Origin: Lactobacillales bacterium
Lineage (GTDB): Bacteria > Bacillota_I > Bacilli_A > RF39 > UBA660
Direction of reading: 5' to 3'
Length of the DNA: 64,000 nt
NCBI GenBank assembly: GCA_015059545.1
Contig: SVAG01000001.1
Location: forward strand, 231,381 to 295,380
Positions 1 through 64,000 of the stretch are shown piece by piece. The notes under the pieces are model-generated. The model was given only the letters and a program-made list of their open reading frames with translations, did not search any database and was not told the DNA's origin. Positions within the stretch are counted from its first letter, which is position 1. Each line of letters opens with the position of its first letter. Made by a program: the position numbers and the translations under genes.

Positions 1-456
1 ATAGAAGAATTATGTAAATGGTTAATATTATATATTATGATATGGCATAATAAAGAATTTAATCATATATATGATGCTATTGTATATGCTGTATTTGTAT
101 CATTGGGATTTGCAACAATAGAAAATTTCTTCTATTTATGGGATACAAATTTTGCAACATTAATAGTTAGATCATTATTTACAATACCAGCTCATGCCTT
201 CTTTGGTATAATTATGGGTTATTTCTTTGGATATGCAAAATATTATTCCAAAATGGAATATAAATATAGCGCATTTAAATATACATATACAAGTTTATTT
301 TCTGTAATATTACTTCATGGATTATTTGATTATTTCTTAGCTTTTAATAATGAATATAGTACAATAATATTTATCGGATATACTTTATTATTAGGAATAA
401 TAGCAATAACAAGAATCAAAAAAGTAGAAAATTTAGAATTAACATGGGATAGATAA
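1..456 (+). CDS. PrsW-family intramembrane protease, 5'-truncated by window edge
   Basis: The frame is open from base 1, so the start lies outside the window; 151 residues are visible. Residues 2-7 read EELCKW, matching the EExxK motif of PrsW/CPBP-type membrane metalloproteases. A second motif FATIEN and a third PAHAFFG follow, each at the edge of a hydrophobic segment, as in PrsW. About four membrane segments are visible. PrsW cleaves the anti-sigma factor RsiW in Bacillus; the substrate here cannot be told. An internal ATG at 37 would remove the first glutamate motif, so it is not the start. A hairpin terminator overlaps the stop codon. Confidence 0.72.
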   Translation: MEELCKWLILYIMIWHNKEFNHIYDAIVYAVFVSLGFATIENFFYLWDTNFATLIVRSLFTIPAHAFFGIIMGYFFGYAKYYSKMEYKYSAFKYTYTSLFSVILLHGLFDYFLAFNNEYSTIIFIGYTLLLGIIAITRIKKVENLELTWDR

Positions 457-473
457 ATAATCTATCTTTTTTT
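448..473 (+). terminator. Rho-independent terminator after PrsW gene
   Basis: Stem GATAGA (448-453) with TCTATC (461-466), 7-base loop, then a T run. It overlaps the end of the gene. Confidence 0.75.
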
Positions 474-557
474 GTAAACAAGTGTAAAATTTAAATTTTT
501 TATATTGATATCTAATTTGTTATATGCTAATCTAATAATAGAGAAGGAGAGTATATT

Positions 558-1508
558 ATGAAAGGAAGTAAACAAACAAAAATAATAATAGCAGTAGTAG
601 CAGTATTTTTTGTAGTAGCAATCGGATTAATAGCTACAGGAAAAATTAAATTATCAGATATGATGGGAAACACAGCACAAGGAAGATATACATGTCCAGC
701 AGGATATGTATTAAATGGAACAAAATGTACTAGAACAATAATAGTATGTCCAAGTGGGAGTGTTAAATCAGGAAATCAATGTATAAAAAAAATAACAAAT
801 TATACGTGTCCAACTGGTTATACATATTATAGTGGAGGAACATGTAGAAAAGTTTCAGGTTATACATATACATGTCCAACAGGATGGAAAAAGTCGGGGA
901 CAAATCGATGTGTTAAAAATGCAACAAAAATTGCACAATGTCCAAGTGGATGGTCAAATTATGGAACATCAGGAGTACAATGTGCTACAGCAGCAACTGC
1001 TAAACAAAGTTATGTTTGTTCATCAGGTGGAACACTAAGTGGAAAAAATTGTATAAAAGATGCGACAAAATCAATTAGTTATAAATGTTCAAGTGGAACA
1101 TTAAGTGGAAATAGTTGTATAAAAACTATTGGATATAATCAAACATGTCCAGCAGGATTTGTTAGAAGTGGATCTACTACATGTAGAAAATCAGCAACAG
1201 CTAGATATACATACACATGTCCAAGTGGATGGACAAAATATGGTTCAAGTGGAATGCAATGTATAAAAAATGCTAATTTAACAACAACTTATAGTTGTGC
1301 ACAAGGTCAATTAAAAGGTTCAATGTGTATCCAAGCAAATAAAGCACAAAGATATACTTGTTCAAATGGTCAATTAAGTGGAACATCATGTATAATAAAT
1401 GCAACACAACAACCTAAATATCAAGTAATAGGTGCAACCGCAACAACAAAAACACAAGTTGTTGTTCCATCAAAAAGATATCAAACAATAAAAGCAACTA
1501 GAAGATAA
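558..1508 (+). CDS. Membrane-anchored Cys-rich repeat surface protein
   Basis: The 316-residue product starts with a basic head and one hydrophobic segment (about residues 8-27), probably an uncleaved signal anchor. It then carries eleven short repeats of the form C-P/S-x-G-x(4-8)-G-x(1-3)-C, each followed by a basic or polar linker, giving 22 cysteines. The even cysteine number, two per unit, points to small disulfide-closed loops outside the cell. The tail (about 290-316) is basic and cysteine-free. The ribosome binding site GAGAAGGAGA sits well before ATG 558. It is flanked by terminators, so it is monocistronic. I do not recognise a named family; adhesin, matrix or spore-surface roles are all possible. 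Confidence 0.72.
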   Translation: MKGSKQTKIIIAVVAVFFVVAIGLIATGKIKLSDMMGNTAQGRYTCPAGYVLNGTKCTRTIIVCPSGSVKSGNQCIKKITNYTCPTGYTYYSGGTCRKVSGYTYTCPTGWKKSGTNRCVKNATKIAQCPSGWSNYGTSGVQCATAATAKQSYVCSSGGTLSGKNCIKDATKSISYKCSSGTLSGNSCIKTIGYNQTCPAGFVRSGSTTCRKSATARYTYTCPSGWTKYGSSGMQCIKNANLTTTYSCAQGQLKGSMCIQANKAQRYTCSNGQLSGTSCIINATQQPKYQVIGATATTKTQVVVPSKRYQTIKATRR

Positions 1509-1512
1509 TTAT

Positions 1513-1538
1513 AAAAAGTAGACTATCTCTACTTTTTT
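1513..1538 (+). terminator. Terminator after Cys-rich protein
   Basis: Stem AAAAAGTAGA (1513-1522) with TCTACTTTTT (1528-1537), 5-base loop, ending in a T run. Confidence 0.85.
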
Positions 1539-1544
1539 CATTTG

Positions 1545-1573
1545 TTGAAAAAGAATATATTATATGATATAAT
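1545..1573 (+). promoter_or_regulatory. Sigma-A type promoter of the ABC export pair
   Basis: TTGAAA (1545-1550), 17-base spacer, TATAAT (1568-1573), 34 bases before the start codon at 1608. Confidence 0.75.
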
Positions 1574-1607
1574 TAATATGTTTGAGATTTATTAGATAGG
1601 TGATTAG

Positions 1608-2390
1608 ATGAAAAGATTCTTAAATAATATAAAAAAATATTTTAAATATGCTATATATTCAGCAAGAGCAGATTTAAAAAGTGAAGTAGCTGGATCATAT
1701 CTAAATTGGTTATGGTGGATATTAGATCCATTATGTTTCATGATGATATATATATTTGTAGCTGCAGTTGTATTTAAATCATCAGAACCATATTTTCCAG
1801 TATTTATATTTTTAGGTTTAACAGTATGGGATTTCTTTAATAAAACTGTTAATGCTAGTGTAAAAATAGTAAGTAATAATAGAGCCATAGTAACAAAAAT
1901 ATATATTCCAAAATATATACTTATATTACAAAAAACATTCGTAAATATGTTTAAAATGAGTATATCTTGGATACTTGTATTTATGCTTATGATTATTTTT
2001 AAAGTTCCAGTAACACTAAATTTCTTATGGTTTATACCAATATTATTGATATTATATTTAGTAACTTTTGGTATTTCTTGTATTTTATTACATTATGGAA
2101 TATTTGTAGAAGATTTAGCAAATGTAACATCACTTGCTTTAAGATTAGTATTCTATATGTCAGGAATATTCTATAGCGTTGCTACTAAAGTACCAGCTCC
2201 ATTTAATGATATTCTATTAAAATGTAATCCAGTAGCATTCGTAATAAATGCATTTAGAGATATTTTCTTACATAATCAAGCACCTTCATTATTAATGATG
2301 GGTGGATGGACATTAATAGGTGTATTATTAATAGTAATTGGTATTCATATAATTCATAAATATGAAAATAGTTATGCGAAGGTGATATAA
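1608..2390 (+). CDS. Polysaccharide/teichoic-acid ABC exporter, permease subunit
   Basis: A 260-residue integral membrane protein of the ABC-2 type (TagG/Wzm/KpsM family). It begins with a cytosolic amphipathic stretch, then LNWLWWILDPLCFMMIY, the typical first-helix pattern, and about six membrane segments. The C-terminal region has the conserved NPVAFVINAFRDIFL stretch seen before the last helix in this family. Its stop overlaps by one base the start of the ATPase gene, so the two are translationally coupled. The pair should export a lipid-linked glycan or teichoic-acid-like polymer. Substrate is not deducible here. Confidence 0.88.
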   Translation: MKRFLNNIKKYFKYAIYSARADLKSEVAGSYLNWLWWILDPLCFMMIYIFVAAVVFKSSEPYFPVFIFLGLTVWDFFNKTVNASVKIVSNNRAIVTKIYIPKYILILQKTFVNMFKMSISWILVFMLMIIFKVPVTLNFLWFIPILLILYLVTFGISCILLHYGIFVEDLANVTSLALRLVFYMSGIFYSVATKVPAPFNDILLKCNPVAFVINAFRDIFLHNQAPSLLMMGGWTLIGVLLIVIGIHIIHKYENSYAKVI

Positions 2391-3127
2391 TGAAAAAAGA
2401 AGCTGCAATTACAGTAAAAGATTTACATATTAGTTATAGAGGATTAAAAAAATTCTCTATCAAAAGATCTTTTTTTAAGGGTAAGAAAAATGCTAAAGAA
2501 GTATTTGAAGCTGTAAAAGGAATTTCTTTTGAAGTAGAAAAAGGAAAAATATTAGGATTTATTGGAAAAAATGGTAGTGGTAAATCAACAACTCTAAGAG
2601 CACTTGCTGGAATCTTTTCACCAGATTCAGGAATAATTGATTTGCATGGAAATACAGTTTCATTGTTATCAATAGGAGTTGGATTTCAACCAAAATTAAC
2701 AGGATATGAAAATATATATTTATCAGGAATGTTATTAGGATTTTCAGAATCACAAATAAAAGAAAAAGAAAAAGAAATAATAGAATTTGCAGATATTGGA
2801 GATTTTATATATAAACCAGTTAAAACCTATTCATCTGGTATGCATTCTAAATTAGCATTTGCTATTACTGCAATTTTAGAAACAGATATAATGTTAATAG
2901 ATGAAGTTTTAAGTGTAGGAGATGCTGCATTTAAAGAAAAAAGTTATAACAAAATGAAAGAATTAATAAGTGATGAAAATAGAACTGTTGTAATTGTTTC
3001 ACATAGTTTAGATACAATTAAAAATTTATGTGATGAAGTATTATGGTTACATAATGGCGAAGTAAAAAAAATAGGTAAACCAGAGGAAGTAATAGAGCAA
3101 TATAAAGAATTTATGGAAACAAAATAA
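2390..3127 (+). CDS. Polysaccharide/teichoic-acid ABC exporter, ATPase subunit
   Basis: A 245-residue ABC ATPase of the TagH/Wzt/KpsT group. Visible motifs are Walker A GKNGSGKST (about residue 59), the signature YSSGMHSKLAF, Walker B IMLIDEVLSVGD and the switch histidine in VSHSLD. SGMxxKL in place of LSGGQ is typical of polysaccharide exporters. It ends soon after the nucleotide domain, so it lacks the C-terminal carbohydrate-binding domain of O9a-type Wzt proteins. It overlaps the permease gene by one base and is followed by a strong terminator, making a two-gene operon. Confidence 0.9.
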   Translation: MKKEAAITVKDLHISYRGLKKFSIKRSFFKGKKNAKEVFEAVKGISFEVEKGKILGFIGKNGSGKSTTLRALAGIFSPDSGIIDLHGNTVSLLSIGVGFQPKLTGYENIYLSGMLLGFSESQIKEKEKEIIEFADIGDFIYKPVKTYSSGMHSKLAFAITAILETDIMLIDEVLSVGDAAFKEKSYNKMKELISDENRTVVIVSHSLDTIKNLCDEVLWLHNGEVKKIGKPEEVIEQYKEFMETK

Positions 3128-3150
3128 ACTTTGAAATTTCAAAGTTTTTT
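3126..3150 (+). terminator. Terminator after ABC ATPase
   Basis: Palindrome AAACTTTGA...TCAAAGTTT followed by a T run, starting at the stop codon. Confidence 0.85.
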
Positions 3151-3157
3151 CTTTATA

Positions 3158-3186
3158 TTGAATAAATATATTTTTTTTGCTATAAT
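3158..3186 (+). promoter_or_regulatory. Promoter of tRNA-Leu
   Basis: TTGAAT (3158-3163), 17-base spacer, TATAAT (3181-3186). The mature tRNA begins 9 bases downstream of the -10 box. Confidence 0.75.
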
Positions 3187-3194
3187 TAATACAT

Positions 3195-3280
3195 GCCAGC
3201 CTGGCGGAATGGTAGACGCATCAGACTCAAAATCTGACGGTAGTAATACTGTGAGGGTTCAAGTCCCTTGGCTGGTACCA
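3195..3280 (+). tRNA. tRNA-Leu (anticodon CAA)
   Basis: An 86-base class II tRNA. The acceptor GCCAGCC (3195-3201) pairs with GGCTGGT (3270-3276) with one G-U pair. The D-loop region GGCGGAATGGTAGACG, an anticodon loop CTCAAAA giving CAA, a long variable arm (GGTAGTAATACTG) and a T-arm with GGTTCAAGTCC are all present. The 3' CCA (3278-3280) is encoded. It reads UUG leucine codons. It has its own promoter and terminator. Confidence 0.96.
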
Positions 3281-3288
3281 TAGATAAC

Positions 3289-3315
3289 AAAAGACTTTAA
3301 ATAAAGTCTTTTTTT
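3289..3315 (+). terminator. Terminator after tRNA-Leu
   Basis: Stem AAGACTTT (3291-3298), loop AAAT, AAAGTCTT (3303-3310), T run. Confidence 0.85.
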
Positions 3316-3378
3316 ATGATTATTAAATATTTGTAAATTGATATATGGAATATAATAAAACAAAGAAAGGGGGATTTT

Positions 3379-4212
3379 ATGAAGTGCAGAATTTTAAAAA
3401 GTGGTAATTGTAATATAAATCAAAAATATAGTAATAGTCATAAAGGAATTGATATAGTAGCTTTAATAAATAATAGAAGTTCAGTAGATACAGTTTTAGC
3501 GCATACTGATGGAAGAGTAATTGATATAAAAACAGGAACTAAAAATAAAATGGGAGCAACTGGAATAGCATCATATGGTAATTATATTCAAATAGAACAT
3601 GATAATGGATATACAACTTTTTATGCACATTTATCAGAAGTATATGTAAAAATAGGACAAATAGTAAAACAAGGTGAAGAAATAGGGTATATGGGAGATT
3701 CTGGTAATGCTACTGGAATACATTTACATTTTGAATTAAGAAAAAATAAGACGTATGAGAGTAATATAAATCCAATTAATTATTTAAATAGTGATTTACC
3801 AGGAATTAATAAAAGATCAATTTCTTATAGAGTATATAGTAATAATAGTAAAAAATGGCTTCCAACTGTTAAAGATGGAACAACATTAGGTAATATTAAC
3901 AACTCAATAGGTGGAATACAAGTTAGAACTATAAATGGTGGAAGTACAAAATATAGAGCACATGTAAAAAATGGAAGCTGGTTACCAGTAGTAGAAAAAT
4001 GGGATGATACAGATGAAGGATATATAGGAATAAAAGGTAGACCAATTGATGCATTTACTATATGGAGTGAATATGGAGATATATCATATAGAGCACATAT
4101 AAAAAATGGAAAATGGTTACCATGGGTATATAAATATGGAATAAAAAATTATGATGAATATGCAGGAATATATGGAAAAGAAATAGATCAAATACAAATA
4201 AAGATAAAATAG
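3379..4212 (+). CDS. M23 (LytM-type) peptidoglycan endopeptidase with C-terminal repeats
   Basis: The 277-residue product has an M23 metallopeptidase domain (about residues 15-140) with the zinc ligands in SHKGIDI and HLHFE and the active-site histidine in YAHLS. The C-terminal half (about 145-277) has three diverged repeats of the pattern YRAHxKNGxWLPxV...GYxGIxGxxIDxIxI, similar in layout to clostridial hydrophobic-W (ChW) repeats, which bind surfaces. No signal peptide or membrane segment is visible, unlike most wall hydrolases. It could be released by lysis like a phage endolysin, or act inside the mother cell during sporulation. Start ATG 3379 has an AAAGGGGG ribosome binding site. Confidence 0.82.
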   Translation: MKCRILKSGNCNINQKYSNSHKGIDIVALINNRSSVDTVLAHTDGRVIDIKTGTKNKMGATGIASYGNYIQIEHDNGYTTFYAHLSEVYVKIGQIVKQGEEIGYMGDSGNATGIHLHFELRKNKTYESNINPINYLNSDLPGINKRSISYRVYSNNSKKWLPTVKDGTTLGNINNSIGGIQVRTINGGSTKYRAHVKNGSWLPVVEKWDDTDEGYIGIKGRPIDAFTIWSEYGDISYRAHIKNGKWLPWVYKYGIKNYDEYAGIYGKEIDQIQIKIK

Positions 4213-4224
4213 GTTATCATTATT

Positions 4225-4252
4225 ACAAAAAAAATGTATAAATCATATTTTA
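4225..4252 (+). promoter_or_regulatory. Possible late mother-cell (sigma-K/E type) promoter of collagen-like gene
   Basis: CATATTTTA (4244-4252) fits the sigma-K -10 pattern CATAnnnTA, with AC at 4225-4226 about 17 bases upstream. No sigma-A -35/-10 pair is seen before the gene. AT-rich DNA produces such matches by chance, so this is tentative. Confidence 0.3.
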
Positions 4253-4272
4253 TATTAGAAAGGAGAATAAAT

Positions 4273-5016
4273 ATGAATGATTGTGAAAATAATAGTATAT
4301 ACAGAGATGCGTTAGAAAAAATCAAAAGAGATCAAAAATTTAAACCATCTTGTTGTATACCAATAGGAGGAACTGGAACAGTCGGACCGACTGGACCAAC
4401 AGGGCCAGCCGGACCAGCAACTATAGCAGTTGGAACAACAACTACAGGAGACTCAGGAACAGCTGCTTCAGTAACAAATAGTGGAACTGCTGAAAATGTA
4501 GTATTAGACTTTGTTATTCCAGAAGGACCAACAGGGTCAGCCGGATTAGATGGAGCAACAGGGCCAACAGGGCCAGCCGGATTAGATGGAGCAACAGGAC
4601 CAACAGGGCCAGCCGGATTAGATGGAGCAACAGGACCAACAGGGCCAGCCGGATTAGATGGAGCAACAGGACCAACAGGGCCAGCTGGATTAGATGGAGC
4701 AACAGGGCCAACAGGACCAGCCGGATTAGATGGAGCAACAGGACCAACAGGACCAGCCGGATTAGATGGAGCAACAGGACCAACAGGGCCAGCCGGATTA
4801 GACGGAGCAACAGGACCAACAGGGCCAGCTGGATTAGATGGAGCAACAGGACCAACAGGACCGGCTGGACTAGATGCACCAACTCCAACATTAACAATTG
4901 GGACAGTAACAACAGGAGATCCAGGAACAGAAGCTTCAGCTACTATTACTGGTACAGCTCCAGACTTTGTACTTAATTTAACAATCCCACAAGGACCAAC
5001 AGGACCTGCCGCATAG
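4273..5016 (+). CDS. Collagen-like (Gly-X-Y) surface protein, probable spore-surface protein
   Basis: A 247-residue protein with a short N-terminal head containing CC (about residue 33), a Gly-X-Y stretch, then nine identical 12-residue units [12 protein letters not shown] (residues 91-198). It lacks a signal peptide, as do BclA-type exosporium proteins. Two copies of another module flank the repeats: TIxxGTxTTGDxGTxAS...VIPEGPTG before, and a diverged copy after. The ATG at 4273 follows AAAGGAG; an upstream in-frame ATG at 4234 has no ribosome binding site. One base separates its stop from the next gene, a glycosyltransferase that may decorate the threonine-rich repeats. Collagen-like phage tail fibre is the main alternative. 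Confidence 0.78.
4543..4866 (+). repeat. Nine tandem 36-bp repeats encoding collagen-like units
   Basis: Nine in-frame 36-bp copies, beginning GGATTAGATGGAGCAACAGG, differ only at a few synonymous third positions. They are followed by a diverged partial tenth copy. The low divergence implies recent expansion or slippage, so copy number may vary between strains. Confidence 0.95.
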
Positions 5017-5017
5017 T

Positions 5018-6097
5018 ATGAAAAAATATAAAATTTGTGTATATGCTATAAGTAAAAATGAAGAAAAATTTGTTGATAGATTCATGGATTCTTTAAAAGA
5101 AATTGATAAAGTATATGTACTTGATACCGGTTCTACTGATGATACAGTAAATAAATTAAAAAATAGAGGAGCTATTGTAGAACAAAAAATAATAGATCCT
5201 TGGAGATTTGATGTAGCCAGAAATCTTTCTTTAGATATGGTACCAGAAGATATAGATATATGTATTTGTTTAGATTTAGATGAAGTAATAGAAGAAGGAT
5301 TTATAGAAACAATTAATAATTTATGGAAAGATGATACTACAAGACTTAGATATAATTACAATTGGAAGTTAGATAATGACAATAAACCATTAGTTAATTT
5401 TTATATAGAAAAAATACATTCTAGAAAAAATTATAAATGGACTCATCCAGTACATGAAGTATTAACATACTTAGGTGATAAAGAAAACTTTATTACAACA
5501 GATTTAATAACTGTTAATCATTATCCTGATGATACAAAATCTAGAAGTAGTTACCTACCACTTTTAGAACTTTCTATAAAAGAAGATCCTACTGATGATA
5601 GAAATATGCATTATTTAGGAAGAGAATACATGTATTATCATAAATGGAATGAATGTATAGATACTTTGATAAAACACTTAAGTTTAAAAACTGCAACATG
5701 GAAAGATGAAAGATGCGCATCAATGAGATTTATAGCGCGTTCTTATAAAAAATTAAAAAGATATGAAGAAGCAAATATGTGGCTTTTAAAAGCTATAGAT
5801 GAAGCCCCTTACTTAAGAGATCCTTATGTAGAAATGGCTTTACTTCAATATGAAATAGGTAACTATGATAAAGTAATTCATTTCTGTAATTTAGCTTTAG
5901 AAATAAAAACACATACAAAATCATATATAAATGAACAATTTAGTTTTGATTCTACTATATATGATTTACTTTCAATATCATATTATTATTTAAATGACTT
6001 AGAGAGTGCTATTAAAAATGTTGATAAGGCATTAGAATTTGATAAAGAAAATATAAGACTTATAAATAACAAAAAATTTTTTGAAAAGGAATTATAA
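5018..6097 (+). CDS. Family 2 glycosyltransferase with C-terminal TPR repeats
   Basis: The 359-residue product has an N-terminal GT-A domain of family GT2 (about residues 5-215): AISKNEEKFV at the nucleotide end, DTGSTDDT, and CLDLDEV as the metal-binding DxD-type motif. The rest (about 215-359) is helical with TPR-like units such as YEEANMWLLKAIDEAP and LESAIKNVDKALEFD. TPR-GT2 enzymes include protein glycosyltransferases such as SunS. The gene starts two bases after the stop of the collagen-like gene with no clear ribosome binding site of its own, so it relies on translational coupling. This resembles Clostridioides difficile, where a spore glycosyltransferase sits beside a bclA gene. Target assignment is inference. 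Confidence 0.82.
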   Translation: MKKYKICVYAISKNEEKFVDRFMDSLKEIDKVYVLDTGSTDDTVNKLKNRGAIVEQKIIDPWRFDVARNLSLDMVPEDIDICICLDLDEVIEEGFIETINNLWKDDTTRLRYNYNWKLDNDNKPLVNFYIEKIHSRKNYKWTHPVHEVLTYLGDKENFITTDLITVNHYPDDTKSRSSYLPLLELSIKEDPTDDRNMHYLGREYMYYHKWNECIDTLIKHLSLKTATWKDERCASMRFIARSYKKLKRYEEANMWLLKAIDEAPYLRDPYVEMALLQYEIGNYDKVIHFCNLALEIKTHTKSYINEQFSFDSTIYDLLSISYYYLNDLESAIKNVDKALEFDKENIRLINNKKFFEKEL

Positions 6098-6108
6098 TAT
6101 TCCTTTTT
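6084..6108 (+). terminator. Terminator after the collagen/GT operon
   Basis: AAAAGGAAT (6084-6092), loop TATAAT, ATTCCTTTT (6099-6107), T run; overlaps the stop codon. Confidence 0.85.
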
Positions 6109-6145
6109 CTTTTAATTTAAGGTATAATTTAAAAAGGTGATGTAA

Positions 6146-7321
6146 ATGGACAGATTAATAATGATTAAATATGGAGAACTTACTACAAAAAAAGCAAATA
6201 GAAAAATGTTTATTAATATGTTAGAAAATAATATTAATAAAATACTTAAAAATGAAAAATATGAAATATCAAAAGATAGAGTAAGAATGTATATAAAATG
6301 TGATAGTTCTTCATTAGATAGTATAGTTAAAAAACTAAAAAAAGTATTTGGTATTCATGGTATAGTAATAGCTGATAAAGTAAATACTAATATAGATAGT
6401 ATTAAAGAAAAAGTTTTAGAAAAATTAGATGATAATTATAAAACTTTTAAAGTAAATACTAAAAGAGCAGATAAAAAATTTGAAATACATAGTATGGATT
6501 TTAATAGAGTAATTGGTGGACATGTACTAAAAAATACAAATTTAAAAGTAGATGTACATAATCCAGATGTATTAATAAATATTGAAATAAGACCTGAAGG
6601 GACATTTATTTATACAAATGAAATAAAAGGTTTAGGTGGATATCCAGTAGGTATTCAAGGAAAAGGATTATTAATGCTAAGTGGTGGAATAGATTCACCA
6701 GTTGCAGGTTATTTATCATTAAAAAGAGGAGTAGATTTAGAATGTTTATATTTTGAATCTCCACCACATACAAGTGTAGAAGCAAAAAATAAAGTTTTAA
6801 AACTTGCTAGTATAATAAATGAATATTCAGGAAATATAAAAGTAAATATAGTTCCATTTACAAAAATACAAGAAGAAATTTATAAAAATTGTCCTGATAG
6901 TTATATTATAACTATTATGAGAAGAATGATGTATAGAATAGCCGAAGAAGTATCAAGAAGAAAAAATTTAAAAGTAATTATAAATGGAGAAAGTATTGGA
7001 CAAGTAGCAAGTCAAACATTAACTAGTATGATAGTAATTAATAATGTAACTAATATGCCAGTAATAAGACCAGTTTCATGTATGGATAAATTAGAAATAA
7101 TAGATATTGCAACTAAAATAGGAACATATGAAACAAGTATATTACCATATGAAGACTGTTGTACAATATTCTTACCAAAACATCCAGTAATAAATCCAGA
7201 TTTAGCAAAAGCAATTCTTTATGAAAACAGTTTTGATTATCAAACTTTAATAAATGAATGTATAGAAAATATAGAAGTAATAAGTAATTTTGAAGAAGAT
7301 AATTTTGAAAATTATTTATAA
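6146..7321 (+). CDS. thiI: tRNA 4-thiouridine synthase ThiI
   Basis: A 391-residue ThiI. The N-terminal ferredoxin-like and THUMP domains (about 1-165) precede an ATP pyrophosphatase domain with the PP-loop SGGIDSPVAGY near residue 180. It makes s4U8 in tRNA and can supply sulfur for thiamine. Length matches the Bacillus form, which lacks the rhodanese domain of the E. coli protein; sulfur then comes from a dedicated cysteine desulfurase (NifZ in Bacillus), which is not adjacent here. The conserved motif YEDCCTIFLPKHP carries paired cysteines. ATG 6146 follows AAAAGGTGATG. It appears to be monocistronic. Confidence 0.95.
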   Translation: MDRLIMIKYGELTTKKANRKMFINMLENNINKILKNEKYEISKDRVRMYIKCDSSSLDSIVKKLKKVFGIHGIVIADKVNTNIDSIKEKVLEKLDDNYKTFKVNTKRADKKFEIHSMDFNRVIGGHVLKNTNLKVDVHNPDVLINIEIRPEGTFIYTNEIKGLGGYPVGIQGKGLLMLSGGIDSPVAGYLSLKRGVDLECLYFESPPHTSVEAKNKVLKLASIINEYSGNIKVNIVPFTKIQEEIYKNCPDSYIITIMRRMMYRIAEEVSRRKNLKVIINGESIGQVASQTLTSMIVINNVTNMPVIRPVSCMDKLEIIDIATKIGTYETSILPYEDCCTIFLPKHPVINPDLAKAILYENSFDYQTLINECIENIEVISNFEEDNFENYL

Positions 7322-7344
7322 CCAAAAATTAACAAAAAAAATAT

Positions 7345-7373
7345 GTATTAAATTACCAAATGTACACATGATA
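7345..7373 (+). promoter_or_regulatory. Possible sigma-G promoter of first SASP gene
   Basis: CATGATA (7367-7373) fits the sigma-G -10 pattern CATnhTA. GTATT (7345-7349) lies 17 bases upstream in the -35 position and matches 4 of 5 consensus bases. A forespore promoter is expected for a SASP gene. The predicted start lies only a few bases before the ribosome binding site. Confidence 0.4.
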
Positions 7374-7396
7374 TAAGTGTACAGGAGGTGAATCAA

Positions 7397-7600
7397 ATGA
7401 ATAATAAAAATAAAATGGTAGTTCCAGGATCTAAACAAGCTATCGAAAGCATGAAATATGAAATAGCTAATGAATTAGGTGTTACTATGGGACCAGATGC
7501 TACTAGCCGTGCTAACGGATCTGTTGGTGGAGAAATCACTAAAAGATTAGTACAAATGGGTGAACAACATTTAGGTGGTATGAACTATCAATCTAAATAA
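7397..7600 (+). CDS. Alpha/beta-type small acid-soluble spore protein
   Basis: A 67-residue SASP. The family hallmarks are visible: [11 protein letters not shown], containing the site cut by the germination protease GPR, and the second block [17 protein letters not shown]. These proteins coat forespore DNA, shift it to the A form and protect it from UV; on germination they are degraded for amino acids. ATG 7397 has a perfect AGGAGG site at 7383-7388; a GTG at 7388 lies inside that site and is not the start. It has its own terminator, and a second SASP gene follows. Confidence 0.95.
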
Positions 7601-7607
7601 TTAAATT

Positions 7608-7634
7608 GACAGTTATAAACTGTCTTTTCTTTTT
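7608..7634 (+). terminator. Terminator after first SASP
   Basis: GACAGTT (7608-7614), loop ATA, AACTGTC (7618-7624), then a T-rich tail. Confidence 0.8.
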
Positions 7635-7711
7635 AATAAAAAATTAACAAAAATTACCTATTATTATTATTTCTATAATGGTTAGAATAATAGTAAAAGG
7701 TGGTGAATAAT

Positions 7712-7891
7712 ATGACTAATAAGAGTTTAGTAGCTCCAAATTCAAAAGAAATTTTATCAAATATGAAATACGAAATAGCTAGAGAATTAGGTGTTACATT
7801 AGGTGCTGATACAACATCAAGAATGAATGGTTCAGTTGGTGGAGAAATGACTAGAAGACTAGTTGAACTTGGTAAACAAAATTTAAGATAG
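7712..7891 (+). CDS. Alpha/beta-type small acid-soluble spore protein (second copy)
   Basis: A 59-residue SASP, shorter at the C-terminus than its neighbour but with the same two blocks: MKYEIARELGV with the GPR cleavage region and GSVGGEMTRRLVELGKQ. ATG 7712 follows AAAGGTGGTG; an in-frame GTG at 7700 lies within that ribosome binding site. The two SASP genes are separated by a terminator and share the upstream string AAAATTAACAAAAA, so they are likely an old tandem duplication expressed from separate forespore promoters. Confidence 0.93.
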   Translation: MTNKSLVAPNSKEILSNMKYEIARELGVTLGADTTSRMNGSVGGEMTRRLVELGKQNLR

Positions 7892-7907
7892 ATTTTTCTA
7901 TCTTTTT
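7885..7907 (+). terminator. Terminator after second SASP
   Basis: AAGATAG (7885-7891), loop ATTTTT, CTATCTT (7898-7904), T run; overlaps the stop codon. Confidence 0.8.
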
Positions 7908-7971
7908 AATTGCTTTTTCTAAGGATTTATTATAAAATTATAATAGGAATAAACTAGAAAAGGGTGTTAAT

Positions 7972-10101
7972 ATGAAGCTAAATAAAAAAGGATTTGTATC
8001 TACTGCAGTATTATATTCATTATTATTACTTTTTTTAGCATTAATATTAGGTTTATTAGCACTTCTTTCAAATAGAAAACAAATACTAGATAAATTAAAA
8101 GGTGACATTAAATCAGAAATAAATCAAACTAAAAATTTTACCTATTATAAAAATGGAACAGCAATATATTATAATCCTGTAACAGGTAAAATATGTGGAA
8201 ATTATAGTGAAGAAAATAGTAAGACAGGTGTAACAGAAGGTTGTTTAAAATGGTATGTCTTTAATGATAATAAAAATAGTGCAACTGTAAATATGATATT
8301 AGATCATAATACAAGTGGAAATGTTGCTTGGGCTTCATTAGAAGACTATATTGAAGTAGGTGGAACAGAAGAAGAATATGGAGAAAACGGAAAGAATATT
8401 AAAGGACCATTAACTGTAACAAAAAGATTAAATGAAGATACAGAAAATTGGAAAAATAAGGCAAGGTTAATATCAGCAGATGAAATAGCTAAAATAACAG
8501 GAGCTGCTGAAATATTAAAATGGAGTTCAAATAAAACTTATGGGACAAATATTGAAACTGAGTCATCATGGTTTTATTTAGATGGTGTAGGTACAACATA
8601 TACAGAATGGCAAAAACAAGTAGCAAACGAAACAACAAAATCAAAATATGCATGGCTTTTTGATAATAATGGTGGATGTAAAAACTATGGATGTAATTTT
8701 GAAGACAATGTTAAATATCCATATGATACAAAAGATAGTGAAAATACAAGTGCAATATGGGGATATTGGACAAGTACACCTCTTAATGGTATTTCAAAAG
8801 AATATGCATGGTATATATCAACAAATGGAAATTTAGGAAATAAACCTGTATCAATGAATGATACTCGTGGAGTTCGTCCAGTAATAACAGTATCTAAAAA
8901 AGATATATATACTCAATATAAAGAAACATTACTAAATGGAACAGATCCTGTTTATAGTGATAATTTAATACCAGTAACAATCGCAGATAATGGAACAGTA
9001 ACAAAAGCAGATACTTCAGTAGAATGGTATAAATATGAAAATAAAAAATGGGCAAATGCCGTAATATTAAATGATGAATCAAAAACATTTAATAATGGAG
9101 AAGTAATTCCAGAAAGTGATATAGAATCATACTTTGTATGGATACCAAGATACAAATATCAAATATTTGATTTAGGTACTTATGAAACATACTCAGGAAC
9201 AATTCAACCTGATGAAAATAATGCAAAAGAAATACAAATAGTATTTGAAAATAAAGGAACAGCGATTTCAAATGGTAATGCAGTTGGAGAATATTTATCA
9301 CATCCAGCATTCCAAGCATTTGATACAAACGGACTTTGGGTAGGAAAATTTGAAACAACAGGAAGTATAGATAGTTTAACAATAAAACCTAGTGTAGCAT
9401 CAATTAGAAGCCAAAATGTAAGTACAATGTTTACAAAAGCACTTGCGTATAAGCAAGAAAATAAATCACATATGATGAAAAATACTGAGTGGGGAGCAGT
9501 CGCATACCTATCACATTCAAAATACGGAATAAATAAAGAAATAAATATAAATAACAATAGTAGTTATTTAACAGGATATAGTGCAGTGGATGGAACAGAC
9601 CAATCTAAATATCCTGGAACGTATGGAACAGATTCAAGTGTAACATTAGTTTATAATACTGATACAGGATATAAAGCTAGTACAACAGGAAATATAACAG
9701 GTGTTTATGATATGAGTGGTGGAGCACATGAATATATGGCTTCATATATGGATGGACAATTAGGTAGTAGTGGATTTACAAGTGATCCAATAACAGAATA
9801 TGGAAAAGAATATTTTGATAAATATAGTAATACAAGTACATGGACAAGTTTTAATAATAGAATTTTAGGAGATGCGACTGGAGAAATGGGACCATTTTAT
9901 CAATATGCCGATGGTGATGGAACAACAAGAAATCATAATGATTGGTATGCAGACATTTCCGGCTTTGTTGACTCTTCTCGCCCTTGGTTCATCCGTGGCG
10001 GTGATTTCAGCAATGGAGTTCTTACAAGTCAGTTTTACTTTTCTAGAGCATCTGGAAGTTATGGAAATGGTGTTGGGTTCCGCTTAGTCTTAACAAAATA
10101 A
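7972..10101 (+). CDS. Prepilin-like anchored 709-residue protein with lectin-like/FGE-like C-terminal domain
   Basis: Residues 4-34 form a type IV prepilin-like head: KKGF followed by a long hydrophobic helix, but with VSTAVLYS in place of the usual TxxELL. Module A (about 55-310) has paired cysteines (KIC...GCLKWYVF), ARLISADEIAKITGA, YWTSTP and GVRPVITVSK. The same module occurs in the protein at 42523-44169. Module B (about 330-709) ends with MSGGAHEYM, RPWFIRGGDF and VGFRLVL, the pattern of formylglycine-generating-enzyme/C-type-lectin folds used as receptor domains. The enzyme's catalytic cysteines are not evident, so binding rather than catalysis is likely. The last 150 bases have a different composition. 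RBS AAAAGGGTG precedes ATG 7972. Confidence 0.75.
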   Translation: MKLNKKGFVSTAVLYSLLLLFLALILGLLALLSNRKQILDKLKGDIKSEINQTKNFTYYKNGTAIYYNPVTGKICGNYSEENSKTGVTEGCLKWYVFNDNKNSATVNMILDHNTSGNVAWASLEDYIEVGGTEEEYGENGKNIKGPLTVTKRLNEDTENWKNKARLISADEIAKITGAAEILKWSSNKTYGTNIETESSWFYLDGVGTTYTEWQKQVANETTKSKYAWLFDNNGGCKNYGCNFEDNVKYPYDTKDSENTSAIWGYWTSTPLNGISKEYAWYISTNGNLGNKPVSMNDTRGVRPVITVSKKDIYTQYKETLLNGTDPVYSDNLIPVTIADNGTVTKADTSVEWYKYENKKWANAVILNDESKTFNNGEVIPESDIESYFVWIPRYKYQIFDLGTYETYSGTIQPDENNAKEIQIVFENKGTAISNGNAVGEYLSHPAFQAFDTNGLWVGKFETTGSIDSLTIKPSVASIRSQNVSTMFTKALAYKQENKSHMMKNTEWGAVAYLSHSKYGINKEININNNSSYLTGYSAVDGTDQSKYPGTYGTDSSVTLVYNTDTGYKASTTGNITGVYDMSGGAHEYMASYMDGQLGSSGFTSDPITEYGKEYFDKYSNTSTWTSFNNRILGDATGEMGPFYQYADGDGTTRNHNDWYADISGFVDSSRPWFIRGGDFSNGVLTSQFYFSRASGSYGNGVGFRLVLTK
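9955..10095 (+). other. 3' coding segment of shifted composition, candidate DGR variable repeat
   Basis: Within the gene above, 31 of 60 bases at 9961-10020 are G or C, about twice the local level. The segment uses CGC, CGT, TTC, ATC and GGC codons that are rare elsewhere in the window. It encodes the ligand-facing end of the lectin-like fold (RPWFIRGGDF...VGFRLVL). At positions that vary in this fold, many codons end in C or T (TTC, AGC, GTT, CTT, TAC, TCT), as expected if they arose from AAC/AAT template codons by adenine mutagenesis. No reverse transcriptase or template repeat is in the window. Confidence 0.45.
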
Positions 10102-10113
10102 TATAAAAAAATT

Positions 10114-10142
10114 AAAATTATCTTAAAAAAGATAATTTTTTT
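10114..10142 (+). terminator. Terminator after large prepilin-like gene
   Basis: AAAATTATCTT (10114-10124), loop AAAA, AAGATAATTTT (10129-10139), T run. Confidence 0.88.
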
Positions 10143-10151
10143 AATGTCTTA

Positions 10152-10180
10152 TTGTAATACGAACAATTGTATATTATAAT
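10152..10180 (+). promoter_or_regulatory. Promoter of the RhuM-Doc leader
   Basis: TTGTAA (10152-10157), 17-base spacer, perfect TATAAT (10175-10180). Transcription would start near 10187, giving a leader of about 155 bases. Confidence 0.65.
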
Positions 10181-10186
10181 ATAAAT

Positions 10187-10341
10187 GTATGAAGACTTAA
10201 CTCTCCATAGTAGGGAGTGTGTATGTATTAACTTGAATATTAGTATAAGCAAAATAAATATGAAAGGAGAAGACTTTTAGTAATAAAAGTTCTAGAGTAA
10301 CAAAACATTACGCTCTAGTTATTAGAATGGAGGTAATTTTT
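10187..10341 (+). promoter_or_regulatory. Structured 5' leader upstream of the RhuM-Doc gene
   Basis: Three hairpins can be drawn: CTCC/GGAG near 10203-10217; ACTTTTA (10273-10279) with TAAAAGT (10284-10290) closed by the GNRA-type loop GTAA; and CTAGAG+TAA (10292-10300) with TTA+CTCTAG (10308-10318) around CAAAACA. No T run follows the hairpins, so they are not simple terminators. The octamer GAAGACTT occurs twice (10191 and 10270). I do not recognise a known riboswitch. The leader could be a cis-regulatory RNA or a small RNA partner. Confidence 0.45.
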
Positions 10342-11274
10342 TTGAAAAATGAAATAATAATATTTGAAAATCAAAATGTAAAATTAGAAGTAAATATGAA
10401 AGATGATACAGTATGGTTATCATTAAATCAAATAGCAGAATTATTCGGAAGAGACAAATCGGTAATTTCTAGACATTTAAAGAAATCTTTTGAAGAAGAA
10501 TTAGATGATTCAGCTGTTGCAAATTTTGCAACAACTGCTTCTGATGGTAAAACATATAATGTAGAGTATTATAATTTAGATGCTATTATATCAGTTGGGT
10601 ATAGAGTTAAATCAAAAAATGGTATTATCTTTAGAAAATGGGCTAATAAAATATTAAAAGATTATATGTTAAAAGGTTATGCTGTAAATCAAAAGAGATT
10701 AGGCTATTTAGAAAAGACAGTTAAATTAATAAATATAGCTAATAGAGTAGATGAAGAATTAAATGATAAAGAAGCTAAAGAAATACTAAAAGTAATCGGA
10801 GAATATTCAAAAGCATTAGATTTATTAGATGATTATGATCATAAAACAGTAAAAAAACAAAAAGGGAATAATAGTGATAAAAAAATAGAATACGAAGAAT
10901 GCTTAAATATTATAAATACATTAAAGTTTAATGAAAATAGTAATTTATTTGCACTAGAAAGAGATAAAGGATTAAAATCAATTATTGCAGATATATATCA
11001 AACATTTGATAATAAAGATGTATATGAAACACTAGAAGAAAAAGCCGCTAATTTATTATATTTAGTAGTTAAAGATCATGTATTTATAGATGGCAATAAA
11101 AGAATAGCAGCAACTCTATTTATATATTTTCTAAATTTTTATAATATACTTTATAAAGAAAATAAAAAATTAATAGATAATAATACATTAACAGCTTTAA
11201 CACTTCTAATTGCTCAGTCTAATCCAAAAGAAAAAGATATATTAGTTGATTTAGTAACAAATTTCTTAAATTAA
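10342..11274 (+). CDS. RhuM-family protein fused to a Doc/Fic domain
   Basis: The 310-residue product has an N-terminal RhuM (virulence protein) domain (about 1-110), with LSLNQIAELFGRDKSVISRHL as a helix-turn-helix and YYNLDAIISVGYRVKSKNG. The C-terminal part (about 175-310) is a Fic/Doc domain with HVFIDGNKRIAAT, matching the Doc-type motif HxFxDGNKR. NKR in place of NGR suggests kinase-like Doc activity rather than AMPylation. TTG 10342 is the likely start: GGAGG at 10329-10333 is correctly spaced, and the in-frame ATG at 10327 overlaps that site. Such fusions are typical of defence or toxin-antitoxin genes. No partner gene adjoins it, so the RhuM half or the leader may restrain the Doc half. 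Confidence 0.8.
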   Translation: MKNEIIIFENQNVKLEVNMKDDTVWLSLNQIAELFGRDKSVISRHLKKSFEEELDDSAVANFATTASDGKTYNVEYYNLDAIISVGYRVKSKNGIIFRKWANKILKDYMLKGYAVNQKRLGYLEKTVKLINIANRVDEELNDKEAKEILKVIGEYSKALDLLDDYDHKTVKKQKGNNSDKKIEYEECLNIINTLKFNENSNLFALERDKGLKSIIADIYQTFDNKDVYETLEEKAANLLYLVVKDHVFIDGNKRIAATLFIYFLNFYNILYKENKKLIDNNTLTALTLLIAQSNPKEKDILVDLVTNFLN

Positions 11275-11280
11275 GTATAT

Positions 11281-11301
11281 AAAAAAAGATAAAATTATCT
11301 T
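11281..11301 (-). terminator. Terminator of tmcAL (minus strand)
   Basis: AAGATA (11286-11291) and TATCTT (11296-11301) form a stem. Read on the minus strand it is followed by a T7 run. Confidence 0.6.
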
Positions 11302-12443
11302 ATTATAGGTGAGTTCTTATATTCACTTTCAATAAGTTTAATTTTATCTTTTTCATTTAATACACTAGCATATACACATGTAGTTCTAAATTCAACATCT
11401 AACATATCTGATTTAATATTAGAAAAAGTTGTAATAATAGGTATTTCTATTTCCTTTTTTATTTTATTTAAATAAGTTTGTCCTTTATAAGAAAAACCTA
11501 ATATTCTTATATATTCTATTTCAGTAAATTGTTCTGCTTCTTCTTTAGTAAAATTACATATAATATGATTAAACATTCTATTTAATTTATTATAAGTATA
11601 TCTTTTAGTTTTAACTTTTAATATAAATTCATTTAAATCTTTAGAATTGATAATATATTTTTTAAGTCTATTTTCAATACCTTCATCAACAGTTTGATAT
11701 ATAGATAAATCTTTTTCAGTTAATATTTTATATTTAAGTAAACTAAAATAATTATTATTAAACATAGGATTATCTAAATATTCTTTCGTTTTATCTGGAA
11801 CATAACTACTAATATCTTCATTATTTTCTAAAGCGTATCTAATACTAGAGGCACTAGTCATACCATCATTTAATTCTAAACTATTATAATCATTATTTCT
11901 TTTAATACTGATAGGTTCTATATCTGCTTCTTGTTTTATAATTTCTCTTATATAAGATAAAGCTAATATATCATTAGGTTTATCTATTTTTTTATTAGTT
12001 AAAGTATATATAGCTTTAGATAAAGCAGTTGGATAATTTATACCTTCACTTAAATATTCTTTTACTAGTTTATCATATTTTTTATTATTAAGTTGAATAT
12101 CAGCTATTTCTTTTAGCTTTTCTATATTATTAGATTCACTACCAAATACAATACAATCTACATTTAATTGATCCAATATTTCAATACTGGCTTTCGCAAA
12201 TTTATCCGCACTTTCAGTTGCAAATACATATGGAAGTTCAATAACAATATCAACTCCATAATGAAGAGCAATTTCTGTTTTATCCCATTTATTAATGATA
12301 CTTACGTCTCCTCTTTGAGTAAAATTACCACTCATAACTAAAATAATAATATGATCTGGATATAATTCCTTAACTTTATTAACATGATATAAATGTCCAT
12401 TATGAAATGGATTATACTCACAAATTATTCCAACACTTTTCAT
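11295..12443 (-). CDS. tmcAL: tRNA(Met) cytidine acetate ligase TmcAL
   Basis: A 382-residue member of the YlbM/TmcAL family. It uses acetate and ATP to make N4-acetylcytidine at the wobble position of elongator tRNA-Met. The nucleotidyltransferase motif IICEYNPFHNGHLYHV is near the N-terminus, followed by VMSGNFTQRGD and a helical domain. Start at 12443 (MKSVGIICEYN) follows AGGTGG on the minus strand; an upstream in-frame ATG would add seven residues and bury that site. It faces the yceD-rpmF operon divergently, a common order in Bacilli. Confidence 0.93.
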   Translation of the reverse strand: MKSVGIICEYNPFHNGHLYHVNKVKELYPDHIIILVMSGNFTQRGDVSIINKWDKTEIALHYGVDIVIELPYVFATESADKFAKASIEILDQLNVDCIVFGSESNNIEKLKEIADIQLNNKKYDKLVKEYLSEGINYPTALSKAIYTLTNKKIDKPNDILALSYIREIIKQEADIEPISIKRNNDYNSLELNDGMTSASSIRYALENNEDISSYVPDKTKEYLDNPMFNNNYFSLLKYKILTEKDLSIYQTVDEGIENRLKKYIINSKDLNEFILKVKTKRYTYNKLNRMFNHIICNFTKEEAEQFTEIEYIRILGFSYKGQTYLNKIKKEIEIPIITTFSNIKSDMLDVEFRTTCVYASVLNEKDKIKLIESEYKNSPIIR

Positions 12444-12476
12444 ATAACCACCTATAAGTATCATACCATATTTTTA

Positions 12477-12505
12477 TTGAAAAAAACAAATGAATATGCT
12501 ATAAT
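12477..12505 (+). promoter_or_regulatory. Promoter of yceD-rpmF
   Basis: TTGAAA (12477-12482), 17-base spacer, TATAAT (12500-12505), 19 bases before the yceD start. Confidence 0.75.
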
Positions 12506-12523
12506 TTTAAAGAGGGGATAAAT

Positions 12524-13015
12524 ATGATAATTGATTTAACAAGACTTAGAAGTGGTATTGATGAATCTGTAGATATTAATGAAATATATTCATTTGATAA
12601 AGAATATATTAGTAATACAGATTTATTAGAATTAAATGCTGTTAAAATAGAAGGTAAAATAACTAAAGATAGTTTAGATGATTTAGTTATTGATTTACAA
12701 TTAAAAGGAACAATGGTACTTCCTTGTTCAATTACATTAGAACCAGTTAATCAAGAATTTGATATAGAAATAAGTGGTAATTTACAAGAAATAGTAGAAG
12801 AAATTGAAGAAAATGATAAAAAAATTGAAAATTCTATTGATATTTTACCAATTATATGGGAAAATATATTAATGGAAATTCCCATAAAAGTTGTAAGCGA
12901 AGGAGCCAGAAATAAAAAAATTGAAGGTGACGGATGGAGACTTATAACAGATGAGAAAAGGGAGAATATAAACCCTGAGTTTCAAAAATTAAGTAAGCTA
13001 TTTGAGGAAAAGTGA
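12524..13015 (+). CDS. yceD: YceD family (DUF177) protein
   Basis: A 163-residue YceD/DUF177 protein. The family is usually encoded immediately before rpmF, as here, and in plants and bacteria is linked to 23S rRNA accumulation. The conserved core is visible: a central GTMVLPCSITLEPV strand pair, a charged linker and the C-terminal EGDGWRLITDEK. Only one of the cysteines often seen in the family (in LPCS) is present. RBS GAGGGG lies before ATG 12524. It is nine bases from rpmF, so co-transcribed. Confidence 0.85.
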   Translation: MIIDLTRLRSGIDESVDINEIYSFDKEYISNTDLLELNAVKIEGKITKDSLDDLVIDLQLKGTMVLPCSITLEPVNQEFDIEISGNLQEIVEEIEENDKKIENSIDILPIIWENILMEIPIKVVSEGARNKKIEGDGWRLITDEKRENINPEFQKLSKLFEEK

Positions 13016-13024
13016 GGTGTTAAC

Positions 13025-13231
13025 ATGTTAAAATTAGATATTCAATTATTTGCTGTTCCATTTAGAAAAACAAGTAAAACAAGTAAAAGAACTCGTCGTA
13101 CTCATTACAAAATAAGTGAAAATGGTACAACTACTTGCCCAAAATGTGGTGCAGTTGTAAGACCACATAGAGTTTGTAAAGAATGTGGAACTTATAAAGG
13201 AAAAGAAGTTATTAAAAAAGAAGAAGCTTAA
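13025..13231 (+). CDS. rpmF: Ribosomal protein L32 with N-terminal extension
   Basis: A 68-residue bL32. The canonical start of the family, AVPFRKTSK, appears at residue 10, preceded by MLKLDIQLF. No start codon lies immediately before AVP, and GAGGTG is correctly placed before ATG 13025, so the extension appears real. A zinc ribbon with CPKC and CKEC pairs is intact. CGT arginine codons appear here, in line with high expression. It is followed by a terminator. Confidence 0.95.
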
Positions 13232-13243
13232 TAAGCTTTTTTT
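13224..13243 (+). terminator. Terminator after rpmF
   Basis: AAGCTT (13224-13229), loop AAT, AAGCTT (13233-13238), T run; overlaps the rpmF stop. Confidence 0.75.
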
Positions 13244-13244
13244 A

Positions 13245-13273
13245 TTGTAAAAATAAAAAAAATTATATATAAT
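13245..13273 (+). promoter_or_regulatory. Promoter of prepilin gene
   Basis: TTGTAA (13245-13250), 17-base spacer, TATAAT (13268-13273), 20 bases before ATG 13293. Confidence 0.6.
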
Positions 13274-13292
13274 TAATATAGTAGGTGATGAT

Positions 13293-13667
13293 ATGAAAAA
13301 AGGATTTACAATAATAGAATTATTAGCTGTAGTAATAATTATGTCTCTTTTAATTTTAATTATATTACCAAATATACTTAATAGTGTTAGTAATAAAAGA
13401 GAAGATGTAAGTGATTCAGCAAAAAAAATGATATATGATGCTACAGATATATATATAAAAGAAAATAGTGAAATTTATCCTAATACAAGTGAATCTACTT
13501 ATTGTATTAAATTAGAAACATTAGTTAACAGTGGTAAGTTAGTAGAACCTATAAAAGATTTAAAGAACGATAAAGAAGTACCACTTAGTTATTATGTTAA
13601 ATCATCAGTTAATGAGTATAATCAATTTGATTATGAATTAGTAGAAGAATGCGAACAAACACCATAA
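13293..13667 (+). CDS. Type IV prepilin-like protein
   Basis: A 124-residue protein with a short leader and classic prepilin cleavage region KKGFTIIELLAVV, where glutamate is at mature position 5. A long hydrophobic helix and a small globular domain follow. Two cysteines (STYCIKLE and EECEQT) could form the C-terminal disulfide loop of pseudopilins. No pilus assembly ATPase, platform protein or prepilin peptidase is nearby, so it is an orphan that needs machinery encoded elsewhere. ComGC-like competence pseudopilin or minor pilin are both possible. Confidence 0.85.
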   Translation: MKKGFTIIELLAVVIIMSLLILIILPNILNSVSNKREDVSDSAKKMIYDATDIYIKENSEIYPNTSESTYCIKLETLVNSGKLVEPIKDLKNDKEVPLSYYVKSSVNEYNQFDYELVEECEQTP

Positions 13668-13680
13668 GGTGTTTTAATTT
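13657..13680 (+). terminator. Hairpin between convergent prepilin and rodA genes
   Basis: AAACACC (13657-13663), loop ATAA, GGTGTTT (13668-13674), with a T-rich tail on the + strand. The two genes end six bases apart, so it probably serves both directions. Confidence 0.6.
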
Positions 13681-14804
13681 TTATATTTTAAATTTTCATT
13701 TGATATATTAAAAATAATTCCAATCATTATCATATAACTAAGAAGACTAGAACCACCATAACTTATAAAAGGTAAAGTTATACCAGTAATAGGCATCAAT
13801 CCTATTGTCATACCTATATTTTGAAATTGTTGATATATAAGCATACCAACTATACCAGATATAATATATTTATTTATATTAGAATTAGATTTTAAAGCAG
13901 TTCCAATTAACTTAATATCAAAAAAAGCAATCAAAATAAAAAGTAATAAACTACCAATTAATCCAAAATTACTAGAAAATACTGCAAATATGAAATCAGT
14001 TTGAGGTTCAGGAAAATAAAGGGGAGTATTATTAAAACCATGTCCTAATATTCCACCACTACCAATCGAAATGAGCCCATTAGATAATTGATAGCCACTA
14101 CCGTTAGACCAATCTAGTAATCTATCAACTCTTAAAAAAAATGAAGTGCTAAAAATTTTTATAAATAAATCTTGACTTATTTTATATGTTATAACAACAC
14201 TACCAATTAATAATAATAATATACTAATAAAGATAAAAAACCACCTATATCTTATACCAGATATAAATAACATAACTAAAGTAATTAAAAGATAAATTAA
14301 AACAACACCTGTATCAGGTTGTAAGAAAGTTAAAACACTAGGAATTAATACAATAATCCCTATTTTTAATAAAAATAAAAACTCTTCTTTTAAACTAGGA
14401 TTTAAATAGTTATTATTGAAATCATTTATTAATTTACCGAGAATTATAATTAAAAATATTTTCATAAATTCACTAGGTTGAATAGTTCCGATACCTGGTA
14501 TAGTAAACCAACATTTCGCATTATTTATTTCTGTTCCAAATATAAGTAATAATAATAAAGATATGTTTCCGATAATATATAAAATCCATGCATATTTATA
14601 TATATTTTTATTTCCAATAAACATTATAAAAAAAATTAACAAAAAACCTACTATATACCAAATTAGTTGTTTAAATACTAACGAATTTTTACTGGAATCA
14701 AGCAAGCTTTGTGAACTATAAACAGTAATTAGACTAATAATAATAAATAAAAAAATAGAAATTAGTAAAAATTTATCAATTTTATATTTTTCTAGTAATT
14801 TCAT
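13674..14804 (-). CDS. rodA: RodA/FtsW-type SEDS glycosyltransferase
   Basis: A 376-residue integral membrane protein of the SEDS family with about ten membrane segments. Family motifs include GIGTIQPSEFMKIFL, FPEPQTDFIFAVF and NIGMTIGLMPITGITLPFISYGGSS; the last block is closest to RodA (elongation) rather than FtsW or SpoVE. It polymerises lipid II into glycan strands with a class B PBP. The start at 14804 (MKLLEKYKID) follows GTGGTGAT on the minus strand; a longer in-frame version has no ribosome binding site. Assignment to RodA over FtsW is moderately sure. Confidence 0.85.
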   Translation of the reverse strand: MKLLEKYKIDKFLLISIFLFIIISLITVYSSQSLLDSSKNSLVFKQLIWYIVGFLLIFFIMFIGNKNIYKYAWILYIIGNISLLLLLIFGTEINNAKCWFTIPGIGTIQPSEFMKIFLIIILGKLINDFNNNYLNPSLKEEFLFLLKIGIIVLIPSVLTFLQPDTGVVLIYLLITLVMLFISGIRYRWFFIFISILLLLIGSVVITYKISQDLFIKIFSTSFFLRVDRLLDWSNGSGYQLSNGLISIGSGGILGHGFNNTPLYFPEPQTDFIFAVFSSNFGLIGSLLLFILIAFFDIKLIGTALKSNSNINKYIISGIVGMLIYQQFQNIGMTIGLMPITGITLPFISYGGSSLLSYMIMIGIIFNISNENLKYKN

Positions 14805-14862
14805 AGATATCACCACTATTATGATATACAATTTTTAAGTTTATATAATAAATATATAAAAG

Positions 14863-14869
14863 TTCGACA
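14863..14869 (+). promoter_or_regulatory. Spo0A-box-like heptamer upstream of vanZ-like gene
   Basis: TTCGACA is the exact reverse complement of the 0A box TGTCGAA. It lies 8 bases before TATAAT (14878-14883) and 30 bases before the gene, where no sigma-A -35 box is seen; this suits activation by phosphorylated Spo0A. Confidence 0.45.
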
Positions 14870-14898
14870 AAATGTGTTATAATTAAATAGGTGATAAT

Positions 14899-15345
14899 AT
14901 GAAAAAGTTAAAGTTGTTACTAATCATATTATGGATGTTTATTATATTTATGTTTTCACATCAAAAAGCAGATGACTCATCTAAATTAAGCGATGGATTA
15001 ATATTAAAAACTGTAAGAATTATAGAAAAAATAACTCATAAAGAATATAGTGATGAGGAAATATTAAATAAGTTTGTAAAACCTGTTAGAAAGTTAGCTC
15101 ATTTTACAATATATTTAATATTAGGTATATTAGTATATTTATATATAAAAGAATTACAGATTAGTAAAATTTTTATAATAAGTTTATTAATATGTGTATT
15201 ATATGCAGTAAGTGATGAAATACATCAATTGTTTATAGTAGGAAGGAGTGGAAGAATATTTGATGTGTTTGTTGATTCACTTGGAAGTTTAACAGGAATA
15301 TTATTAATGAAGAAAGTAGGTAGGTTACATGAAAAAAATAAATAA
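14899..15345 (+). CDS. VanZ-like membrane protein
   Basis: A 148-residue VanZ-family protein. Typical elements are the N-terminal helix ending FMFSHQKADDSSKLS, the central KLAHFTIYLILG, and SDEIHQLFIVGRSGRIFDVFVDSLG near the C-terminus; four membrane segments are visible. VanZ of enterococci confers low-level teicoplanin resistance; most relatives have no known role, and the wall or membrane is the probable site of action. Its end overlaps the next gene by 17 bases, so the two are coupled. A Spo0A-box-like site lies upstream. Confidence 0.85.
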   Translation: MKKLKLLLIILWMFIIFMFSHQKADDSSKLSDGLILKTVRIIEKITHKEYSDEEILNKFVKPVRKLAHFTIYLILGILVYLYIKELQISKIFIISLLICVLYAVSDEIHQLFIVGRSGRIFDVFVDSLGSLTGILLMKKVGRLHEKNK

Positions 15346-16339
15346 AATACTATTAGTGTTATTAGGAATGTTTATAATTACAGGATGCGGTTGTAATAAA
15401 AAAGAAGAAGTAAAAAAAGAAACAAAGAAAGAAGAAACTAAAAAAGAAGAAGTAAGAGTAGAAAAAAAATTAACTATAATAAATGAAGAATCAAATTCTA
15501 GACCATATGCAGTAGTTATCAATAATATAGGTGTTGCTAGAAAAGCTCAAACAGGTTTACAAGATGCACAAGTTATATATGAATTTTTAGCTGAAGGTGG
15601 AATTACAAGATTTGTAGCAATTTATAAAGATAAAGATACTGCTCAAATAGGTACGGTTAGAAGTGCTAGACATAACTTCCTAGATGTAGCGTTAGAATAT
15701 GATGCAATATTTGTACATTTTGGTGGAAGTGATTATGGATATGAAGATATAAAAAAATTAGGTGTTAATGATATAGATGGTATGACTTCAAACTCATTCT
15801 GGAGAGAAAATCCATATAAATTAGCAAGTGAACATACAGCATATACAAGTATGGCTAAAATAAAAAAAGAAGCAACAAAAAAATATAAAACAACAACAAC
15901 TACAAAATGGCCTTTAAATTATTCTTATAATGAAGTTAATTTAGATGGAATAAATGCTACTAATGTTTCAGTACCATTCTCTGATTATACAAAAAATAGT
16001 TATAAGTATGATAGTGAAAATAAAGTATACAAAAGATATGTTGGAAATAAAGAACATGTTGATATGAAAACAAAACAACAATTTACATTTAAAAATATTA
16101 TAATTGCTAAAATGGGATGGAAAAAAACTGCAAGTAATTATTATTTAGATATTCAGGATGTAGGTAGTGGTAGTGGATACTATATTACAAATGGAAAAGC
16201 TATAGAAATAACTTGGTCTAAAAAAGATAGAAAAAGTAGAATGATTTATAAAGATAAAAATGGTAACGAAATAAAATTAAATGATGGTAATACATTTGTT
16301 GAATTCCAACCAACAAATCAAAAAACAACAATTAAATAA
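15329..16339 (+). CDS. DUF3048 (YerB-like) lipoprotein
   Basis: A 336-residue lipoprotein. The signal peptide ends in the lipobox ITGC (about residues 17-20), followed by a Lys/Glu-rich tether (25-50). The DUF3048 domain then shows RPYAVVINN, GLQDAQVIYEFLAEGGITRFVAIY, GTVRSARHNFLDVA and the C-terminal strand TFVEFQP. YerB of Bacillus has this architecture and unknown function. It overlaps the vanZ-like gene and is followed by a terminator, closing a two-gene operon. Confidence 0.88.
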   Translation: MKKINKILLVLLGMFIITGCGCNKKEEVKKETKKEETKKEEVRVEKKLTIINEESNSRPYAVVINNIGVARKAQTGLQDAQVIYEFLAEGGITRFVAIYKDKDTAQIGTVRSARHNFLDVALEYDAIFVHFGGSDYGYEDIKKLGVNDIDGMTSNSFWRENPYKLASEHTAYTSMAKIKKEATKKYKTTTTTKWPLNYSYNEVNLDGINATNVSVPFSDYTKNSYKYDSENKVYKRYVGNKEHVDMKTKQQFTFKNIIIAKMGWKKTASNYYLDIQDVGSGSGYYITNGKAIEITWSKKDRKSRMIYKDKNGNEIKLNDGNTFVEFQPTNQKTTIK

Positions 16340-16348
16340 TAAAATTTG

Positions 16349-16381
16349 ATAAACAGATTTAAATAATCTGTTTATTTTTAT
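16349..16381 (+). terminator. Terminator after DUF3048 gene
   Basis: ATAAACAGATT (16349-16359), loop TAAAT, AATCTGTTTAT (16365-16375), T-rich tail. Confidence 0.85.
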
Positions 16382-16488
16382 TTGTAAATATAATAAATTA
16401 TTCACTTTTAATAGATATATTAAAAGAAGCAGCAGAAGAAATCATAATAATAGACAATTTTTTAACTTATAAAATATACAAATATTAA
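16381..16488 (+). pseudogene. Possible decayed C-terminal fragment of a phage-type (ORF6N/RhuM-like) protein
   Basis: A 35-codon stretch without start ends at TAA 16488 and reads ...LLIDILKEAAEEIIIIDNF..., which resembles the segment before the C-terminal domain of ORF6N/RhuM-type proteins. There is no ribosome binding site or start codon, and it overlaps the terminator tail, so any such gene is a remnant. Chance similarity in AT-rich DNA is possible. Confidence 0.22.
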
Positions 16489-16546
16489 CATAATAATATT
16501 AAGAAAAAATACATTGTAAACACATGTCAAGTATGCATTAATTTAA

Positions 16547-16575
16547 TTGACACTGATATTTAAAAAAGATATAAT
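16547..16575 (+). promoter_or_regulatory. Consensus promoter of the polysaccharide locus
   Basis: Perfect TTGACA (16547-16552), 17-base spacer and perfect TATAAT (16570-16575): the strongest sigma-A promoter seen in the window, with a leader of about 70 bases before ATG 16656. Confidence 0.82.
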
Positions 16576-16655
16576 TTAGATACCAATAAAAAATAGGTTG
16601 CATTTTTCAAAAAAATGTAATACAATATTTACTCGATTTGAGAGGGGTATTTAAA

Positions 16656-17339
16656 ATGAATGAAAGTATATTAGAATCAGAAAATATAGAAAGTGGTAAG
16701 ATAATGATTAAGATTAGAAAAAGGATGTATTTTTTTTCTAAAAGACTTATTGATATAATTGCAGGTCTAGTAGGAGTAATTGTATTAATTCCAATGACTA
16801 TTATTATAAAATTAGTATCAATATGCAGTGGTGATTTTAAATCAATATTCTTTACACAAGAAAGAATAGGAATTAATGGGAAAAGTATAAAAATATTTAA
16901 ATATAGATCTATGGTTCCTAATGCAGAACAATTATTAGAAGAATTAATGGAAAAAGATCCTAAAATAAAAGAAGAATATTTAACTAATAAAAAATTAGAA
17001 AACGATCCTAGAATAACAAAAATTGGAAATATAATAAGAAAATGTTCAATTGATGAGTTTCCACAATTTTTAAATGTTTTAATAGGAAATATGACAGTAG
17101 TTGGACCAAGACCATATTTACCAAGAGAAAAAGAAGATATGGGAAAATATTATGACTATGTTATTACTTGTAAACCAGGTATTACTGGACTTTGGCAAGT
17201 AAGTGGTAGAAATGATATAAGTTTTAAAAATAGATTAAAACTTGATAAAAAATATGCTTTAGAAAGAAATCTAGGGATGGATGCTAAAATATTCTTTCAA
17301 ACATTCGCAACAGTTATAGGAAAAAAAGGAGCTAAATAA
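16656..17339 (+). CDS. Undecaprenyl-phosphate sugar-1-phosphate transferase (priming enzyme)
   Basis: A 227-residue bacterial sugar transferase (PF02397 type). After a short cytosolic head there is one hydrophobic re-entrant segment (KRLIDIIAGLVGVIVLIP), then the catalytic domain with FTQERIGINGKSIKIFKYRSM, DEFPQFLNVLIGNMTVVGPRP and KPGITGLWQVSGR. It transfers a sugar phosphate to undecaprenyl phosphate, the first step of the repeat unit. It lacks the extra N-terminal membrane domain of WbaP/WcaJ. ATG 16656 follows GAGAGGGG; the upstream TTG at 16638 has none. It opens the locus, behind a consensus promoter. Confidence 0.92.
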   Translation: MNESILESENIESGKIMIKIRKRMYFFSKRLIDIIAGLVGVIVLIPMTIIIKLVSICSGDFKSIFFTQERIGINGKSIKIFKYRSMVPNAEQLLEELMEKDPKIKEEYLTNKKLENDPRITKIGNIIRKCSIDEFPQFLNVLIGNMTVVGPRPYLPREKEDMGKYYDYVITCKPGITGLWQVSGRNDISFKNRLKLDKKYALERNLGMDAKIFFQTFATVIGKKGAK

Positions 17340-17350
17340 GTTCCTTTTTA
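17323..17350 (+). terminator. Terminator after priming transferase
   Basis: AAAAAGGAGCT (17323-17333), loop AAATA, AGTTCCTTTTT (17339-17349). It would partly uncouple the priming gene from the rest of the locus. Confidence 0.75.
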
Positions 17351-17363
17351 TTATGTATTTATT

Positions 17364-17392
17364 TTGAAATAATAATAAATATATGATATAAT
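17364..17392 (+). promoter_or_regulatory. Promoter of the glycosyltransferase operon
   Basis: TTGAAA (17364-17369), 17-base spacer, TATAAT (17387-17392). Confidence 0.75.
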
Positions 17393-17426
17393 TAGAAGAG
17401 CAATCATTTTTATGAGGAGTGTTTTT

Positions 17427-18551
17427 ATGAGTAAAAAGGAAAAAACAATTAGAATAGCACATATTGTTGGAAAATGGGTAGGTGGAGGAGTAGAAAGTAA
17501 TTTAATGAATTACTTTCGAAATATAGATAGAAATCAAGTTCAATTTGACTTTATATGTGATAGTGATTCTATTGATATACCTAAAGAAGAAATAGAATCA
17601 TTAGGAGGAAAAGTAATAATAATACCTCCATATCAAAAAGTTTTTAAATATCATAAAGAATTAAAAAAAGTATTAAAAAATGGTAATTACAAAATAGTAC
17701 ATTCTCATATAAATACATTATCTATGTTTTCATTATTTGCTGCTAAATGTGCAAAAATACCTGTTAGAATAGCACATAGTCATTCAACAACAAATAAATT
17801 AGAATGGAAAAAAAATATATTAAAACAAATATTTAAACTTTTTTCAAAAATGTTTGCAACGCATTATATGGCTTGTACAGAATATGCAGGTAAATGGATG
17901 TTTGGAGAAAAAGAATATAAAAAGAATAATATATATGTTTTAAATAATGCTATAGAATTAGATAAATTTAAATATAATGAAAAAGTAAGAACTAAGGTAA
18001 GAAAAGAATTATCAATTAAAGAAGATACATTAGTAATTGGTCATATTGGTAGATTTATGGAAGTAAAAAATCATGAATTTTTACTAGATACTTTTGATGA
18101 AATACATAAAAAAAATAATAACTCAATTTTGTTATTAGCAGGTCAAGGACCATTATTAGAAAAAATTAAGAAAAAAGTAAATGATTTAAATCTTAATGAT
18201 TCAGTTATTTTTTTAGGTCAAAGAAAAGATATTGAACAAATTTATCAAGCATTTGATGTGTTTGTATTACCTTCATTATATGAAGGACTTGGAATGGTAT
18301 TAATAGAAGCACAATGTTCTGGACTTCCAACAATTGCTTCAACAGAAGTTCCAACAATCGCAAAAGTATCAAATAATTTTAAATTTGTTGAACTTAATAA
18401 AACAAAACAAGAATGGGCAGAAGTTATATTAGAATCAGTGAAAAATTATAAAAGACATGATTGTATTAAAGAATGTCAACAATGTGGATACGATATAAAA
18501 TTAGAAAGTCCAAAATTAATCGAATATTATAAAAATGTAGTGGGTGATTAA
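17427..18551 (+). CDS. Family 4 glycosyltransferase (EpsF-like)
   Basis: A 374-residue GT-B enzyme of family GT4. The N-terminal Rossmann half has GGGVESNLMNYFRNI and HSHINTLS; the C-terminal half has the donor-site motif PSLYEGLGMVLIEAQCSGLP with the conserved EX7E glutamates. It would add a sugar to the lipid-linked repeat unit in the cytosol. ATG 17427 follows GAGGAGTG; the in-frame ATG at 17412 overlaps it. Its stop abuts the start of a close paralogue, pointing to tandem duplication and divergence of specificity. Confidence 0.9.
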   Translation: MSKKEKTIRIAHIVGKWVGGGVESNLMNYFRNIDRNQVQFDFICDSDSIDIPKEEIESLGGKVIIIPPYQKVFKYHKELKKVLKNGNYKIVHSHINTLSMFSLFAAKCAKIPVRIAHSHSTTNKLEWKKNILKQIFKLFSKMFATHYMACTEYAGKWMFGEKEYKKNNIYVLNNAIELDKFKYNEKVRTKVRKELSIKEDTLVIGHIGRFMEVKNHEFLLDTFDEIHKKNNNSILLLAGQGPLLEKIKKKVNDLNLNDSVIFLGQRKDIEQIYQAFDVFVLPSLYEGLGMVLIEAQCSGLPTIASTEVPTIAKVSNNFKFVELNKTKQEWAEVILESVKNYKRHDCIKECQQCGYDIKLESPKLIEYYKNVVGD

Positions 18552-19664
18552 ATGAAAAGAGTATTACAAATTGGAATGACAGATAACTGGGGTGGAATTG
18601 AAAGTTATATTATAAATTATTATAGAAATATTGATAAAAATAAAGTACAATTTGATTTTGTTAATATTTATCCAAATGATTTATGTTTCCAAAATGAAAT
18701 AGAAGAATTAGGTGGAAAAATATACAAAGTTCCTAGTTATTATAAACATCCAATTGCATATATGAAAAAAGTAAAAAAAATAATTAAGGAAAACAAATAT
18801 GAAATTGTTCATTGTAATATGAATTCAGCAGTATTTTTATTTCCAATAATTGCTGCTAAATTAGCAAAAGCAAAAGTTGTAATCGCACATTCACATAATT
18901 CATCAAGTGATAAAGGATTTTTAAAAGATTTTATTCATGCAGTTAATAAAAGATTTATTCCTTTATTCGCAAACACTTATTTTGCTTGTTCAAATAAAGC
19001 GGGTAAATGGTTTTATAGTAAAAAAGTCTTAAAATCAAAAAGATATTATGTTATAAATAATGCGATAGATTCTAAAAAATATTTATTTAATGAAAAAGTT
19101 AGACAAGAAAAAAGAAAAGAATTAAATATAAAAGATTCTACTACAGTATTAGGGCATGTAGGAAGATTTAATAAACAAAAAAATCATGAATTTTTAATAG
19201 AAATATTTAATGAATATAATAAAAAATATAGTGATAGTATTCTTTTATTAGTAGGGATTGGACCATTACAAGAAAAGATTAAAAATCAAGTTGACGAATT
19301 AAAATTAAATGAAAAAGTTATTTTTTTAAATCAAAGAAAGGATGTAAATGAGTTATTACAAGCTATGGATATATTTATGCTTCCAAGTTTATATGAAGGG
19401 TTACCACTTGTAGGAGTGGAAGCTCAATCATCAGGTATTCCTTGTGTACTTAGTGATACAATAACTGATGAATTAAAATTACTAGAAGATAAAGTATATT
19501 ATGTAGGACTAAATTCACCATTACAAGAATGGGTAGAAACTATTCATAAATGTACAACATTAAAAAGAATTAATGAATATGAAAATATTGTAAAATCCGG
19601 ATACGATATTGAAATGTCTACTAAAAATTTAATAGATTTATATGAAAAATTAAGGAGTGAATAA
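18552..19664 (+). CDS. Family 4 glycosyltransferase, paralogue of the preceding gene
   Basis: A 370-residue GT4 enzyme closely patterned on its upstream neighbour: WGGIESYIINYYRNIDKNKVQFDF at the start, AHSHNSSS, and the donor motif PSLYEGLPLVGVEAQSSGIP. ATG follows directly on the previous TAA, so translation is coupled through GTGATTAA. The pair likely adds successive residues of the repeat unit. Acceptor and donor cannot be read from the sequence. Confidence 0.9.
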   Translation: MKRVLQIGMTDNWGGIESYIINYYRNIDKNKVQFDFVNIYPNDLCFQNEIEELGGKIYKVPSYYKHPIAYMKKVKKIIKENKYEIVHCNMNSAVFLFPIIAAKLAKAKVVIAHSHNSSSDKGFLKDFIHAVNKRFIPLFANTYFACSNKAGKWFYSKKVLKSKRYYVINNAIDSKKYLFNEKVRQEKRKELNIKDSTTVLGHVGRFNKQKNHEFLIEIFNEYNKKYSDSILLLVGIGPLQEKIKNQVDELKLNEKVIFLNQRKDVNELLQAMDIFMLPSLYEGLPLVGVEAQSSGIPCVLSDTITDELKLLEDKVYYVGLNSPLQEWVETIHKCTTLKRINEYENIVKSGYDIEMSTKNLIDLYEKLRSE

Positions 19665-19666
19665 AA

Positions 19667-20758
19667 ATGGTTATTTATTTTATAATGATCATTTTATCAG
19701 TATTTTTTGCTTATCAAGCTGATAAAGTTAATCAAAATAAAAACAAAGATAATTATAAAAAGAAAAGACAAAAATTTATCTTTTTATGTATTCTTTCATT
19801 CATATTTCCATTTTTAGTATCTGCATTTAGAGATTTCTCTATAGGGACAGATACAAGTGGAACATATTATGATATTTTTGATATGATTAAAAATGATAAT
19901 TTTCGTTTAGTTAGAGATAAAGGTTATGGAATTATAACACAAATAGCATATGTATTGTTTCATAATTATACAGGCGTTTTAACATTATCTTCTTTAGTAA
20001 CTTGTGGAATTGCATACTACTGTATATTCAGAGATTCAAAATATCCTGTAATGAGTACTTTATTATTCTTTACTACAAATGTTTATTTTATTTCTATGAA
20101 TATGATTAGACAATGTATAGCAACAATGATATTTATTTTTTCAATAATTTTTATTAAGAAAAAGAAATTATTACCATATTTATTATTATCAGCATTAGCT
20201 ATATCTATGCATACAAGTGCAGTTATATATATACCATTATATTTTATATTAAATAAAAAATTAGATAAAAAGTTCTCTGTTATAACTATTTTAATATTTA
20301 TTCTTTTTGGAGGAATAATAACAGATGCAACTATGAATTTACTTTTTAAAATAGATTATTTTAATAATTATTTCTCATGGTATATGGAATCAAGTTATAA
20401 TTCAGGTGAATTTAATTTAATAAGTTTTGGAATAGCTTTATGTATTTATTTATTCTTATTATTTATCAATAAGAAAGCAAAAAATGATTATAATTATAAT
20501 ATTTTATTTTGGTTACAAACATTTGTAATTTGTATATTATCATTATCTTCAAAATTACCACTTATGCAAAGAACATCATGGTTATTAGCATTCCCATTAT
20601 TTATTTATTTACCAGGAATGTTTGATTATATAGAAAATAAAAAACTAAAATTAATAGCTAAAATATGTGTTAATGCAGGTTATATAGCATACATGATTGT
20701 AACAAGTTTCATGCTTGGATACAATGAAATATATCCATACATCAGCATATTTTCATAA
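19667..20758 (+). CDS. EpsG/Wzy-type polysaccharide polymerase
   Basis: A 363-residue membrane protein with about ten segments and the EpsG-family pattern FRDFSIGTDTSGTYYDIF after the second helix, then FISMNMIRQCIATMIF and a short HTSA motif (MHTSAVIYIP). These residues recur in Wzy-like enzymes that join repeat units on the outer face of the membrane. Its start is two bases after the previous stop, within the operon. A separate Wzx flippase is encoded at 25507-27027, so the locus follows the Wzx/Wzy pathway. Confidence 0.85.
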   Translation: MVIYFIMIILSVFFAYQADKVNQNKNKDNYKKKRQKFIFLCILSFIFPFLVSAFRDFSIGTDTSGTYYDIFDMIKNDNFRLVRDKGYGIITQIAYVLFHNYTGVLTLSSLVTCGIAYYCIFRDSKYPVMSTLLFFTTNVYFISMNMIRQCIATMIFIFSIIFIKKKKLLPYLLLSALAISMHTSAVIYIPLYFILNKKLDKKFSVITILIFILFGGIITDATMNLLFKIDYFNNYFSWYMESSYNSGEFNLISFGIALCIYLFLLFINKKAKNDYNYNILFWLQTFVICILSLSSKLPLMQRTSWLLAFPLFIYLPGMFDYIENKKLKLIAKICVNAGYIAYMIVTSFMLGYNEIYPYISIFS

Positions 20759-20771
20759 AGGAGTGCATTAA

Positions 20772-21752
20772 ATGAAACCATTAATTTCAGTAGTAGTACC
20801 AGTATATAAAGTAGAAGATTATCTTCCTAAGTGTATAGAAAGTATTTTAAAACAAACTTATGATAATTTTGAACTTATATTAGTTGATGATGGTTCTCCA
20901 GATAATTGTGGAAATATATGTGAAGAATATGCTAAAAAAGATAAAAGAATCAAAGTTATTCATAAAGAAAATGGTGGATTATCTGATGCAAGAAATGTAG
21001 GAATAGAAAATGCTAAAGGAAAATATATAACATGTATTGATTCAGATGATTATATAGATAAAGAATATCTAAATACATTTAATAAAATATTAGAAAAACA
21101 ACAATGTGACATTATTATAACAGGATTAATAGACTATTATGATAATGGAGATAAAGTAGAAGCATTCTATACTGATGAATATGAAGTATTAGATAAAGAA
21201 ACAACATACAAAAGAATGATGTTACAAGATGGTATGGATGTAAATGCAACTGCTAAATTATATAAAAAAGAAATATTTGATAATATAAAATATCCAGTTG
21301 GAGAATTATACGAAGATATAAAAATAATATATGATGTAATTGATAAAGCAAATACAATTGTGTTTTCAAAATATAAAGGATATTTCTATCTTCAAAGAGA
21401 AGATAGTATCATGTATAGTAATATGAATAATAAAAAATTAGTATTACTAGATAATATAGAAAATTTAAAAAATTTAATTTCTAAAAATTATCCAAATATA
21501 GAAAATGAAGTTATTAAAAGATATGTATATTGTCACTACCATATTTTAGGTAGATCAATATATGACAAAAATTTTAAAGAAGAAAGTAAAGATATAAGAA
21601 AAAAAATATTAAAACATAAAAAATTAATATTTAAAAATAATATTTTTTCAAAAAAAGAAAAAATTGCTACTGTATTTTTAATGTTAGGTTTAAAACCTTA
21701 TAAATTAATGTGGACAATTTTTTGTAAATTAAAAAATAAAGGATTTAAGTAG
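20772..21752 (+). CDS. Family 2 glycosyltransferase (EpsJ-like)
   Basis: A 326-residue GT2 enzyme with GT-A fold. It shows SVVVPVYKVEDYLPKCIESIL, LVDDGSPDNC as the nucleotide aspartates, GGLSDARNVGIENAKGKY and CIDSDDYID as the DxD motif, with YEDIKIIYD as the probable catalytic base region. It adds a beta-linked sugar to the repeat unit. RBS AAAGGAG lies 9 bases before ATG. There are no membrane segments. Confidence 0.9.
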   Translation: MKPLISVVVPVYKVEDYLPKCIESILKQTYDNFELILVDDGSPDNCGNICEEYAKKDKRIKVIHKENGGLSDARNVGIENAKGKYITCIDSDDYIDKEYLNTFNKILEKQQCDIIITGLIDYYDNGDKVEAFYTDEYEVLDKETTYKRMMLQDGMDVNATAKLYKKEIFDNIKYPVGELYEDIKIIYDVIDKANTIVFSKYKGYFYLQREDSIMYSNMNNKKLVLLDNIENLKNLISKNYPNIENEVIKRYVYCHYHILGRSIYDKNFKEESKDIRKKILKHKKLIFKNNIFSKKEKIATVFLMLGLKPYKLMWTIFCKLKNKGFK

Positions 21753-21761
21753 GGAGAAAAT

Positions 21762-22682
21762 ATGATTAAAGTTAGTGTAATAACACCAGTTTATAATTCA
21801 GAAAAATATTTAGATAGACTTTTAGAATCACTTGTTAATCAAAATTATGATAATTATGAAATAGTTTTAATAAATGATGGTTCCGTTGATAATAGTTTAA
21901 AAATAATAGAAGATTATCAAAAAAAGTACTCTAATATAATATGTCATACTATTAAAAATAGTGGACCAGGTGTTGCTAGAAAAATAGGATATCAAAAATC
22001 AACTGGTGATTTATTATTATTTGTAGATAGTGATGATTATTTATTTGATAACAATGTAATTAGTTATGTTGTAGATGTATATAAAGAAAATAATTTTGAT
22101 TTATTAATGTATAATTCAAAATTAATTTTTGATGATAAAACAATAATAACTTCAGCACTTAAAAATAGAATAAATGAAATAAAACCAGGTATAAATGATA
22201 TAGATAAATTAAAAAATATATCAATAGATGGAGCTTTATGGTATAAGGTTCTAGTTAGAAAAAATATTAAAGATGAATACTTTATACCTGAAAATAGCTA
22301 TGAAGATTTTTATACAACATATACCTATTTAAATGAATGTAAAAATTTCTATTTATCAGATAAAACTTTATATTGTTCTGATAGAAGTAATAATGATTCA
22401 ATATCTAAAAAAATAAATCCAGAAAAAATAAGTAAAACAGTAGATTTACTTATTAAATTATATAAAGAAACAAACTTTAAAAAATCACTAGAATTTATAA
22501 TATATGATTTTTACAATTTTTCTAGAAGAAGAATTGATAAAAGTGATTTATCTAAACAAGATAAAAAATTATATACAAAAAAAATAAAACAATTAAAGAA
22601 ATATTTTAGTTTTAAAACATTAATAAATACAAAAGTATCATTAACAGAATATTTAAAATATTTTTATTATTTATTTAGATAA
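21762..22682 (+). CDS. Family 2 glycosyltransferase
   Basis: A 306-residue GT2 enzyme with VITPVYNSEKYLDRLLESLV, LINDGSVDNSLKI, GPGVARKIGYQKSTGD and FVDSDDYLF. It is shorter and more lysine-rich at the C-terminus than its upstream neighbour, so it likely has a different acceptor. It is nine bases downstream of that gene with GGGAG before the ATG. Soluble, cytosolic face. Confidence 0.88.
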   Translation: MIKVSVITPVYNSEKYLDRLLESLVNQNYDNYEIVLINDGSVDNSLKIIEDYQKKYSNIICHTIKNSGPGVARKIGYQKSTGDLLLFVDSDDYLFDNNVISYVVDVYKENNFDLLMYNSKLIFDDKTIITSALKNRINEIKPGINDIDKLKNISIDGALWYKVLVRKNIKDEYFIPENSYEDFYTTYTYLNECKNFYLSDKTLYCSDRSNNDSISKKINPEKISKTVDLLIKLYKETNFKKSLEFIIYDFYNFSRRRIDKSDLSKQDKKLYTKKIKQLKKYFSFKTLINTKVSLTEYLKYFYYLFR

Positions 22683-22701
22683 AAAATATAAGGAGGATAA
22701 T

Positions 22702-23742
22702 ATGGAAAAGGTTGGAATAATAACAATAGTTGATAATAAAAATTTTGGAAATAGATTGCAAAATTATGCATTACAAGAATTTATAAAGAAAATAGGTTAT
22801 GAAGTAGAAACAATAAAAAATAATATTTATTGTAATAATAAAGATAAATTTCTAATAAATTATTTAAAATTTAATGTAAAAAAAATAATTAAAAAGACTA
22901 TTGTAAATGAACAATTTAAACAATTTAATTCTTATATTAAAATGTCAAAAAATACTATTACTCCTTATAATACAAAAAAATTTAAACATAAAAAATTTAT
23001 TGTTGGATCAGATCAAGTATGGAATCCTGAATTTGGAAGATTAAGTGATGTTGATTTATTAACATTTGCAAATCCTAATCAAAAAATTTCATATGCAGCA
23101 AGTGTTGGATTATCTAATTTAGATGATAATTCTAAAATAAAAGTAAAAAAATATTTAAATAAAGAACAATTCCCTTATTTAAGTGTTAGAGAAGAAAGTG
23201 CTAAAAAAATAATAGAAGAAATAACAAATAGAGATGATATTAAAACAGTATTAGATCCAACATTGATGTTAGATAGTAGTGATTGGAATAAAGTTGCTAA
23301 AAAACCAGAAGGATATAATGGAAAAAAATATATTCTAACTTATTTTTTAGGTAATAATGAATATGAAAAGCAAATAAATGAATTAGCTAATAAGAATGAT
23401 TGGATAGTTATTAATATAAAAAACAATGGAAATATAGGACCACAGGAATTTTTATATTTATTTGATAATGCAGAAATTATATTTACTGATTCATTTCATG
23501 CTTGTGCATTTTCATTAATATATAAGAAAAAATTCTTTGTATTCGATAGAAAACAAAATGGAATTTCTAATATGAATTCAAGAATAATTAATTTCTTAGA
23601 TAAATTTAATTTATCTGAAAGAAGAGTAGTTGATTTTAAAAACATTAATTTAGAATCAATTAATTATGAAAATGTTTATAAAATATTAGAAAATGAAAGA
23701 AAGAAAAGTAAAGATTTTTTTATAGAAGCTTTAAAAAAATAA
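22702..23742 (+). CDS. Polysaccharide pyruvyl transferase family protein
   Basis: A 346-residue member of PF04230 (CsaB/WcaK/ExoV-like). Diagnostic stretches are NFGNRLQNYALQEFI at the start, KKFIVGSDQVWNPEF, SYAASVGLS, the repeated LSVREES, LDPTLMLDSSDW and TDSFHACAFSLIYKKKFFVF near the end. Enzymes of this family put ketal pyruvate from PEP on sugars, adding negative charge and, in some Gram-positives, binding sites for SLH-domain proteins. RBS AGGAGG lies 8 bases before ATG 22702. Confidence 0.88.
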   Translation: MEKVGIITIVDNKNFGNRLQNYALQEFIKKIGYEVETIKNNIYCNNKDKFLINYLKFNVKKIIKKTIVNEQFKQFNSYIKMSKNTITPYNTKKFKHKKFIVGSDQVWNPEFGRLSDVDLLTFANPNQKISYAASVGLSNLDDNSKIKVKKYLNKEQFPYLSVREESAKKIIEEITNRDDIKTVLDPTLMLDSSDWNKVAKKPEGYNGKKYILTYFLGNNEYEKQINELANKNDWIVINIKNNGNIGPQEFLYLFDNAEIIFTDSFHACAFSLIYKKKFFVFDRKQNGISNMNSRIINFLDKFNLSERRVVDFKNINLESINYENVYKILENERKKSKDFFIEALKK

Positions 23743-23755
23743 TTGGAGGTATAAA

Positions 23756-25495
23756 ATGAGATATACAGACGAAAAAAATATATTAATTTTAATAAGTTTA
23801 CTTAAAGAACATAATGTAAAAAAAATTGTTGCTAGTCCAGGAGCTACAAATGTAAGTTTTGTTGCTAGTATTCAAAATGATGATTATTTTGAGGTTTATT
23901 CATGTGTAGATGAGAGAGCAGCATGTTATATGGCATGTGGTTTAGCAGAAGAAAGTGGTGAACCAGTTGCAATTACTTGTACAGGAGCAACTGCTTCAAG
24001 AAATTATTTTTCGGGGTTAACAGAAGCTTACTATAGAAAATTACCAATTATTGCAATTACTTTTACTCAACATATGGGACGTATTGGTCAAAATGTTGCT
24101 CAAGTATTAGATAGAAGCGTTGTTAGCAATGATATAGTAAATTTAAGCGTTCAAGTTCCAAGTGTTGGATTAGAAGAAGATTATTGGACTGCTAATTTAA
24201 GAATTAATAATGCTTTATTAGAATGCAAGAGAAAAGGTGGTGGCCCTGTTCATATCAATATGGCAACTACTTATAGTAATAATTATACTACGACAAAATT
24301 ACCAAATGAAAGAGTTATTAATAGATATTTTGTAAATGATGTATTTCCTGAGATTTCTAGTAAAAATGTTGCAATATTTATAGGAGCTCATTCTAAAATG
24401 AGTGAAGAATTAATTAATTCAATCGAATTATTCTGCGAAAAATATAATGGGGTAGTTTTGTGTGATTACACAAGTAATTATCATGGCAAATATAGAATTT
24501 ATCCTAATTTATTAGCTAATCAAGAACATGGTATTTCTAGTTTAAAAAATATCGAATTATTGATAGATATAGGAAATATTACTGGTGCATATACAAATTT
24601 AAATTCTCAAAATATATGGCGTGTAAATCCAGATGGCGAAATTAGAGATACCTATAAAAAATTAACAAAAGTATTTGAAATGAATGAATTAGATTTTTTT
24701 AATAAATTTAATAAAACAAAAAATGAAAAAGCTGATTTATCATATTATAATTGTTGGAAATCAGAATTAGATAATATTCAAAGCAAAGTTAATTATGATT
24801 TGATACCATTTTCTAATATTTGGATAAGTAAAAAGACATCAGAAATGTTATCAGATGGATCTACTATTCATTTAGCAATTTTAAATACACTAAGATCATG
24901 GAATTTTATTAACACAGATAAAAATTTTTATGGATATAGTAATACTGGCGGTTTTGGTATTGATGGATTAATTTCTACGATTGTAGGTGCCTCATATTCC
25001 AATCCGAATAAAATTATATATGGTTTTGTAGGAGATTTAGCAACATTTTATGATTTAAATTCATTAGCTATTAGAGATATAAAAAGTAATGTTAGAATAA
25101 TGGTTATAAATAATGGTGGAGGAGTAGAATTCCACAATTATAATCATAGAGGATCAGCTGCTGGTGTAGATGTTGGAAAATTTATTGCTGCTGATGGACA
25201 TAATGGGAATAAATCTGAATCGTTATTAAGAGACTTTGCTACAAATCTTGGATATGACTATATTTCTGCAACTAATAAAGATGAATTTTTAAATAATATA
25301 GATAAATTTGCGACTTCTGAAATGAAATCTAAACCTATAATTTTTGAAGTGTTTACTTCTTCAGAAGATGAAAGTAATGCTCTAAAATATATGTTAAATA
25401 TTGAAAAATCTACAACTAGTACTGTAAAACAATTAGCAAAAGAAATTTTAAATGAAAATCAAAAGAGTTTTATTAAAGGATTACTTAGAAAGTAG
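23756..25495 (+). CDS. MenD-like thiamine-diphosphate enzyme in polysaccharide locus
   Basis: A 579-residue ThDP-dependent enzyme with the three-domain layout and length of MenD. The pyrimidine-binding part has CVDERAACYMACGLAEESG, with the catalytic glutamate, and TCTGATASRNYFSGLTEAYY. The C-terminal diphosphate motif starts GDLATFYDLNSLAIRD and ends NNGGG, which is MenD's version of GDG...NN. MenD adds a ThDP-bound succinic semialdehyde to isochorismate in menaquinone synthesis, but no men genes are nearby. It sits between a pyruvyl transferase and a Wzx flippase, so it probably makes or adds an unusual branched or acylated group on a sugar. The reaction is unknown. Confidence 0.75.
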   Translation: MRYTDEKNILILISLLKEHNVKKIVASPGATNVSFVASIQNDDYFEVYSCVDERAACYMACGLAEESGEPVAITCTGATASRNYFSGLTEAYYRKLPIIAITFTQHMGRIGQNVAQVLDRSVVSNDIVNLSVQVPSVGLEEDYWTANLRINNALLECKRKGGGPVHINMATTYSNNYTTTKLPNERVINRYFVNDVFPEISSKNVAIFIGAHSKMSEELINSIELFCEKYNGVVLCDYTSNYHGKYRIYPNLLANQEHGISSLKNIELLIDIGNITGAYTNLNSQNIWRVNPDGEIRDTYKKLTKVFEMNELDFFNKFNKTKNEKADLSYYNCWKSELDNIQSKVNYDLIPFSNIWISKKTSEMLSDGSTIHLAILNTLRSWNFINTDKNFYGYSNTGGFGIDGLISTIVGASYSNPNKIIYGFVGDLATFYDLNSLAIRDIKSNVRIMVINNGGGVEFHNYNHRGSAAGVDVGKFIAADGHNGNKSESLLRDFATNLGYDYISATNKDEFLNNIDKFATSEMKSKPIIFEVFTSSEDESNALKYMLNIEKSTTSTVKQLAKEILNENQKSFIKGLLRK

Positions 25496-25506
25496 GAGTT
25501 ATTTTT

Positions 25507-27027
25507 ATGTCTGATAGTAATCAACGTAAAACAGGAGCCATACTTTCTTATGTAGCAATTATAATAAATACAGTAATACAATTTTTATATACACCATTAT
25601 TGATTCGTATGTTAGGACAAGGAGAATATGGCTTATATTCTCTTGTTTCTAGTATTATTGCATATTTAACTGTCTTAGATTTAGGGTTTGGGAATGCCAT
25701 AGTAGTTTATAGTTCTAAATATAGAGCTAGAGGTGAGAATAAGAAAGAAAAAAAGCTACTAGGAATGTTTAAACTTATTTATTTTATAATTTCGTGTATA
25801 GCTTTATTATTAGGCTTACTATTATTTTTAAATACAGAAACATTTTTTGGTAATAGTATGAGTGTTTTAGAAATTAATAAATTAAAAATAATGATGTTAA
25901 TATTAACATTTAATTTATTTATAAGTTTTAATTTTAGTATTTATCAATCTGTTGTTAATTCTTATGAAAAATTTATATTTCAAAAAATTATTTCTATAGT
26001 TGGATCAATTTTAAAACCATGTATAATGATTCCTTTATTATTTATGGGATTTAAATCTATTTCTTTAACAATTGTAATAACAATTGTTAATATAGCAATT
26101 ATGCTATCAAATTATTTGTATACTAAAAATAAATTAAGAATAAATATAAAATATTTAGGATTTGATAAGAAAATTTTTAAAGAAATTATAGGATATTCAT
26201 TTTTTATTTTTCTTTGTACTATTGTTGATCAAGTAAACCATAATGTTGACCAATTTATATTAGGAACTTTTAGTGGCTCTATTGCGGTATCTGTTTATTC
26301 ATTAGCTATGCAAATTAATCTAATGTTTCTTCAATTATCTACAGCCATTAGTAATGTATTCTTACCAAAAACAACTAAAATGGTTGCAAGCGGAGTATCC
26401 ACTGATGAATTAACTAACGAATTCATTAAAGTAGGGCGCTTACAATTTTATATTATGTATTTAATTTGTACAGGATTTGTTCTTGTCGGAATGCCATTTA
26501 TAAGATGGTGGGCTGGGCCAGGATTTGATGATTCTTATTATGTAACATTATTATTAATTATACCTTCAACTATTCCATTAATTCAAAATATGGGATTAAA
26601 CATAATGCAGGCTATGAATAAATATAAATTTAAAGCAATAACAACTTCAGTTATGGCAATATTTAACATAATTATTAGTATATATTTAGTTAGTAAATTT
26701 GGTGCTATAGGAGCTGCAGTTGGAACTTGTATAGCGGTTGTTATTTGTAATGTTATATTAATTAATATTTATTATTATAAAGAAATTAAATTAGATATTA
26801 TTAAATTTTGGAAAAATATAATAGTAATGTTATTTAAATTATTAATTCCATTAGTTATTACAATATTAATTATGTGTTTTACAAACTTAGATGGATTAAT
26901 AAATGTAATTGTATATGGTGGAATTTATTCGATTTTATATATAATAACAGCATATTTTATTGTAATGAATGAATATGAAAAAGAAATTATCAATAAAGTT
27001 TTAAGAAAATTAAGAATAATAAAATAG
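25507..27027 (+). CDS. Wzx-type polysaccharide flippase
   Basis: A 506-residue membrane protein of the MOP superfamily (PST/Wzx group) with 12-14 predicted helices. It starts with GAILSYVAIIINTVIQFLYTPLLIRMLGQGEYGLYSL, the usual first two helices, and has PFIRWWAGPGFDDSY in the middle loop region. It moves undecaprenyl-linked repeat units across the membrane for the EpsG-like polymerase. Ribosome binding site TAGGAG, 12 bases from the previous gene. GC-richer codons are a little more common here than in neighbouring glycosyltransferases. Confidence 0.9.
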   Translation: MSDSNQRKTGAILSYVAIIINTVIQFLYTPLLIRMLGQGEYGLYSLVSSIIAYLTVLDLGFGNAIVVYSSKYRARGENKKEKKLLGMFKLIYFIISCIALLLGLLLFLNTETFFGNSMSVLEINKLKIMMLILTFNLFISFNFSIYQSVVNSYEKFIFQKIISIVGSILKPCIMIPLLFMGFKSISLTIVITIVNIAIMLSNYLYTKNKLRINIKYLGFDKKIFKEIIGYSFFIFLCTIVDQVNHNVDQFILGTFSGSIAVSVYSLAMQINLMFLQLSTAISNVFLPKTTKMVASGVSTDELTNEFIKVGRLQFYIMYLICTGFVLVGMPFIRWWAGPGFDDSYYVTLLLIIPSTIPLIQNMGLNIMQAMNKYKFKAITTSVMAIFNIIISIYLVSKFGAIGAAVGTCIAVVICNVILINIYYYKEIKLDIIKFWKNIIVMLFKLLIPLVITILIMCFTNLDGLINVIVYGGIYSILYIITAYFIVMNEYEKEIINKVLRKLRIIK

Positions 27028-27036
27028 AGGTGACTT

Positions 27037-28119
27037 ATGAAAGTTTTAATATTAGGTGGAACTGGTGCAATGGGAAAAGAATTAGTAGACATTTTATCAA
27101 GTTCTAATAATTTAATTTATGTAACTTCTAGAAAAAAAATAAAATCATCTAAAAAAAATATAGTTTATTTACAAGGCGATGCTCACCATAATTTATTTTT
27201 AAAAGAAATTTTAAAAGATAAATATGATTGCATAGTTGATTTTATGTCTTATACGACATCCGAGTTTAAAGAAAAAATAGATTTATTTTTAAGTAATACT
27301 AAACATTATATTTTCCTTTCAAGTTCTCGCGTTTATGCTGATTCTAAAATTATTACAGAAAAAACCGATAGAATTTTAGATGTAATTGATGATGAGGAAT
27401 ATTTAAAAACAGATGAATATGCTTTAGCTAAAGCAAGACAGGAAGATATATTAAAAGAAACTGGCAAAAATAATTGGACAATCATAAGACCTTATATAAC
27501 TTATAATGATAATAGATTACAATTAGGTTTTTATGAAAAAGAAATATGGTTAAGTAGAATCTTAAGAGAAAAAACTTGTGTCTTTCCGAAAGAATTATTA
27601 AATAGAAAAACAACATTAACACTTGGAAATGATGTTTCATATGCAATATCTAAATTACTTTTAAATGATAAAGCATTTGGTGAGTCAATACATATTGCAA
27701 ATGATAATTCGAATATTACTTGGAATGATATATTAACCTTATATTCTGAAGTTATCGAAGAATATAAGAAAATAGTTCCTAAATTTCATTTACTTGATAA
27801 AAATAAAGATTTAGATAAATTAGTATCTAAATCATATTACCAATATTATTATGATAGATGTTATAATAGAGTATTTGACAGTGAAAAATTAAATAAAATA
27901 ATTGGAGAAAAAATAAACTATAGTAATAAATTGAAAGAATGTTTAATAAAATGTTTAGAAAAAGAAAATAATAAATATACTTTGAATGCAAAATTTGAAG
28001 GTATACTTGATAGAATTTCTAAAGAACGAACATCACTAAGTGAATTTAACACATTTAAAGAAAAAATTAAATATTTAATAGTTAGATATACTCCATATTA
28101 TTACTTTATAAAAAAATAA
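27037..28119 (+). CDS. Extended SDR, NAD-dependent epimerase/dehydratase
   Basis: A 360-residue extended short-chain dehydrogenase. GGTGAMGKELVDIL gives the nucleotide-binding GGxGxxG, FLSSSRVYAD the catalytic serine region and YALAKAR the YxxxK pair. The C-terminal third is long and unusual for a sugar epimerase. It is the last gene of the operon that includes the MenD-like enzyme, so it may reduce or epimerise the sugar that enzyme modifies. The substrate is unknown. A 15-bp terminator overlaps its stop codon. Confidence 0.82.
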   Translation: MKVLILGGTGAMGKELVDILSSSNNLIYVTSRKKIKSSKKNIVYLQGDAHHNLFLKEILKDKYDCIVDFMSYTTSEFKEKIDLFLSNTKHYIFLSSSRVYADSKIITEKTDRILDVIDDEEYLKTDEYALAKARQEDILKETGKNNWTIIRPYITYNDNRLQLGFYEKEIWLSRILREKTCVFPKELLNRKTTLTLGNDVSYAISKLLLNDKAFGESIHIANDNSNITWNDILTLYSEVIEEYKKIVPKFHLLDKNKDLDKLVSKSYYQYYYDRCYNRVFDSEKLNKIIGEKINYSNKLKECLIKCLEKENNKYTLNAKFEGILDRISKERTSLSEFNTFKEKIKYLIVRYTPYYYFIKK

Positions 28120-28146
28120 TTTATTTACAAATAAATTATTTTTTGT
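28111..28146 (+). terminator. Strong terminator of the polysaccharide operon
   Basis: A 15-bp perfect AT-rich stem (28111-28125 with 28130-28144) around loop TACA, ending in a T run; overlaps the last gene's stop. Confidence 0.88.
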
Positions 28147-28169
28147 TATCTTAAATATAGGAGGTAAAT

Positions 28170-29171
28170 ATGAAAGTATTAGTAACAGGTGCAACAGGTT
28201 ACATAGGAAGTCATACATGTGTAGAACTTTTAAATAATAATTATGAAGTAATAGGATTAGATAACTTTTCTAATAGTAAAAAAGAAGTATTAGATAAAAT
28301 AACTGAAATAACAGGAAAAAGTATTAAATTTTATGAAGGAGATATGATAGATAGAAGTATCTTAGAAAAAATATTTTCTGAAAATGAAATAGATGCTGTT
28401 ATAGATTTTGCAGCATATAAAGCAGTAGGGGAATCAGTTAAGAAACCAGTAGAATATTATATAAATAATGTTTCAACAGTATTAGTGCTTTTAGATACAA
28501 TGAAAAAATACAATTGTAAGAATTTAGTATTTTCATCAAGTGCTACAGTATATGGAGATCCAAAGATAGTTCCGATTACAGAAGAATGTGAAACAGGTGG
28601 AACTACTAATCCATATGGAACAAGTAAATTATTTGTTGAACAAATATTAAAGGATTTATATAAATCAGATAATGAATGGAATATAGTAATCTTAAGATAT
28701 TTTAATCCAATAGGAGCTCACGCGTCAGGATTAATAGGAGAAGAACCAAATGGTATACCAGCTAATTTAATGCCTTATATATCTAAAGTAGCAAGTGGTA
28801 AATTAGAATGTTTATCAGTATTTGGTAATGATTATGATACACCTGATGGAACTGGTGTAAGAGATTATATCCATGTTGTTGATTTAGCAATTGGTCATAT
28901 AAAAGCAATAGAAAAAATAAATAAAGATAACGGATTATTTATTTATAATTTAGGTACAGGTATAGGATATAGTGTTTTAGATATAGTAAATGCTTTTGAA
29001 AAAGCTAATGAAATAAAAATTAATTATAAAATCGCACCTAGAAGAGAAGGAGATATAGCTGCGAGTTATTCAGACCCTTCTAAAGCATTAAATGAACTTG
29101 GATTTAAAACTACAAAAACATTAGAAGATATGTGTAAAGATTCATGGAATTATGAGAAAAAGAATAATTAA
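28170..29171 (+). CDS. galE: UDP-glucose 4-epimerase
   Basis: A 333-residue GalE. Motifs include [17 protein letters not shown] (nucleotide binding), [21 protein letters not shown] (catalytic serine), NPYGTSK (YxxxK) and RYFNPIGAH. It interconverts UDP-glucose and UDP-galactose and can supply the glycan made by the upstream locus. It has its own AGGAGG ribosome binding site and lies between two terminators, so it is a single-gene unit. Confidence 0.95.
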
Positions 29172-29188
29172 AAAATTATTCTTTTTTT
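29157..29188 (+). terminator. Terminator after galE
   Basis: AAAAAGAATAATT (29157-29169), loop AAAA, AATTATTCTTTTT (29174-29186). Confidence 0.88.
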
Positions 29189-29245
29189 GTTATAAAAAAG
29201 GGTTTTATAAATTTAGTTAGTATGATTATATTAGGAGGTAATAAG

Positions 29246-30127
29246 ATGAACTATTACGATAATATAAAACAAGAACTAATAAACAATGAAATATATAAGA
29301 AGGTAAAAGATTATAGTAAAAATAAAAGTGATTTGGAAACTTATTATAAAGTTGGGAAAATACTATTTGAAGCAGGAAAACACTATGGTGAATCTATAAT
29401 TAGAGAATATTCTAAAAAATTAACTAATGAATTAGGTAAAGGATATTCAACTACAAATCTTAAATATATGAGACAATTTTATCTATTGTTTGAAAAAAGT
29501 CACGCAATGCGTGACCAATTAACATGGACACATTATAGAGAGTTATTAAAACTAAAAAATATAAACGAAATAGAGTATTATATAAAAATATCAATAGAAC
29601 AAAATCTATCATATAGAGAATTAAGGAATAAGATAAAATTAAAAGAATATGAAAGATTAGATAATAAAACAAAAGAAAAATTAATACAAAAACAAGAAAA
29701 TAGTATTGAAGATTATATAAAAAATCCTATTATTATAAAAAACAAAGGATATGAAGCAATAAGTGAAAAACTATTAAAACAATTAATACTAGAAGATATA
29801 CCATCATTTTTAAAAGAATTAGGAAGTGGATTTAGTTTTATAGATAGTGAATATAAAATAAGAATAGGTGATAGATATAATTACATAGATTTGCTTCTTT
29901 TTAATATAGAATTTAATTGCTATGTAGTAATTGAATTAAAAATAACAGAATTAAAAAAAGAATATATAGGACAAATAGAAACATATATGAATTATATAGA
30001 TAAAAATATAAAATCTATAAATCAAGATAAAACAATAGGAATCATAATAGTTAGAAAAGATAATGAATATATTATGGAATATTGTAGTGATCCTAGAATA
30101 TATAGCAAAGTATATGAATTAGTATAG
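29246..30127 (+). CDS. YhcG-family (DUF1016) PDDEXK nuclease, tandem copy 1
   Basis: The 293-residue product has the DUF1016 N-terminal winged-helix region (about 10-150), with YYKVGKILFEAGKHYGE, LGKGYSTTNLKYMRQFY and LTWTHYRELL. The C-terminal part (about 155-293) is a PDDEXK nuclease fold with RYNYIDLLLFN as the catalytic aspartate strand and VVIELKIT as the ExK strand. Such proteins occur with restriction, toxin or mobile genes; the substrate is unproven. The start is ATG 29246 after TTAGGAGG; an ATG at 29222 lies upstream of that site. It contains a perfect 8+8 palindrome at 29499-29515 and is followed 11 bases later by a paralogue. Confidence 0.88.
   Translation: MNYYDNIKQELINNEIYKKVKDYSKNKSDLETYYKVGKILFEAGKHYGESIIREYSKKLTNELGKGYSTTNLKYMRQFYLLFEKSHAMRDQLTWTHYRELLKLKNINEIEYYIKISIEQNLSYRELRNKIKLKEYERLDNKTKEKLIQKQENSIEDYIKNPIIIKNKGYEAISEKLLKQLILEDIPSFLKELGSGFSFIDSEYKIRIGDRYNYIDLLLFNIEFNCYVVIELKITELKKEYIGQIETYMNYIDKNIKSINQDKTIGIIIVRKDNEYIMEYCSDPRIYSKVYELV
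29499..29515 (+). repeat. Perfect palindrome inside YhcG copy 1
   Basis: GTCACGCA, centre A, TGCGTGAC. It encodes SHAMRDQ between the two domain regions. It occupies the same place as a different palindrome in copy 2. Confidence 0.95.
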
Positions 30128-30138
30128 GAGGTAATAAG

Positions 30139-31017
30139 ATGAACTATTACAATAATATAAAACAAGAACTAATAAACAATGAAATATATAAGAAGGTAAA
30201 AGATTATAGTAAAAATAAAAGTGATTTGGAAACTTATTATAAAGTGGGGAAAATACTATTTGAAGCAGGAAAACACTATGGTGAATCTATAATTAAAGAA
30301 TATTCTAAAAAATTAACTAATGAATTAGGTAAAGGATATTCAACTACAAATCTTAAATATATGAGACAATTTTATTTGTTTCAAAAAAGTCAGACACTGT
30401 CTGACAAATTGACATGGTCGCATTATACAGAACTACTATCAATTACTGATGAAACTAAAATAAATTATTACATAAAAATAACGGAAGAACAGAATTTATC
30501 AGTAAGAGAATTAAGAAATAAAATTAAATTAAATGAGTATGAAAGATTAGATGAAAAAACTAAGTTAAAATTAATACAAAAACAAGAAAATAGTATTGAA
30601 GATTATATAAAAAATCCAATTGTTATCAAAAATAAAAATTATGAAGTAATAAGTGAAAAACTATTAAAACAATTAATATTAGAAGATATAGATAATTTTC
30701 TAAAAGAATTAGGAAGTGGATTTTGTTATATAGAAAATGAATATAAAATAAAAATAGGAGATAGATATAATTACATAGATTTGCTTCTTTTTAATATAGA
30801 ATTTAATTGCTATGTAGTAATTGAATTAAAAATAACAGAATTAAAAAAAGAATACATAGGACAAATAGAAACATATATGAATTATATAGATAAAAATATA
30901 AAATCTATAAATCAAGATAAAACAATAGGAATAATAATAGTAAAAAAAGATAATCAATATATTATGGAATATTGTAGTGATTCTAGAATATATGTATCAA
31001 AATATAATCTTGTTTAA
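30139..31017 (+). CDS. YhcG-family (DUF1016) PDDEXK nuclease, tandem copy 2
   Basis: A 292-residue paralogue of the preceding gene with the same AGGAGG ribosome binding site region and the same architecture: DUF1016 N-terminal region with LGKGYSTTNLKYMRQFY and LTWSHYTELL, then the nuclease with RYNYIDLLLFN and VVIELKIT. The centre (residues about 80-145) has diverged and is one residue shorter. A palindrome of a different sequence sits at the same place (30389-30405). The genes are probably co-transcribed; identical catalytic halves with different centres suggest different binding partners or targets. Confidence 0.88.
   Translation: MNYYNNIKQELINNEIYKKVKDYSKNKSDLETYYKVGKILFEAGKHYGESIIKEYSKKLTNELGKGYSTTNLKYMRQFYLFQKSQTLSDKLTWSHYTELLSITDETKINYYIKITEEQNLSVRELRNKIKLNEYERLDEKTKLKLIQKQENSIEDYIKNPIVIKNKNYEVISEKLLKQLILEDIDNFLKELGSGFCYIENEYKIKIGDRYNYIDLLLFNIEFNCYVVIELKITELKKEYIGQIETYMNYIDKNIKSINQDKTIGIIIVKKDNQYIMEYCSDSRIYVSKYNLV
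30389..30405 (+). repeat. Perfect palindrome inside YhcG copy 2
   Basis: GTCAGACA, centre C, TGTCTGAC, encoding SQTLSDK. Compared with copy 1, two base pairs of the arms changed in a paired way, keeping the symmetry. Confidence 0.95.
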
Positions 31018-31065
31018 ATATTTACTTATTAATTAAAAAGTGATATTCTATTTTCAGGTGATAAT

Positions 31066-32022
31066 ATGGAAAAATTAGAAAAAATAAAAAAATTTTTACT
31101 AGCTATATTAACATTTATTTGTATGCTAGTTTTAATGACTGATATAGTATTATTTTCGTTAAAAAAGACTAGTGAAAAATATTTAAAAGAAGAAAAAATA
31201 AAAGAAATAGTTGAAAATATAAACGTAATAGATTTATTTAAAGATAAAGATGGAAAAGAATTAGAAGAATTTACACAAATAAAAGATAAAATAGTTGATT
31301 CAGGAATTCCAAAGGAAGCAGTAGACTCTTTTATTAATTCAGATCCAGTAAACAAGTATGCCTCAGATACAATAAATAAAGCAATTGATAATGTGCTTGA
31401 AAATAAACAAGAAAAAGTAATAGATTCAAATAGTTTAAATACATTTTTTGAAAACAATATGGATAGTATATCAAAAGAATTACAAGAAAAAAATGTTCCA
31501 AAAAGTGAATATTTAACAAAAGAAAATCAACAAAAAATATTAAATAAAATTAAAGAAAAAACACCATATATAGAAGAAAAAATAGATGCTGTAAGCAATA
31601 AAATAAGTGAAAAATTAGGATTTGATTATACATTAAAAATAAGCAAAATGATTAATCTATTTGAACTATTATATACTAAATTATTAGATTTTCTACTTAT
31701 AATAGTATTTATAATATTTATAATGGGAATTTGTATAACAAGACAAAGTATATATAAAAGTTTAAAATGGATTGGAATAACATTTGTTTCATCATCTATT
31801 ATTTTATATTGTATAAGTTTCATTATTCCAAAAATATATAAATATATTGATAAAGTACCAGTTGGATTTAACACAATGATAAAAAAAGCACTAGAAGATT
31901 CATCTAAAAATATTAATAGTTATGGATTAATATATTTAATAATAGGAGTAATACTTACAGTAATTAATATCGTTATTTATTATATATTATTAAAAAGAGA
32001 AAATAAAAAATTTAAAATATAG
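31066..32022 (+). CDS. Unknown membrane protein with large extracytoplasmic loop
   Basis: A 318-residue protein I do not recognise. It has an N-terminal membrane segment (about 8-33), a polar lysine/glutamate-rich domain of about 150 residues (35-185), and then three membrane segments (about 205-227, 237-262 and 285-310). The likely topology puts the polar domain outside. No cysteines or catalytic motifs stand out in the polar domain. RBS CAGGTGAT lies before ATG 31066. It lies alone between the YhcG pair and a prepilin and has its own terminator. Confidence 0.7.
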   Translation: MEKLEKIKKFLLAILTFICMLVLMTDIVLFSLKKTSEKYLKEEKIKEIVENINVIDLFKDKDGKELEEFTQIKDKIVDSGIPKEAVDSFINSDPVNKYASDTINKAIDNVLENKQEKVIDSNSLNTFFENNMDSISKELQEKNVPKSEYLTKENQQKILNKIKEKTPYIEEKIDAVSNKISEKLGFDYTLKISKMINLFELLYTKLLDFLLIIVFIIFIMGICITRQSIYKSLKWIGITFVSSSIILYCISFIIPKIYKYIDKVPVGFNTMIKKALEDSSKNINSYGLIYLIIGVILTVINIVIYYILLKRENKKFKI

Positions 32023-32041
32023 ATTTATTCTATATTTTTTC
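32015..32041 (+). terminator. Terminator after the unknown membrane protein
   Basis: AAATATAGA (32015-32023), loop TTTAT, TCTATATTT (32029-32037), T run. Confidence 0.78.
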
Positions 32042-32049
32042 TATATATA

Positions 32050-32078
32050 TTGAAAATAAAGTAAAAAAGTTATAAAAT
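32050..32078 (+). promoter_or_regulatory. Promoter of prepilin-pgk operon
   Basis: TTGAAA (32050-32055), 17-base spacer, TAAAAT (32073-32078). Confidence 0.5.
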
Positions 32079-32103
32079 AGTATATGTAGAAATAGGTGAT
32101 TAA

Positions 32104-32475
32104 ATGAAAAATAAAAAGGGATTTACACTTGTAGAATTAATCGCATTATTAGGTATAATTGCAATTATGTTATTACTTGCTGCGCCTAGTTTAGTTAATC
32201 AAATTGAAACTACAAGAGAAAATAATTATAAAAATTTTGTTAGTGATTTATGTTTAGCTGCAGAATCATATTTAAATCATAGTGATGTAGAAGGTTCAAA
32301 TGATTTAGAAAATGCAAATGATTCCATAGAAATAAGTGTAGAAGATTTGATAGCTTCAGGATATGTAAAAAGTAATTTAAAAAATCCAAAAACAGATAAA
32401 AAATTAACTGCTTCTGATAGATTAACAATAACATTAACAGAAGATTTAACTTATACATGTACATTAAATAGTTAG
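32104..32475 (+). CDS. Type IV prepilin-like protein
   Basis: A 123-residue protein with cleavage region KKGFTLVELIALLGIIAI, including the conserved glutamate, followed by a hydrophobic helix and a small acidic domain. Two cysteines (DLCLAAES and YTCTLNS) are placed to form a disulfide. It is an orphan with respect to assembly genes and, oddly, lies 8 bases upstream of pgk in the same transcription unit. Similar in size to the prepilin at 13293 but not a close copy. Confidence 0.83.
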   Translation: MKNKKGFTLVELIALLGIIAIMLLLAAPSLVNQIETTRENNYKNFVSDLCLAAESYLNHSDVEGSNDLENANDSIEISVEDLIASGYVKSNLKNPKTDKKLTASDRLTITLTEDLTYTCTLNS

Positions 32476-32483
32476 GAGACAAT

Positions 32484-33668
32484 ATGAAAAAGACAATAAG
32501 AGATTTTGATTTAAAAGATAAAAAAGTAATAATAAGAGTAGATTTTAATGTTCCAATAAAAGATTCTATTATAGACGATGACAATAGAATTAAACAAAGT
32601 TTAGAAACAATAAATTATGCAATAGAAAATGGAGCTAAAGTAATATTATTATCACATTTAGGAAGAGTAAAAGAAGAAAGTGATAAAGAAAAGAATACTT
32701 TAGAACCAGTAGCATTAAGATTAAGTGAATTATTAGATAAAGAAATAATTTTTGTAGAAGAAACAAGAGGAGAAATCTTAGAAGAAGAAATAAATAATTT
32801 AAAAAGTGGAGAAGTATTACTTGTTGAAAATACAAGATTTGAAGATTTAAATGGTAAACTAGAAAGTTCCAATGACTTAGAACTAGGTAAATATTGGGCA
32901 AGTTTAGGAGATATTTTTATAAATGATGCATTTGGTACATGCCATAGAGCGCATGCTTCAAATGTAGGGATAGCTTCCAATTTACCTAGTGGTATAGGAT
33001 TTTTAGTAGAAAAAGAAGTTAAAGCATTAGAAGGTGCTATAAAAGATCCAAAAAGACCACTTACAGTAATATTAGGTGGTGCTAAAGTAAAAGATAAAAT
33101 AGGTGTTATAGAAAATTTAGTAGAAATAGCGGATTACATTTTAATAGGTGGAGGAATGGCTTATACTTTTTTATCTGCATGTGATATTAATATAGGAAAA
33201 TCATTAAAAGATGAAGAAAATATTGAATTTTGTAAAACTATGTTAAAAAAATATCCAGATAAAATAATATTACCAATTGATACTATAAATGCTAAAGAAA
33301 TAAAGGAAAATGTAGAAACTACAGAGTGTTTTATAAAAGATATGAAAGATGATGATATAGGACTTGATATAGGACATTCTACAGTGAAACTATTTAAAGA
33401 ATATTTATTAGATAGTAAAACAGTTATTTGGAATGGAACATTAGGATATAGTGAAATCGAAGAATTTTCTACAGGTACAAAAGAAATATGTGAAGTTCTT
33501 AAAAATATGGATGCAATAAAAATAATAGGTGGAGGAGATACTGCTTCAGCTATAATTAATTTCGGATATAAAGACTATATGACACATATATCAACAGGAG
33601 GGGGAGCTTCACTAGAATTTTTAGAAGGAAAACAATTACCTGGAATAAAAATAATAAGTGAAAAATAA
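32484..33668 (+). CDS. pgk: Phosphoglycerate kinase
   Basis: A 394-residue PGK. Typical stretches are RVDFNVPI near the N-terminus, LLSHLGR, the VLLVENTRFE block, FGTCHRAHASNVGIA, GGAKVKDKIGVIENL and GGGDTASAI near the end. It transfers phosphate from 1,3-bisphosphoglycerate to ADP in glycolysis. It begins an operon-like run pgk - flippase - glycosyltransferase - tpiA in which neighbours overlap or lie within a few bases. Confidence 0.96.
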   Translation: MKKTIRDFDLKDKKVIIRVDFNVPIKDSIIDDDNRIKQSLETINYAIENGAKVILLSHLGRVKEESDKEKNTLEPVALRLSELLDKEIIFVEETRGEILEEEINNLKSGEVLLVENTRFEDLNGKLESSNDLELGKYWASLGDIFINDAFGTCHRAHASNVGIASNLPSGIGFLVEKEVKALEGAIKDPKRPLTVILGGAKVKDKIGVIENLVEIADYILIGGGMAYTFLSACDINIGKSLKDEENIEFCKTMLKKYPDKIILPIDTINAKEIKENVETTECFIKDMKDDDIGLDIGHSTVKLFKEYLLDSKTVIWNGTLGYSEIEEFSTGTKEICEVLKNMDAIKIIGGGDTASAIINFGYKDYMTHISTGGGASLEFLEGKQLPGIKIISEK

Positions 33669-33670
33669 TT

Positions 33671-34681
33671 ATGAAAAATAAAGTATTAAATTATTTATTA
33701 CTATTGTCAGTAACAGTATTAGTATTATTTTTCTCATTAAAAGATAATTATGAAGAAATAATATCAATATTAAAAACATTAAATAAAGGATGGCTATTAG
33801 TAGCATGCCTATTAATATTTGGCTATTGGTTTTTTAAAACAATTGCCCTTAATACAATAGTAAAAAAATTTAAAAGTGAATTTAGGTTTAGAAAAGCATT
33901 TAGACTTATATTAGAAATTAATTTCTTTAATGCTATAACACCATTTGCAAGTGGAGGACAACCATTTCAAATATATAGTTTAAGAAAAGAAAAAATAAAA
34001 ATGGCTGATTGTACAACTATTGCTATTCAACAATTTGTTGTATACCAAATAGCATTAGTAATTTTAGGAGTAATTGCAATTATATGTAATCATTTCTTTC
34101 ACATGTTTCCTAACAACAGTGTAATAAAACATTTAGTAACAATAGGATTTATAGTTAATGCTGTTGTTACAGTAGCACTATTTTTACTAGCATTCACTAA
34201 AAAAATAAATAAATTTATTGTAAATATAGGAATTAACCTATTACATAAATTTAAAATAGTAAAAGATAAAGAAAAACAAACTAAAAAATTCAATAAATAT
34301 ATAAATGAGTTATATGATGGAACTAAATTATTATTAAAAAATAAAAGTGAATTTATAGGAATGATATTTATAAATTTTGCTGGATTAGTGTGTTTATATT
34401 TAGTTCCACTTGCAATTCTTTATGGGGCAGGAGATTATACTAGCTTTAATGGACTTGAAAGTGTAATTGCATCAGCATATGTAATGTTAATAGGTTCATT
34501 TGTACCAATACCAGGAGGTACAGGAGGACTTGAATTTGGATTTATAAAATTCTATGGTAATTTTATAAAAGGAAGTGTTTTAACTGCTATAATGATTACA
34601 TGGAGATTTATAACATATTATATTCCTATGATAATAGGAGCAATCGCAGTTAGTATAACTAAAAAGGAGAAAAAAATATGA
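33671..34681 (+). CDS. MprF-like lipid flippase domain protein (UPF0104)
   Basis: A 336-residue polytopic protein of the lysylphosphatidylglycerol-synthase transmembrane family (flippase half only). About eight membrane segments are seen, with ITPFASGGQPFQIYSL and PGGTGGLEFGFIKFYG, which are conserved in that family. No aminoacyl-transferase domain is present. Its stop overlaps by four bases the start of the next gene, a diacylglycerol glucosyltransferase; this suggests it flips the glycolipid that enzyme makes. That link is inference from gene order. Confidence 0.85.
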   Translation: MKNKVLNYLLLLSVTVLVLFFSLKDNYEEIISILKTLNKGWLLVACLLIFGYWFFKTIALNTIVKKFKSEFRFRKAFRLILEINFFNAITPFASGGQPFQIYSLRKEKIKMADCTTIAIQQFVVYQIALVILGVIAIICNHFFHMFPNNSVIKHLVTIGFIVNAVVTVALFLLAFTKKINKFIVNIGINLLHKFKIVKDKEKQTKKFNKYINELYDGTKLLLKNKSEFIGMIFINFAGLVCLYLVPLAILYGAGDYTSFNGLESVIASAYVMLIGSFVPIPGGTGGLEFGFIKFYGNFIKGSVLTAIMITWRFITYYIPMIIGAIAVSITKKEKKI

Positions 34682-35904
34682 GAATAGGAATATTTACAGA
34701 TACATATCCTCCTTTCATAAATGGAGTATCAACAAGTATATCAATGTTAGAAAAAGCATTAATAGAAGAAGGACATGAAGTATTTATAGTTACAGTAAAT
34801 CCTGAAAATATGTCATATAAATATGAAGATGATGAAAGAATAATTAGAATTCCAGGAGTTCCAATTGGAATATATGATTATAGATTAACAGGAATATATC
34901 CGCTTAGAGCTATAAATAAAATAAAAAAATGGAATTTAGATATAATTCATTCACATACTGAATTTGGAGTAGGAACATTCGCAAGAATTATAGCTAAACA
35001 ATTTGATATTCCCTTAGTACATACATATCATACAATGTATGAAGACTATGTATACTATATAACAAAGGGATATTTTGATAAATCAAGTAAAAAAATAGTA
35101 GAATATTTAACAAAATTCTATTGTGATAAAACAGCAAAAGAACTTATAGTACCTAGTAAAAAAACATATGACTTATTTAAAGAAAAATATAAATTTGATA
35201 AAGAAGTACATATAGTTCCAACTGGTATGGATACAAAAAGATTTGCTAAAGAAAAATTCAAAAAAGAAGAAATATTAAAATTAAAAAAAGAATTAGGAAT
35301 TAAAAAAGAAGAATTTGTAATTCTATATGTTGGAAGACTTGCTCAAGAAAAAAATGTAGATTTATTACTTAAAGGACAAGTAGAAATATTAAAGAAACAT
35401 AAAAATGTTAAATTTGTTATAGTAGGTAGTGGACCAGATTATGAACATTATATTAAACAAGCAAATGATTTAAAAATAATAAATAACGTAGTATTTACAA
35501 ATGCAATCCCATATGATGAAATACCTACTTATTATCAATTAGCAGATGTTTTCGTAACTGCGTCTAATACTGAAACACAAGGACTTACATTAGTAGAAGC
35601 AATGTCAGGATCTATTCCAGTGGTATGTTTAAAAGATGAAAGTTTTAAAGATATCTTAATAGATGATGTAAATGGAAAATATTTCACAGATCAAAAAACA
35701 TATGTAGAAGCAATTAACTATTTAATAGAAAATCCTAAAATAAGAGAAAAAATGTGTAATCAAGCTGGTATAACATCAGAAATGCACTCCCTAAAATTCT
35801 TTGCTAATAGTATTTTAGGTGTTTATAAAGAAGCATTAGGAATGAATAAAAAAGGATTATTAGAGAAAATAAAAGATATATTTAAAGGAAATAAAGATGA
35901 ATAA
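34678..35904 (+). CDS. Family 4 glycosyltransferase, probable diacylglycerol glucosyltransferase
   Basis: A 408-residue GT4 enzyme. The N-terminus MRIGIFTDTYPPFINGVSTS, then HTEFGVGTFARIIAK, HTYHTMYEDYVYY and VPTGMD, and the C-terminal donor motif SNTETQGLTLVEAMSGSIP match Gram-positive and mollicute 1,2-diacylglycerol 3-glucosyltransferases. The product would be the glycolipid that stabilises the bilayer and anchors lipoteichoic acid. It overlaps a lipid-flippase gene upstream and tpiA downstream. Confidence 0.85.
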   Translation: MRIGIFTDTYPPFINGVSTSISMLEKALIEEGHEVFIVTVNPENMSYKYEDDERIIRIPGVPIGIYDYRLTGIYPLRAINKIKKWNLDIIHSHTEFGVGTFARIIAKQFDIPLVHTYHTMYEDYVYYITKGYFDKSSKKIVEYLTKFYCDKTAKELIVPSKKTYDLFKEKYKFDKEVHIVPTGMDTKRFAKEKFKKEEILKLKKELGIKKEEFVILYVGRLAQEKNVDLLLKGQVEILKKHKNVKFVIVGSGPDYEHYIKQANDLKIINNVVFTNAIPYDEIPTYYQLADVFVTASNTETQGLTLVEAMSGSIPVVCLKDESFKDILIDDVNGKYFTDQKTYVEAINYLIENPKIREKMCNQAGITSEMHSLKFFANSILGVYKEALGMNKKGLLEKIKDIFKGNKDE

Positions 35905-36586
35905 AATAATAGTTGCTAATATGAAGATGAATTTAAATTATAATGACATAAATGATTATTTAAATTCACTAGAAAATAAAAAAATAGATAATATAGTATT
36001 TTGTCCAACAAGTATTTATATACCATATTTTATAGATAAAAAATTAAATGTAGGAATACAAAATATTTCAGAATATGAAAATGGTAATCATACAGGACAA
36101 ATATCAGGTGAGCAAGCTAAATCTATAGGAGTAAAATATACTATTATAGGACATAGTGAAATAAAAGAATCAAAAGAAACTATTAATAAAAAGATTAAAA
36201 TATGTAAAAAGAATAATTTAATTCCTATATTATGTGTAGGAGAAAGAAAACAAACAATTTATAAAGAACATATAATAAAAAAACAATTGAATAGTTATCT
36301 AAAAGATATAACAATGGATAAAATTATAATCGCATATGAACCAGCATTTATGATTAATAGTAAAAATACTATAGATGTAAAGCAATTGCAAAAAACGATT
36401 AATTTTATAAAAAAAATCACAAAAAATTATAAAATCAATGATATAATAATTTTGTATGGTGGAAGTATCGATGAAAATAATTTAAAATCAATCAAAAATA
36501 TAGAAGGATTAGATGGTTATTTAATAGGAAATTCATCATTAAATATAAAAGAATTTTTAGAATTAATAGAAGTTACTGAATTTTAG
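35897..36586 (+). CDS. tpiA: Divergent triosephosphate isomerase
   Basis: A 229-residue TIM-barrel protein, about 20 residues shorter than usual. Catalytic residues are kept: lysine in ANMKMN, histidine in IIGHSEIK and glutamate in AYEPAF. The phosphate-gripping loop 6, normally PVWAIGTG, reads PAFMINSKN, and the C-terminal phosphate site is YGGSI. It should interconvert DHAP and GAP but may be slower or have another substrate. It overlaps the glucosyltransferase gene by 8 bases and ends the pgk-led operon. Confidence 0.82.
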   Translation: MNKIIVANMKMNLNYNDINDYLNSLENKKIDNIVFCPTSIYIPYFIDKKLNVGIQNISEYENGNHTGQISGEQAKSIGVKYTIIGHSEIKESKETINKKIKICKKNNLIPILCVGERKQTIYKEHIIKKQLNSYLKDITMDKIIIAYEPAFMINSKNTIDVKQLQKTINFIKKITKNYKINDIIILYGGSIDENNLKSIKNIEGLDGYLIGNSSLNIKEFLELIEVTEF

Positions 36587-36598
36587 TAACTTTTTTTA
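36571..36598 (+). terminator. Terminator after tpiA
   Basis: AGTTACT (36571-36577), 7-base loop, AGTAACT (36585-36591), T run. Confidence 0.82.
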
Positions 36599-36603
36599 TC
36601 TGA

Positions 36604-36610
36604 TTCGACA
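36604..36610 (+). promoter_or_regulatory. Spo0A box upstream of spo0A
   Basis: TTCGACA, exact reverse complement of the 0A box TGTCGAA, 64 bases before the spo0A start. It suggests autoregulation, as known for Bacillus spo0A. Confidence 0.5.
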
Positions 36611-36674
36611 AAATTAGATAAATTTCATGAGTAGTAAGTTGTAAGATAGTATCATAGTAAGGAAGGAAGATAGA

Positions 36675-37427
36675 ATGAATAATATAAGAGTGCTTATGAT
36701 AGATGACAACAAAAACTTAGTAGGAATGGTAAAAGAATATTTTGAGGATAATGAACAAATAAGTATAGATTTAGTTGCTAATGATGGTGTAGAAGGCATT
36801 GAAATGATAGAAAAACATAAAGATAAATACGATGTAATATTATTAGATTTAATAATGCCTAAAAAAGACGGAATGTATGTATTAGAAGAAATGAAGAAGA
36901 GAAATATCGATAAAAAAGTAATTGTTCAAACAAGTTATAATTCCCAAGATGTAATAGAAGAAGTGTCTAGTTATGGAGTAAATTATTTTATATTAAAACC
37001 ATTTGAATTATCAGATTTACATAAAAGAATATTAAATGTATTTGATCAAAATAAGAAAGTAAATATAACAAATAATAATCTTCAAGTGGCAATAACTAAG
37101 ATCTTACATGAACTAGGTATTCCATCACATATTAAAGGTTATCAATATATTAGAGAAGCTGTTGGAATAATTTATGAAAGACCAGAAATAATAGGTGGAA
37201 TTACAAAGGAATTATATCCAGAATTAGCTGAAAAATTTGATACAACAGTATCTAGAGTAGAAAGAGCAATAAGACATGCTATAGAAGTAAGCTGGAATAG
37301 AGGAAGTTGGGAACTTATGGAAGAAATATTTGGACACAGTGTTGATATTGATAAAGCAAAGCCAACTAATAGTGAATTTATGGTAACAATTGCAGATAAA
37401 TTAAAATTAGATTTTATAAAAATTTAA
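36675..37427 (+). CDS. spo0A: Sporulation master regulator Spo0A
   Basis: A 250-residue response regulator. The receiver domain (1-115) has the acidic pair D10-D11, phospho-acceptor D58 in ILLDLIMP and K108 in LKPFE. The DNA-binding domain (about 140-250) has the Spo0A hallmarks IKGYQYIREA and TTVSRVERAIRHAIEVSWNRG, the recognition helix. Phosphorylated Spo0A starts sporulation by binding TGTCGAA boxes; such boxes occur upstream of this gene, of the kinase at 56424 and of the vanZ-like gene. RBS AAGGAAGG; ends with a strong terminator. Confidence 0.97.
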   Translation: MNNIRVLMIDDNKNLVGMVKEYFEDNEQISIDLVANDGVEGIEMIEKHKDKYDVILLDLIMPKKDGMYVLEEMKKRNIDKKVIVQTSYNSQDVIEEVSSYGVNYFILKPFELSDLHKRILNVFDQNKKVNITNNNLQVAITKILHELGIPSHIKGYQYIREAVGIIYERPEIIGGITKELYPELAEKFDTTVSRVERAIRHAIEVSWNRGSWELMEEIFGHSVDIDKAKPTNSEFMVTIADKLKLDFIKI

Positions 37428-37450
37428 GCAAAGTGTTGCTTTTTTTTTTA
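37426..37450 (+). terminator. Terminator after spo0A
   Basis: AAGCAA (37426-37431), loop AGTG, TTGCTT (37436-37441), long T run. Confidence 0.82.
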
Positions 37451-37466
37451 ATATGTGTTATAGTAA

Positions 37467-37482
37467 CCCCATAAAAAAGGGG
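37467..37482 (+). promoter_or_regulatory. Hairpin covering the ribosome binding site of the CpsCD gene
   Basis: CCCC (37467-37470) can pair with GGGG (37479-37482), which is the ribosome binding site of the gene at 37490. Runs of C and G are very rare in this AT-rich DNA. Pairing would reduce translation. Confidence 0.35.
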
Positions 37483-37489
37483 CGATAGT

Positions 37490-38842
37490 ATGGAAGAATT
37501 AGAATTAAAAGATTTTTTTAAGTATGTTTTATCAAAATTAGTTATAATTTTAGCGTGTGTGGTATTAGCTTTAATAGCAGGAGCATCTTATACATTTAAT
37601 ATTAAAGAACCAATGTATAAATCAAATACAACAATAGTTCTTACAGCGGAAAAAAATAATACAAATACGGCAATAACTCAAAATGATTTAACAATTAACA
37701 AAAGCTTAGTTTCAACATATAGTCAAATTATAAAAAGTAAAAAAGTATTAAAACAAGTTATTAAAAATTTAAAACTTGATATGACAGTTGGAGAATTAAG
37801 TAGTATAGTATCAGTAGAAGCTATATCAAATACCGAAATTATAAGTATAACAGTTTCAAATAAAGACGCTAAAAAAGCACCTAAAATAGCAAATGAAATA
37901 GCTAGAATATTTATGAAGGAAATAGTTTCATTATATAATATAGAAAACGTAAATGTTGTCGATAAAGCAGAAGAATCAAAAATGCCATATAATATGAATT
38001 ATGTTAAAGATGTTATAATTTATCTATTTATAGGATTTGTTATATCGTTTGCAATAATAATTATTACATTCTATTTTGATACAACAATCAAAAGTACTGA
38101 AGAAATAGAAACAAAATTAAATCTACCAATATTAGGTAGTGTACCAGCACCAAATAAAAAACATAAAATAAATAGTGAATTAGTAGTACATGACAATTCT
38201 AAATCAATAATAAGTGAAGGAATCAAAACACTTAGAACAAATCTGCAATTCTCATCTGTAGATAAAAAATTAAAAAGTATTTTAGTAACAAGTTCTATAC
38301 CTGGAGAAGGTAAAAGTTTTACAAGTGCCAACTTAGCAACTGCATTTGCTCAAGATGGACGTAAAGTATTACTTGTAGATTGTGACATGAGAAAAGGTAG
38401 ACAACATTATATGTTTAATGTAAAAAATGATTTAGGTCTTTCAAACTTATTAATATCAGATAATATTGAAAATTATAGAGAATTCTTTAAGAAAACAAAA
38501 GTAGAAAATCTATTTGTACTTACAATGGGTACAATTCCACCAAATCCAAGTGAATTATTAGGATCAGAAAAAAATAAAAAAATAATGGATTTATTCAGTA
38601 AACATTTTGATATAGTAATATATGATAGTGTTCCAGTAAATGGACTTCCAGATTCATTAATAATGTCTAGATTAGTAGATAAAGTTGTAGTAGTAACTGA
38701 ATTAAAACATACACCATATGATTTATTAAATAATACAAAAAAATCATTAGAAAAAGTAAATGCTGATATAGCAGGTGTTGTAGTTAATAAAGTTGCAGCT
38801 AACAATAAAAAGGCTTATACATATAGTAAATATTATGGATAG
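37490..38842 (+). CDS. Fused CpsC-CpsD: Wzz-type modulator and BY tyrosine kinase
   Basis: The 450-residue product joins an N-terminal Wzz/CpsC domain (two membrane helices at about 15-38 and 175-197 around an external domain) to a cytosolic bacterial tyrosine kinase (about 225-450). Kinase motifs are Walker A SSIPGEGKSFTSAN, Walker A' LLVDCDMRKG and Walker B VIYDSVPV. The C-terminus is a tyrosine cluster, YTYSKYYG, the autophosphorylation site. In most Firmicutes CpsC and CpsD are separate; the fused form is typical of proteobacterial Wzc. It controls polymer length and export for the polysaccharide locus. The phosphatase gene overlaps its end. Confidence 0.92.
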   Translation: MEELELKDFFKYVLSKLVIILACVVLALIAGASYTFNIKEPMYKSNTTIVLTAEKNNTNTAITQNDLTINKSLVSTYSQIIKSKKVLKQVIKNLKLDMTVGELSSIVSVEAISNTEIISITVSNKDAKKAPKIANEIARIFMKEIVSLYNIENVNVVDKAEESKMPYNMNYVKDVIIYLFIGFVISFAIIIITFYFDTTIKSTEEIETKLNLPILGSVPAPNKKHKINSELVVHDNSKSIISEGIKTLRTNLQFSSVDKKLKSILVTSSIPGEGKSFTSANLATAFAQDGRKVLLVDCDMRKGRQHYMFNVKNDLGLSNLLISDNIENYREFFKKTKVENLFVLTMGTIPPNPSELLGSEKNKKIMDLFSKHFDIVIYDSVPVNGLPDSLIMSRLVDKVVVVTELKHTPYDLLNNTKKSLEKVNADIAGVVVNKVAANNKKAYTYSKYYG

Positions 38843-39542
38843 AAAAATAGATATACATTCACATATATTAAATGGAATAGATGATGGAAGTAGGAATATA
38901 GAAGAAAGTATTTCTATATTAAAAAAATGTGAACAAGAAGGTATAAGTAAAATTATACTTACACCACATTATATGGAAAATACTAATTATAATAAAAATA
39001 ATAAAGAAAAAACTGAAATATTTAATAAATTAAAAAAAGAAGTAAAAAAACAAAATATAAATATAGAATTATATTTAGGAAATGAAGTATATGCTAATGA
39101 TAATATATTAGAATTATTAGAACAAAAAGAAATTACTACATTAAATAATAGTAAATATATCTTAATAGAATTTCCTCTTTTAAATGAAAATTTAAATGAT
39201 ATAAATATAATATATAATTTGAAGTTAAGTAATTTAATACCAATAATAGCTCATCCAGAAAGATATGAATATATAACTATAGAAAAAGTAGAAGAATATA
39301 TTAAAATGGGAGCACTTATACAAATAAATGAAGGTAGTTTATTAAAACACTATGGAAGAAAACCCAAAAAAATAGCAAAAAAACTACTTAAAAAGAAATT
39401 AGTTCATTTTATCGGCTCAGATATACATAGAATAAGAGATGTTAATAATAGTTTAAAAATTAAACAAAAAATAGTTAAATATTCAAGTATAGATTATTAT
39501 GAACAATTACAAAAAAATGCAGAAAAAATAATAAAAAACTAG
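38835..39542 (+). CDS. CpsB/YwqE-type tyrosine-protein phosphatase
   Basis: A 235-residue PHP-fold manganese-dependent phosphotyrosine phosphatase. Motifs are DIHSHIL near the start, TPHYMEN, EFPL, PIIAHPERY and GSDIHR near the end. It dephosphorylates the tyrosine cluster of the adjacent BY kinase and so sets chain length. ATG 38835 lies inside the last codons of the kinase gene (8-base overlap), giving tight coupling. A longer in-frame version from 38793 would overlap more and lacks a better ribosome binding site. Confidence 0.92.
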   Translation: MDRKIDIHSHILNGIDDGSRNIEESISILKKCEQEGISKIILTPHYMENTNYNKNNKEKTEIFNKLKKEVKKQNINIELYLGNEVYANDNILELLEQKEITTLNNSKYILIEFPLLNENLNDINIIYNLKLSNLIPIIAHPERYEYITIEKVEEYIKMGALIQINEGSLLKHYGRKPKKIAKKLLKKKLVHFIGSDIHRIRDVNNSLKIKQKIVKYSSIDYYEQLQKNAEKIIKN

Positions 39543-39552
39543 AAAAATGTAT

Positions 39553-39580
39553 AAACTAAATATTAGATATTTAGTTTTTT
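39553..39580 (+). terminator. Terminator after cpsB-like gene
   Basis: AAACTAAATAT (39553-39563), loop TAG, ATATTTAGTTT (39567-39577), T run. Confidence 0.82.
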
Positions 39581-39614
39581 ATATATATGTGGTATAATAA
39601 TTGAGGTGGTTTAA

Positions 39615-41087
39615 ATGGGAAAAAACAAAAAGAACACAAAAAATAAAGTTAAAAGTAAGAAAAAAATTAATATTTTTAGTAGAATTATTGGAATCATATT
39701 TAATATATTATTAATTGTATTTTTAGGATTATTAATATACATGGATGTATTACCAACTAAATATTTTTCAATTATAGTTAGTGCTTTAGTAGTTATAGCA
39801 ATTATAATAAATCTAATATTATTTATACCTAAAGTAAAAACAAAATTAAAAGTACCTGCTAATTTCTTTGCAGTAGTGTTTTCAGCAGTATTTGCTTTAG
39901 GAATAAACTATTTATATAATACAGTTGATTTTCTAGACAATATAACTAGCTCAGGATATCAAGTAGAAAATTATTATGTAGTAGTATTAGATAATGAAAC
40001 ATTCTTTAAAATAGAAGATTTAAAAGGTTATAAAATGGGTATCCATGTGACTGAAAATGATACTTATAAAAAAGCAAGAAAAAAACTAGAAGAAAAAGTT
40101 AAAACTAAAAATACAGATTATGAAGATACAACTAAATTAGCAAATGATTTATTAGAAGAAAATGTGGATGCTATTTTTATAAGTGAATCATATAAAGCTC
40201 ATTTAGATGAAGAAAAAGAAGGTTTTGAAGGAAAAACAAAAATATTAGATACAATATCTATTAAAACAAAAACAAAAGATATAGCAAAAGAAGTAGAAGT
40301 AACAGAAGAATCATTTAATATATATATAAGTGGAATAGATACATTTGGAACTATATCATCAGTATCTAGAAGTGATGTTAATATGATTGTAACAGTAAAT
40401 CCTAATACTCATGAGATATTACTTACATCAATTCCTAGAGACTATTATGTACAATTATCTGGAACAAAAGGTTTAAAGGATAAATTAACTCATGCAGGTA
40501 TTTATGGAGTTAATAAAAGTATAAAAACTTTAGAAGAACTATTAGATATTGAAATAAATTATTATGTTAAAGTTAACTTTACAACAGTAGTAGATATAGT
40601 AGATGTTATTGGTGGAGTAGATGTATATTCTGATAAAAGTTTTAGATCATACACAGATTCATCAGTATATGTTAAAAAAGGAAATAACCACTTTAATGGT
40701 AAACAAGCTTTAGCATTCTCAAGAGAAAGATATGCTTATAAAGAAGGAGATAGACATAGAGTAAAAAATCAACAAGATGTTTTAACCGCTATAATGAATA
40801 AAGTATTATCTTCAAAAACAATAATTTCAAAATATAATAGTTTATTAAATACATTAGAAGGTAGTTTCCAAACAAATATGAATATGGATAATATTACAAG
40901 TTTAGTTAAAAAACAAATAGATAGTATGCCAAGTTGGACAATAGTATCACAAAGTGTTAATGGTACTGATAAACAAGCATATACACATTCTTATCCAGGA
41001 CAACAACTATATGTTATGGAACCAGATATGGAAACAGTTAAAGCAGCTAAAGTAAAAATAGAAGAAGTATTAAATAAAAAGAAATAA
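39615..41087 (+). CDS. LytR-CpsA-Psr (LCP) family wall-polymer ligase
   Basis: A 490-residue LCP protein. A lysine-rich cytosolic head is followed by three membrane helices (about 25-105). An extracytoplasmic solute-binding-protein-like segment (about 118-225) with LKGYKMGIHV and VDAIFISESYKAHL comes next. The LCP domain (about 235-400) shows YISGIDTFG, RSDVNMIVTVNP, SIPRDYY and FSRERYAYKEGDRHR, with the arginines and aspartates that bind polyprenyl phosphate. LCP enzymes move lipid-linked polymers to peptidoglycan, fitting a place after the CpsCD and CpsB genes. Confidence 0.93.
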   Translation: MGKNKKNTKNKVKSKKKINIFSRIIGIIFNILLIVFLGLLIYMDVLPTKYFSIIVSALVVIAIIINLILFIPKVKTKLKVPANFFAVVFSAVFALGINYLYNTVDFLDNITSSGYQVENYYVVVLDNETFFKIEDLKGYKMGIHVTENDTYKKARKKLEEKVKTKNTDYEDTTKLANDLLEENVDAIFISESYKAHLDEEKEGFEGKTKILDTISIKTKTKDIAKEVEVTEESFNIYISGIDTFGTISSVSRSDVNMIVTVNPNTHEILLTSIPRDYYVQLSGTKGLKDKLTHAGIYGVNKSIKTLEELLDIEINYYVKVNFTTVVDIVDVIGGVDVYSDKSFRSYTDSSVYVKKGNNHFNGKQALAFSRERYAYKEGDRHRVKNQQDVLTAIMNKVLSSKTIISKYNSLLNTLEGSFQTNMNMDNITSLVKKQIDSMPSWTIVSQSVNGTDKQAYTHSYPGQQLYVMEPDMETVKAAKVKIEEVLNKKK

Positions 41088-41109
41088 TATCACAATGTGA
41101 TATTTTTTT
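41086..41109 (+). terminator. Terminator after LCP gene
   Basis: AATATCAC (41086-41093), loop AAT, GTGATATT (41097-41104), T run. Confidence 0.82.
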
Positions 41110-41166
41110 CTTGTAAAATTATATTATATAATGTAAAATAAATATGTAATTAGAAAGAGTGATTTT

Positions 41167-41880
41167 ATGGGAAGAGCTTATGAAGTTAGAAAAGCAAGTA
41201 TACAAAAAACAGGAGCAGCTAAAGCTAAATTATATTCAATGTATGCTAGAGAAATATATGATATAGCAAAAAAAGGTGGAACAGATCCAAGTTCTAATGC
41301 GTCATTAAAAAGAATTATGGAAAGAGCAAAAAAAGAACAAGTTCCAGCAGATATAATTAAAAGAGCAATTGATAAAGTAAATAGTGGTGTAGATGAATCA
41401 TATGAAAAAGTAAACTATGAAATATTTGGACCAGCAGGATCTACATTAATAGTTGAATGTTTAACTGATAATGTTAATAGATCAATAAGTAGTGTAAAAG
41501 CTGCTTTAAATAAATGCAAATGTAAAATGGGAGTACAAGGATCAGTATCATTTAATTATGATAATTTATGTATTATAGGATTTAAAGATATCACAGAAGA
41601 AGAAGCTATGGATGCTATTATAAATGCTGACTTAGATATTGAAGATATAGAAACAGATAATGATTTAGTAATTATTTATGGTAATCCAAAAGATTCACAT
41701 GCTTTAAAATCTGCAATTGAAACAATTAAAGAAGTTGAATTTGAAATAGATGAAATATCAATGTTACCAAAAGAAAAAATAACTATTGAAGGTGAAGATA
41801 AAGAAATATTCGAAAGACTTCTTACTATGTTAGATGATGTAGAAGATGTTAAAAATGTATATCATAATGTAGAAATTTAA
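41167..41880 (+). CDS. YebC/PmpR family protein (YeeN type)
   Basis: A 237-residue member of the YebC family, of the YeeN subgroup by its start MGRAYEVRKASIQKTGAAKAKLYSMYAREIY. Conserved core pieces are GGTDPSSNASLKRIMERAKKEQVP, YEIFGPAGSTLIVECLTDN and GVQGSVSFNY. YebC proteins were called transcription regulators; recent work links some to translation of proline-rich stretches on the ribosome. Which applies here is unknown. RBS AGAAAGAGTG; ends in a bidirectional terminator. Confidence 0.92.
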   Translation: MGRAYEVRKASIQKTGAAKAKLYSMYAREIYDIAKKGGTDPSSNASLKRIMERAKKEQVPADIIKRAIDKVNSGVDESYEKVNYEIFGPAGSTLIVECLTDNVNRSISSVKAALNKCKCKMGVQGSVSFNYDNLCIIGFKDITEEEAMDAIINADLDIEDIETDNDLVIIYGNPKDSHALKSAIETIKEVEFEIDEISMLPKEKITIEGEDKEIFERLLTMLDDVEDVKNVYHNVEI

Positions 41881-41903
41881 AAAAACGTCATACTGACGTT
41901 TTA
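41881..41903 (+). terminator. Bidirectional terminator between YebC and XRE genes
   Basis: AAAACGTCA (41882-41890), loop TAC, TGACGTTTT (41894-41902). It is near-symmetric, so it serves the minus-strand gene ending at 41888 as well. Confidence 0.85.
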
Positions 41904-42139
41904 ATTTTAATAATAAATAATTTATCAACACTAACATCTAAAGCTTTAGAAAGTTTTAGAATTACTGTTAAAGAAACATTTTTAAATTCTTTATTAGATT
42001 CAATTTGCTTTATATAAGATATACTGATATCAGCCTTTTCAGCTAATTCTTCTTGAGTTAAATTTAATTTTTTTCTATAATACTTAATATTTTCTCTAAA
42101 TGTATCATATTGTTCATGAAGTAAGTTATTAGTAATCAT
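41888..42139 (-). CDS. XRE-family transcriptional regulator
   Basis: An 83-residue single-domain helix-turn-helix protein. The motif is LTQEELAEKADISISYIKQIESN (about 27-49), with FKNVSLTVILKLSKALDVSVDKLF completing the five-helix XRE fold. There is no second domain. It is divergent from another XRE gene at 42252; the 112-base gap holds repeats likely to be operators. RBS AAAGGTGAT lies before its ATG on the minus strand. Confidence 0.88.
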   Translation of the reverse strand: MITNNLLHEQYDTFRENIKYYRKKLNLTQEELAEKADISISYIKQIESNKEFKNVSLTVILKLSKALDVSVDKLFIIKIKTSV

Positions 42140-42170
42140 ACTATCACCTTTTTTCCAAATATTACCAATT

Positions 42171-42233
42171 AACTATATTTTATAATTTTTAACTATAAAA
42201 TTCAGTACACTATCAGTGAACCTATGTTATAAT
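42171..42233 (+). promoter_or_regulatory. Divergent regulatory region between two XRE genes
   Basis: It contains inverted repeats ATTTTATA (42177-42184) and TATAAAAT (42194-42201), a direct repeat AACTATA at 42171 and 42191 (20 bases apart, two helical turns), the motif CTATCAGTGAAC (42210-42221) and TATAAT (42228-42233) for the rightward gene. A closely similar motif recurs in the promoter of the next gene. Confidence 0.5.
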
Positions 42234-42251
42234 AGATATAGGAGGAGTAAT

Positions 42252-42458
42252 ATGAATTCTAAATTAAAAAAAATAAGAATGAAAAATAATTATACAAGTA
42301 AAAATATGGCAGATATATTAGGGATAAGTAAACCATTTTATTCTCAAATAGAAAATGGAAGAAGAAGACTATCATATGATATGGCAGTTAAAATAGCAAA
42401 TATCTTTAAAATGAAACCAGATGAATTATTTTATGAGGATCATAAAGGAGTTAAATAA
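42252..42458 (+). CDS. Small XRE-family regulator
   Basis: A 68-residue helix-turn-helix protein: YTSKNMADILGISKPFYSQIENGRRRLSYDMAVKIANIFKMKPDELFYED, an almost bare XRE domain. ATG 42252 follows AGGAGG; an in-frame ATG at 42216 lies upstream of the -10 box. It ends in its own terminator, immediately before the promoter of a large prepilin gene that has a matching operator-like sequence, so it or the divergent XRE gene probably controls that gene. Confidence 0.88.
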   Translation: MNSKLKKIRMKNNYTSKNMADILGISKPFYSQIENGRRRLSYDMAVKIANIFKMKPDELFYEDHKGVK

Positions 42459-42467
42459 CTCTTTTTT
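42445..42467 (+). terminator. Terminator after small XRE gene
   Basis: GAGTT (42448-42452), loop AAAT, AACTC (42457-42461), T run; overlaps the stop. Confidence 0.7.
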
Positions 42468-42468
42468 A

Positions 42469-42502
42469 TTGACAAAAAATATAGCTATCAGTATACTTAT
42501 AG
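42469..42502 (+). promoter_or_regulatory. Promoter and palindromic operator of the large prepilin gene
   Basis: TTGACA (42469-42474), 17-base spacer, TATACT (42492-42497). An 18-base near-perfect palindrome CTATCAGTATACTTATAG (42485-42502) covers the -10 box. Its left half matches CTATCAGTGAAC upstream of the XRE gene at 42252. Confidence 0.65.
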
Positions 42503-42522
42503 TATAAGGTAGGAGATGTATC

Positions 42523-44169
42523 ATGAAAAATAAAAAAGGATTTACACTTATAGAACTTTTAGCAGTAATAGTAATATTAGCAATAATAGCACTTATAGCA
42601 ACGCCTATTATTTTAAATATGATTAATGATGCTAGAAAAAGTGCAGCTGCAGATAGTGCATATGGATACATAGAAGCAATAGAGTATAATAACTCAATGG
42701 AACAACTTAGTGATAAATATGATCTAATATCTTCAGGAGATGTATCAACAATAAATAATATTGTGAAAGTTAAAGGAACAAAACCAACTAGCGGTAATGT
42801 TACAATAGAAAAAGGAAGAGTAGTAGCTGCCAATTTATGTATTGATGGATTTTCAGTAATATATAATGGAGAAAAGGTAACAGAAGTTACTAAAAGCAGT
42901 GAATGTGGAAGTAGTTCATCAAAAGAGGAAACAGTTTATAAAGACTATGAAATAGGTGAATTAGTGTGGTTTGATCCAGTTACTTACAAATATTGCAAAG
43001 AAGGAGATGATAATTGCTATTCATGGATAGTACTAAACAATAATAAAGAAAAACGTAATCTAGATTTGATTTTCGTTAAAGATGAAAGTTCATTACAATG
43101 GAATAAAGATTTATTAACAATTTTAAATGAATATACATCTACATGGAGTGATAAATTATTTGTAGATTCTAATTATAACCTTGAAACGTATTTTGATTAT
43201 AGTAATTCAAAAGCTAGAGTCCCATTAGTAAGTGAAATGAGTGATATAATTCATAATAAATTAAATGAAAAAGGAAGCTGCGGTGATAGCTCAATTCATT
43301 GTTTGATGGCTAATACAGGTACTGGGCATATGACTCATTTTTGGTATGTAGAAGGACAAATGAATTCAGGTGATATGATGCCATTTTCTGCAGTAGCAAC
43401 CGCTCCAACTAATTTTTATATACATCCAGTTATAAATATAGGAGCTGAAAAAAATGTTGAACCGGAAGAGGTAGATGTATATGTTAGTCAAAAAAAGACA
43501 AAATATGAAAATGGTGACATAATATATTTGGATCCTACAGATTTAACCAAAAAATGTACTGCAAAAAATTCTATAAGTAAAACTAATGAAAAAATAGGAT
43601 GTATGAAATGGTATGCATTTTTAGATAGTGAATCTTCCGAAAAAGTTAAATTGATTTTAGGACATAATACAACTGAAACAATTGTATATACATCAGATAA
43701 TGCAAGTAAAGAAATGAAAGAAATTAAAACTGAAATAGATAAATTAGTATTAGAATCAAAATGGCAATCAACGCCTAGATTAATAACGGCGGATGAAATT
43801 GTTGAAATAACAGGTGCTAAAGAAATATTATCTTGGGATTCTGAAACTGCTGGCATTGAAAAAAGATTTGATTTAGATATTGCAGTTGATTCAAGTGAAA
43901 AAGGTGATGTAAGTAAACATGCATGGTTATTTAATAATACTTTATATTGTTTAAGTAATGGTTGTGAAGTTGAAGATAATAAAAGTTATACAACTTCAAT
44001 ACAGGATAGTGTTCAAGGATATTGGACTAGTACGCCGATTGATTCTCCAGGTAATTATTATATTTGGGTTGTTAGTAATAGTAGAATGTTAACATATTCA
44101 TTTGTTAGTCAAGATTATCGTTATGGAATTCGTCCTGTAATAGAAGTAAATAAATCAGATATACAATAA
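42523..44169 (+). CDS. Large prepilin-like protein with repeated lectin-like modules
   Basis: The 548-residue product begins with a textbook type IV prepilin head, KKGFTLIELLAVIVIL, then a pilin-like region with a cysteine pair (about 95-128). Two ectodomain modules follow. The second (about 325-548) matches module A of the protein at 7972: KC...GCMKWYAF, LGHNTT, PRLITADEIVEITGAKEIL, HAWLFNN, GYWTSTP and GIRPVIEVNKSDI. The first (about 140-315) is a degenerate copy. It should be processed by prepilin peptidase and displayed on a pilus or pseudopilus. The ligand is unknown. An XRE operator overlaps its promoter. Confidence 0.78.
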   Translation: MKNKKGFTLIELLAVIVILAIIALIATPIILNMINDARKSAAADSAYGYIEAIEYNNSMEQLSDKYDLISSGDVSTINNIVKVKGTKPTSGNVTIEKGRVVAANLCIDGFSVIYNGEKVTEVTKSSECGSSSSKEETVYKDYEIGELVWFDPVTYKYCKEGDDNCYSWIVLNNNKEKRNLDLIFVKDESSLQWNKDLLTILNEYTSTWSDKLFVDSNYNLETYFDYSNSKARVPLVSEMSDIIHNKLNEKGSCGDSSIHCLMANTGTGHMTHFWYVEGQMNSGDMMPFSAVATAPTNFYIHPVINIGAEKNVEPEEVDVYVSQKKTKYENGDIIYLDPTDLTKKCTAKNSISKTNEKIGCMKWYAFLDSESSEKVKLILGHNTTETIVYTSDNASKEMKEIKTEIDKLVLESKWQSTPRLITADEIVEITGAKEILSWDSETAGIEKRFDLDIAVDSSEKGDVSKHAWLFNNTLYCLSNGCEVEDNKSYTTSIQDSVQGYWTSTPIDSPGNYYIWVVSNSRMLTYSFVSQDYRYGIRPVIEVNKSDIQ

Positions 44170-44192
44170 GAAACTTAATGTTTCTTTTTTTT
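44168..44192 (+). terminator. Terminator after large prepilin gene
   Basis: AAGAAAC (44168-44174), loop TTAAT, GTTTCTT (44180-44186), T run. Confidence 0.8.
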
Positions 44193-44225
44193 ATTTAATA
44201 TGTTATTATATTAAAGGTGATTTAA

Positions 44226-45815
44226 ATGTTAAAAGTTAGTAATTTAGCCTTAAAATTTGGTACAAGAACATTATTTGAAAATGTAAATATTGAATTTAAT
44301 GAATATAACTGTTATGGAATAATAGGAGCAAACGGAGCTGGAAAATCTACATTCTTAAAAATACTTAGTGGAGAAATTGAATCAACTAAAGGTGAAGTAA
44401 TAATCGGTAAAGGAGAAAGAATCTCTGTACTTAAACAAAACCATAATGAATTTGATTCATATACTGTAATGGAAACAGTATTAGGTGGAGATGAAGAGTT
44501 ATATTCTATCATGAAAGAAAAAGAAGCAATATATATGAAAGCTGATTTTTCAATGGAAGATGGTATAAGAGCAGGAGAACTAGAAGCAAGGTTTGAAGAA
44601 AAAAATGGATGGCAAGCAGAAAGTGATGCTGCTATAATACTTGCTGGTCTTGGAATAACAAATGATTATTTTGAAAAAAATATGTCAGAATTAAAAGATA
44701 AAGATAAAGTAAAAGTATTACTTGCTAGAGCTTTATTTGGAGAACCAGATATATTACTATTAGACGAACCAACAAATGGTCTTGATATGACAAGTAAAAT
44801 ATGGTTAGAAGAATTCTTAATTAATTTTAAAAATACTGTACTTGTAATATCACATGATAGACATTTCTTAAATAAAGTATGCACTCATATGGTAGATATA
44901 GATTATAGTAAAATAACGTTATTTGTTGGTAACTATGATTTCTGGTATAAATCAAGTAAATTAATACAACAACAAATGTTAGATTCAAATAAGAGAAAAG
45001 AAGAAAAAATAAAAGAATTACAAGATTTCATTGCTAGATTTAGTGCTAATGCATCAAAATCTAAACAAGCAACATCAAGAAAAAAATCATTAGAAAAAAT
45101 AGTGTTAGATGAAATAAAACCATCAAGTAGAAAATATCCATATATCAATTTTGAAATAGATAAAAAATTGAATAAAGAAGTTATAGCCTTAGAAAAAATA
45201 AATTATAGTATAGATTCTAAAACTATAATAAAAGACTTAAATTTAACATTAAGAAAAGATGATAAAATAGTATTAGTAGGAGAAAATGAAATAGCAAAAA
45301 CAGCCCTACTAAACATAATAGCAGGTGTTATAAAACCAGATAGTGGAACTATTAAAATAGGATCAAATGTTAAAATATCATATTTTCCAAAAAATCATGA
45401 TTCATATTTTGAAAACGATGAAAATATGATTGAATGGTTAAATAAATATTCAGATAATAATGAAGAAAGTTTTATAAGAGGATTCTTAGGAAGAATGTTA
45501 TTTTCAAAAGAAGAAACTCTAAAAAAAGTATCAGTATTATCTGGAGGAGAAAAAGTTAGATGTATGTTATCTAAAATGATGTTAGAAAAAGGGAATGTAT
45601 TATTATTAGATGAACCAACTAATCATTTAGATATAGAATCAATAACATCACTAAATGATGGAATGACTAAATATGATAGTGCTATTATATTTTCAACTTA
45701 TGACTTAGAACTTATTGAAAGTGTAAGTAATAGAATAATTGAAATAAAAGAAGATGGTACTTATATAGATAAACAAATGAGTTACGAAGAATACTTAGAA
45801 AAATTTAAATCATAA
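44226..45815 (+). CDS. ABC-F family ATPase (YbiT-like)
   Basis: A 529-residue soluble protein with two ABC domains and the charged ABC-F linker (about 250-300, KRKEEKIKELQDF...SKQATSRKK). Domain 1 has a normal Walker A (GANGAGKST) and Walker B (LLLDEPTNGLD) but a degenerate signature MSELKDKDK. Domain 2 has a degenerate Walker A GENEIAKTA but an intact signature LSGGEK and LLLDEPTNHLD. One composite ATP site is therefore intact and the other degenerate, which I believe is usual for this YbiT-like branch. ABC-F proteins act on ribosomes in translation or antibiotic resistance. Confidence 0.92.
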   Translation: MLKVSNLALKFGTRTLFENVNIEFNEYNCYGIIGANGAGKSTFLKILSGEIESTKGEVIIGKGERISVLKQNHNEFDSYTVMETVLGGDEELYSIMKEKEAIYMKADFSMEDGIRAGELEARFEEKNGWQAESDAAIILAGLGITNDYFEKNMSELKDKDKVKVLLARALFGEPDILLLDEPTNGLDMTSKIWLEEFLINFKNTVLVISHDRHFLNKVCTHMVDIDYSKITLFVGNYDFWYKSSKLIQQQMLDSNKRKEEKIKELQDFIARFSANASKSKQATSRKKSLEKIVLDEIKPSSRKYPYINFEIDKKLNKEVIALEKINYSIDSKTIIKDLNLTLRKDDKIVLVGENEIAKTALLNIIAGVIKPDSGTIKIGSNVKISYFPKNHDSYFENDENMIEWLNKYSDNNEESFIRGFLGRMLFSKEETLKKVSVLSGGEKVRCMLSKMMLEKGNVLLLDEPTNHLDIESITSLNDGMTKYDSAIIFSTYDLELIESVSNRIIEIKEDGTYIDKQMSYEEYLEKFKS

Positions 45816-45844
45816 TTGACTAAATAAGTAAATTATTATAAAAT
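45816..45844 (+). promoter_or_regulatory. Promoter of small lipoprotein gene
   Basis: TTGACT (45816-45821), 17-base spacer, TAAAAT (45839-45844). A TATAAT-like sequence also lies closer to the gene. Confidence 0.5.
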
Positions 45845-45866
45845 TGTCTTATAATAGAGGTGACTT

Positions 45867-46271
45867 ATGAGAAGATTATTGATAATATCATTATGTTTTT
45901 TATTAGTAGTTGGATGTGGATGTAATAAAAAAGAAAACTCTAAAACTAAAAAAGAAGAACTTCCATTTGATGTTAATTTTGATTTATCAAAAGAAACAAC
46001 TATAAATGGACTTAAAATATCGAATATTCAAGTAATTGTAGATGAAAAAGGAATATCTCATTATACTGCAAATGTAACAAATACAACTGATAGTGTATAT
46101 AAGTTAAATCAAATTAATATGATAATAAAAAATAAAGAAGGAAATAAAGTAGCAACTTTAATGGGATATATAGGCTCAAATATAGCTCCTGGTGAATCAA
46201 GAATATTAAATGTTAATACAGATATAGATTTAATGAGTGGATATGAAATTGAATATGAAATAAAAAAATAG
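45867..46271 (+). CDS. Small lipoprotein with FxLYD-like domain
   Basis: A 134-residue lipoprotein. The signal peptide ends at the lipobox VVGC, followed by GCNKKENSKTKKEE as tether. The remaining 90 residues form a beta-rich domain (LKISNIQVIVDEKGISHYTANVTN ... GNKVATLMGYIGSNIAPGESR) of the kind seen in FxLYD/DUF3426-type proteins. It is attached to the outer membrane face. Function unknown. Confidence 0.75.
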   Translation: MRRLLIISLCFLLVVGCGCNKKENSKTKKEELPFDVNFDLSKETTINGLKISNIQVIVDEKGISHYTANVTNTTDSVYKLNQINMIIKNKEGNKVATLMGYIGSNIAPGESRILNVNTDIDLMSGYEIEYEIKK

Positions 46272-46292
46272 AAAATATTCTATTTTTTTTTA
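46264..46292 (+). terminator. Terminator after small lipoprotein gene
   Basis: AAAATAGAA (46265-46273), loop AATA, TTCTATTTT (46278-46286), T run. Confidence 0.8.
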
Positions 46293-46322
46293 ATATGTGA
46301 TATTATATTTATAGGTGGTTAT

Positions 46323-47588
46323 ATGGAAAAACTAATTAAATTATTAGTAATATTATTAGTCTTATATTTTGGAATAGAACTATCTTTTATTAATTTAAAT
46401 AAAGGACATAATCTAGAATATAAAATAAAAGAAAATGATAATACATTTTACATAAAAGAAATTTATACAAAGAAAAGAAAAAATGAAATAAATAATTATT
46501 ACTTTGAGATTAAATTAAATGAAGATATATATAATTTTCAAACATATAAAAATTATAAAAATGCAAATTATATTATAAAAAATATTGAATACTTCTCAAA
46601 TGATAATTATAAATGCGTATATTTAAAAGATAAAGAAGAAAAACAAATATCAGATGTTATATGTTTAAATAATGATATACAATATTTTTATAGTAATATA
46701 GAAGGTAAAGATAAAGAAGTAGATGAATTTGTAAAAAAATTAAAAGGATATAAAAAGAATAAAGAAAATTTAAAAAATAAAATAGATGCTAAACCTGTAA
46801 TATTATATAGAGATAATATTATAGATAATCATTATTTATATGTAGAAAATTATAAAGGTATATATTTAATAAATAAAAAAGATAATGTAAAAAATATATC
46901 ATTATTTAAAAATGATTTATATAAAAATGAAATTAGCATTTTAAATAATGAAAATTATATAACAGCAGATTATAATGAAGAATATGGGTTCCATGAATTC
47001 AAACTTGTAAACATAATAAATGGTAAAAAATCAGAAATTATATCAAATGATGAAATATCATTAGATTCATATATGCAAGGATCTATAGATAAGGAAGTAT
47101 ATTTATTTGATAAATCAGATAAAAAACAATATAGAATAAATTTAAAATCAAAAATAGTATCATTAAGTGGTAATAAAAGTAAAGGTATAGAAGTATATAA
47201 AAATAATAAATTAACAACAGATAGTGCTTATAAAGCAGCAAAACAAGAAGTATTATTTAATAAGTATACTGTAGATAGTAAATTTAATGATAAAGAATAT
47301 GAAAAAGTAGAAAAAATAGGAAATAAACTATCAGGATATTACTATTTATATGAAAAAGATGGAAATAAATATAAAGTATATAGAGTAAATGTTCAAAATA
47401 AAAAAATACTGACTTATATGTTTACTACAGATGATATAAAAAATATATATTACTATGAAGACTATATTTATTATAAAGATGGAATATATATAAAATATTA
47501 TCAAGATGATATTGGAACAAAAATATTACTAAAAAATACAGAATTTGAATTTAATAAAACAATTAATTTTGGATTATATGTAAAATAA
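46323..47588 (+). CDS. Unknown secreted or membrane-anchored protein
   Basis: A 421-residue protein I do not recognise. It starts with one hydrophobic segment (about 4-24) with no lipobox or clear cleavage site, so it is probably membrane-anchored. The rest is unusually rich in Lys, Asn, Tyr and Ile, with alternating short strands such as HYLYVENYKGIYLINKKDN, VYLFDKSDKKQYRINLKSK and GYYYLYEKDGNKYKVYRVN. These may be blades of a propeller-like fold. No catalytic motif is visible. RBS TAGGTGG precedes ATG. Confidence 0.65.
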   Translation: MEKLIKLLVILLVLYFGIELSFINLNKGHNLEYKIKENDNTFYIKEIYTKKRKNEINNYYFEIKLNEDIYNFQTYKNYKNANYIIKNIEYFSNDNYKCVYLKDKEEKQISDVICLNNDIQYFYSNIEGKDKEVDEFVKKLKGYKKNKENLKNKIDAKPVILYRDNIIDNHYLYVENYKGIYLINKKDNVKNISLFKNDLYKNEISILNNENYITADYNEEYGFHEFKLVNIINGKKSEIISNDEISLDSYMQGSIDKEVYLFDKSDKKQYRINLKSKIVSLSGNKSKGIEVYKNNKLTTDSAYKAAKQEVLFNKYTVDSKFNDKEYEKVEKIGNKLSGYYYLYEKDGNKYKVYRVNVQNKKILTYMFTTDDIKNIYYYEDYIYYKDGIYIKYYQDDIGTKILLKNTEFEFNKTINFGLYVK

Positions 47589-47613
47589 AATGATAAACTT
47601 TATCATTTTTTTT
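47587..47613 (+). terminator. Terminator before LysM gene
   Basis: AAAATGATAA (47587-47596), loop ACT, TTATCATTTT (47600-47609), T run. Confidence 0.78.
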
Positions 47614-47638
47614 CATATAATTAAATGAGGTGATTATT

Positions 47639-48088
47639 TTGTATCAAGTATACCAAATTAAAAGTGGTGAGACTATAGAATCTATAGCGAAAAAACTAAA
47701 TACAACAAGTGATGAACTTAGAAGACTAAATGGAATAGGAGATAATGCTACTATAAGAGAAGGAAGCTACATAATTATTCCTAATAATAATAATGATATT
47801 AATTTTAATTATACAGATCCAAATTATAAGAAATACATAGTACAAAAAGGAGATAATATGTATAAAATAGCTAGAGAAAATAATATTGATTATAATACTT
47901 TACTAAAATTAAATGGACTTAAAAATGATGAATATATATATCCTAATCAAGAAATAATAATACCATTAAAAAATACATATGTAACTAGTGAAAATGAAAA
48001 AATAAGCGATATAATGAATAAGTTAAATCTTAAAATGTCTGATATAGAAGATTTATATGTAGTTGAAGATCAAGTAATTAACTATTAA
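47639..48088 (+). CDS. LysM-domain protein without signal peptide, possible spore-coat protein
   Basis: A 149-residue protein with two LysM domains (YQIKSGETIESIAKKLNTTS, about 4-48, and YIVQKGDNMYKIARENNIDY, about 65-110) and a third degenerate one (SENEKISDIMNKLNLKMSD). No signal peptide or membrane segment is present. Intracellular LysM proteins in spore formers include SafA and SpoVID, which bind forespore peptidoglycan during coat assembly. TTG 47639 is the likely start, with TGAGGTGA just before it; a GTG at 47630 lies inside that site. CATATAAT at 47614 without a -35 box could be a sigma-E-like promoter. Confidence 0.78.
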   Translation: MYQVYQIKSGETIESIAKKLNTTSDELRRLNGIGDNATIREGSYIIIPNNNNDINFNYTDPNYKKYIVQKGDNMYKIARENNIDYNTLLKLNGLKNDEYIYPNQEIIIPLKNTYVTSENEKISDIMNKLNLKMSDIEDLYVVEDQVINY

Positions 48089-48149
48089 AAAAAGATAAAA
48101 GTCTTTTTTTTTTTGCTTAAATATTATATAATTAATAGTAGGTGATAAC

Positions 48150-48563
48150 ATGAAGAAAATAATTATAATAGTATTAAGTTTAATGTGTATAACATTAACA
48201 GGATGTGGAAATGGAAAAGATTTAGTAGAAATAGATTATAATGAACTTGCTACTAAAATAGAAAATGAAGAATCATTTGTTTTATATGTGGGATCTAGTG
48301 AATGCAGTCATTGTGCTGATTATAGACCAACACTTGAAAAAATTATATATGAACATAAATTAGATGTTTATTATATAAACTTAGCTAAATTATCTGCTGC
48401 TAAAAGAAAAGCTGTATTAGATAAAGTAGATGCTGAAGGTACACCTATGACAGTTTATATAGAAAAAGGAAAAACTGCTTCTGAACCTAGAGTAGAAGGT
48501 GCGAGAGATTATGATACAACTTTGGAATTTTTTAAAGAATTAAAGCTTGTGAAAGGAGAATAA
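48150..48563 (+). CDS. Thioredoxin-like lipoprotein
   Basis: A 137-residue lipoprotein. Lipobox LTGC at about 16-19; the mature part has a thioredoxin-like fold with the redox motif CSHC in LYVGSSECSHCADYRP and the cis-proline region EGTPMTVYI. It should act outside the membrane in disulfide reduction or isomerisation. It ends one base before a Clp-type AAA+ gene and two genes before a cysteine-less relative, so the three are co-transcribed. Confidence 0.83.
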   Translation: MKKIIIIVLSLMCITLTGCGNGKDLVEIDYNELATKIENEESFVLYVGSSECSHCADYRPTLEKIIYEHKLDVYYINLAKLSAAKRKAVLDKVDAEGTPMTVYIEKGKTASEPRVEGARDYDTTLEFFKELKLVKGE

Positions 48564-48564
48564 T

Positions 48565-49515
48565 ATGAACTTTAGTGTTATTGAAAATTATGGAGAAGAT
48601 TTAACAAAAAAGGTATATGTTACAAATCCTGCTATAGCAAGAGATGAAGAAATAAAAAAATTAATGTTAGTATTACTTACACCAGATAAATCAGGACTTT
48701 TAATAGGTAAAGCTGGTATTGGGAAAACTGCTATTGTAGAAGGATTAGCTTATTTAATGCAACAAGGAATGGTTCCAAATGCATTAAAAGGTTATAGAGT
48801 AGTAAAAATCAATTCAACAAGTTTACTAGGTAAAATAATGATTAATGGTAGAGAAGAAATGATTATAGGTTTACTTGTAAATGAACTTAAAAATAGTCAA
48901 AATATAATTTTATTTATAGATGAAATTCATACACTTATTGGTGGTAGTGATGATGGACCAATGGATTTAGCTAATATATTAAAACCAGCCTTAGATAGAG
49001 GAGATATAAAAGCAATTGGTGCTACTACTACAGAAGAATATAGCACTTATGTTATAAAAGATAGAGCCTTCTTAAGAAGATTTGAAAAAATAGAAGTAGC
49101 AGAACCAACTGAAGCTACAACAGTAGAAATATTATATAAATCATTACCAAGAATTGAAAGCAAAACTGGTATCAAAATGAAATATAATGAATATGTTAAT
49201 ACTATGCTTATAGAATCTATTGTAAGTGCAACATCGGAATTTAAAAGAGTATATGGATTATCAGCAATGTATCCAGATATTGCTTTCTCAGTTTTATCAG
49301 CAGCATTCTCAGAAGCATTATTTCAAAATAAACCATATGTAGATGTATTAGATGTATATAATGCTATAAAAAATAGTAAAAGAATTTATCCAGATAGTAT
49401 TATTAAAGAATTAAATGCATTTAGAGAAAAATTTAAAGATTTCTGTATGGAACAAGGTATAACATTACCAATCGTTACAATAGAAGAAGTACAAAATAGT
49501 GAAGAAGATTTTTAG
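48565..49515 (+). CDS. Stand-alone Clp-type AAA+ ATPase (D1 domain only)
   Basis: The 316-residue product corresponds to the first AAA+ domain of ClpB/ClpC with nothing before or after it. Visible motifs are Walker A GKAGIGKTAIVEG, Walker B IILFIDEIHTLIGG, sensor 1 GATTTEEY and the arginine finger in FLRRFEKI. The N-terminal substrate domain, the coiled-coil middle domain and the D2 domain with the ClpP-binding loop are all absent, so it is not a ClpC protease partner. It lies between genes for two thioredoxin-like membrane proteins. Its substrate is unknown. Confidence 0.85.
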   Translation: MNFSVIENYGEDLTKKVYVTNPAIARDEEIKKLMLVLLTPDKSGLLIGKAGIGKTAIVEGLAYLMQQGMVPNALKGYRVVKINSTSLLGKIMINGREEMIIGLLVNELKNSQNIILFIDEIHTLIGGSDDGPMDLANILKPALDRGDIKAIGATTTEEYSTYVIKDRAFLRRFEKIEVAEPTEATTVEILYKSLPRIESKTGIKMKYNEYVNTMLIESIVSATSEFKRVYGLSAMYPDIAFSVLSAAFSEALFQNKPYVDVLDVYNAIKNSKRIYPDSIIKELNAFREKFKDFCMEQGITLPIVTIEEVQNSEEDF

Positions 49516-49524
49516 GAGGTAAAT

Positions 49525-50010
49525 ATGGAAAAGAAAATACCTAAAAAAAATTATATAATAGTTATTCTAATTTCAGTTTTTACAATATTATTAACATTTT
49601 TCTTAATGAATAAATATAATAGTAATAAAACTATTGAAAATATTACTTTTGTTTCAGAAATAAAAGAAAATGAATTAAATAATTATGTAACAGAAAGACA
49701 AGAAGTAATTATATATATGTCATCAAGTACTAATGAAAATATAAAAGATTTAGAAAGTGATTTAGAAAAATATACTAAAAAGAAAAATTTAAAAGATGAA
49801 TATGTATATTTAGATTTAAGTAAAGTTAATAGTAACTTCTATAATGAATTTTATATAAATTATTTAAATGAATCATATTCTGGTAAGTTTAAAATAGAAG
49901 AACCTACAATTGTTATAATAAGAAATGGTAAAGTAGAAAGTTATTTAAATAAAATTAATAATATTAATCAAATAAAATTGTTCTTTGAAAAAAATGGAGT
50001 TTTAGAATGA
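49525..50010 (+). CDS. Membrane-anchored thioredoxin-fold-like protein lacking the CxxC motif
   Basis: A 161-residue protein with one N-terminal membrane helix (about 10-29) and an extracytoplasmic domain. EVIIYMSSSTNENIKDLE aligns in pattern with the redox stretch of the lipoprotein at 48150 but has no cysteines, and EEPTIVIIRNGKV looks like the cis-proline strand. It may be a redox-dead paralogue that binds partners. RBS AGGAGG; its stop overlaps the trmL start by four bases. Confidence 0.65.
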   Translation: MEKKIPKKNYIIVILISVFTILLTFFLMNKYNSNKTIENITFVSEIKENELNNYVTERQEVIIYMSSSTNENIKDLESDLEKYTKKKNLKDEYVYLDLSKVNSNFYNEFYINYLNESYSGKFKIEEPTIVIIRNGKVESYLNKINNINQIKLFFEKNGVLE

Positions 50011-50513
50011 TAAATGTAGTATTATTTGAACCAGAAATACCAGGGAATACTGGAAATATAATGAGAACATGTGCTGGAACAGATGTAAAATTACATTTGA
50101 TAAAACCTTTAGGGTTTTCACTTGAAGATAAATATATCAAAAGAAGTGGTGTAAATTATATAGAACATTGTGATTACACAGTATATGAAAATTTTGAAGA
50201 TTTTAAAAGTAAAAATGAAGGTATTTATTACTATTTAACAAGATATGGTAAGAAACCTCATACTTCATTTGATTATAGCAATAAAGATGAAAAAATATAT
50301 TTAATATTTGGTAAAGAAAGCACAGGGATTCCAAAAGAAATCTTAAAAGATGATTTAGAACATTGCATGAGAATACCAATGAATAGTAATATTAGAGCAC
50401 TTAATTTATCGAATTCAGTTGCAATTATGATTTATGAAGTATTAAGACAAAGAGATTATTTGGAATTATTAAGAGAAGAACCATTTAAAGGTGCTGATTA
50501 TTTAGAAAAATAA
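50007..50513 (+). CDS. trmL: tRNA (cytidine/uridine-34-2'-O)-methyltransferase TrmL
   Basis: A 168-residue SPOUT methyltransferase. It shows VVLFEPEIPGNTGNIMRTC, IKPLGFSLEDKYIKRSGVNY, IFGKESTGIPKEIL and MRIPMNSNIRALNLSNSVAI, the trefoil-knot SAM site. It methylates the wobble ribose of tRNA-Leu isoacceptors; one of those, tRNA-Leu(CAA), is encoded at 3195. It overlaps the upstream gene by four bases (ATGA). Confidence 0.95.
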   Translation: MINVVLFEPEIPGNTGNIMRTCAGTDVKLHLIKPLGFSLEDKYIKRSGVNYIEHCDYTVYENFEDFKSKNEGIYYYLTRYGKKPHTSFDYSNKDEKIYLIFGKESTGIPKEILKDDLEHCMRIPMNSNIRALNLSNSVAIMIYEVLRQRDYLELLREEPFKGADYLEK

Positions 50514-50514
50514 C

Positions 50515-50544
50515 TTGTAAAAAAACATGATAAGTGATATCATG
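50515..50544 (+). promoter_or_regulatory. Promoter with palindrome over the -10 box
   Basis: TTGTAA (50515-50520), 17-base spacer, TATCAT (50538-50543). CATGATA (50526-50532) and TATCATG (50538-50544) form a 7+7 palindrome across the promoter, suggesting an operator. Confidence 0.35.
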
Positions 50545-50566
50545 ATATAAAGAATAAGGAGGACTT

Positions 50567-51031
50567 ATGGAAAGTGTATTAGAATTTGTTAGAGTTAACT
50601 ATGTGTGGCTTTTAATTATTGCAGTAATTATCCTATTTGCAATAGTAGGTTATATTGCTGAAAAACAAGGATTTACTGGTATTAATGGTAATAAAGAAAA
50701 AAAGAAAAAAGAATTAAAAAAAGAAAAAAAAGTAGTTGAAGAAATATCAAATGAAAATATTTCTAACGAAGAAATAGTAACAGCACAAGAAGTAGATTTA
50801 AATGATGCTGTTGCTGAAGAAGAATTAGAAGAAATAACAGAAACTATTGATGCAGAAAATGAAAGTTTAGAACCAATAGAAGAAATTCTAGATAGAAAAG
50901 AAGATTTAAATATTGATGAAGATTTTAATCAAGTTTTAGAAGATGTTGAAGAAACATCGAGTGAAGCAAAAATAGAAATACCTGAAGATGAAACAATTGA
51001 AATAGAAGAAGAAGATATTTGGAAATTTTAA
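50567..51031 (+). CDS. Membrane-anchored acidic protein of unknown function
   Basis: A 154-residue protein with one N-terminal membrane segment (about 13-32), a lysine-rich stretch (44-57) and a long, very acidic, low-complexity tail ending EEEDIWKF. Charge order suggests the tail is cytosolic. It is likely disordered and could recruit partners to the membrane. No known domain was recognised. RBS AAGGAGG; followed by a strong terminator. Confidence 0.65.
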   Translation: MESVLEFVRVNYVWLLIIAVIILFAIVGYIAEKQGFTGINGNKEKKKKELKKEKKVVEEISNENISNEEIVTAQEVDLNDAVAEEELEEITETIDAENESLEPIEEILDRKEDLNIDEDFNQVLEDVEETSSEAKIEIPEDETIEIEEEDIWKF

Positions 51032-51055
51032 TACCCTTGATGGGTATTTTTTTTT
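51030..51055 (+). terminator. Terminator after acidic protein gene
   Basis: ATACCC (51031-51036), loop TTGAT, GGGTAT (51042-51047), T run. Confidence 0.88.
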
Positions 51056-51118
51056 AAAAACTATTTTAATTCATTCGGTAATGTGATATAATCAGTAAGT
51101 AGAATAAAGGAGGTAAAT

Positions 51119-51946
51119 ATGACATTCGATAGTATAACAAGCCTTATAACAAAGATAATAGATGTATTGTTAGTATGGGGTGCATTTTATTACATATTAA
51201 AAAACTTAAGAAAAAACGTAAAAATGGTATTATTATTTAAAGGAATACTTATAATAGTAGCATTAAAAATAATAAGTGATTTATTAAATTTAGTAACAAT
51301 AGGATATATTCTTGATTATATAATTACGTGGGGACCACTTGCTTTAATAGTTATATTCCAACCAGAAATTAGAAATGTCTTAGAATACTTAGGAAGAAGT
51401 CAATTGCTTGGAAGACATAAAGTTTTAACAGTTGATGAAAGAGAAAAAGTAGTATATGAAATAACTAATGCAATGGAATATTTGAAAAAAGCCAGAATTG
51501 GTGCTTTAATGGTAATTGAAAGAGATAATAGTTTAACTGATTATATAGAAAAATCAAAAAAAATATATGCAGACATTTCATCAGATTTATTAATTTCTAT
51601 CTTTTTCCCAAACAACCCATTACATGATGGTGGAGTTATAATTCAAGGAGATAAAATAACAAGTGCAGGAGCAGTTTTTCCAACAAGTGAAAATATGAAA
51701 ATTAGTAAAAGACTTGGAACTCGTCATAGAGCAGCACTTGGAATTTCAGAAATAGGGGATTCAATTGCATTAATAGTTTCAGAAGAAACAGGAAGATTAT
51801 CAATCGCAATGAATGGAGAACTTAATTATAATTTAACAACAGATGAAATTAAACTTATTTTATTAGAAGAATTAAGACCAAAAAGATCAATTTTAATGGA
51901 AGATGAGGAAGAAGGTGAAGATGATGAAATTATTCAAAATGATTAA
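51119..51946 (+). CDS. cdaA: Diadenylate cyclase CdaA
   Basis: A 275-residue CdaA. Three N-terminal membrane helices (about 12-80) precede a DAC domain with ALIVIFQPEIRNVLEYLGR, HDGGVIIQGD (DGA motif region) and GTRHRAALGISE (RHR motif). It makes c-di-AMP from two ATP to control potassium, osmotic balance and wall synthesis. It overlaps the start of cdaR, its usual regulator. In many Firmicutes glmM follows; here gpsB follows instead. Confidence 0.96.
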   Translation: MTFDSITSLITKIIDVLLVWGAFYYILKNLRKNVKMVLLFKGILIIVALKIISDLLNLVTIGYILDYIITWGPLALIVIFQPEIRNVLEYLGRSQLLGRHKVLTVDEREKVVYEITNAMEYLKKARIGALMVIERDNSLTDYIEKSKKIYADISSDLLISIFFPNNPLHDGGVIIQGDKITSAGAVFPTSENMKISKRLGTRHRAALGISEIGDSIALIVSEETGRLSIAMNGELNYNLTTDEIKLILLEELRPKRSILMEDEEEGEDDEIIQND

Positions 51947-53276
51947 ATCATTCTTTCTTAGTATATGGAAAGTAATTGATAAATTAATTGTTTTTCCTAT
52001 AACAAAGTTAATTTATAAGATTACATCAAAATTTTCAAGTTCAAGTAAGAAATTTGAAAACTGGTTATCAAATACAAATACATTATTATTTGTTTCATTA
52101 TTCTTGGCTATTGTAACATTTATAATAATAGATCAAAAAATAATTATATTTAATGATAGTACAGCTGAGGTATTGAAAAATCAACCAGTTAAAACTATAT
52201 ATAATGAAGAAGCATATGTAGTAGAAGGACTTCCAGAAACAGTTGATGTTACTTTAATAGGAAGTAAAACAGATCTTTATATAGCAAAACAATCATCATC
52301 ACATGAAGTTGCAGTAGATTTAAGTGGTTTAAAACCAGGGACACATAAAGTAAATATAAATTATAATCAAAATGTAGGAAATATTGATTATATGGTTAAT
52401 CCATCAACTGTAACAGTCATAATTTATCAAAAAGTTTCAAAAACAGTTACACTTGATGTAGATTTAATTAATCAAGATAAATTGGATCAAAAACTTACAA
52501 TTGATGATATAAATTATGAAAGTGATAAAGTTGTTATAAAAGGAGCAGAACATCAATTAAATGAAGTTTCATCAGTAAAAGCAATTTTAGATATTAATAA
52601 TATTCCAGAACAAAAAAGTGGAGATGTAACATTAAAAGATGTTCCATTAAAAGCATATAATTCTGAAGGAGAAGTAGTAGATGTTGAAATAGTACCATCT
52701 AAAATTAATGTAGATTTAAAAATATCATCTCCAAGTAAAGAAGTACCAATTAAAATAATTCCACAAGGAGAAGTAAGTTTTGGTAAAGCAATAAGTTCAA
52801 TTAGTCAAAGTGAAACTAAAGTAACAATATATGGTGATGAAGAAGAATTAGAAGATGTAACATATATTCCAGTTAATATTGATGTACAAGACTTAAAAGA
52901 AAATAAAGAATATAAGTTAGAACTTAAAAAACCAGTTGGAGCACGTTCTTTATCTGTAAATAATATTACAGTAAAAATTACATTAGATTCAGTTACAAAT
53001 AAAGATTTTGAAAATATTGATATTGAATCAAGAAATTTAGCAGAAGGACTTGTAGTACAAGGTGTAGATGAAAGTTCTACTAAAGTTACTGTTACAGTAA
53101 AAGGTGTAGCTGAAGTTATAAATAATGTAACAGCATCTGATATAAGTGCTTATATAGATTTAAGTGGATATACTGCTGGAGAATATGAAGTTCCAGTAAA
53201 TGTTGAAGGAATAGAAGTAAAAGCTCAATATATATCTAAAACTAAGAAAGTTAGAATAAAAATAGTAAAAGAATAA
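51924..53276 (+). CDS. cdaR: CdaR, YbbR-domain regulator of CdaA
   Basis: A 450-residue protein with one N-terminal membrane helix (about 48-70) followed by four YbbR repeats outside the membrane, visible from recurring phrases such as VTVIIYQKVSKTVTLDVDL, INVDLKI and VTVTVKGVAEVINNV. CdaR binds CdaA and modulates its activity. ATG 51924 follows AAGGTGA at the spacing usual in this DNA; other in-frame starts at 51903 and 51921 exist. It overlaps cdaA by 23 bases. Confidence 0.93.
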   Translation: MKLFKMIKSFFLSIWKVIDKLIVFPITKLIYKITSKFSSSSKKFENWLSNTNTLLFVSLFLAIVTFIIIDQKIIIFNDSTAEVLKNQPVKTIYNEEAYVVEGLPETVDVTLIGSKTDLYIAKQSSSHEVAVDLSGLKPGTHKVNINYNQNVGNIDYMVNPSTVTVIIYQKVSKTVTLDVDLINQDKLDQKLTIDDINYESDKVVIKGAEHQLNEVSSVKAILDINNIPEQKSGDVTLKDVPLKAYNSEGEVVDVEIVPSKINVDLKISSPSKEVPIKIIPQGEVSFGKAISSISQSETKVTIYGDEEELEDVTYIPVNIDVQDLKENKEYKLELKKPVGARSLSVNNITVKITLDSVTNKDFENIDIESRNLAEGLVVQGVDESSTKVTVTVKGVAEVINNVTASDISAYIDLSGYTAGEYEVPVNVEGIEVKAQYISKTKKVRIKIVKE

Positions 53277-53302
53277 AGACTAAAGTTGACTTTAGTCTTT
53301 TT
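53275..53302 (+). terminator. Terminator after cdaR
   Basis: AAAGACTAAAG (53275-53285), loop TTGA, CTTTAGTCTTT (53290-53300), T run. Confidence 0.88.
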
Positions 53303-53312
53303 GTGTAACTAA

Positions 53313-53341
53313 TTGACAAATAATGTTTTTTCTTATAAAAT
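53313..53341 (+). promoter_or_regulatory. Promoter of gpsB(-rnpB)
   Basis: TTGACA (53313-53318), 17-base spacer, TAAAAT (53336-53341). Confidence 0.6.
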
Positions 53342-53367
53342 ATTAATAGGATTGAGAGGTGGGAAAA

Positions 53368-53691
53368 GTGTACCAAGAAAGGATACTTTTAACTGGCAAA
53401 GATATTTTAGAAAAAGAATTCAAAATAGATACTAGAGGTTATAGACCACAAGAAGTAGACAAATATTTAGATGTTGTAATAAGAGATTATGAAGAATTTG
53501 TTTCAATCATAAAAGAACTTGAAAATGATAAAAAAGAACTATTAGATGATAATATTCGTTTAAAACAAGAAATCAGAACATTAAAAACAAAATTAGAAGT
53601 TATTAAAGAAGGATCTAATAATGATGTTAGTAATGTTGATTTACTTAGAAGATTATCAAACTTAGAAAAAATTATATATGGTGAAGATTAA
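53368..53691 (+). CDS. gpsB: Cell-division and wall-growth coordinator GpsB
   Basis: A 107-residue DivIVA-domain protein. The membrane-binding N-terminal part has LTGKDILEKEFKIDTRGYRPQEVDKYLD, followed by a coiled coil (about 38-80) and a short C-terminal helix (DVSNVDLLRRLSNLEKIIYG). GpsB docks class A PBPs and links elongation with division. GTG 53368 is the likely start, spaced correctly from GAGAGGTGG; another GTG at 53359 lies within that site. Its stop codon overlaps the 5' end of rnpB, keeping the gpsB-rnpB order of Bacillus. Confidence 0.92.
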   Translation: MYQERILLTGKDILEKEFKIDTRGYRPQEVDKYLDVVIRDYEEFVSIIKELENDKKELLDDNIRLKQEIRTLKTKLEVIKEGSNNDVSNVDLLRRLSNLEKIIYGED

Positions 53692-54050
53692 TATTTTGAC
53701 AAACGCTGCATTTTTATAATGTAGAGGAAAGTCCATGCTCGCATAGTCTGTGATGACTATAGTGTTCGTGCATAGGGAAAAAATAACCTATGGTAAGGAA
53801 ACTTAACGGCTTTGAAATAACCTAAGTCTTAGATATGGTTAAAGTAGATATAAAAGTGCCATAGTGACGAATAATCTGGAAACAGAGGAAATGGAACGCG
53901 GTAAACCCCACGAGCGAGAAACCCAAATTTTGGTAGGGGAGCCTATTAAAAGAGAACAAAGAATCTTTTAAGGGACCTGGTAACAGGTAGATAAATGTTT
54001 GTCGCCTAGAGATAGGAACAGAACATGGCTTATAAAATATTAATTTTTTT
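53688..54050 (+). ncRNA. rnpB: RNase P RNA, type B
   Basis: The catalytic RNA that removes 5' leaders from tRNA precursors. Conserved blocks are present: GAGGAAAGTCCATGCTCGCA near 53727, AAAGTGCCATAGTGACGA near 53852, GGAACGCGGTAAACCCC with CGAGCGAGAAACCCAAATTT, and ACAGAACATGGCTTA at the 3' end. P1 pairs TTAATATTTT (53688-53697) with AAAATATTAA (54034-54043), and P2 pairs GACAAAC with GTTTGTC. The order of domains follows the Bacillus (B) type. P1 is followed by T7-8, so it doubles as the terminator. The ends are estimated from P1. Confidence 0.96.
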
Positions 54051-54071
54051 TATCTAGAAAGTAGGTGTTTT

Positions 54072-54554
54072 GTGAAAGAAATTGGTGAAGCTTTAAAAGA
54101 AGCGAGAGAAAGTATTGGTATTAGCATAGAAGAAGCAGCCAATGACTTAAAACTAAAACCTTCACAAATAGAAGATATAGAAGCAGGAAATAAAGATGCA
54201 TTTCAAGATGTTTTCTATCTTAAATATTTTATACGTGATTATTCAAAATATTTAGGATTAGATTATGAAGATATGATAGACGAATTTAATGAATTTTTAT
54301 TTGATTATACTTCAAAATTATCATTAGATGATATTAAAAAAGCAAAAAAACAAGTAGAAAATAAAGAAAAAAAAGAAGAAAAAAAGATAGTATCACCATA
54401 TACATATGAGAGAAAAAGTAGAGCAAAAATTTCTCCAATTGTTCTGTATATATTGTTAGTCTTAATTATAATAACATGTTGTTATTTTGTTATAGATAAA
54501 ATTAATAGTAATGATACTACAAATGAAACTAAGACAGAAAATGTTATAAAATAG
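54072..54554 (+). CDS. rodZ: RodZ-like helix-turn-helix membrane protein
   Basis: A 160-residue protein with an N-terminal RodZ-type HTH (IGEALKEARESIGISIEEAANDLKLKPSQIEDIEAGN, about 3-40; then FYLKYFIRDYSKYLGLD), a lysine/glutamate-rich linker and one membrane helix (about 120-140). It links MreB filaments to the membrane in rod-shaped cells. The extracytoplasmic part is only about 20 residues, shorter than in Bacillus. GTG 54072 follows TAGGTG. It lies next to pgsA, as in Bacillus. Confidence 0.88.
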   Translation: MKEIGEALKEARESIGISIEEAANDLKLKPSQIEDIEAGNKDAFQDVFYLKYFIRDYSKYLGLDYEDMIDEFNEFLFDYTSKLSLDDIKKAKKQVENKEKKEEKKIVSPYTYERKSRAKISPIVLYILLVLIIITCCYFVIDKINSNDTTNETKTENVIK

Positions 54555-54564
54555 GAGGCTTTAT

Positions 54565-55182
54565 ATGAATTTACCTAATAAAATAACAATGAGTAGAATT
54601 GTTCTTACAATATTTATAATAGTACTACTTTTATTTCCATTTGATGCAGCTGGTATAAATATGCCAAAGCTGTTTGTAAATGAATCATTAGTAGTAGACA
54701 TTACATATGTAATAGCAGGTGTATTATTTATAATTGCATCATTAACAGACTTTGTAGATGGTTATATTGCTAGAAAATATAATCTTGTTACAGATTTTGG
54801 TAAAATGATAGATGCTATAGCTGATAAAATATTAGTAAATCCAATTTTAATTATTTTAGCAGCTAAAGGATTTGTTTCACCATTAATACCAGTTATAATA
54901 GTATGTAGAGATAGCATTGTAAATTCAATTAAAATGATAGCAGGAAGTAAAGGAAATGTAGTAGCTGCTATAAAACTAGGAAAATTAAAAACAGCATGTT
55001 TAATGACAGGTATCGTTTTAACACTATTCTATAATTTACCGTTTGAACTATTAAATTTAAAAGTTTCAGATGCGTTACTTATAGTAGCATGTGTTTTATC
55101 AATAATATCAGGAATTGAATATTATAATATGAACAAAAAATTTATCTTTGATGAAAAAACAGAAAAGATAGAAGTAGAATAA
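54565..55182 (+). CDS. pgsA: CDP-diacylglycerol-glycerol-3-phosphate 3-phosphatidyltransferase
   Basis: A 205-residue CDP-alcohol phosphatidyltransferase. The motif DG-x2-AR-x8-G-x3-D-x3-D is complete: DGYIARKYNLVTDFGKMIDAIAD. About five membrane helices are visible. It makes phosphatidylglycerol phosphate, precursor of PG and cardiolipin. It is 10 bases after rodZ with AGGAGG, so same operon, and is followed by a terminator before recA. The order rodZ-pgsA-recA is close to that of Bacillus, without cinA. Confidence 0.94.
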   Translation: MNLPNKITMSRIVLTIFIIVLLLFPFDAAGINMPKLFVNESLVVDITYVIAGVLFIIASLTDFVDGYIARKYNLVTDFGKMIDAIADKILVNPILIILAAKGFVSPLIPVIIVCRDSIVNSIKMIAGSKGNVVAAIKLGKLKTACLMTGIVLTLFYNLPFELLNLKVSDALLIVACVLSIISGIEYYNMNKKFIFDEKTEKIEVE

Positions 55183-55191
55183 ATGAATTAC

Positions 55192-55228
55192 AAAAAGTTC
55201 TAATTTGAATAGAACTTTTTATTTTTTT
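55192..55228 (+). terminator. Terminator after pgsA
   Basis: AAAAAGTTCTA (55192-55202), 7-base loop, TAGAACTTTTT (55210-55220), T-rich tail. Confidence 0.88.
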
Positions 55229-55254
55229 GTAAAAAATTGGCAATAGAAAAATAA

Positions 55255-55267
55255 AAACAAATGTTCG
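55255..55267 (+). promoter_or_regulatory. LexA-box-like sequence upstream of recA
   Basis: AAACAAATGTTCG matches the Gram-positive SOS box CGAACnnnnGTTCG on its right half and at AAC of the left half. It lies ten bases before the recA -35 box. The left arm is imperfect. Confidence 0.35.
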
Positions 55268-55276
55268 TAAAAAGTA

Positions 55277-55305
55277 TTGACAATGATTTTTTTCTATTAT
55301 ATAAT
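55277..55305 (+). promoter_or_regulatory. recA promoter
   Basis: Perfect TTGACA (55277-55282), 17-base spacer, perfect TATAAT (55300-55305). Confidence 0.85.
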
Positions 55306-55335
55306 TAAGATGTACTTAATAGAGGAGGAAACAAA

Positions 55336-56358
55336 ATGGCAAAAACAACTGATAAAACTTTAGATCAAGTTTTAGCTGATATAGAAAAACAATTTGGAAA
55401 AGGTTCAGTAATGAAATTAGGAGATCGTGAACATAAAAATATAGATGTAGTTCCTAGTGGATCAATTTCATTAGATATAGCACTTGGTATAGGTGGATAT
55501 CCAAAAGGAAGAATAATAGAAATATATGGACCTGAATCAAGTGGTAAAACAACATTTGCATTACATGCAATAGCAGAAGCTCAAAAACAAGGAGGAAGAG
55601 TAGCATTCATCGACGCAGAACATGCCCTAGATCCTACATATGCTGCTAAAATAGGAGTTAATACAGATGATTTGTTATTATCTCAACCAGATAATGGAGA
55701 ACAAGCTTTAGAAATATGTGAAGCATTAGTTAGAAGTGGAGCAATTAGTGTAATTGTAATCGATTCAGTTGCAGCATTAGTTCCACAAGCAGAAATTGAA
55801 GGCGAAATGGGAGATTCTCATGTTGGACTTCAAGCAAGACTAATGAGTCAAGCTTTAAGAAAATTATCACCAGTAATTAATAAAACAAATACAGTATGTA
55901 TCTTTATAAATCAATTAAGAGAAAAAGTAGGGGTTATGTTTGGTAACCCAGAAGTTACTCCAGGTGGTAGAGCACTTAAATTCTATTCATCAGTAAGACT
56001 TGAAATTAGAAGAAGTGAACAAATTAAAGAAGGTGCTGATGTAATAGGAAATAAAACTAATATTAAAGTAGTTAAAAATAAAATGGCGCCACCTTTTAAA
56101 AGCTGTAGTGTAGATATTATGTATGGTGAAGGAGTATCTAAAACAGGTGAATTAGTTGATATGGCAGCAGAAGCTGGTATTATTGAAAAATCTGGTGCTT
56201 GGTATTCATATAATGGTGAAAAATTAGGACAAGGTAGAGAAAATGTAAAAGAATTATTTAAAACTAATGAAAAATTAAAAAATGAAATAGATAAAAAAGT
56301 TAGAGAATATTATGATATGTCATCAGATTCTAAAAAAGTAGAAGAAGTTATTGATTAA
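55336..56358 (+). CDS. recA: Recombinase RecA
   Basis: A 340-residue RecA. Motifs include Walker [47 protein letters not shown] and [28 protein letters not shown]. It pairs homologous DNA, repairs breaks and triggers LexA self-cleavage. The promoter is consensus and a LexA-like box lies just upstream. CGT is used near the start, in line with good expression. RBS GAGGAGG precedes ATG 55336. Confidence 0.98.
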
Positions 56359-56370
56359 CTTCTTTTTTTC
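56342..56370 (+). terminator. Terminator after recA
   Basis: AAGAAGTTA (56342-56350), loop TTGAT, TAACTTCTT (56356-56364), T run; overlaps the stop. Confidence 0.82.
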
Positions 56371-56374
56371 ATAT

Positions 56375-56408
56375 TTCGACAAAATTCGACAAAAAAATTT
56401 TGTATAAT
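56375..56408 (+). promoter_or_regulatory. Two tandem Spo0A boxes and -10 box of histidine kinase gene
   Basis: TTCGACA at 56375-56381 and again at 56385-56391, ten bases (one helical turn) apart, followed by TATAAT (56403-56408). No -35 hexamer at proper spacing is present, which suits a promoter activated by phosphorylated Spo0A. Confidence 0.6.
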
Positions 56409-56423
56409 TATGTCGGTGATTAA

Positions 56424-57656
56424 ATGAATTTATTTGAAAATATATTATTAAATGTTATATTAATACTATTCCCATTATTAATTTGTATTTTATATGAAGC
56501 ATATAATAAAATATATGATTTTAAGAAAAGTGATTTATGCCTAGATTTTGCCATTATATCAGCTTTTTATTTAGTAATGACATTTAAATCTAGTGATTAT
56601 ACTTTTCCGTATTTACTTATGAATGTACCACTTATTATTGCATATTTAAAAAATAGAAAGAAATGTATATTAATACTATCTGTTGTATGTATGATTATTT
56701 TATCTAAAGTATATGAATCAATGTTAATATATATTATTCTAGAATATGTATTATATTTTGTAATATATATAGTATTTAAAAATTATAAGATGCTGTTACT
56801 AAATTTATTTTTAATTTTAAAAATTATTTTTTATTTTATATGTGAAGCAATAACAAAATCATATTTAGAAGATATTAAATATTTAGGTAATGCTATTATG
56901 ATTATAATACCATTTATATTAGTAACATACATAGTATATTTTATGCTAAGAAAATCGGCTGAGATAATTAGATTTCAAAAGGATTTAAAAAATTTAGAAG
57001 AAGAAAAAGAACTTAGATTATCTTTATTCAAAATAACTCATGAAATAAAAAATCCAATTACAGTTTGTAAAGGGTATTTAGATATGTTCAATTATGAAAA
57101 TCCTAAAAAAAGTAAAAAATATGTTGAAATAATGAAAAATGAGATTAAAAGAGTATTAGTATTACTAGAAGATTTCTTATCAATTAATAAAATAAAAATA
57201 GAAAAAGATATAATAGATATTAATTTATTATTAGAAGAAGTAACAAATAATTTTATACCTTTATTAAAAGACAAAAATATAGATGGTGTATTTAATATAA
57301 GTAAGGATGAATTATTTATAGAAGCTGATTATAATAGATTAAATCAAGTACTTATAAATCTAATAAAGAATAGTATAGAATCAATCGGTAGTAATGGTCT
57401 AATTAAAATAAATTTAAATAAAACAAAAAATAGTTTAGAAATAAAAATAGAAGATAATGGTATAGGGATGGATAAAGATGAATTAAAAAGAATATCAGAA
57501 CCATTTTTTACTACAAAAGAAAATGGTACAGGGTTAGGGGTGTTTTTATCTAAACAAATCGTAGAAGCACATAATGGTACAATAAAATATACATCTAAAA
57601 AATATGTAGGAACAAAAACTACAATAAAACTTCCATATAAAGAAATTAAGTTTTAA
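56424..57656 (+). CDS. Membrane histidine kinase, probable sporulation kinase (KinB-like)
   Basis: The 410-residue product has an N-terminal membrane domain with six or more helices (about 6-175), then HisKA with the phospho-acceptor H206 in KITHEIKNPIT and a HATPase domain with NLIKNSIES (N box), EDNGIGM (G1), FFTTKENGTGLGVFLS (F and G2). HEIKNPIT and the polytopic sensor without PAS resemble KinB of Bacillus, which feeds the phosphorelay to Spo0A. No response regulator gene is adjacent, as for Kin proteins. Tandem Spo0A boxes in its promoter suggest positive feedback. Confidence 0.88.
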   Translation: MNLFENILLNVILILFPLLICILYEAYNKIYDFKKSDLCLDFAIISAFYLVMTFKSSDYTFPYLLMNVPLIIAYLKNRKKCILILSVVCMIILSKVYESMLIYIILEYVLYFVIYIVFKNYKMLLLNLFLILKIIFYFICEAITKSYLEDIKYLGNAIMIIIPFILVTYIVYFMLRKSAEIIRFQKDLKNLEEEKELRLSLFKITHEIKNPITVCKGYLDMFNYENPKKSKKYVEIMKNEIKRVLVLLEDFLSINKIKIEKDIIDINLLLEEVTNNFIPLLKDKNIDGVFNISKDELFIEADYNRLNQVLINLIKNSIESIGSNGLIKINLNKTKNSLEIKIEDNGIGMDKDELKRISEPFFTTKENGTGLGVFLSKQIVEAHNGTIKYTSKKYVGTKTTIKLPYKEIKF

Positions 57657-57679
57657 AGATATTATAAATATCTTTTTTT
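57655..57679 (+). terminator. Terminator after histidine kinase gene
   Basis: AAAGATAT (57655-57662), loop TATAA, ATATCTTT (57668-57675), T run. Confidence 0.75.
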
Positions 57680-57701
57680 CATATAATTTATTGGTGATAA
57701 T

Positions 57702-58307
57702 ATGAATTCTATTATAGGAATAATAAGTAGAAAAGAAAATAATAAATATTATGTTAAAGAAGAAGTAGTAAATATGATTTTAAAGTATAAAAGTATTCCG
57801 ATTATTATAAATTCAAATAATGAAGAATCAATAGATTTATGTGATGGAATAATATTTCCAGGAGGAGATGATATAGAAGAAAATGATATAAAATTAATTA
57901 GAATTATACATGAAAAAGATATACCATGTTTAGGAATATGTTTAGGAATGCAAGAGATGGGTTATGCATTTAATGGACATTTTAATAAAATAAGTAATTA
58001 TAACCATTTAAAACAAAATAAATATGTACATGAAGTAAAAATAAATAAAAAATCTAAATTATATGGGATATTAAATAAAGAAGTTATTAAAGTAAATAGT
58101 AGACATAAAGACTATTTAATAGATACTGATTTATTTATAACAGGAGTAAGTGATGTTATAGAAAGTATAGAAGATACTAGTAAAAATTTTTTTATAGGAG
58201 TACAATGGCATCCAGAATCTATGTTAGATTACGATTTAGATAGTAACTTATTAATAGAAGAATTTATAAAACAATGTCATAATTATAAATTAACTAAAAA
58301 TATATAA
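57702..58307 (+). CDS. Class I glutamine amidotransferase-like hydrolase (peptidase C26)
   Basis: A 201-residue member of the gamma-glutamyl-gamma-aminobutyrate hydrolase (PuuD) family. The nucleophile cysteine is in CLGICLGMQEMG, and the catalytic His-Glu pair in GVQWHPES; DGIIFPGGDDIE forms the oxyanion region. Family members cut gamma-glutamyl compounds or free ammonia from glutamine. It is shorter than E. coli PuuD (254) and no polyamine genes are nearby, so the substrate is open. RBS TTGGTGAT precedes ATG. Confidence 0.85.
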   Translation: MNSIIGIISRKENNKYYVKEEVVNMILKYKSIPIIINSNNEESIDLCDGIIFPGGDDIEENDIKLIRIIHEKDIPCLGICLGMQEMGYAFNGHFNKISNYNHLKQNKYVHEVKINKKSKLYGILNKEVIKVNSRHKDYLIDTDLFITGVSDVIESIEDTSKNFFIGVQWHPESMLDYDLDSNLLIEEFIKQCHNYKLTKNI

Positions 58308-58351
58308 GATTGATTAGAAATAGAATATTTATTAGAAAAAACTAGTTAAAA

Positions 58352-58381
58352 CTACTTAAATAATGTATAATGATTAAGTAG
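58352..58381 (+). promoter_or_regulatory. Dyad flanking the -10 box of tgt
   Basis: CTACTTAA (58352-58359) and TTAAGTAG (58374-58381) are perfect inverted arms around TATAAT (58366-58371). A related direct copy, CTAGTTAA, lies 10 bases upstream of the left arm. This looks like a repressor operator; no preQ1 riboswitch pattern was seen. Confidence 0.45.
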
Positions 58382-60057
<1,676 letters not shown>

Positions 60058-60059
<2 letters not shown>

Positions 60060-60088
60060 AAAAAATCTTCAAACGAAGATTTTTTTTA
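60058..60088 (+). terminator. Bidirectional terminator between membrane protein gene and nusG
   Basis: AATCTTC (60063-60069), loop AAAC, GAAGATT (60074-60080), with A and T runs on both sides; serves both converging genes. Confidence 0.88.
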
Positions 60089-60610
60089 TGCTTTTTCAAT
60101 ATCAGTTAATCCTAATTCAACAATAGTTTCTTGTCCAAATAAATCTAGTGCAACTTCGATTATTTGACTTTCTATATTAATTGATTTAACTTTACCAAAC
60201 ATAGAAGCAAATGGACCATTAACAACTTTAACACTATCATCAACATTTAAGCTATTACCAATTTCAAGTCTACTCATACCCATGCTACCTAAAATTTTAT
60301 CAACTTCCATAGGAGTTAATGGGAATGGTTTAGCACCTTTACCAGATGAACCAATAAATCCTGTAACACCTGGAGTATTACGAACGATAAACCATGCTTC
60401 ATCATTCATTATCATTTCAACAAGAATGTATCCTGGAAACATCTTTTTTACTTTTTCTTTACCTTTTTCATCAATTATAGTTTCTTCTGGTACTACTACT
60501 CTAAAGATATAGTCTTCCATACCCATAGTACTAGCACGCATCTCTAATTTTTCTTTTACTTTACTTTCATGACCTGAATAAGTATTAACTACATACCATT
60601 CTTTTTCCAT
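60086..60610 (-). CDS. nusG: Transcription factor NusG
   Basis: A 174-residue NusG. The NGN domain starts WYVVNTYSGHESKVKEKLE and has MFPGYILVEM and the RNTPGVTGFIG block; the KOW domain shows VKVVNGPFASMFGKVKSIN. It controls RNA polymerase pausing, termination and coupling to ribosomes. Its start overlaps the secE stop by one base, so secE-nusG is the usual two-gene unit. The rplK-rplA genes that normally follow are absent here; the unit ends at a terminator facing the gene at 59505. Confidence 0.96.
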   Translation of the reverse strand: MEKEWYVVNTYSGHESKVKEKLEMRASTMGMEDYIFRVVVPEETIIDEKGKEKVKKMFPGYILVEMIMNDEAWFIVRNTPGVTGFIGSSGKGAKPFPLTPMEVDKILGSMGMSRLEIGNSLNVDDSVKVVNGPFASMFGKVKSINIESQIIEVALDLFGQETIVELGLTDIEKA

Positions 60611-60780
60611 TAATGAATCACTTCCTTAACAGCAGTTATTAAAAAGTCTAATCCAGTAAAGAATAATGCAAATACTATAACACATAATATAGTAGCTATA
60701 GAATAAGTTGTCATTTCTTTTTTACTAGGCCATTTAATTTTTTTGAATTCTAATTTTACACCTTTAAAAAATTTTTTCAT
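60610..60780 (-). CDS. secE: Preprotein translocase subunit SecE
   Basis: A 56-residue single-span SecE: a basic amphipathic head with FKKIKWPSKKEMTTYS, the signature of the family, then one membrane helix. It clamps SecY in the Sec translocon. The start at 60780 follows AGAGGTGCTT on the minus strand; the reading frame stays open upstream but lacks a ribosome binding site. It is transcribed from a promoter at 60857-60829; rpmG, often upstream, is not present. Confidence 0.93.
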   Translation of the reverse strand: MKKFFKGVKLEFKKIKWPSKKEMTTYSIATILCVIVFALFFTGLDFLITAVKEVIH

Positions 60781-60805
60781 AAGCACCTCTTTTATTTCAA
60801 AATAA

Positions 60806-60823
60806 AAACACCTCTTTGTGTTT
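60806..60823 (-). promoter_or_regulatory. Hairpin at the 5' end of the secE-nusG transcript
   Basis: On the minus strand AAACAC (60823-60818) pairs with GTGTTT (60811-60806), followed by TTTTATTTT. The predicted transcription start falls at the base of the hairpin, so it may stabilise the 5' end or act as a pause or attenuation site. Confidence 0.4.
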
Positions 60824-60828
60824 AAATA

Positions 60829-60857
60829 AATATAACATATTATCACATTTAAGTCAA
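60829..60857 (-). promoter_or_regulatory. Promoter of secE-nusG
   Basis: On the minus strand: TTGACT (60857-60852), 17-base spacer, TATATT (60834-60829). Confidence 0.6.
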
Positions 60858-60953
60858 TAAATATAGTATAAAAATAAAAAAATTAAAAATTTGACAATTT
60901 ATTGACAAAATTCGATATAAATGTGATAAAATTATAATAGCGAGGTGAAAAGT

Positions 60954-62669
60954 ATGGGCAAGGTAATATTATTAACAATATCATTGTTTTTTATATCAAC
61001 TACTTTGATAGTACTTGTTTTATACTTTATACAAAAACATAAGAATAAAAAATATAAAGAACAAATAGATAAATTAGAAATAGAAAAAAATAAATTAGAT
61101 AGTTCACCAGTTATACCAGAATTATCAAAAATTGAAAGCTATTTAAATAATGAAAAATTAGAAGCAATGTATAATAATTGGAAAAATAGATTAGAAGTAA
61201 TTAGAACTAATCAAATACCAAAAATAACAGATATGTTACTTGATACAGATTATTCATTATCAAAAATGGATTATAAAAAAACATTATATAAAATTGCTAG
61301 ACTTGAAATGGAAATATATAAAGTAAGAACAAATTCTGAATTCTTACTTAATGAAATAAAAGAAATAACAGGTAGTGAAGAAAGAAATAGAGCAATCATT
61401 ACTAAGCTAAAAATTAAATATAGAGAATTATATCAACAATTTCAAAATTCTAAAACTGAGTTTGGAGAAAATGCTGAAGTAGTAGAATTACAATTTGAAA
61501 ATATGGCTCGTAAATTTGAAGAATTTGAAACGTTAATGGAAAAAAACGAGTATACAGAAGTTACACCAGTAGTTAAATCAATTGATGAAATGATTAAACA
61601 TATGACAAATGTAATAGAAGAATTACCAGGAATTAATTTAATCGCTACATCAATACTTCCTAAAAAAATAGAAGAAGTAAAAGAAAAATATGAAAAAATG
61701 ACTGAAATGGGATATCCATTAGATTATTTAAATGTAGAATATAATATTAAAGAATCAGAAGAAAAGATAACAGATATTTTATCAAGAGCAAAAGATTTAA
61801 ATATTGAAGATAGTTTATTTGATTTAAAAGTATTATTAGATTATTTTGAATCTTTATTTACTGATTTTGAAAAAGAAAAAGTTAATAGAGTAGACTATGA
61901 AGATGCTAATAAAATATTTAAAAATAAATATGATAAAATTGATAATTTATTAAATGAAATATTAAAAGATATTGATGAAATTAAAAGATTATATAATTTA
62001 TCTGACATTCAGTTAGAAGAATTATATAATATAAAAAAGGATTTAGACACATTATATAATGATTATAATGTATTAATTAAACATACTAGTAATAATACAT
62101 TTGCTTATTCTAAGTTAACAAAAGAAATAGAGACATTATCACTTAAATTAGCTAACTTAGATGAAAGAGTAGAAGTTATATTAGATTCAATTGGAAGTAT
62201 GAAGGAAGATGAAGTTAGAGCTCGTCAACAACTAGAAGAAATAAAAAATATTTTAAAAGAATCTAAAACAAAAATTAGAGAATATAATTTACCAGTAATA
62301 CCAAAAAATTATTTTATAGAATTAAATGATGCACAAGTAGCAATAAAAGAAATAATTAAAGAATTAGATAAAAAACCAATAACAATAGAAGTTTTAAATA
62401 CAAGAGTAGATACTGCAAGAGATTTAGTGTTAAAACTGTATCAAACAACAAAAGAAATGGTTAGAACTGCTATGTTTGCTGAAATGGCAATTGTATATGG
62501 AAATAGATATAGAAGTAGTGTAAATGATTTAGATAAATATTTAAGATATTCAGAAAAATTATTTTACCGTGGAGATTACAAAAAGTCATTAGAAATAACA
62601 ATAAATACTTTAAATAAGGTAGAAGATGGAATATATGAAAAATTATTAAAATTATATTCAAATAACTAA
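60954..62669 (+). CDS. ezrA: Septation ring regulator EzrA
   Basis: A 571-residue protein with one N-terminal membrane helix (about 3-25, outside-in) and a cytosolic domain almost wholly alpha-helical with spectrin-like coiled-coil repeats. The C-terminal QNR-type patch of EzrA appears as YGNRYRSSVNDLDKYLRYSEKLFYRGDYKKSLE. EzrA limits FtsZ ring formation to mid-cell in Bacilli. ATG 60954 follows GCGAGGTG; a GTG at 60945 lies inside that site. Its presence supports a Bacilli origin. Confidence 0.93.
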   Translation: MGKVILLTISLFFISTTLIVLVLYFIQKHKNKKYKEQIDKLEIEKNKLDSSPVIPELSKIESYLNNEKLEAMYNNWKNRLEVIRTNQIPKITDMLLDTDYSLSKMDYKKTLYKIARLEMEIYKVRTNSEFLLNEIKEITGSEERNRAIITKLKIKYRELYQQFQNSKTEFGENAEVVELQFENMARKFEEFETLMEKNEYTEVTPVVKSIDEMIKHMTNVIEELPGINLIATSILPKKIEEVKEKYEKMTEMGYPLDYLNVEYNIKESEEKITDILSRAKDLNIEDSLFDLKVLLDYFESLFTDFEKEKVNRVDYEDANKIFKNKYDKIDNLLNEILKDIDEIKRLYNLSDIQLEELYNIKKDLDTLYNDYNVLIKHTSNNTFAYSKLTKEIETLSLKLANLDERVEVILDSIGSMKEDEVRARQQLEEIKNILKESKTKIREYNLPVIPKNYFIELNDAQVAIKEIIKELDKKPITIEVLNTRVDTARDLVLKLYQTTKEMVRTAMFAEMAIVYGNRYRSSVNDLDKYLRYSEKLFYRGDYKKSLEITINTLNKVEDGIYEKLLKLYSNN

Positions 62670-62694
62670 AATGTAGAATTATCTACATTTTTTA
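62668..62694 (+). terminator. Terminator after ezrA
   Basis: AAAATGTAGA (62668-62677), loop ATTA, TCTACATTTT (62682-62691), T run. Confidence 0.85.
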
Positions 62695-62755
62695 TTATAA
62701 TACTTTAAAAAAAATTTTTTTTAGTATATAATTAATATAGAAAGGAGATATTTAA

Positions 62756-63523
62756 ATGGGTTTATTTTTATTAGTTGTAATAGGCTTGATTTTATTAGGA
62801 TCAATAAAACAAATTAATCAATATGAAAGAGGTATTAAATATACATTAGGTAAATTTAGTAGTATTATGGAACCAGGATGGAATATTGTTTTACCAATTT
62901 TTCAATCATACGACAAAGTTGATATCAGAACTAAAGCAGTAGACGTTCCAGAACAAGAAGCAATCACTAAAGATAACGTTTCAGTTAAAATAAATGCAGT
63001 TATCTATTATAAAATTTTTGATGCTTCTAAAGCAATTTTAGCAGTTGAAAACTTTAGATATGCAGTAAGTCAACTTGCACAAACTACAATGAGAAATGCT
63101 GTTGGAGCTATATCACTTGACGAATTACTAAGTGAAAGAGATAAAATTTCTAGCGAAATTTGTTCAGTTATTGATGCTGCTACAGATCCATGGGGAATTA
63201 AAGTTGAAAATGTTGAATTAAAAGACGTAGCACTTCCAGAAGAAATGAAACGTGTTATTGCTAAAGCAGCAGAAGCAGAAAGAGAAAAACAAGCAGTTAT
63301 TACTAAAGCCTCAGGTGAAGTTGAAGCTTCTCAAAACTTAGCTAAAGCAGCAGAAATAATGGGAGCAACTCCAGGAGCTATGCATTTAAGAACTTTATCA
63401 ACATTAAATGATTTAAGTTCAGATCAATCAAATACAATTATTTTTGCAGTTCCTATAGAAGTATTAAGAGCATTTGAAGGTAATCAAGCACAAAATATTA
63501 TAGACAAAATAGTAAAAAAATAA
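62756..63523 (+). CDS. SPFH/Band 7 (stomatin-like, slipin) membrane protein
   Basis: A 255-residue SPFH protein. A hydrophobic N-terminus (about 1-17) leads to the Band 7 domain: INQYERGIKYTLGKFSSIMEPGWNIVLPI, VDVPEQEAITKDNVSVKINAVIYY, and LDELLSERDKISSEI. The C-terminal helix AKAAEAEREKQAVITKASGEVEASQN drives oligomer formation. Such proteins form membrane microdomains; the NfeD partner usual for slipins is not adjacent in the window. RBS AAAGGAG. Valine GTT and GAC codons are a little more frequent than in neighbours. Confidence 0.93.
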   Translation: MGLFLLVVIGLILLGSIKQINQYERGIKYTLGKFSSIMEPGWNIVLPIFQSYDKVDIRTKAVDVPEQEAITKDNVSVKINAVIYYKIFDASKAILAVENFRYAVSQLAQTTMRNAVGAISLDELLSERDKISSEICSVIDAATDPWGIKVENVELKDVALPEEMKRVIAKAAEAEREKQAVITKASGEVEASQNLAKAAEIMGATPGAMHLRTLSTLNDLSSDQSNTIIFAVPIEVLRAFEGNQAQNIIDKIVKK

Positions 63524-63548
63524 AAAGTTTTAAACTTTTTATTTTTTT
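63519..63548 (+). terminator. Bidirectional terminator at end of SPFH gene
   Basis: AAAAAGTT (63522-63529), loop TTA, AACTTTTT (63533-63540), with AT-rich runs on both sides; shared with the converging gene. Confidence 0.75.
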
Positions 63549-64000
63549 ATGAATAAACAAACTTTTTGGTTATGAGATTCAGTTTCAATTATTTTTGAAC
63601 TTTTTATTTCACTAGATATCTCTTCATAAAAAGATTTCATCTTGCGATAATATTCAAGTTCTTTACTACAGGTACCAACAATAAAAGGAATATTATTACT
63701 ATATGCTTTTCTTAAAATTACTTTTTGATTAGGAATAAAACCTTTCATTAATATTAATTTATTTGATAATCTTATATTTCCATTTGAAATTTTAACTTCA
63801 CATTGATTACTTAAAAATTTACTTAAACAATTATCTTCATGATTAGTTATTTCTTGAATAGGACTATTTCCTATTAAATTTAATTTTTTTATTGTTTGAA
63901 TTAAAGTTTTATTATTATATTTTACTTGTTGTTCCCATTCTACATAATCTTTATTAAATGGATTATTTTCTAATAGTGTTTCTATTTGCTCTTTAGTATA
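63539..64000 (-). CDS. Unknown protein, 5'-truncated by window edge
   Basis: On the minus strand the frame is open from base 64000 to the stop at 63539, giving at least 153 residues; the start lies beyond the window. An internal ATG at 63748 is not a credible start because the frame continues upstream without a stop and no ribosome binding site precedes it. The visible part begins YTKEQIETLLENNPFNKDY and is charged, with cysteines in EDNCLSKFLSNQC and GTCSKELEY. It has no membrane segment. I do not recognise it. Confidence 0.7.
   Translation of the reverse strand, partial: YTKEQIETLLENNPFNKDYVEWEQQVKYNNKTLIQTIKKLNLIGNSPIQEITNHEDNCLSKFLSNQCEVKISNGNIRLSNKLILMKGFIPNQKVILRKAYSNNIPFIVGTCSKELEYYRKMKSFYEEISSEIKSSKIIETESHNQKVCLFIKK

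Follow-up and report, generated by a model that had tools for sequence, protein, structure and literature searches.

The 64,000-nucleotide stretch of DNA analysed here (referred to as the window) is part of contig C6 of the source genome and carries, on its forward strand, an open reading frame for a 709-residue surface protein (7972-10101), the 3' end of which differs in composition from its surroundings. The locus raises the question of whether this end is the variable repeat (VR) of a diversity-generating retroelement (DGR) and, if so, whether it is still being rewritten and how it came to stand where it does.

Composition, fold and anchor of the 709-residue protein

By direct count, 31 of the 60 bases at 9961-10020 are G or C. 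Segments of 60 bases taken from the gene average 18.0 G/C (SD 3.9) with a maximum of 32 at 9952, and across the whole window 14 of 2132 such segments reach 31 or more. GC content is 0.431 at 9955-10098, compared with 0.291 for the remainder of the gene and 0.241 for the window; at third codon positions it is 0.333 in the 48 VR codons vs. 0.097 in the codons upstream, with third-position C accounting for 0.27 and 0.035, respectively. The initial annotation was therefore correct that this is the gene's GC-richest stretch, with codons ending in C or T, and it also placed the frame, length, and C-terminal position of the segment (RPWFIRGGDF to VGFRLVL) correctly. The template repeats (TRs) of relatives have a GC content of 0.44-0.47, and the anomaly is explained by ancestry shared with these GC-richer DGR TRs. 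Composition by itself was considered as proof of a DGR and rejected.

The segment lies at the end of a predicted binding domain with an FGE-like/C-type-lectin (CLec) fold, encoded at 8959-10098 (residues 330-709, forward strand). An AlphaFold2 model of this domain, built with 73 homologues, has a mean pLDDT of 94.9, and its top match in the PDB is TaqVP (5vf4), a variable protein of a Thermus DGR (Foldseek E 2e-10, with a modest TM-score of 0.42; Mtd and TvpA stand lower in the same list). The profile match to 5vf4 has an E-value of 1.4e-4. The family profile PF03781 scores 13.1 bits vs. a cut-off of 23.3, and the model resembles FGE proteins weakly and TaqVP strongly. A CLec/FGE-like fold, as proposed at the outset, is likely, with a model of pLDDT 95 that has TaqVP as its best match. 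A run on residues 445-709 alone gave a pLDDT of 46, because the domain was cut. The 709-residue protein probably binds a ligand and may be associated with a pilus.

The first 50 residues (7972-8121, forward strand) form a prepilin-like membrane anchor. The N-terminus has KKGF followed by a hydrophobic stretch, and the genome encodes a prepilin peptidase and a T2SSE-type ATPase; however, Glu is missing at +5, KKGFVSTA fails the GFxxxE motif, and searches of the N-terminus with Pfam N_methyl and NCBIfam returned no match. The prepilin-type anchor named in the initial annotation is suggested only.

The direct 3' neighbor of the gene, on the same strand, is a RhuM/Fic-type gene (10327-11274, Pfam Virulence_RhuM and Fic), and there is no DGR cassette at it. 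It is preceded by a leader of about 180 bases (10150-10326) that may form small hairpins, and an Rfam search of the 3' flank of the 709-residue gene found no match there. Elsewhere in the window, a collagen-like repeat protein is encoded at 4234-5016.

Adenine-biased divergence from the template repeats of other genera

A gap-free alignment of the segment at 9955-10098 (forward strand) with 19 TRs from other genera shows differences at 61-78% of the TR adenines and at 25-48% of the other bases. Against the two closest TRs, those of the relatives G015 and G133, 61-66% of the adenines differ vs. 25-27% of the other bases (p 2.5e-5 and 1.2e-4, respectively, in tests that, like all those of adenine bias here, take sites as independent). 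Pairs of TRs compared with each other as a control show the reverse bias on average (20% at A vs. 30% elsewhere), and template adenines are therefore not inherently fast-changing. When only columns conserved in at least 80% of the TRs are counted, the segment has changed at 17 of 24 adenines vs. 8 of 49 other positions (p 7e-6).

The bias is also visible in codons. Where both closest templates encode Asn, 11 of 12 codons are substituted in the segment, compared with 7 of 30 other codons, and a third base of C or T is retained in 10 of the 12 template AAY codons, in a gene whose third-position C is otherwise 3.5%. These counts support the claim that AAY template codons underlie the segment. The adenine-biased match to TRs that stand beside DGR reverse transcriptases in related genera bears out the broader claim as well, and VR ancestry of 9955-10098 can, on the sequence evidence, be regarded as established with a confidence close to certainty.

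An account without any DGR would make this an ordinary lectin domain that owes its atypical composition to horizontal transfer and its divergence to ordinary selection at binding residues. Composition alone indeed cannot show a DGR, and the differences from foreign TRs outside adenines do reach 25-48%. Against this stand the homology at the nucleotide level to the TRs of some 19 genomes, the strong adenine bias opposite to that of the TR-TR control, the third-position pyrimidine kept by 10 of 12 AAY template codons, and the placement of the segment's protein in a clade with DGR targets, so that we give this account hardly any credence. Selection could add to the divergence at template adenines, which are located in binding-residue codons, but the conservation of these adenines among TRs disfavors it as the sole cause.

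Search for DGR cassettes in the genome and in its relatives

The source genome is a draft of 1.19 Mb in 11 contigs, 93.5% complete, and a cassette could therefore sit in its missing part. Within the assembly, blastn with the VR and a search with a relative's TR both returned only the VR itself, and a degenerate TR pattern with up to 3 mismatches matched only 9955-10098. RVT_1, as a sign of a DGR-type reverse transcriptase (RT), had no match in this genome at E<=1, while a search of the family found it in 62 of 98 genomes; bAvd (PF22296) had no match in a search that was positive in G015 and G025, and no cassette remnant was seen adjoining the 709-residue gene. A DGR RT query of five genomes of the genus, two of them only 69-74% complete, also found no match, in a search without its own positive control. 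The initial annotation had staked its reading on a TR and a DGR RT in the genome, and neither is in the assembly, nor in four other genomes of the genus. A CLec-fold gene with an adenine-biased VR and without RT or TR fits an orphan (leftover) DGR target.

Cassettes are present in relatives. Of 60 related genomes, 20 encode homologs of the C-terminal domain, two genomes of 1.2-1.3 Mb carry at least 43 copies, and some copies in related genera of this uncultured Bacilli family adjoin DGR cassettes. The VR/TR pairs of ten relatives differ at 28-48% of adenines and 0-1% of other bases, and adjoin RVT_1, bAvd, and MutS_I-like ORFs. The cassette on G025:C11 has the order target with VR, TR, small ORF, Avd-like ORF, and RT, with all nine VR-TR differences at template adenines, and G015:C109 carries a TR, a MutS domain-I-like ORF (PF01624), bAvd (PF22296), and an RT (PF00078). 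The small ORF between TR and bAvd, observed at L074:369-725 and in homologs, matches MutS domain I (PF01624, E 3e-8) and is possibly an accessory factor of these cassettes. In isolate STE_87 (G133), a canonical type IV prepilin N-terminus, which scores above the N_methyl cut-off, is joined to the lectin domain in a target that has an adenine-biased, actively rewritten VR and an RT downstream; the family therefore includes a prepilin-anchored DGR target. A second type of DGR was observed at L075:528-2537 (G005:C8), where the VR lies in a GVRPVLHL-type domain of a canonical type IV prepilin and all 8 differences fall at template adenines.

In G025, G008, and further genomes of the family, the VR-bearing lectin domain was observed in at least 43 copies. 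Twenty remote copies were fetched from G025, 13 of which have a VR match. One of these (L121, 14 of 16 differences at A) and the cassette VR (9 of 9) look recently rewritten, while the remaining remote copies drift at non-A positions like an archive of frozen variants; the idea that every one of the at least 43 G025 copies is a live target was rejected, as most drift in this way. A phage origin was likewise rejected, as the target domain has no relative in IMG/VR and viral relatives of the RT reach at most 43% identity.

Cassette-resident VRs are followed by a GC-rich hairpin in 10 of 11 cases, with a 10-14 bp stem and a T-rich loop of 8-12 nt, about 50-60 nt past the VR (117 in one); loci with this hairpin downstream of VRs are L146, L148, L149, L151, L098, L100, L101, L109, L096, and L152. 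By a criterion set after the sequences had been seen, it was found in 0 of 12 TRs, 0 of 13 remote G025 copies, and 0 of 2200 shuffled sequences. It is also absent from the 709-residue gene, which is followed by an AT-rich, terminator-like hairpin with an 11-bp stem and an AAAA loop (10114-10139, forward strand), not of the GC-rich T-loop type of cassette VRs. In Bordetella phage BPP-1, efficient retrohoming requires a hairpin directly downstream of the VR (Guo et al., 2011; PMC3240598), and by analogy the T-loop hairpin may have a role in retrohoming in the Bacilli family, although a requirement there is not proven. The relative G373 has a clean A-only VR, yet its imperfect hairpin fails the strict criterion, so the missing hairpin at the 709-residue gene is suggestive only.

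These observations bear on the possibility that a DGR still rewrites the segment in trans, from a cassette located on another replicon or in the 6.5% of the genome that was not assembled or binned. The cassette contigs of relatives are short and broken at the VR/TR repeats (G015:C109, 4.6 kb; G025:C11), which makes them easily lost from bins, and remote targets are known to be served in trans in Treponema denticola and Thiohalocapsa (PMC4891356; PMC10907252). An active DGR is nevertheless improbable in our view, given that RT, TR, and Avd were not found in the assembly nor a DGR RT in the five genomes of the genus, that the downstream hairpin is missing, that non-A changes affect the CGCCTCGT motif, conserved elsewhere, at the 3' end of the VR, and that the assembly runs unbroken around the VR in a contig of 297 kb. 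With no TR, RT, or Avd in the assembly and no such hairpin downstream, the earlier picture of a hypervariable locus working today is not supported.

Origin of the lectin module and comparison with known systems

The gene order thiI-SASP-SASP-gene-TmcAL-YceD is largely kept in three genomes of the same genus (G001, G002, and G004), and G001 also has a homolog of the RhuM/Fic gene in the corresponding position. The syntenic genes of these genomes share the anchor (residues 1-50) at 60-86% identity, and the N-terminus is 86/64% identical to the syntenic gene of G001. At the C-terminus, the lectin domain is absent in G001 and G004, and G002 has a diverged FGE-like domain. Over residues 501-660, the protein shares 67-80% identity with DGR targets of SIG197 and STE_87, vs. 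28-43% with the syntenic gene of G002, and in a tree of residues 501-657 the protein groups with other genera's DGR targets (support 0.98), apart from all paralogs of G002. By this mosaic of similarity, which the sequence shows, the last ~220 residues group with the DGR targets of other genera and not with same-genus paralogs, and replacement of the 3' part via recombination with a foreign DGR target is the simplest account.

The explanation that we favor, and consider probable, is that 9955-10098 is a genuine DGR VR by descent, now orphaned, and that the lectin module was most likely imported from another genus. A TR like those still present in related genera would have given rise to the segment by adenine-specific mutagenic retrohoming, which would have rewritten the ligand-facing end of the C-type-lectin/FGE-fold domain. 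The module, probably already diversified, would then have arrived by recombination from another genus's DGR target and replaced the 3' portion of a modular surface gene that had been inherited vertically; both the direction and the time of this import are inferred. Given the lack of TR, DGR RT, and Avd in the assembly and of a retrohoming-type hairpin, the retired VR would now represent a single, fixed binding specificity carried by a surface-anchored protein that is possibly associated with a pilus.

Orphan DGR targets are already known. The precedent is T. denticola, in which isolates without RT and TR have orphan targets whose VRs are adenine-biased relative to the TRs of other isolates (PMC4891356), and multi-VR DGRs have also been described (PMC6642488). 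Such leftovers lend some weight to a different history, in which the lineage's own full DGR cassette served the gene and was then lost, without any import of the domain, as do the target copies without an RT in the relatives G011, G020, G026, G027, G033, and G034. However, the syntenic genes of the three same-genus genomes lack the module or have a different one, the 3' part of the gene groups with other genera, and no cassette remnant adjoins the gene, which leaves loss in place rather unlikely.

The 709-residue gene shares several features with the TvpA-type targets of T. denticola (PMC4891356), namely an FGE/C-type-lectin fold (modelled here), a C-terminal VR, Asn template codons, many targets per genome, and orphans that differ from foreign TRs mostly at template adenines. 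The targets of T. denticola are mostly predicted lipoproteins, whereas the anchor here is prepilin-like and the host belongs to an uncultured Bacilli family; unlike them, the VR-bearing module here looks imported into a syntenic modular gene. TaqVP, the Thermus aquaticus variable protein (PDB 5VF4; PMC6328139), is the closest solved structure by profile and fold and also has a C-terminal VR on a CLec fold, but identity is about 14-15%, and TaqVP is part of a DGR, while the present search found no cassette. The cassettes of the relatives resemble the Mtd/TR/Avd/RT system of BPP-1 (PMC3240598) in their VR-TR-Avd-RT arrangement and in having a GC-rich hairpin directly after the VR only. Their hairpins have 10-14 bp stems and T-rich loops of 8-12 nt, in contrast to the 4-nt GRNA loops of phage DGRs such as BPP-1, and unlike BPP-1 they add the MutS domain-I-like small ORF. 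None of these cassette features (VR-TR-Avd-RT array, GC-rich hairpin, MutS-like ORF) is present at the 709-residue gene.

With heterologous TRs and a TR-TR control, a VR can thus be recognized in a cassette-free genome, and a DGR is linked to a large adhesin family, not named before, of uncultured Bacilli with small genomes. In the literature searched, which was mostly open-access, we found no description of this lectin adhesin family, its prepilin-fused members, or the T-loop hairpin, the novelty of which is unproven. More tentatively, and with some doubt on our part, DGR-less lineages of the family may acquire pre-diversified lectin modules by recombination with DGR-carrying relatives and display them on a modular anchor as fixed specificities, with the result that the DGR of one genus generates binding diversity for neighboring genera. 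If modules do move between genera once diversified, DGRs would supply binding diversity to non-carriers.

Between the anchor and the lectin domain, the protein has a middle domain (residues 51-312; 8122-8907, forward strand) that ends in GVRPVITVSK and has paralogs in the same genome. One of these, at 42523-44169 of the window, is fused to a canonical type IV prepilin, and the product is likely another pilus-borne adhesin. On contig C7, L011:12987-15364 encodes two tandem paralogs of the middle domain with a sortase-like NPQTG anchor at the end, which would be the same middle binding module on a different anchor.
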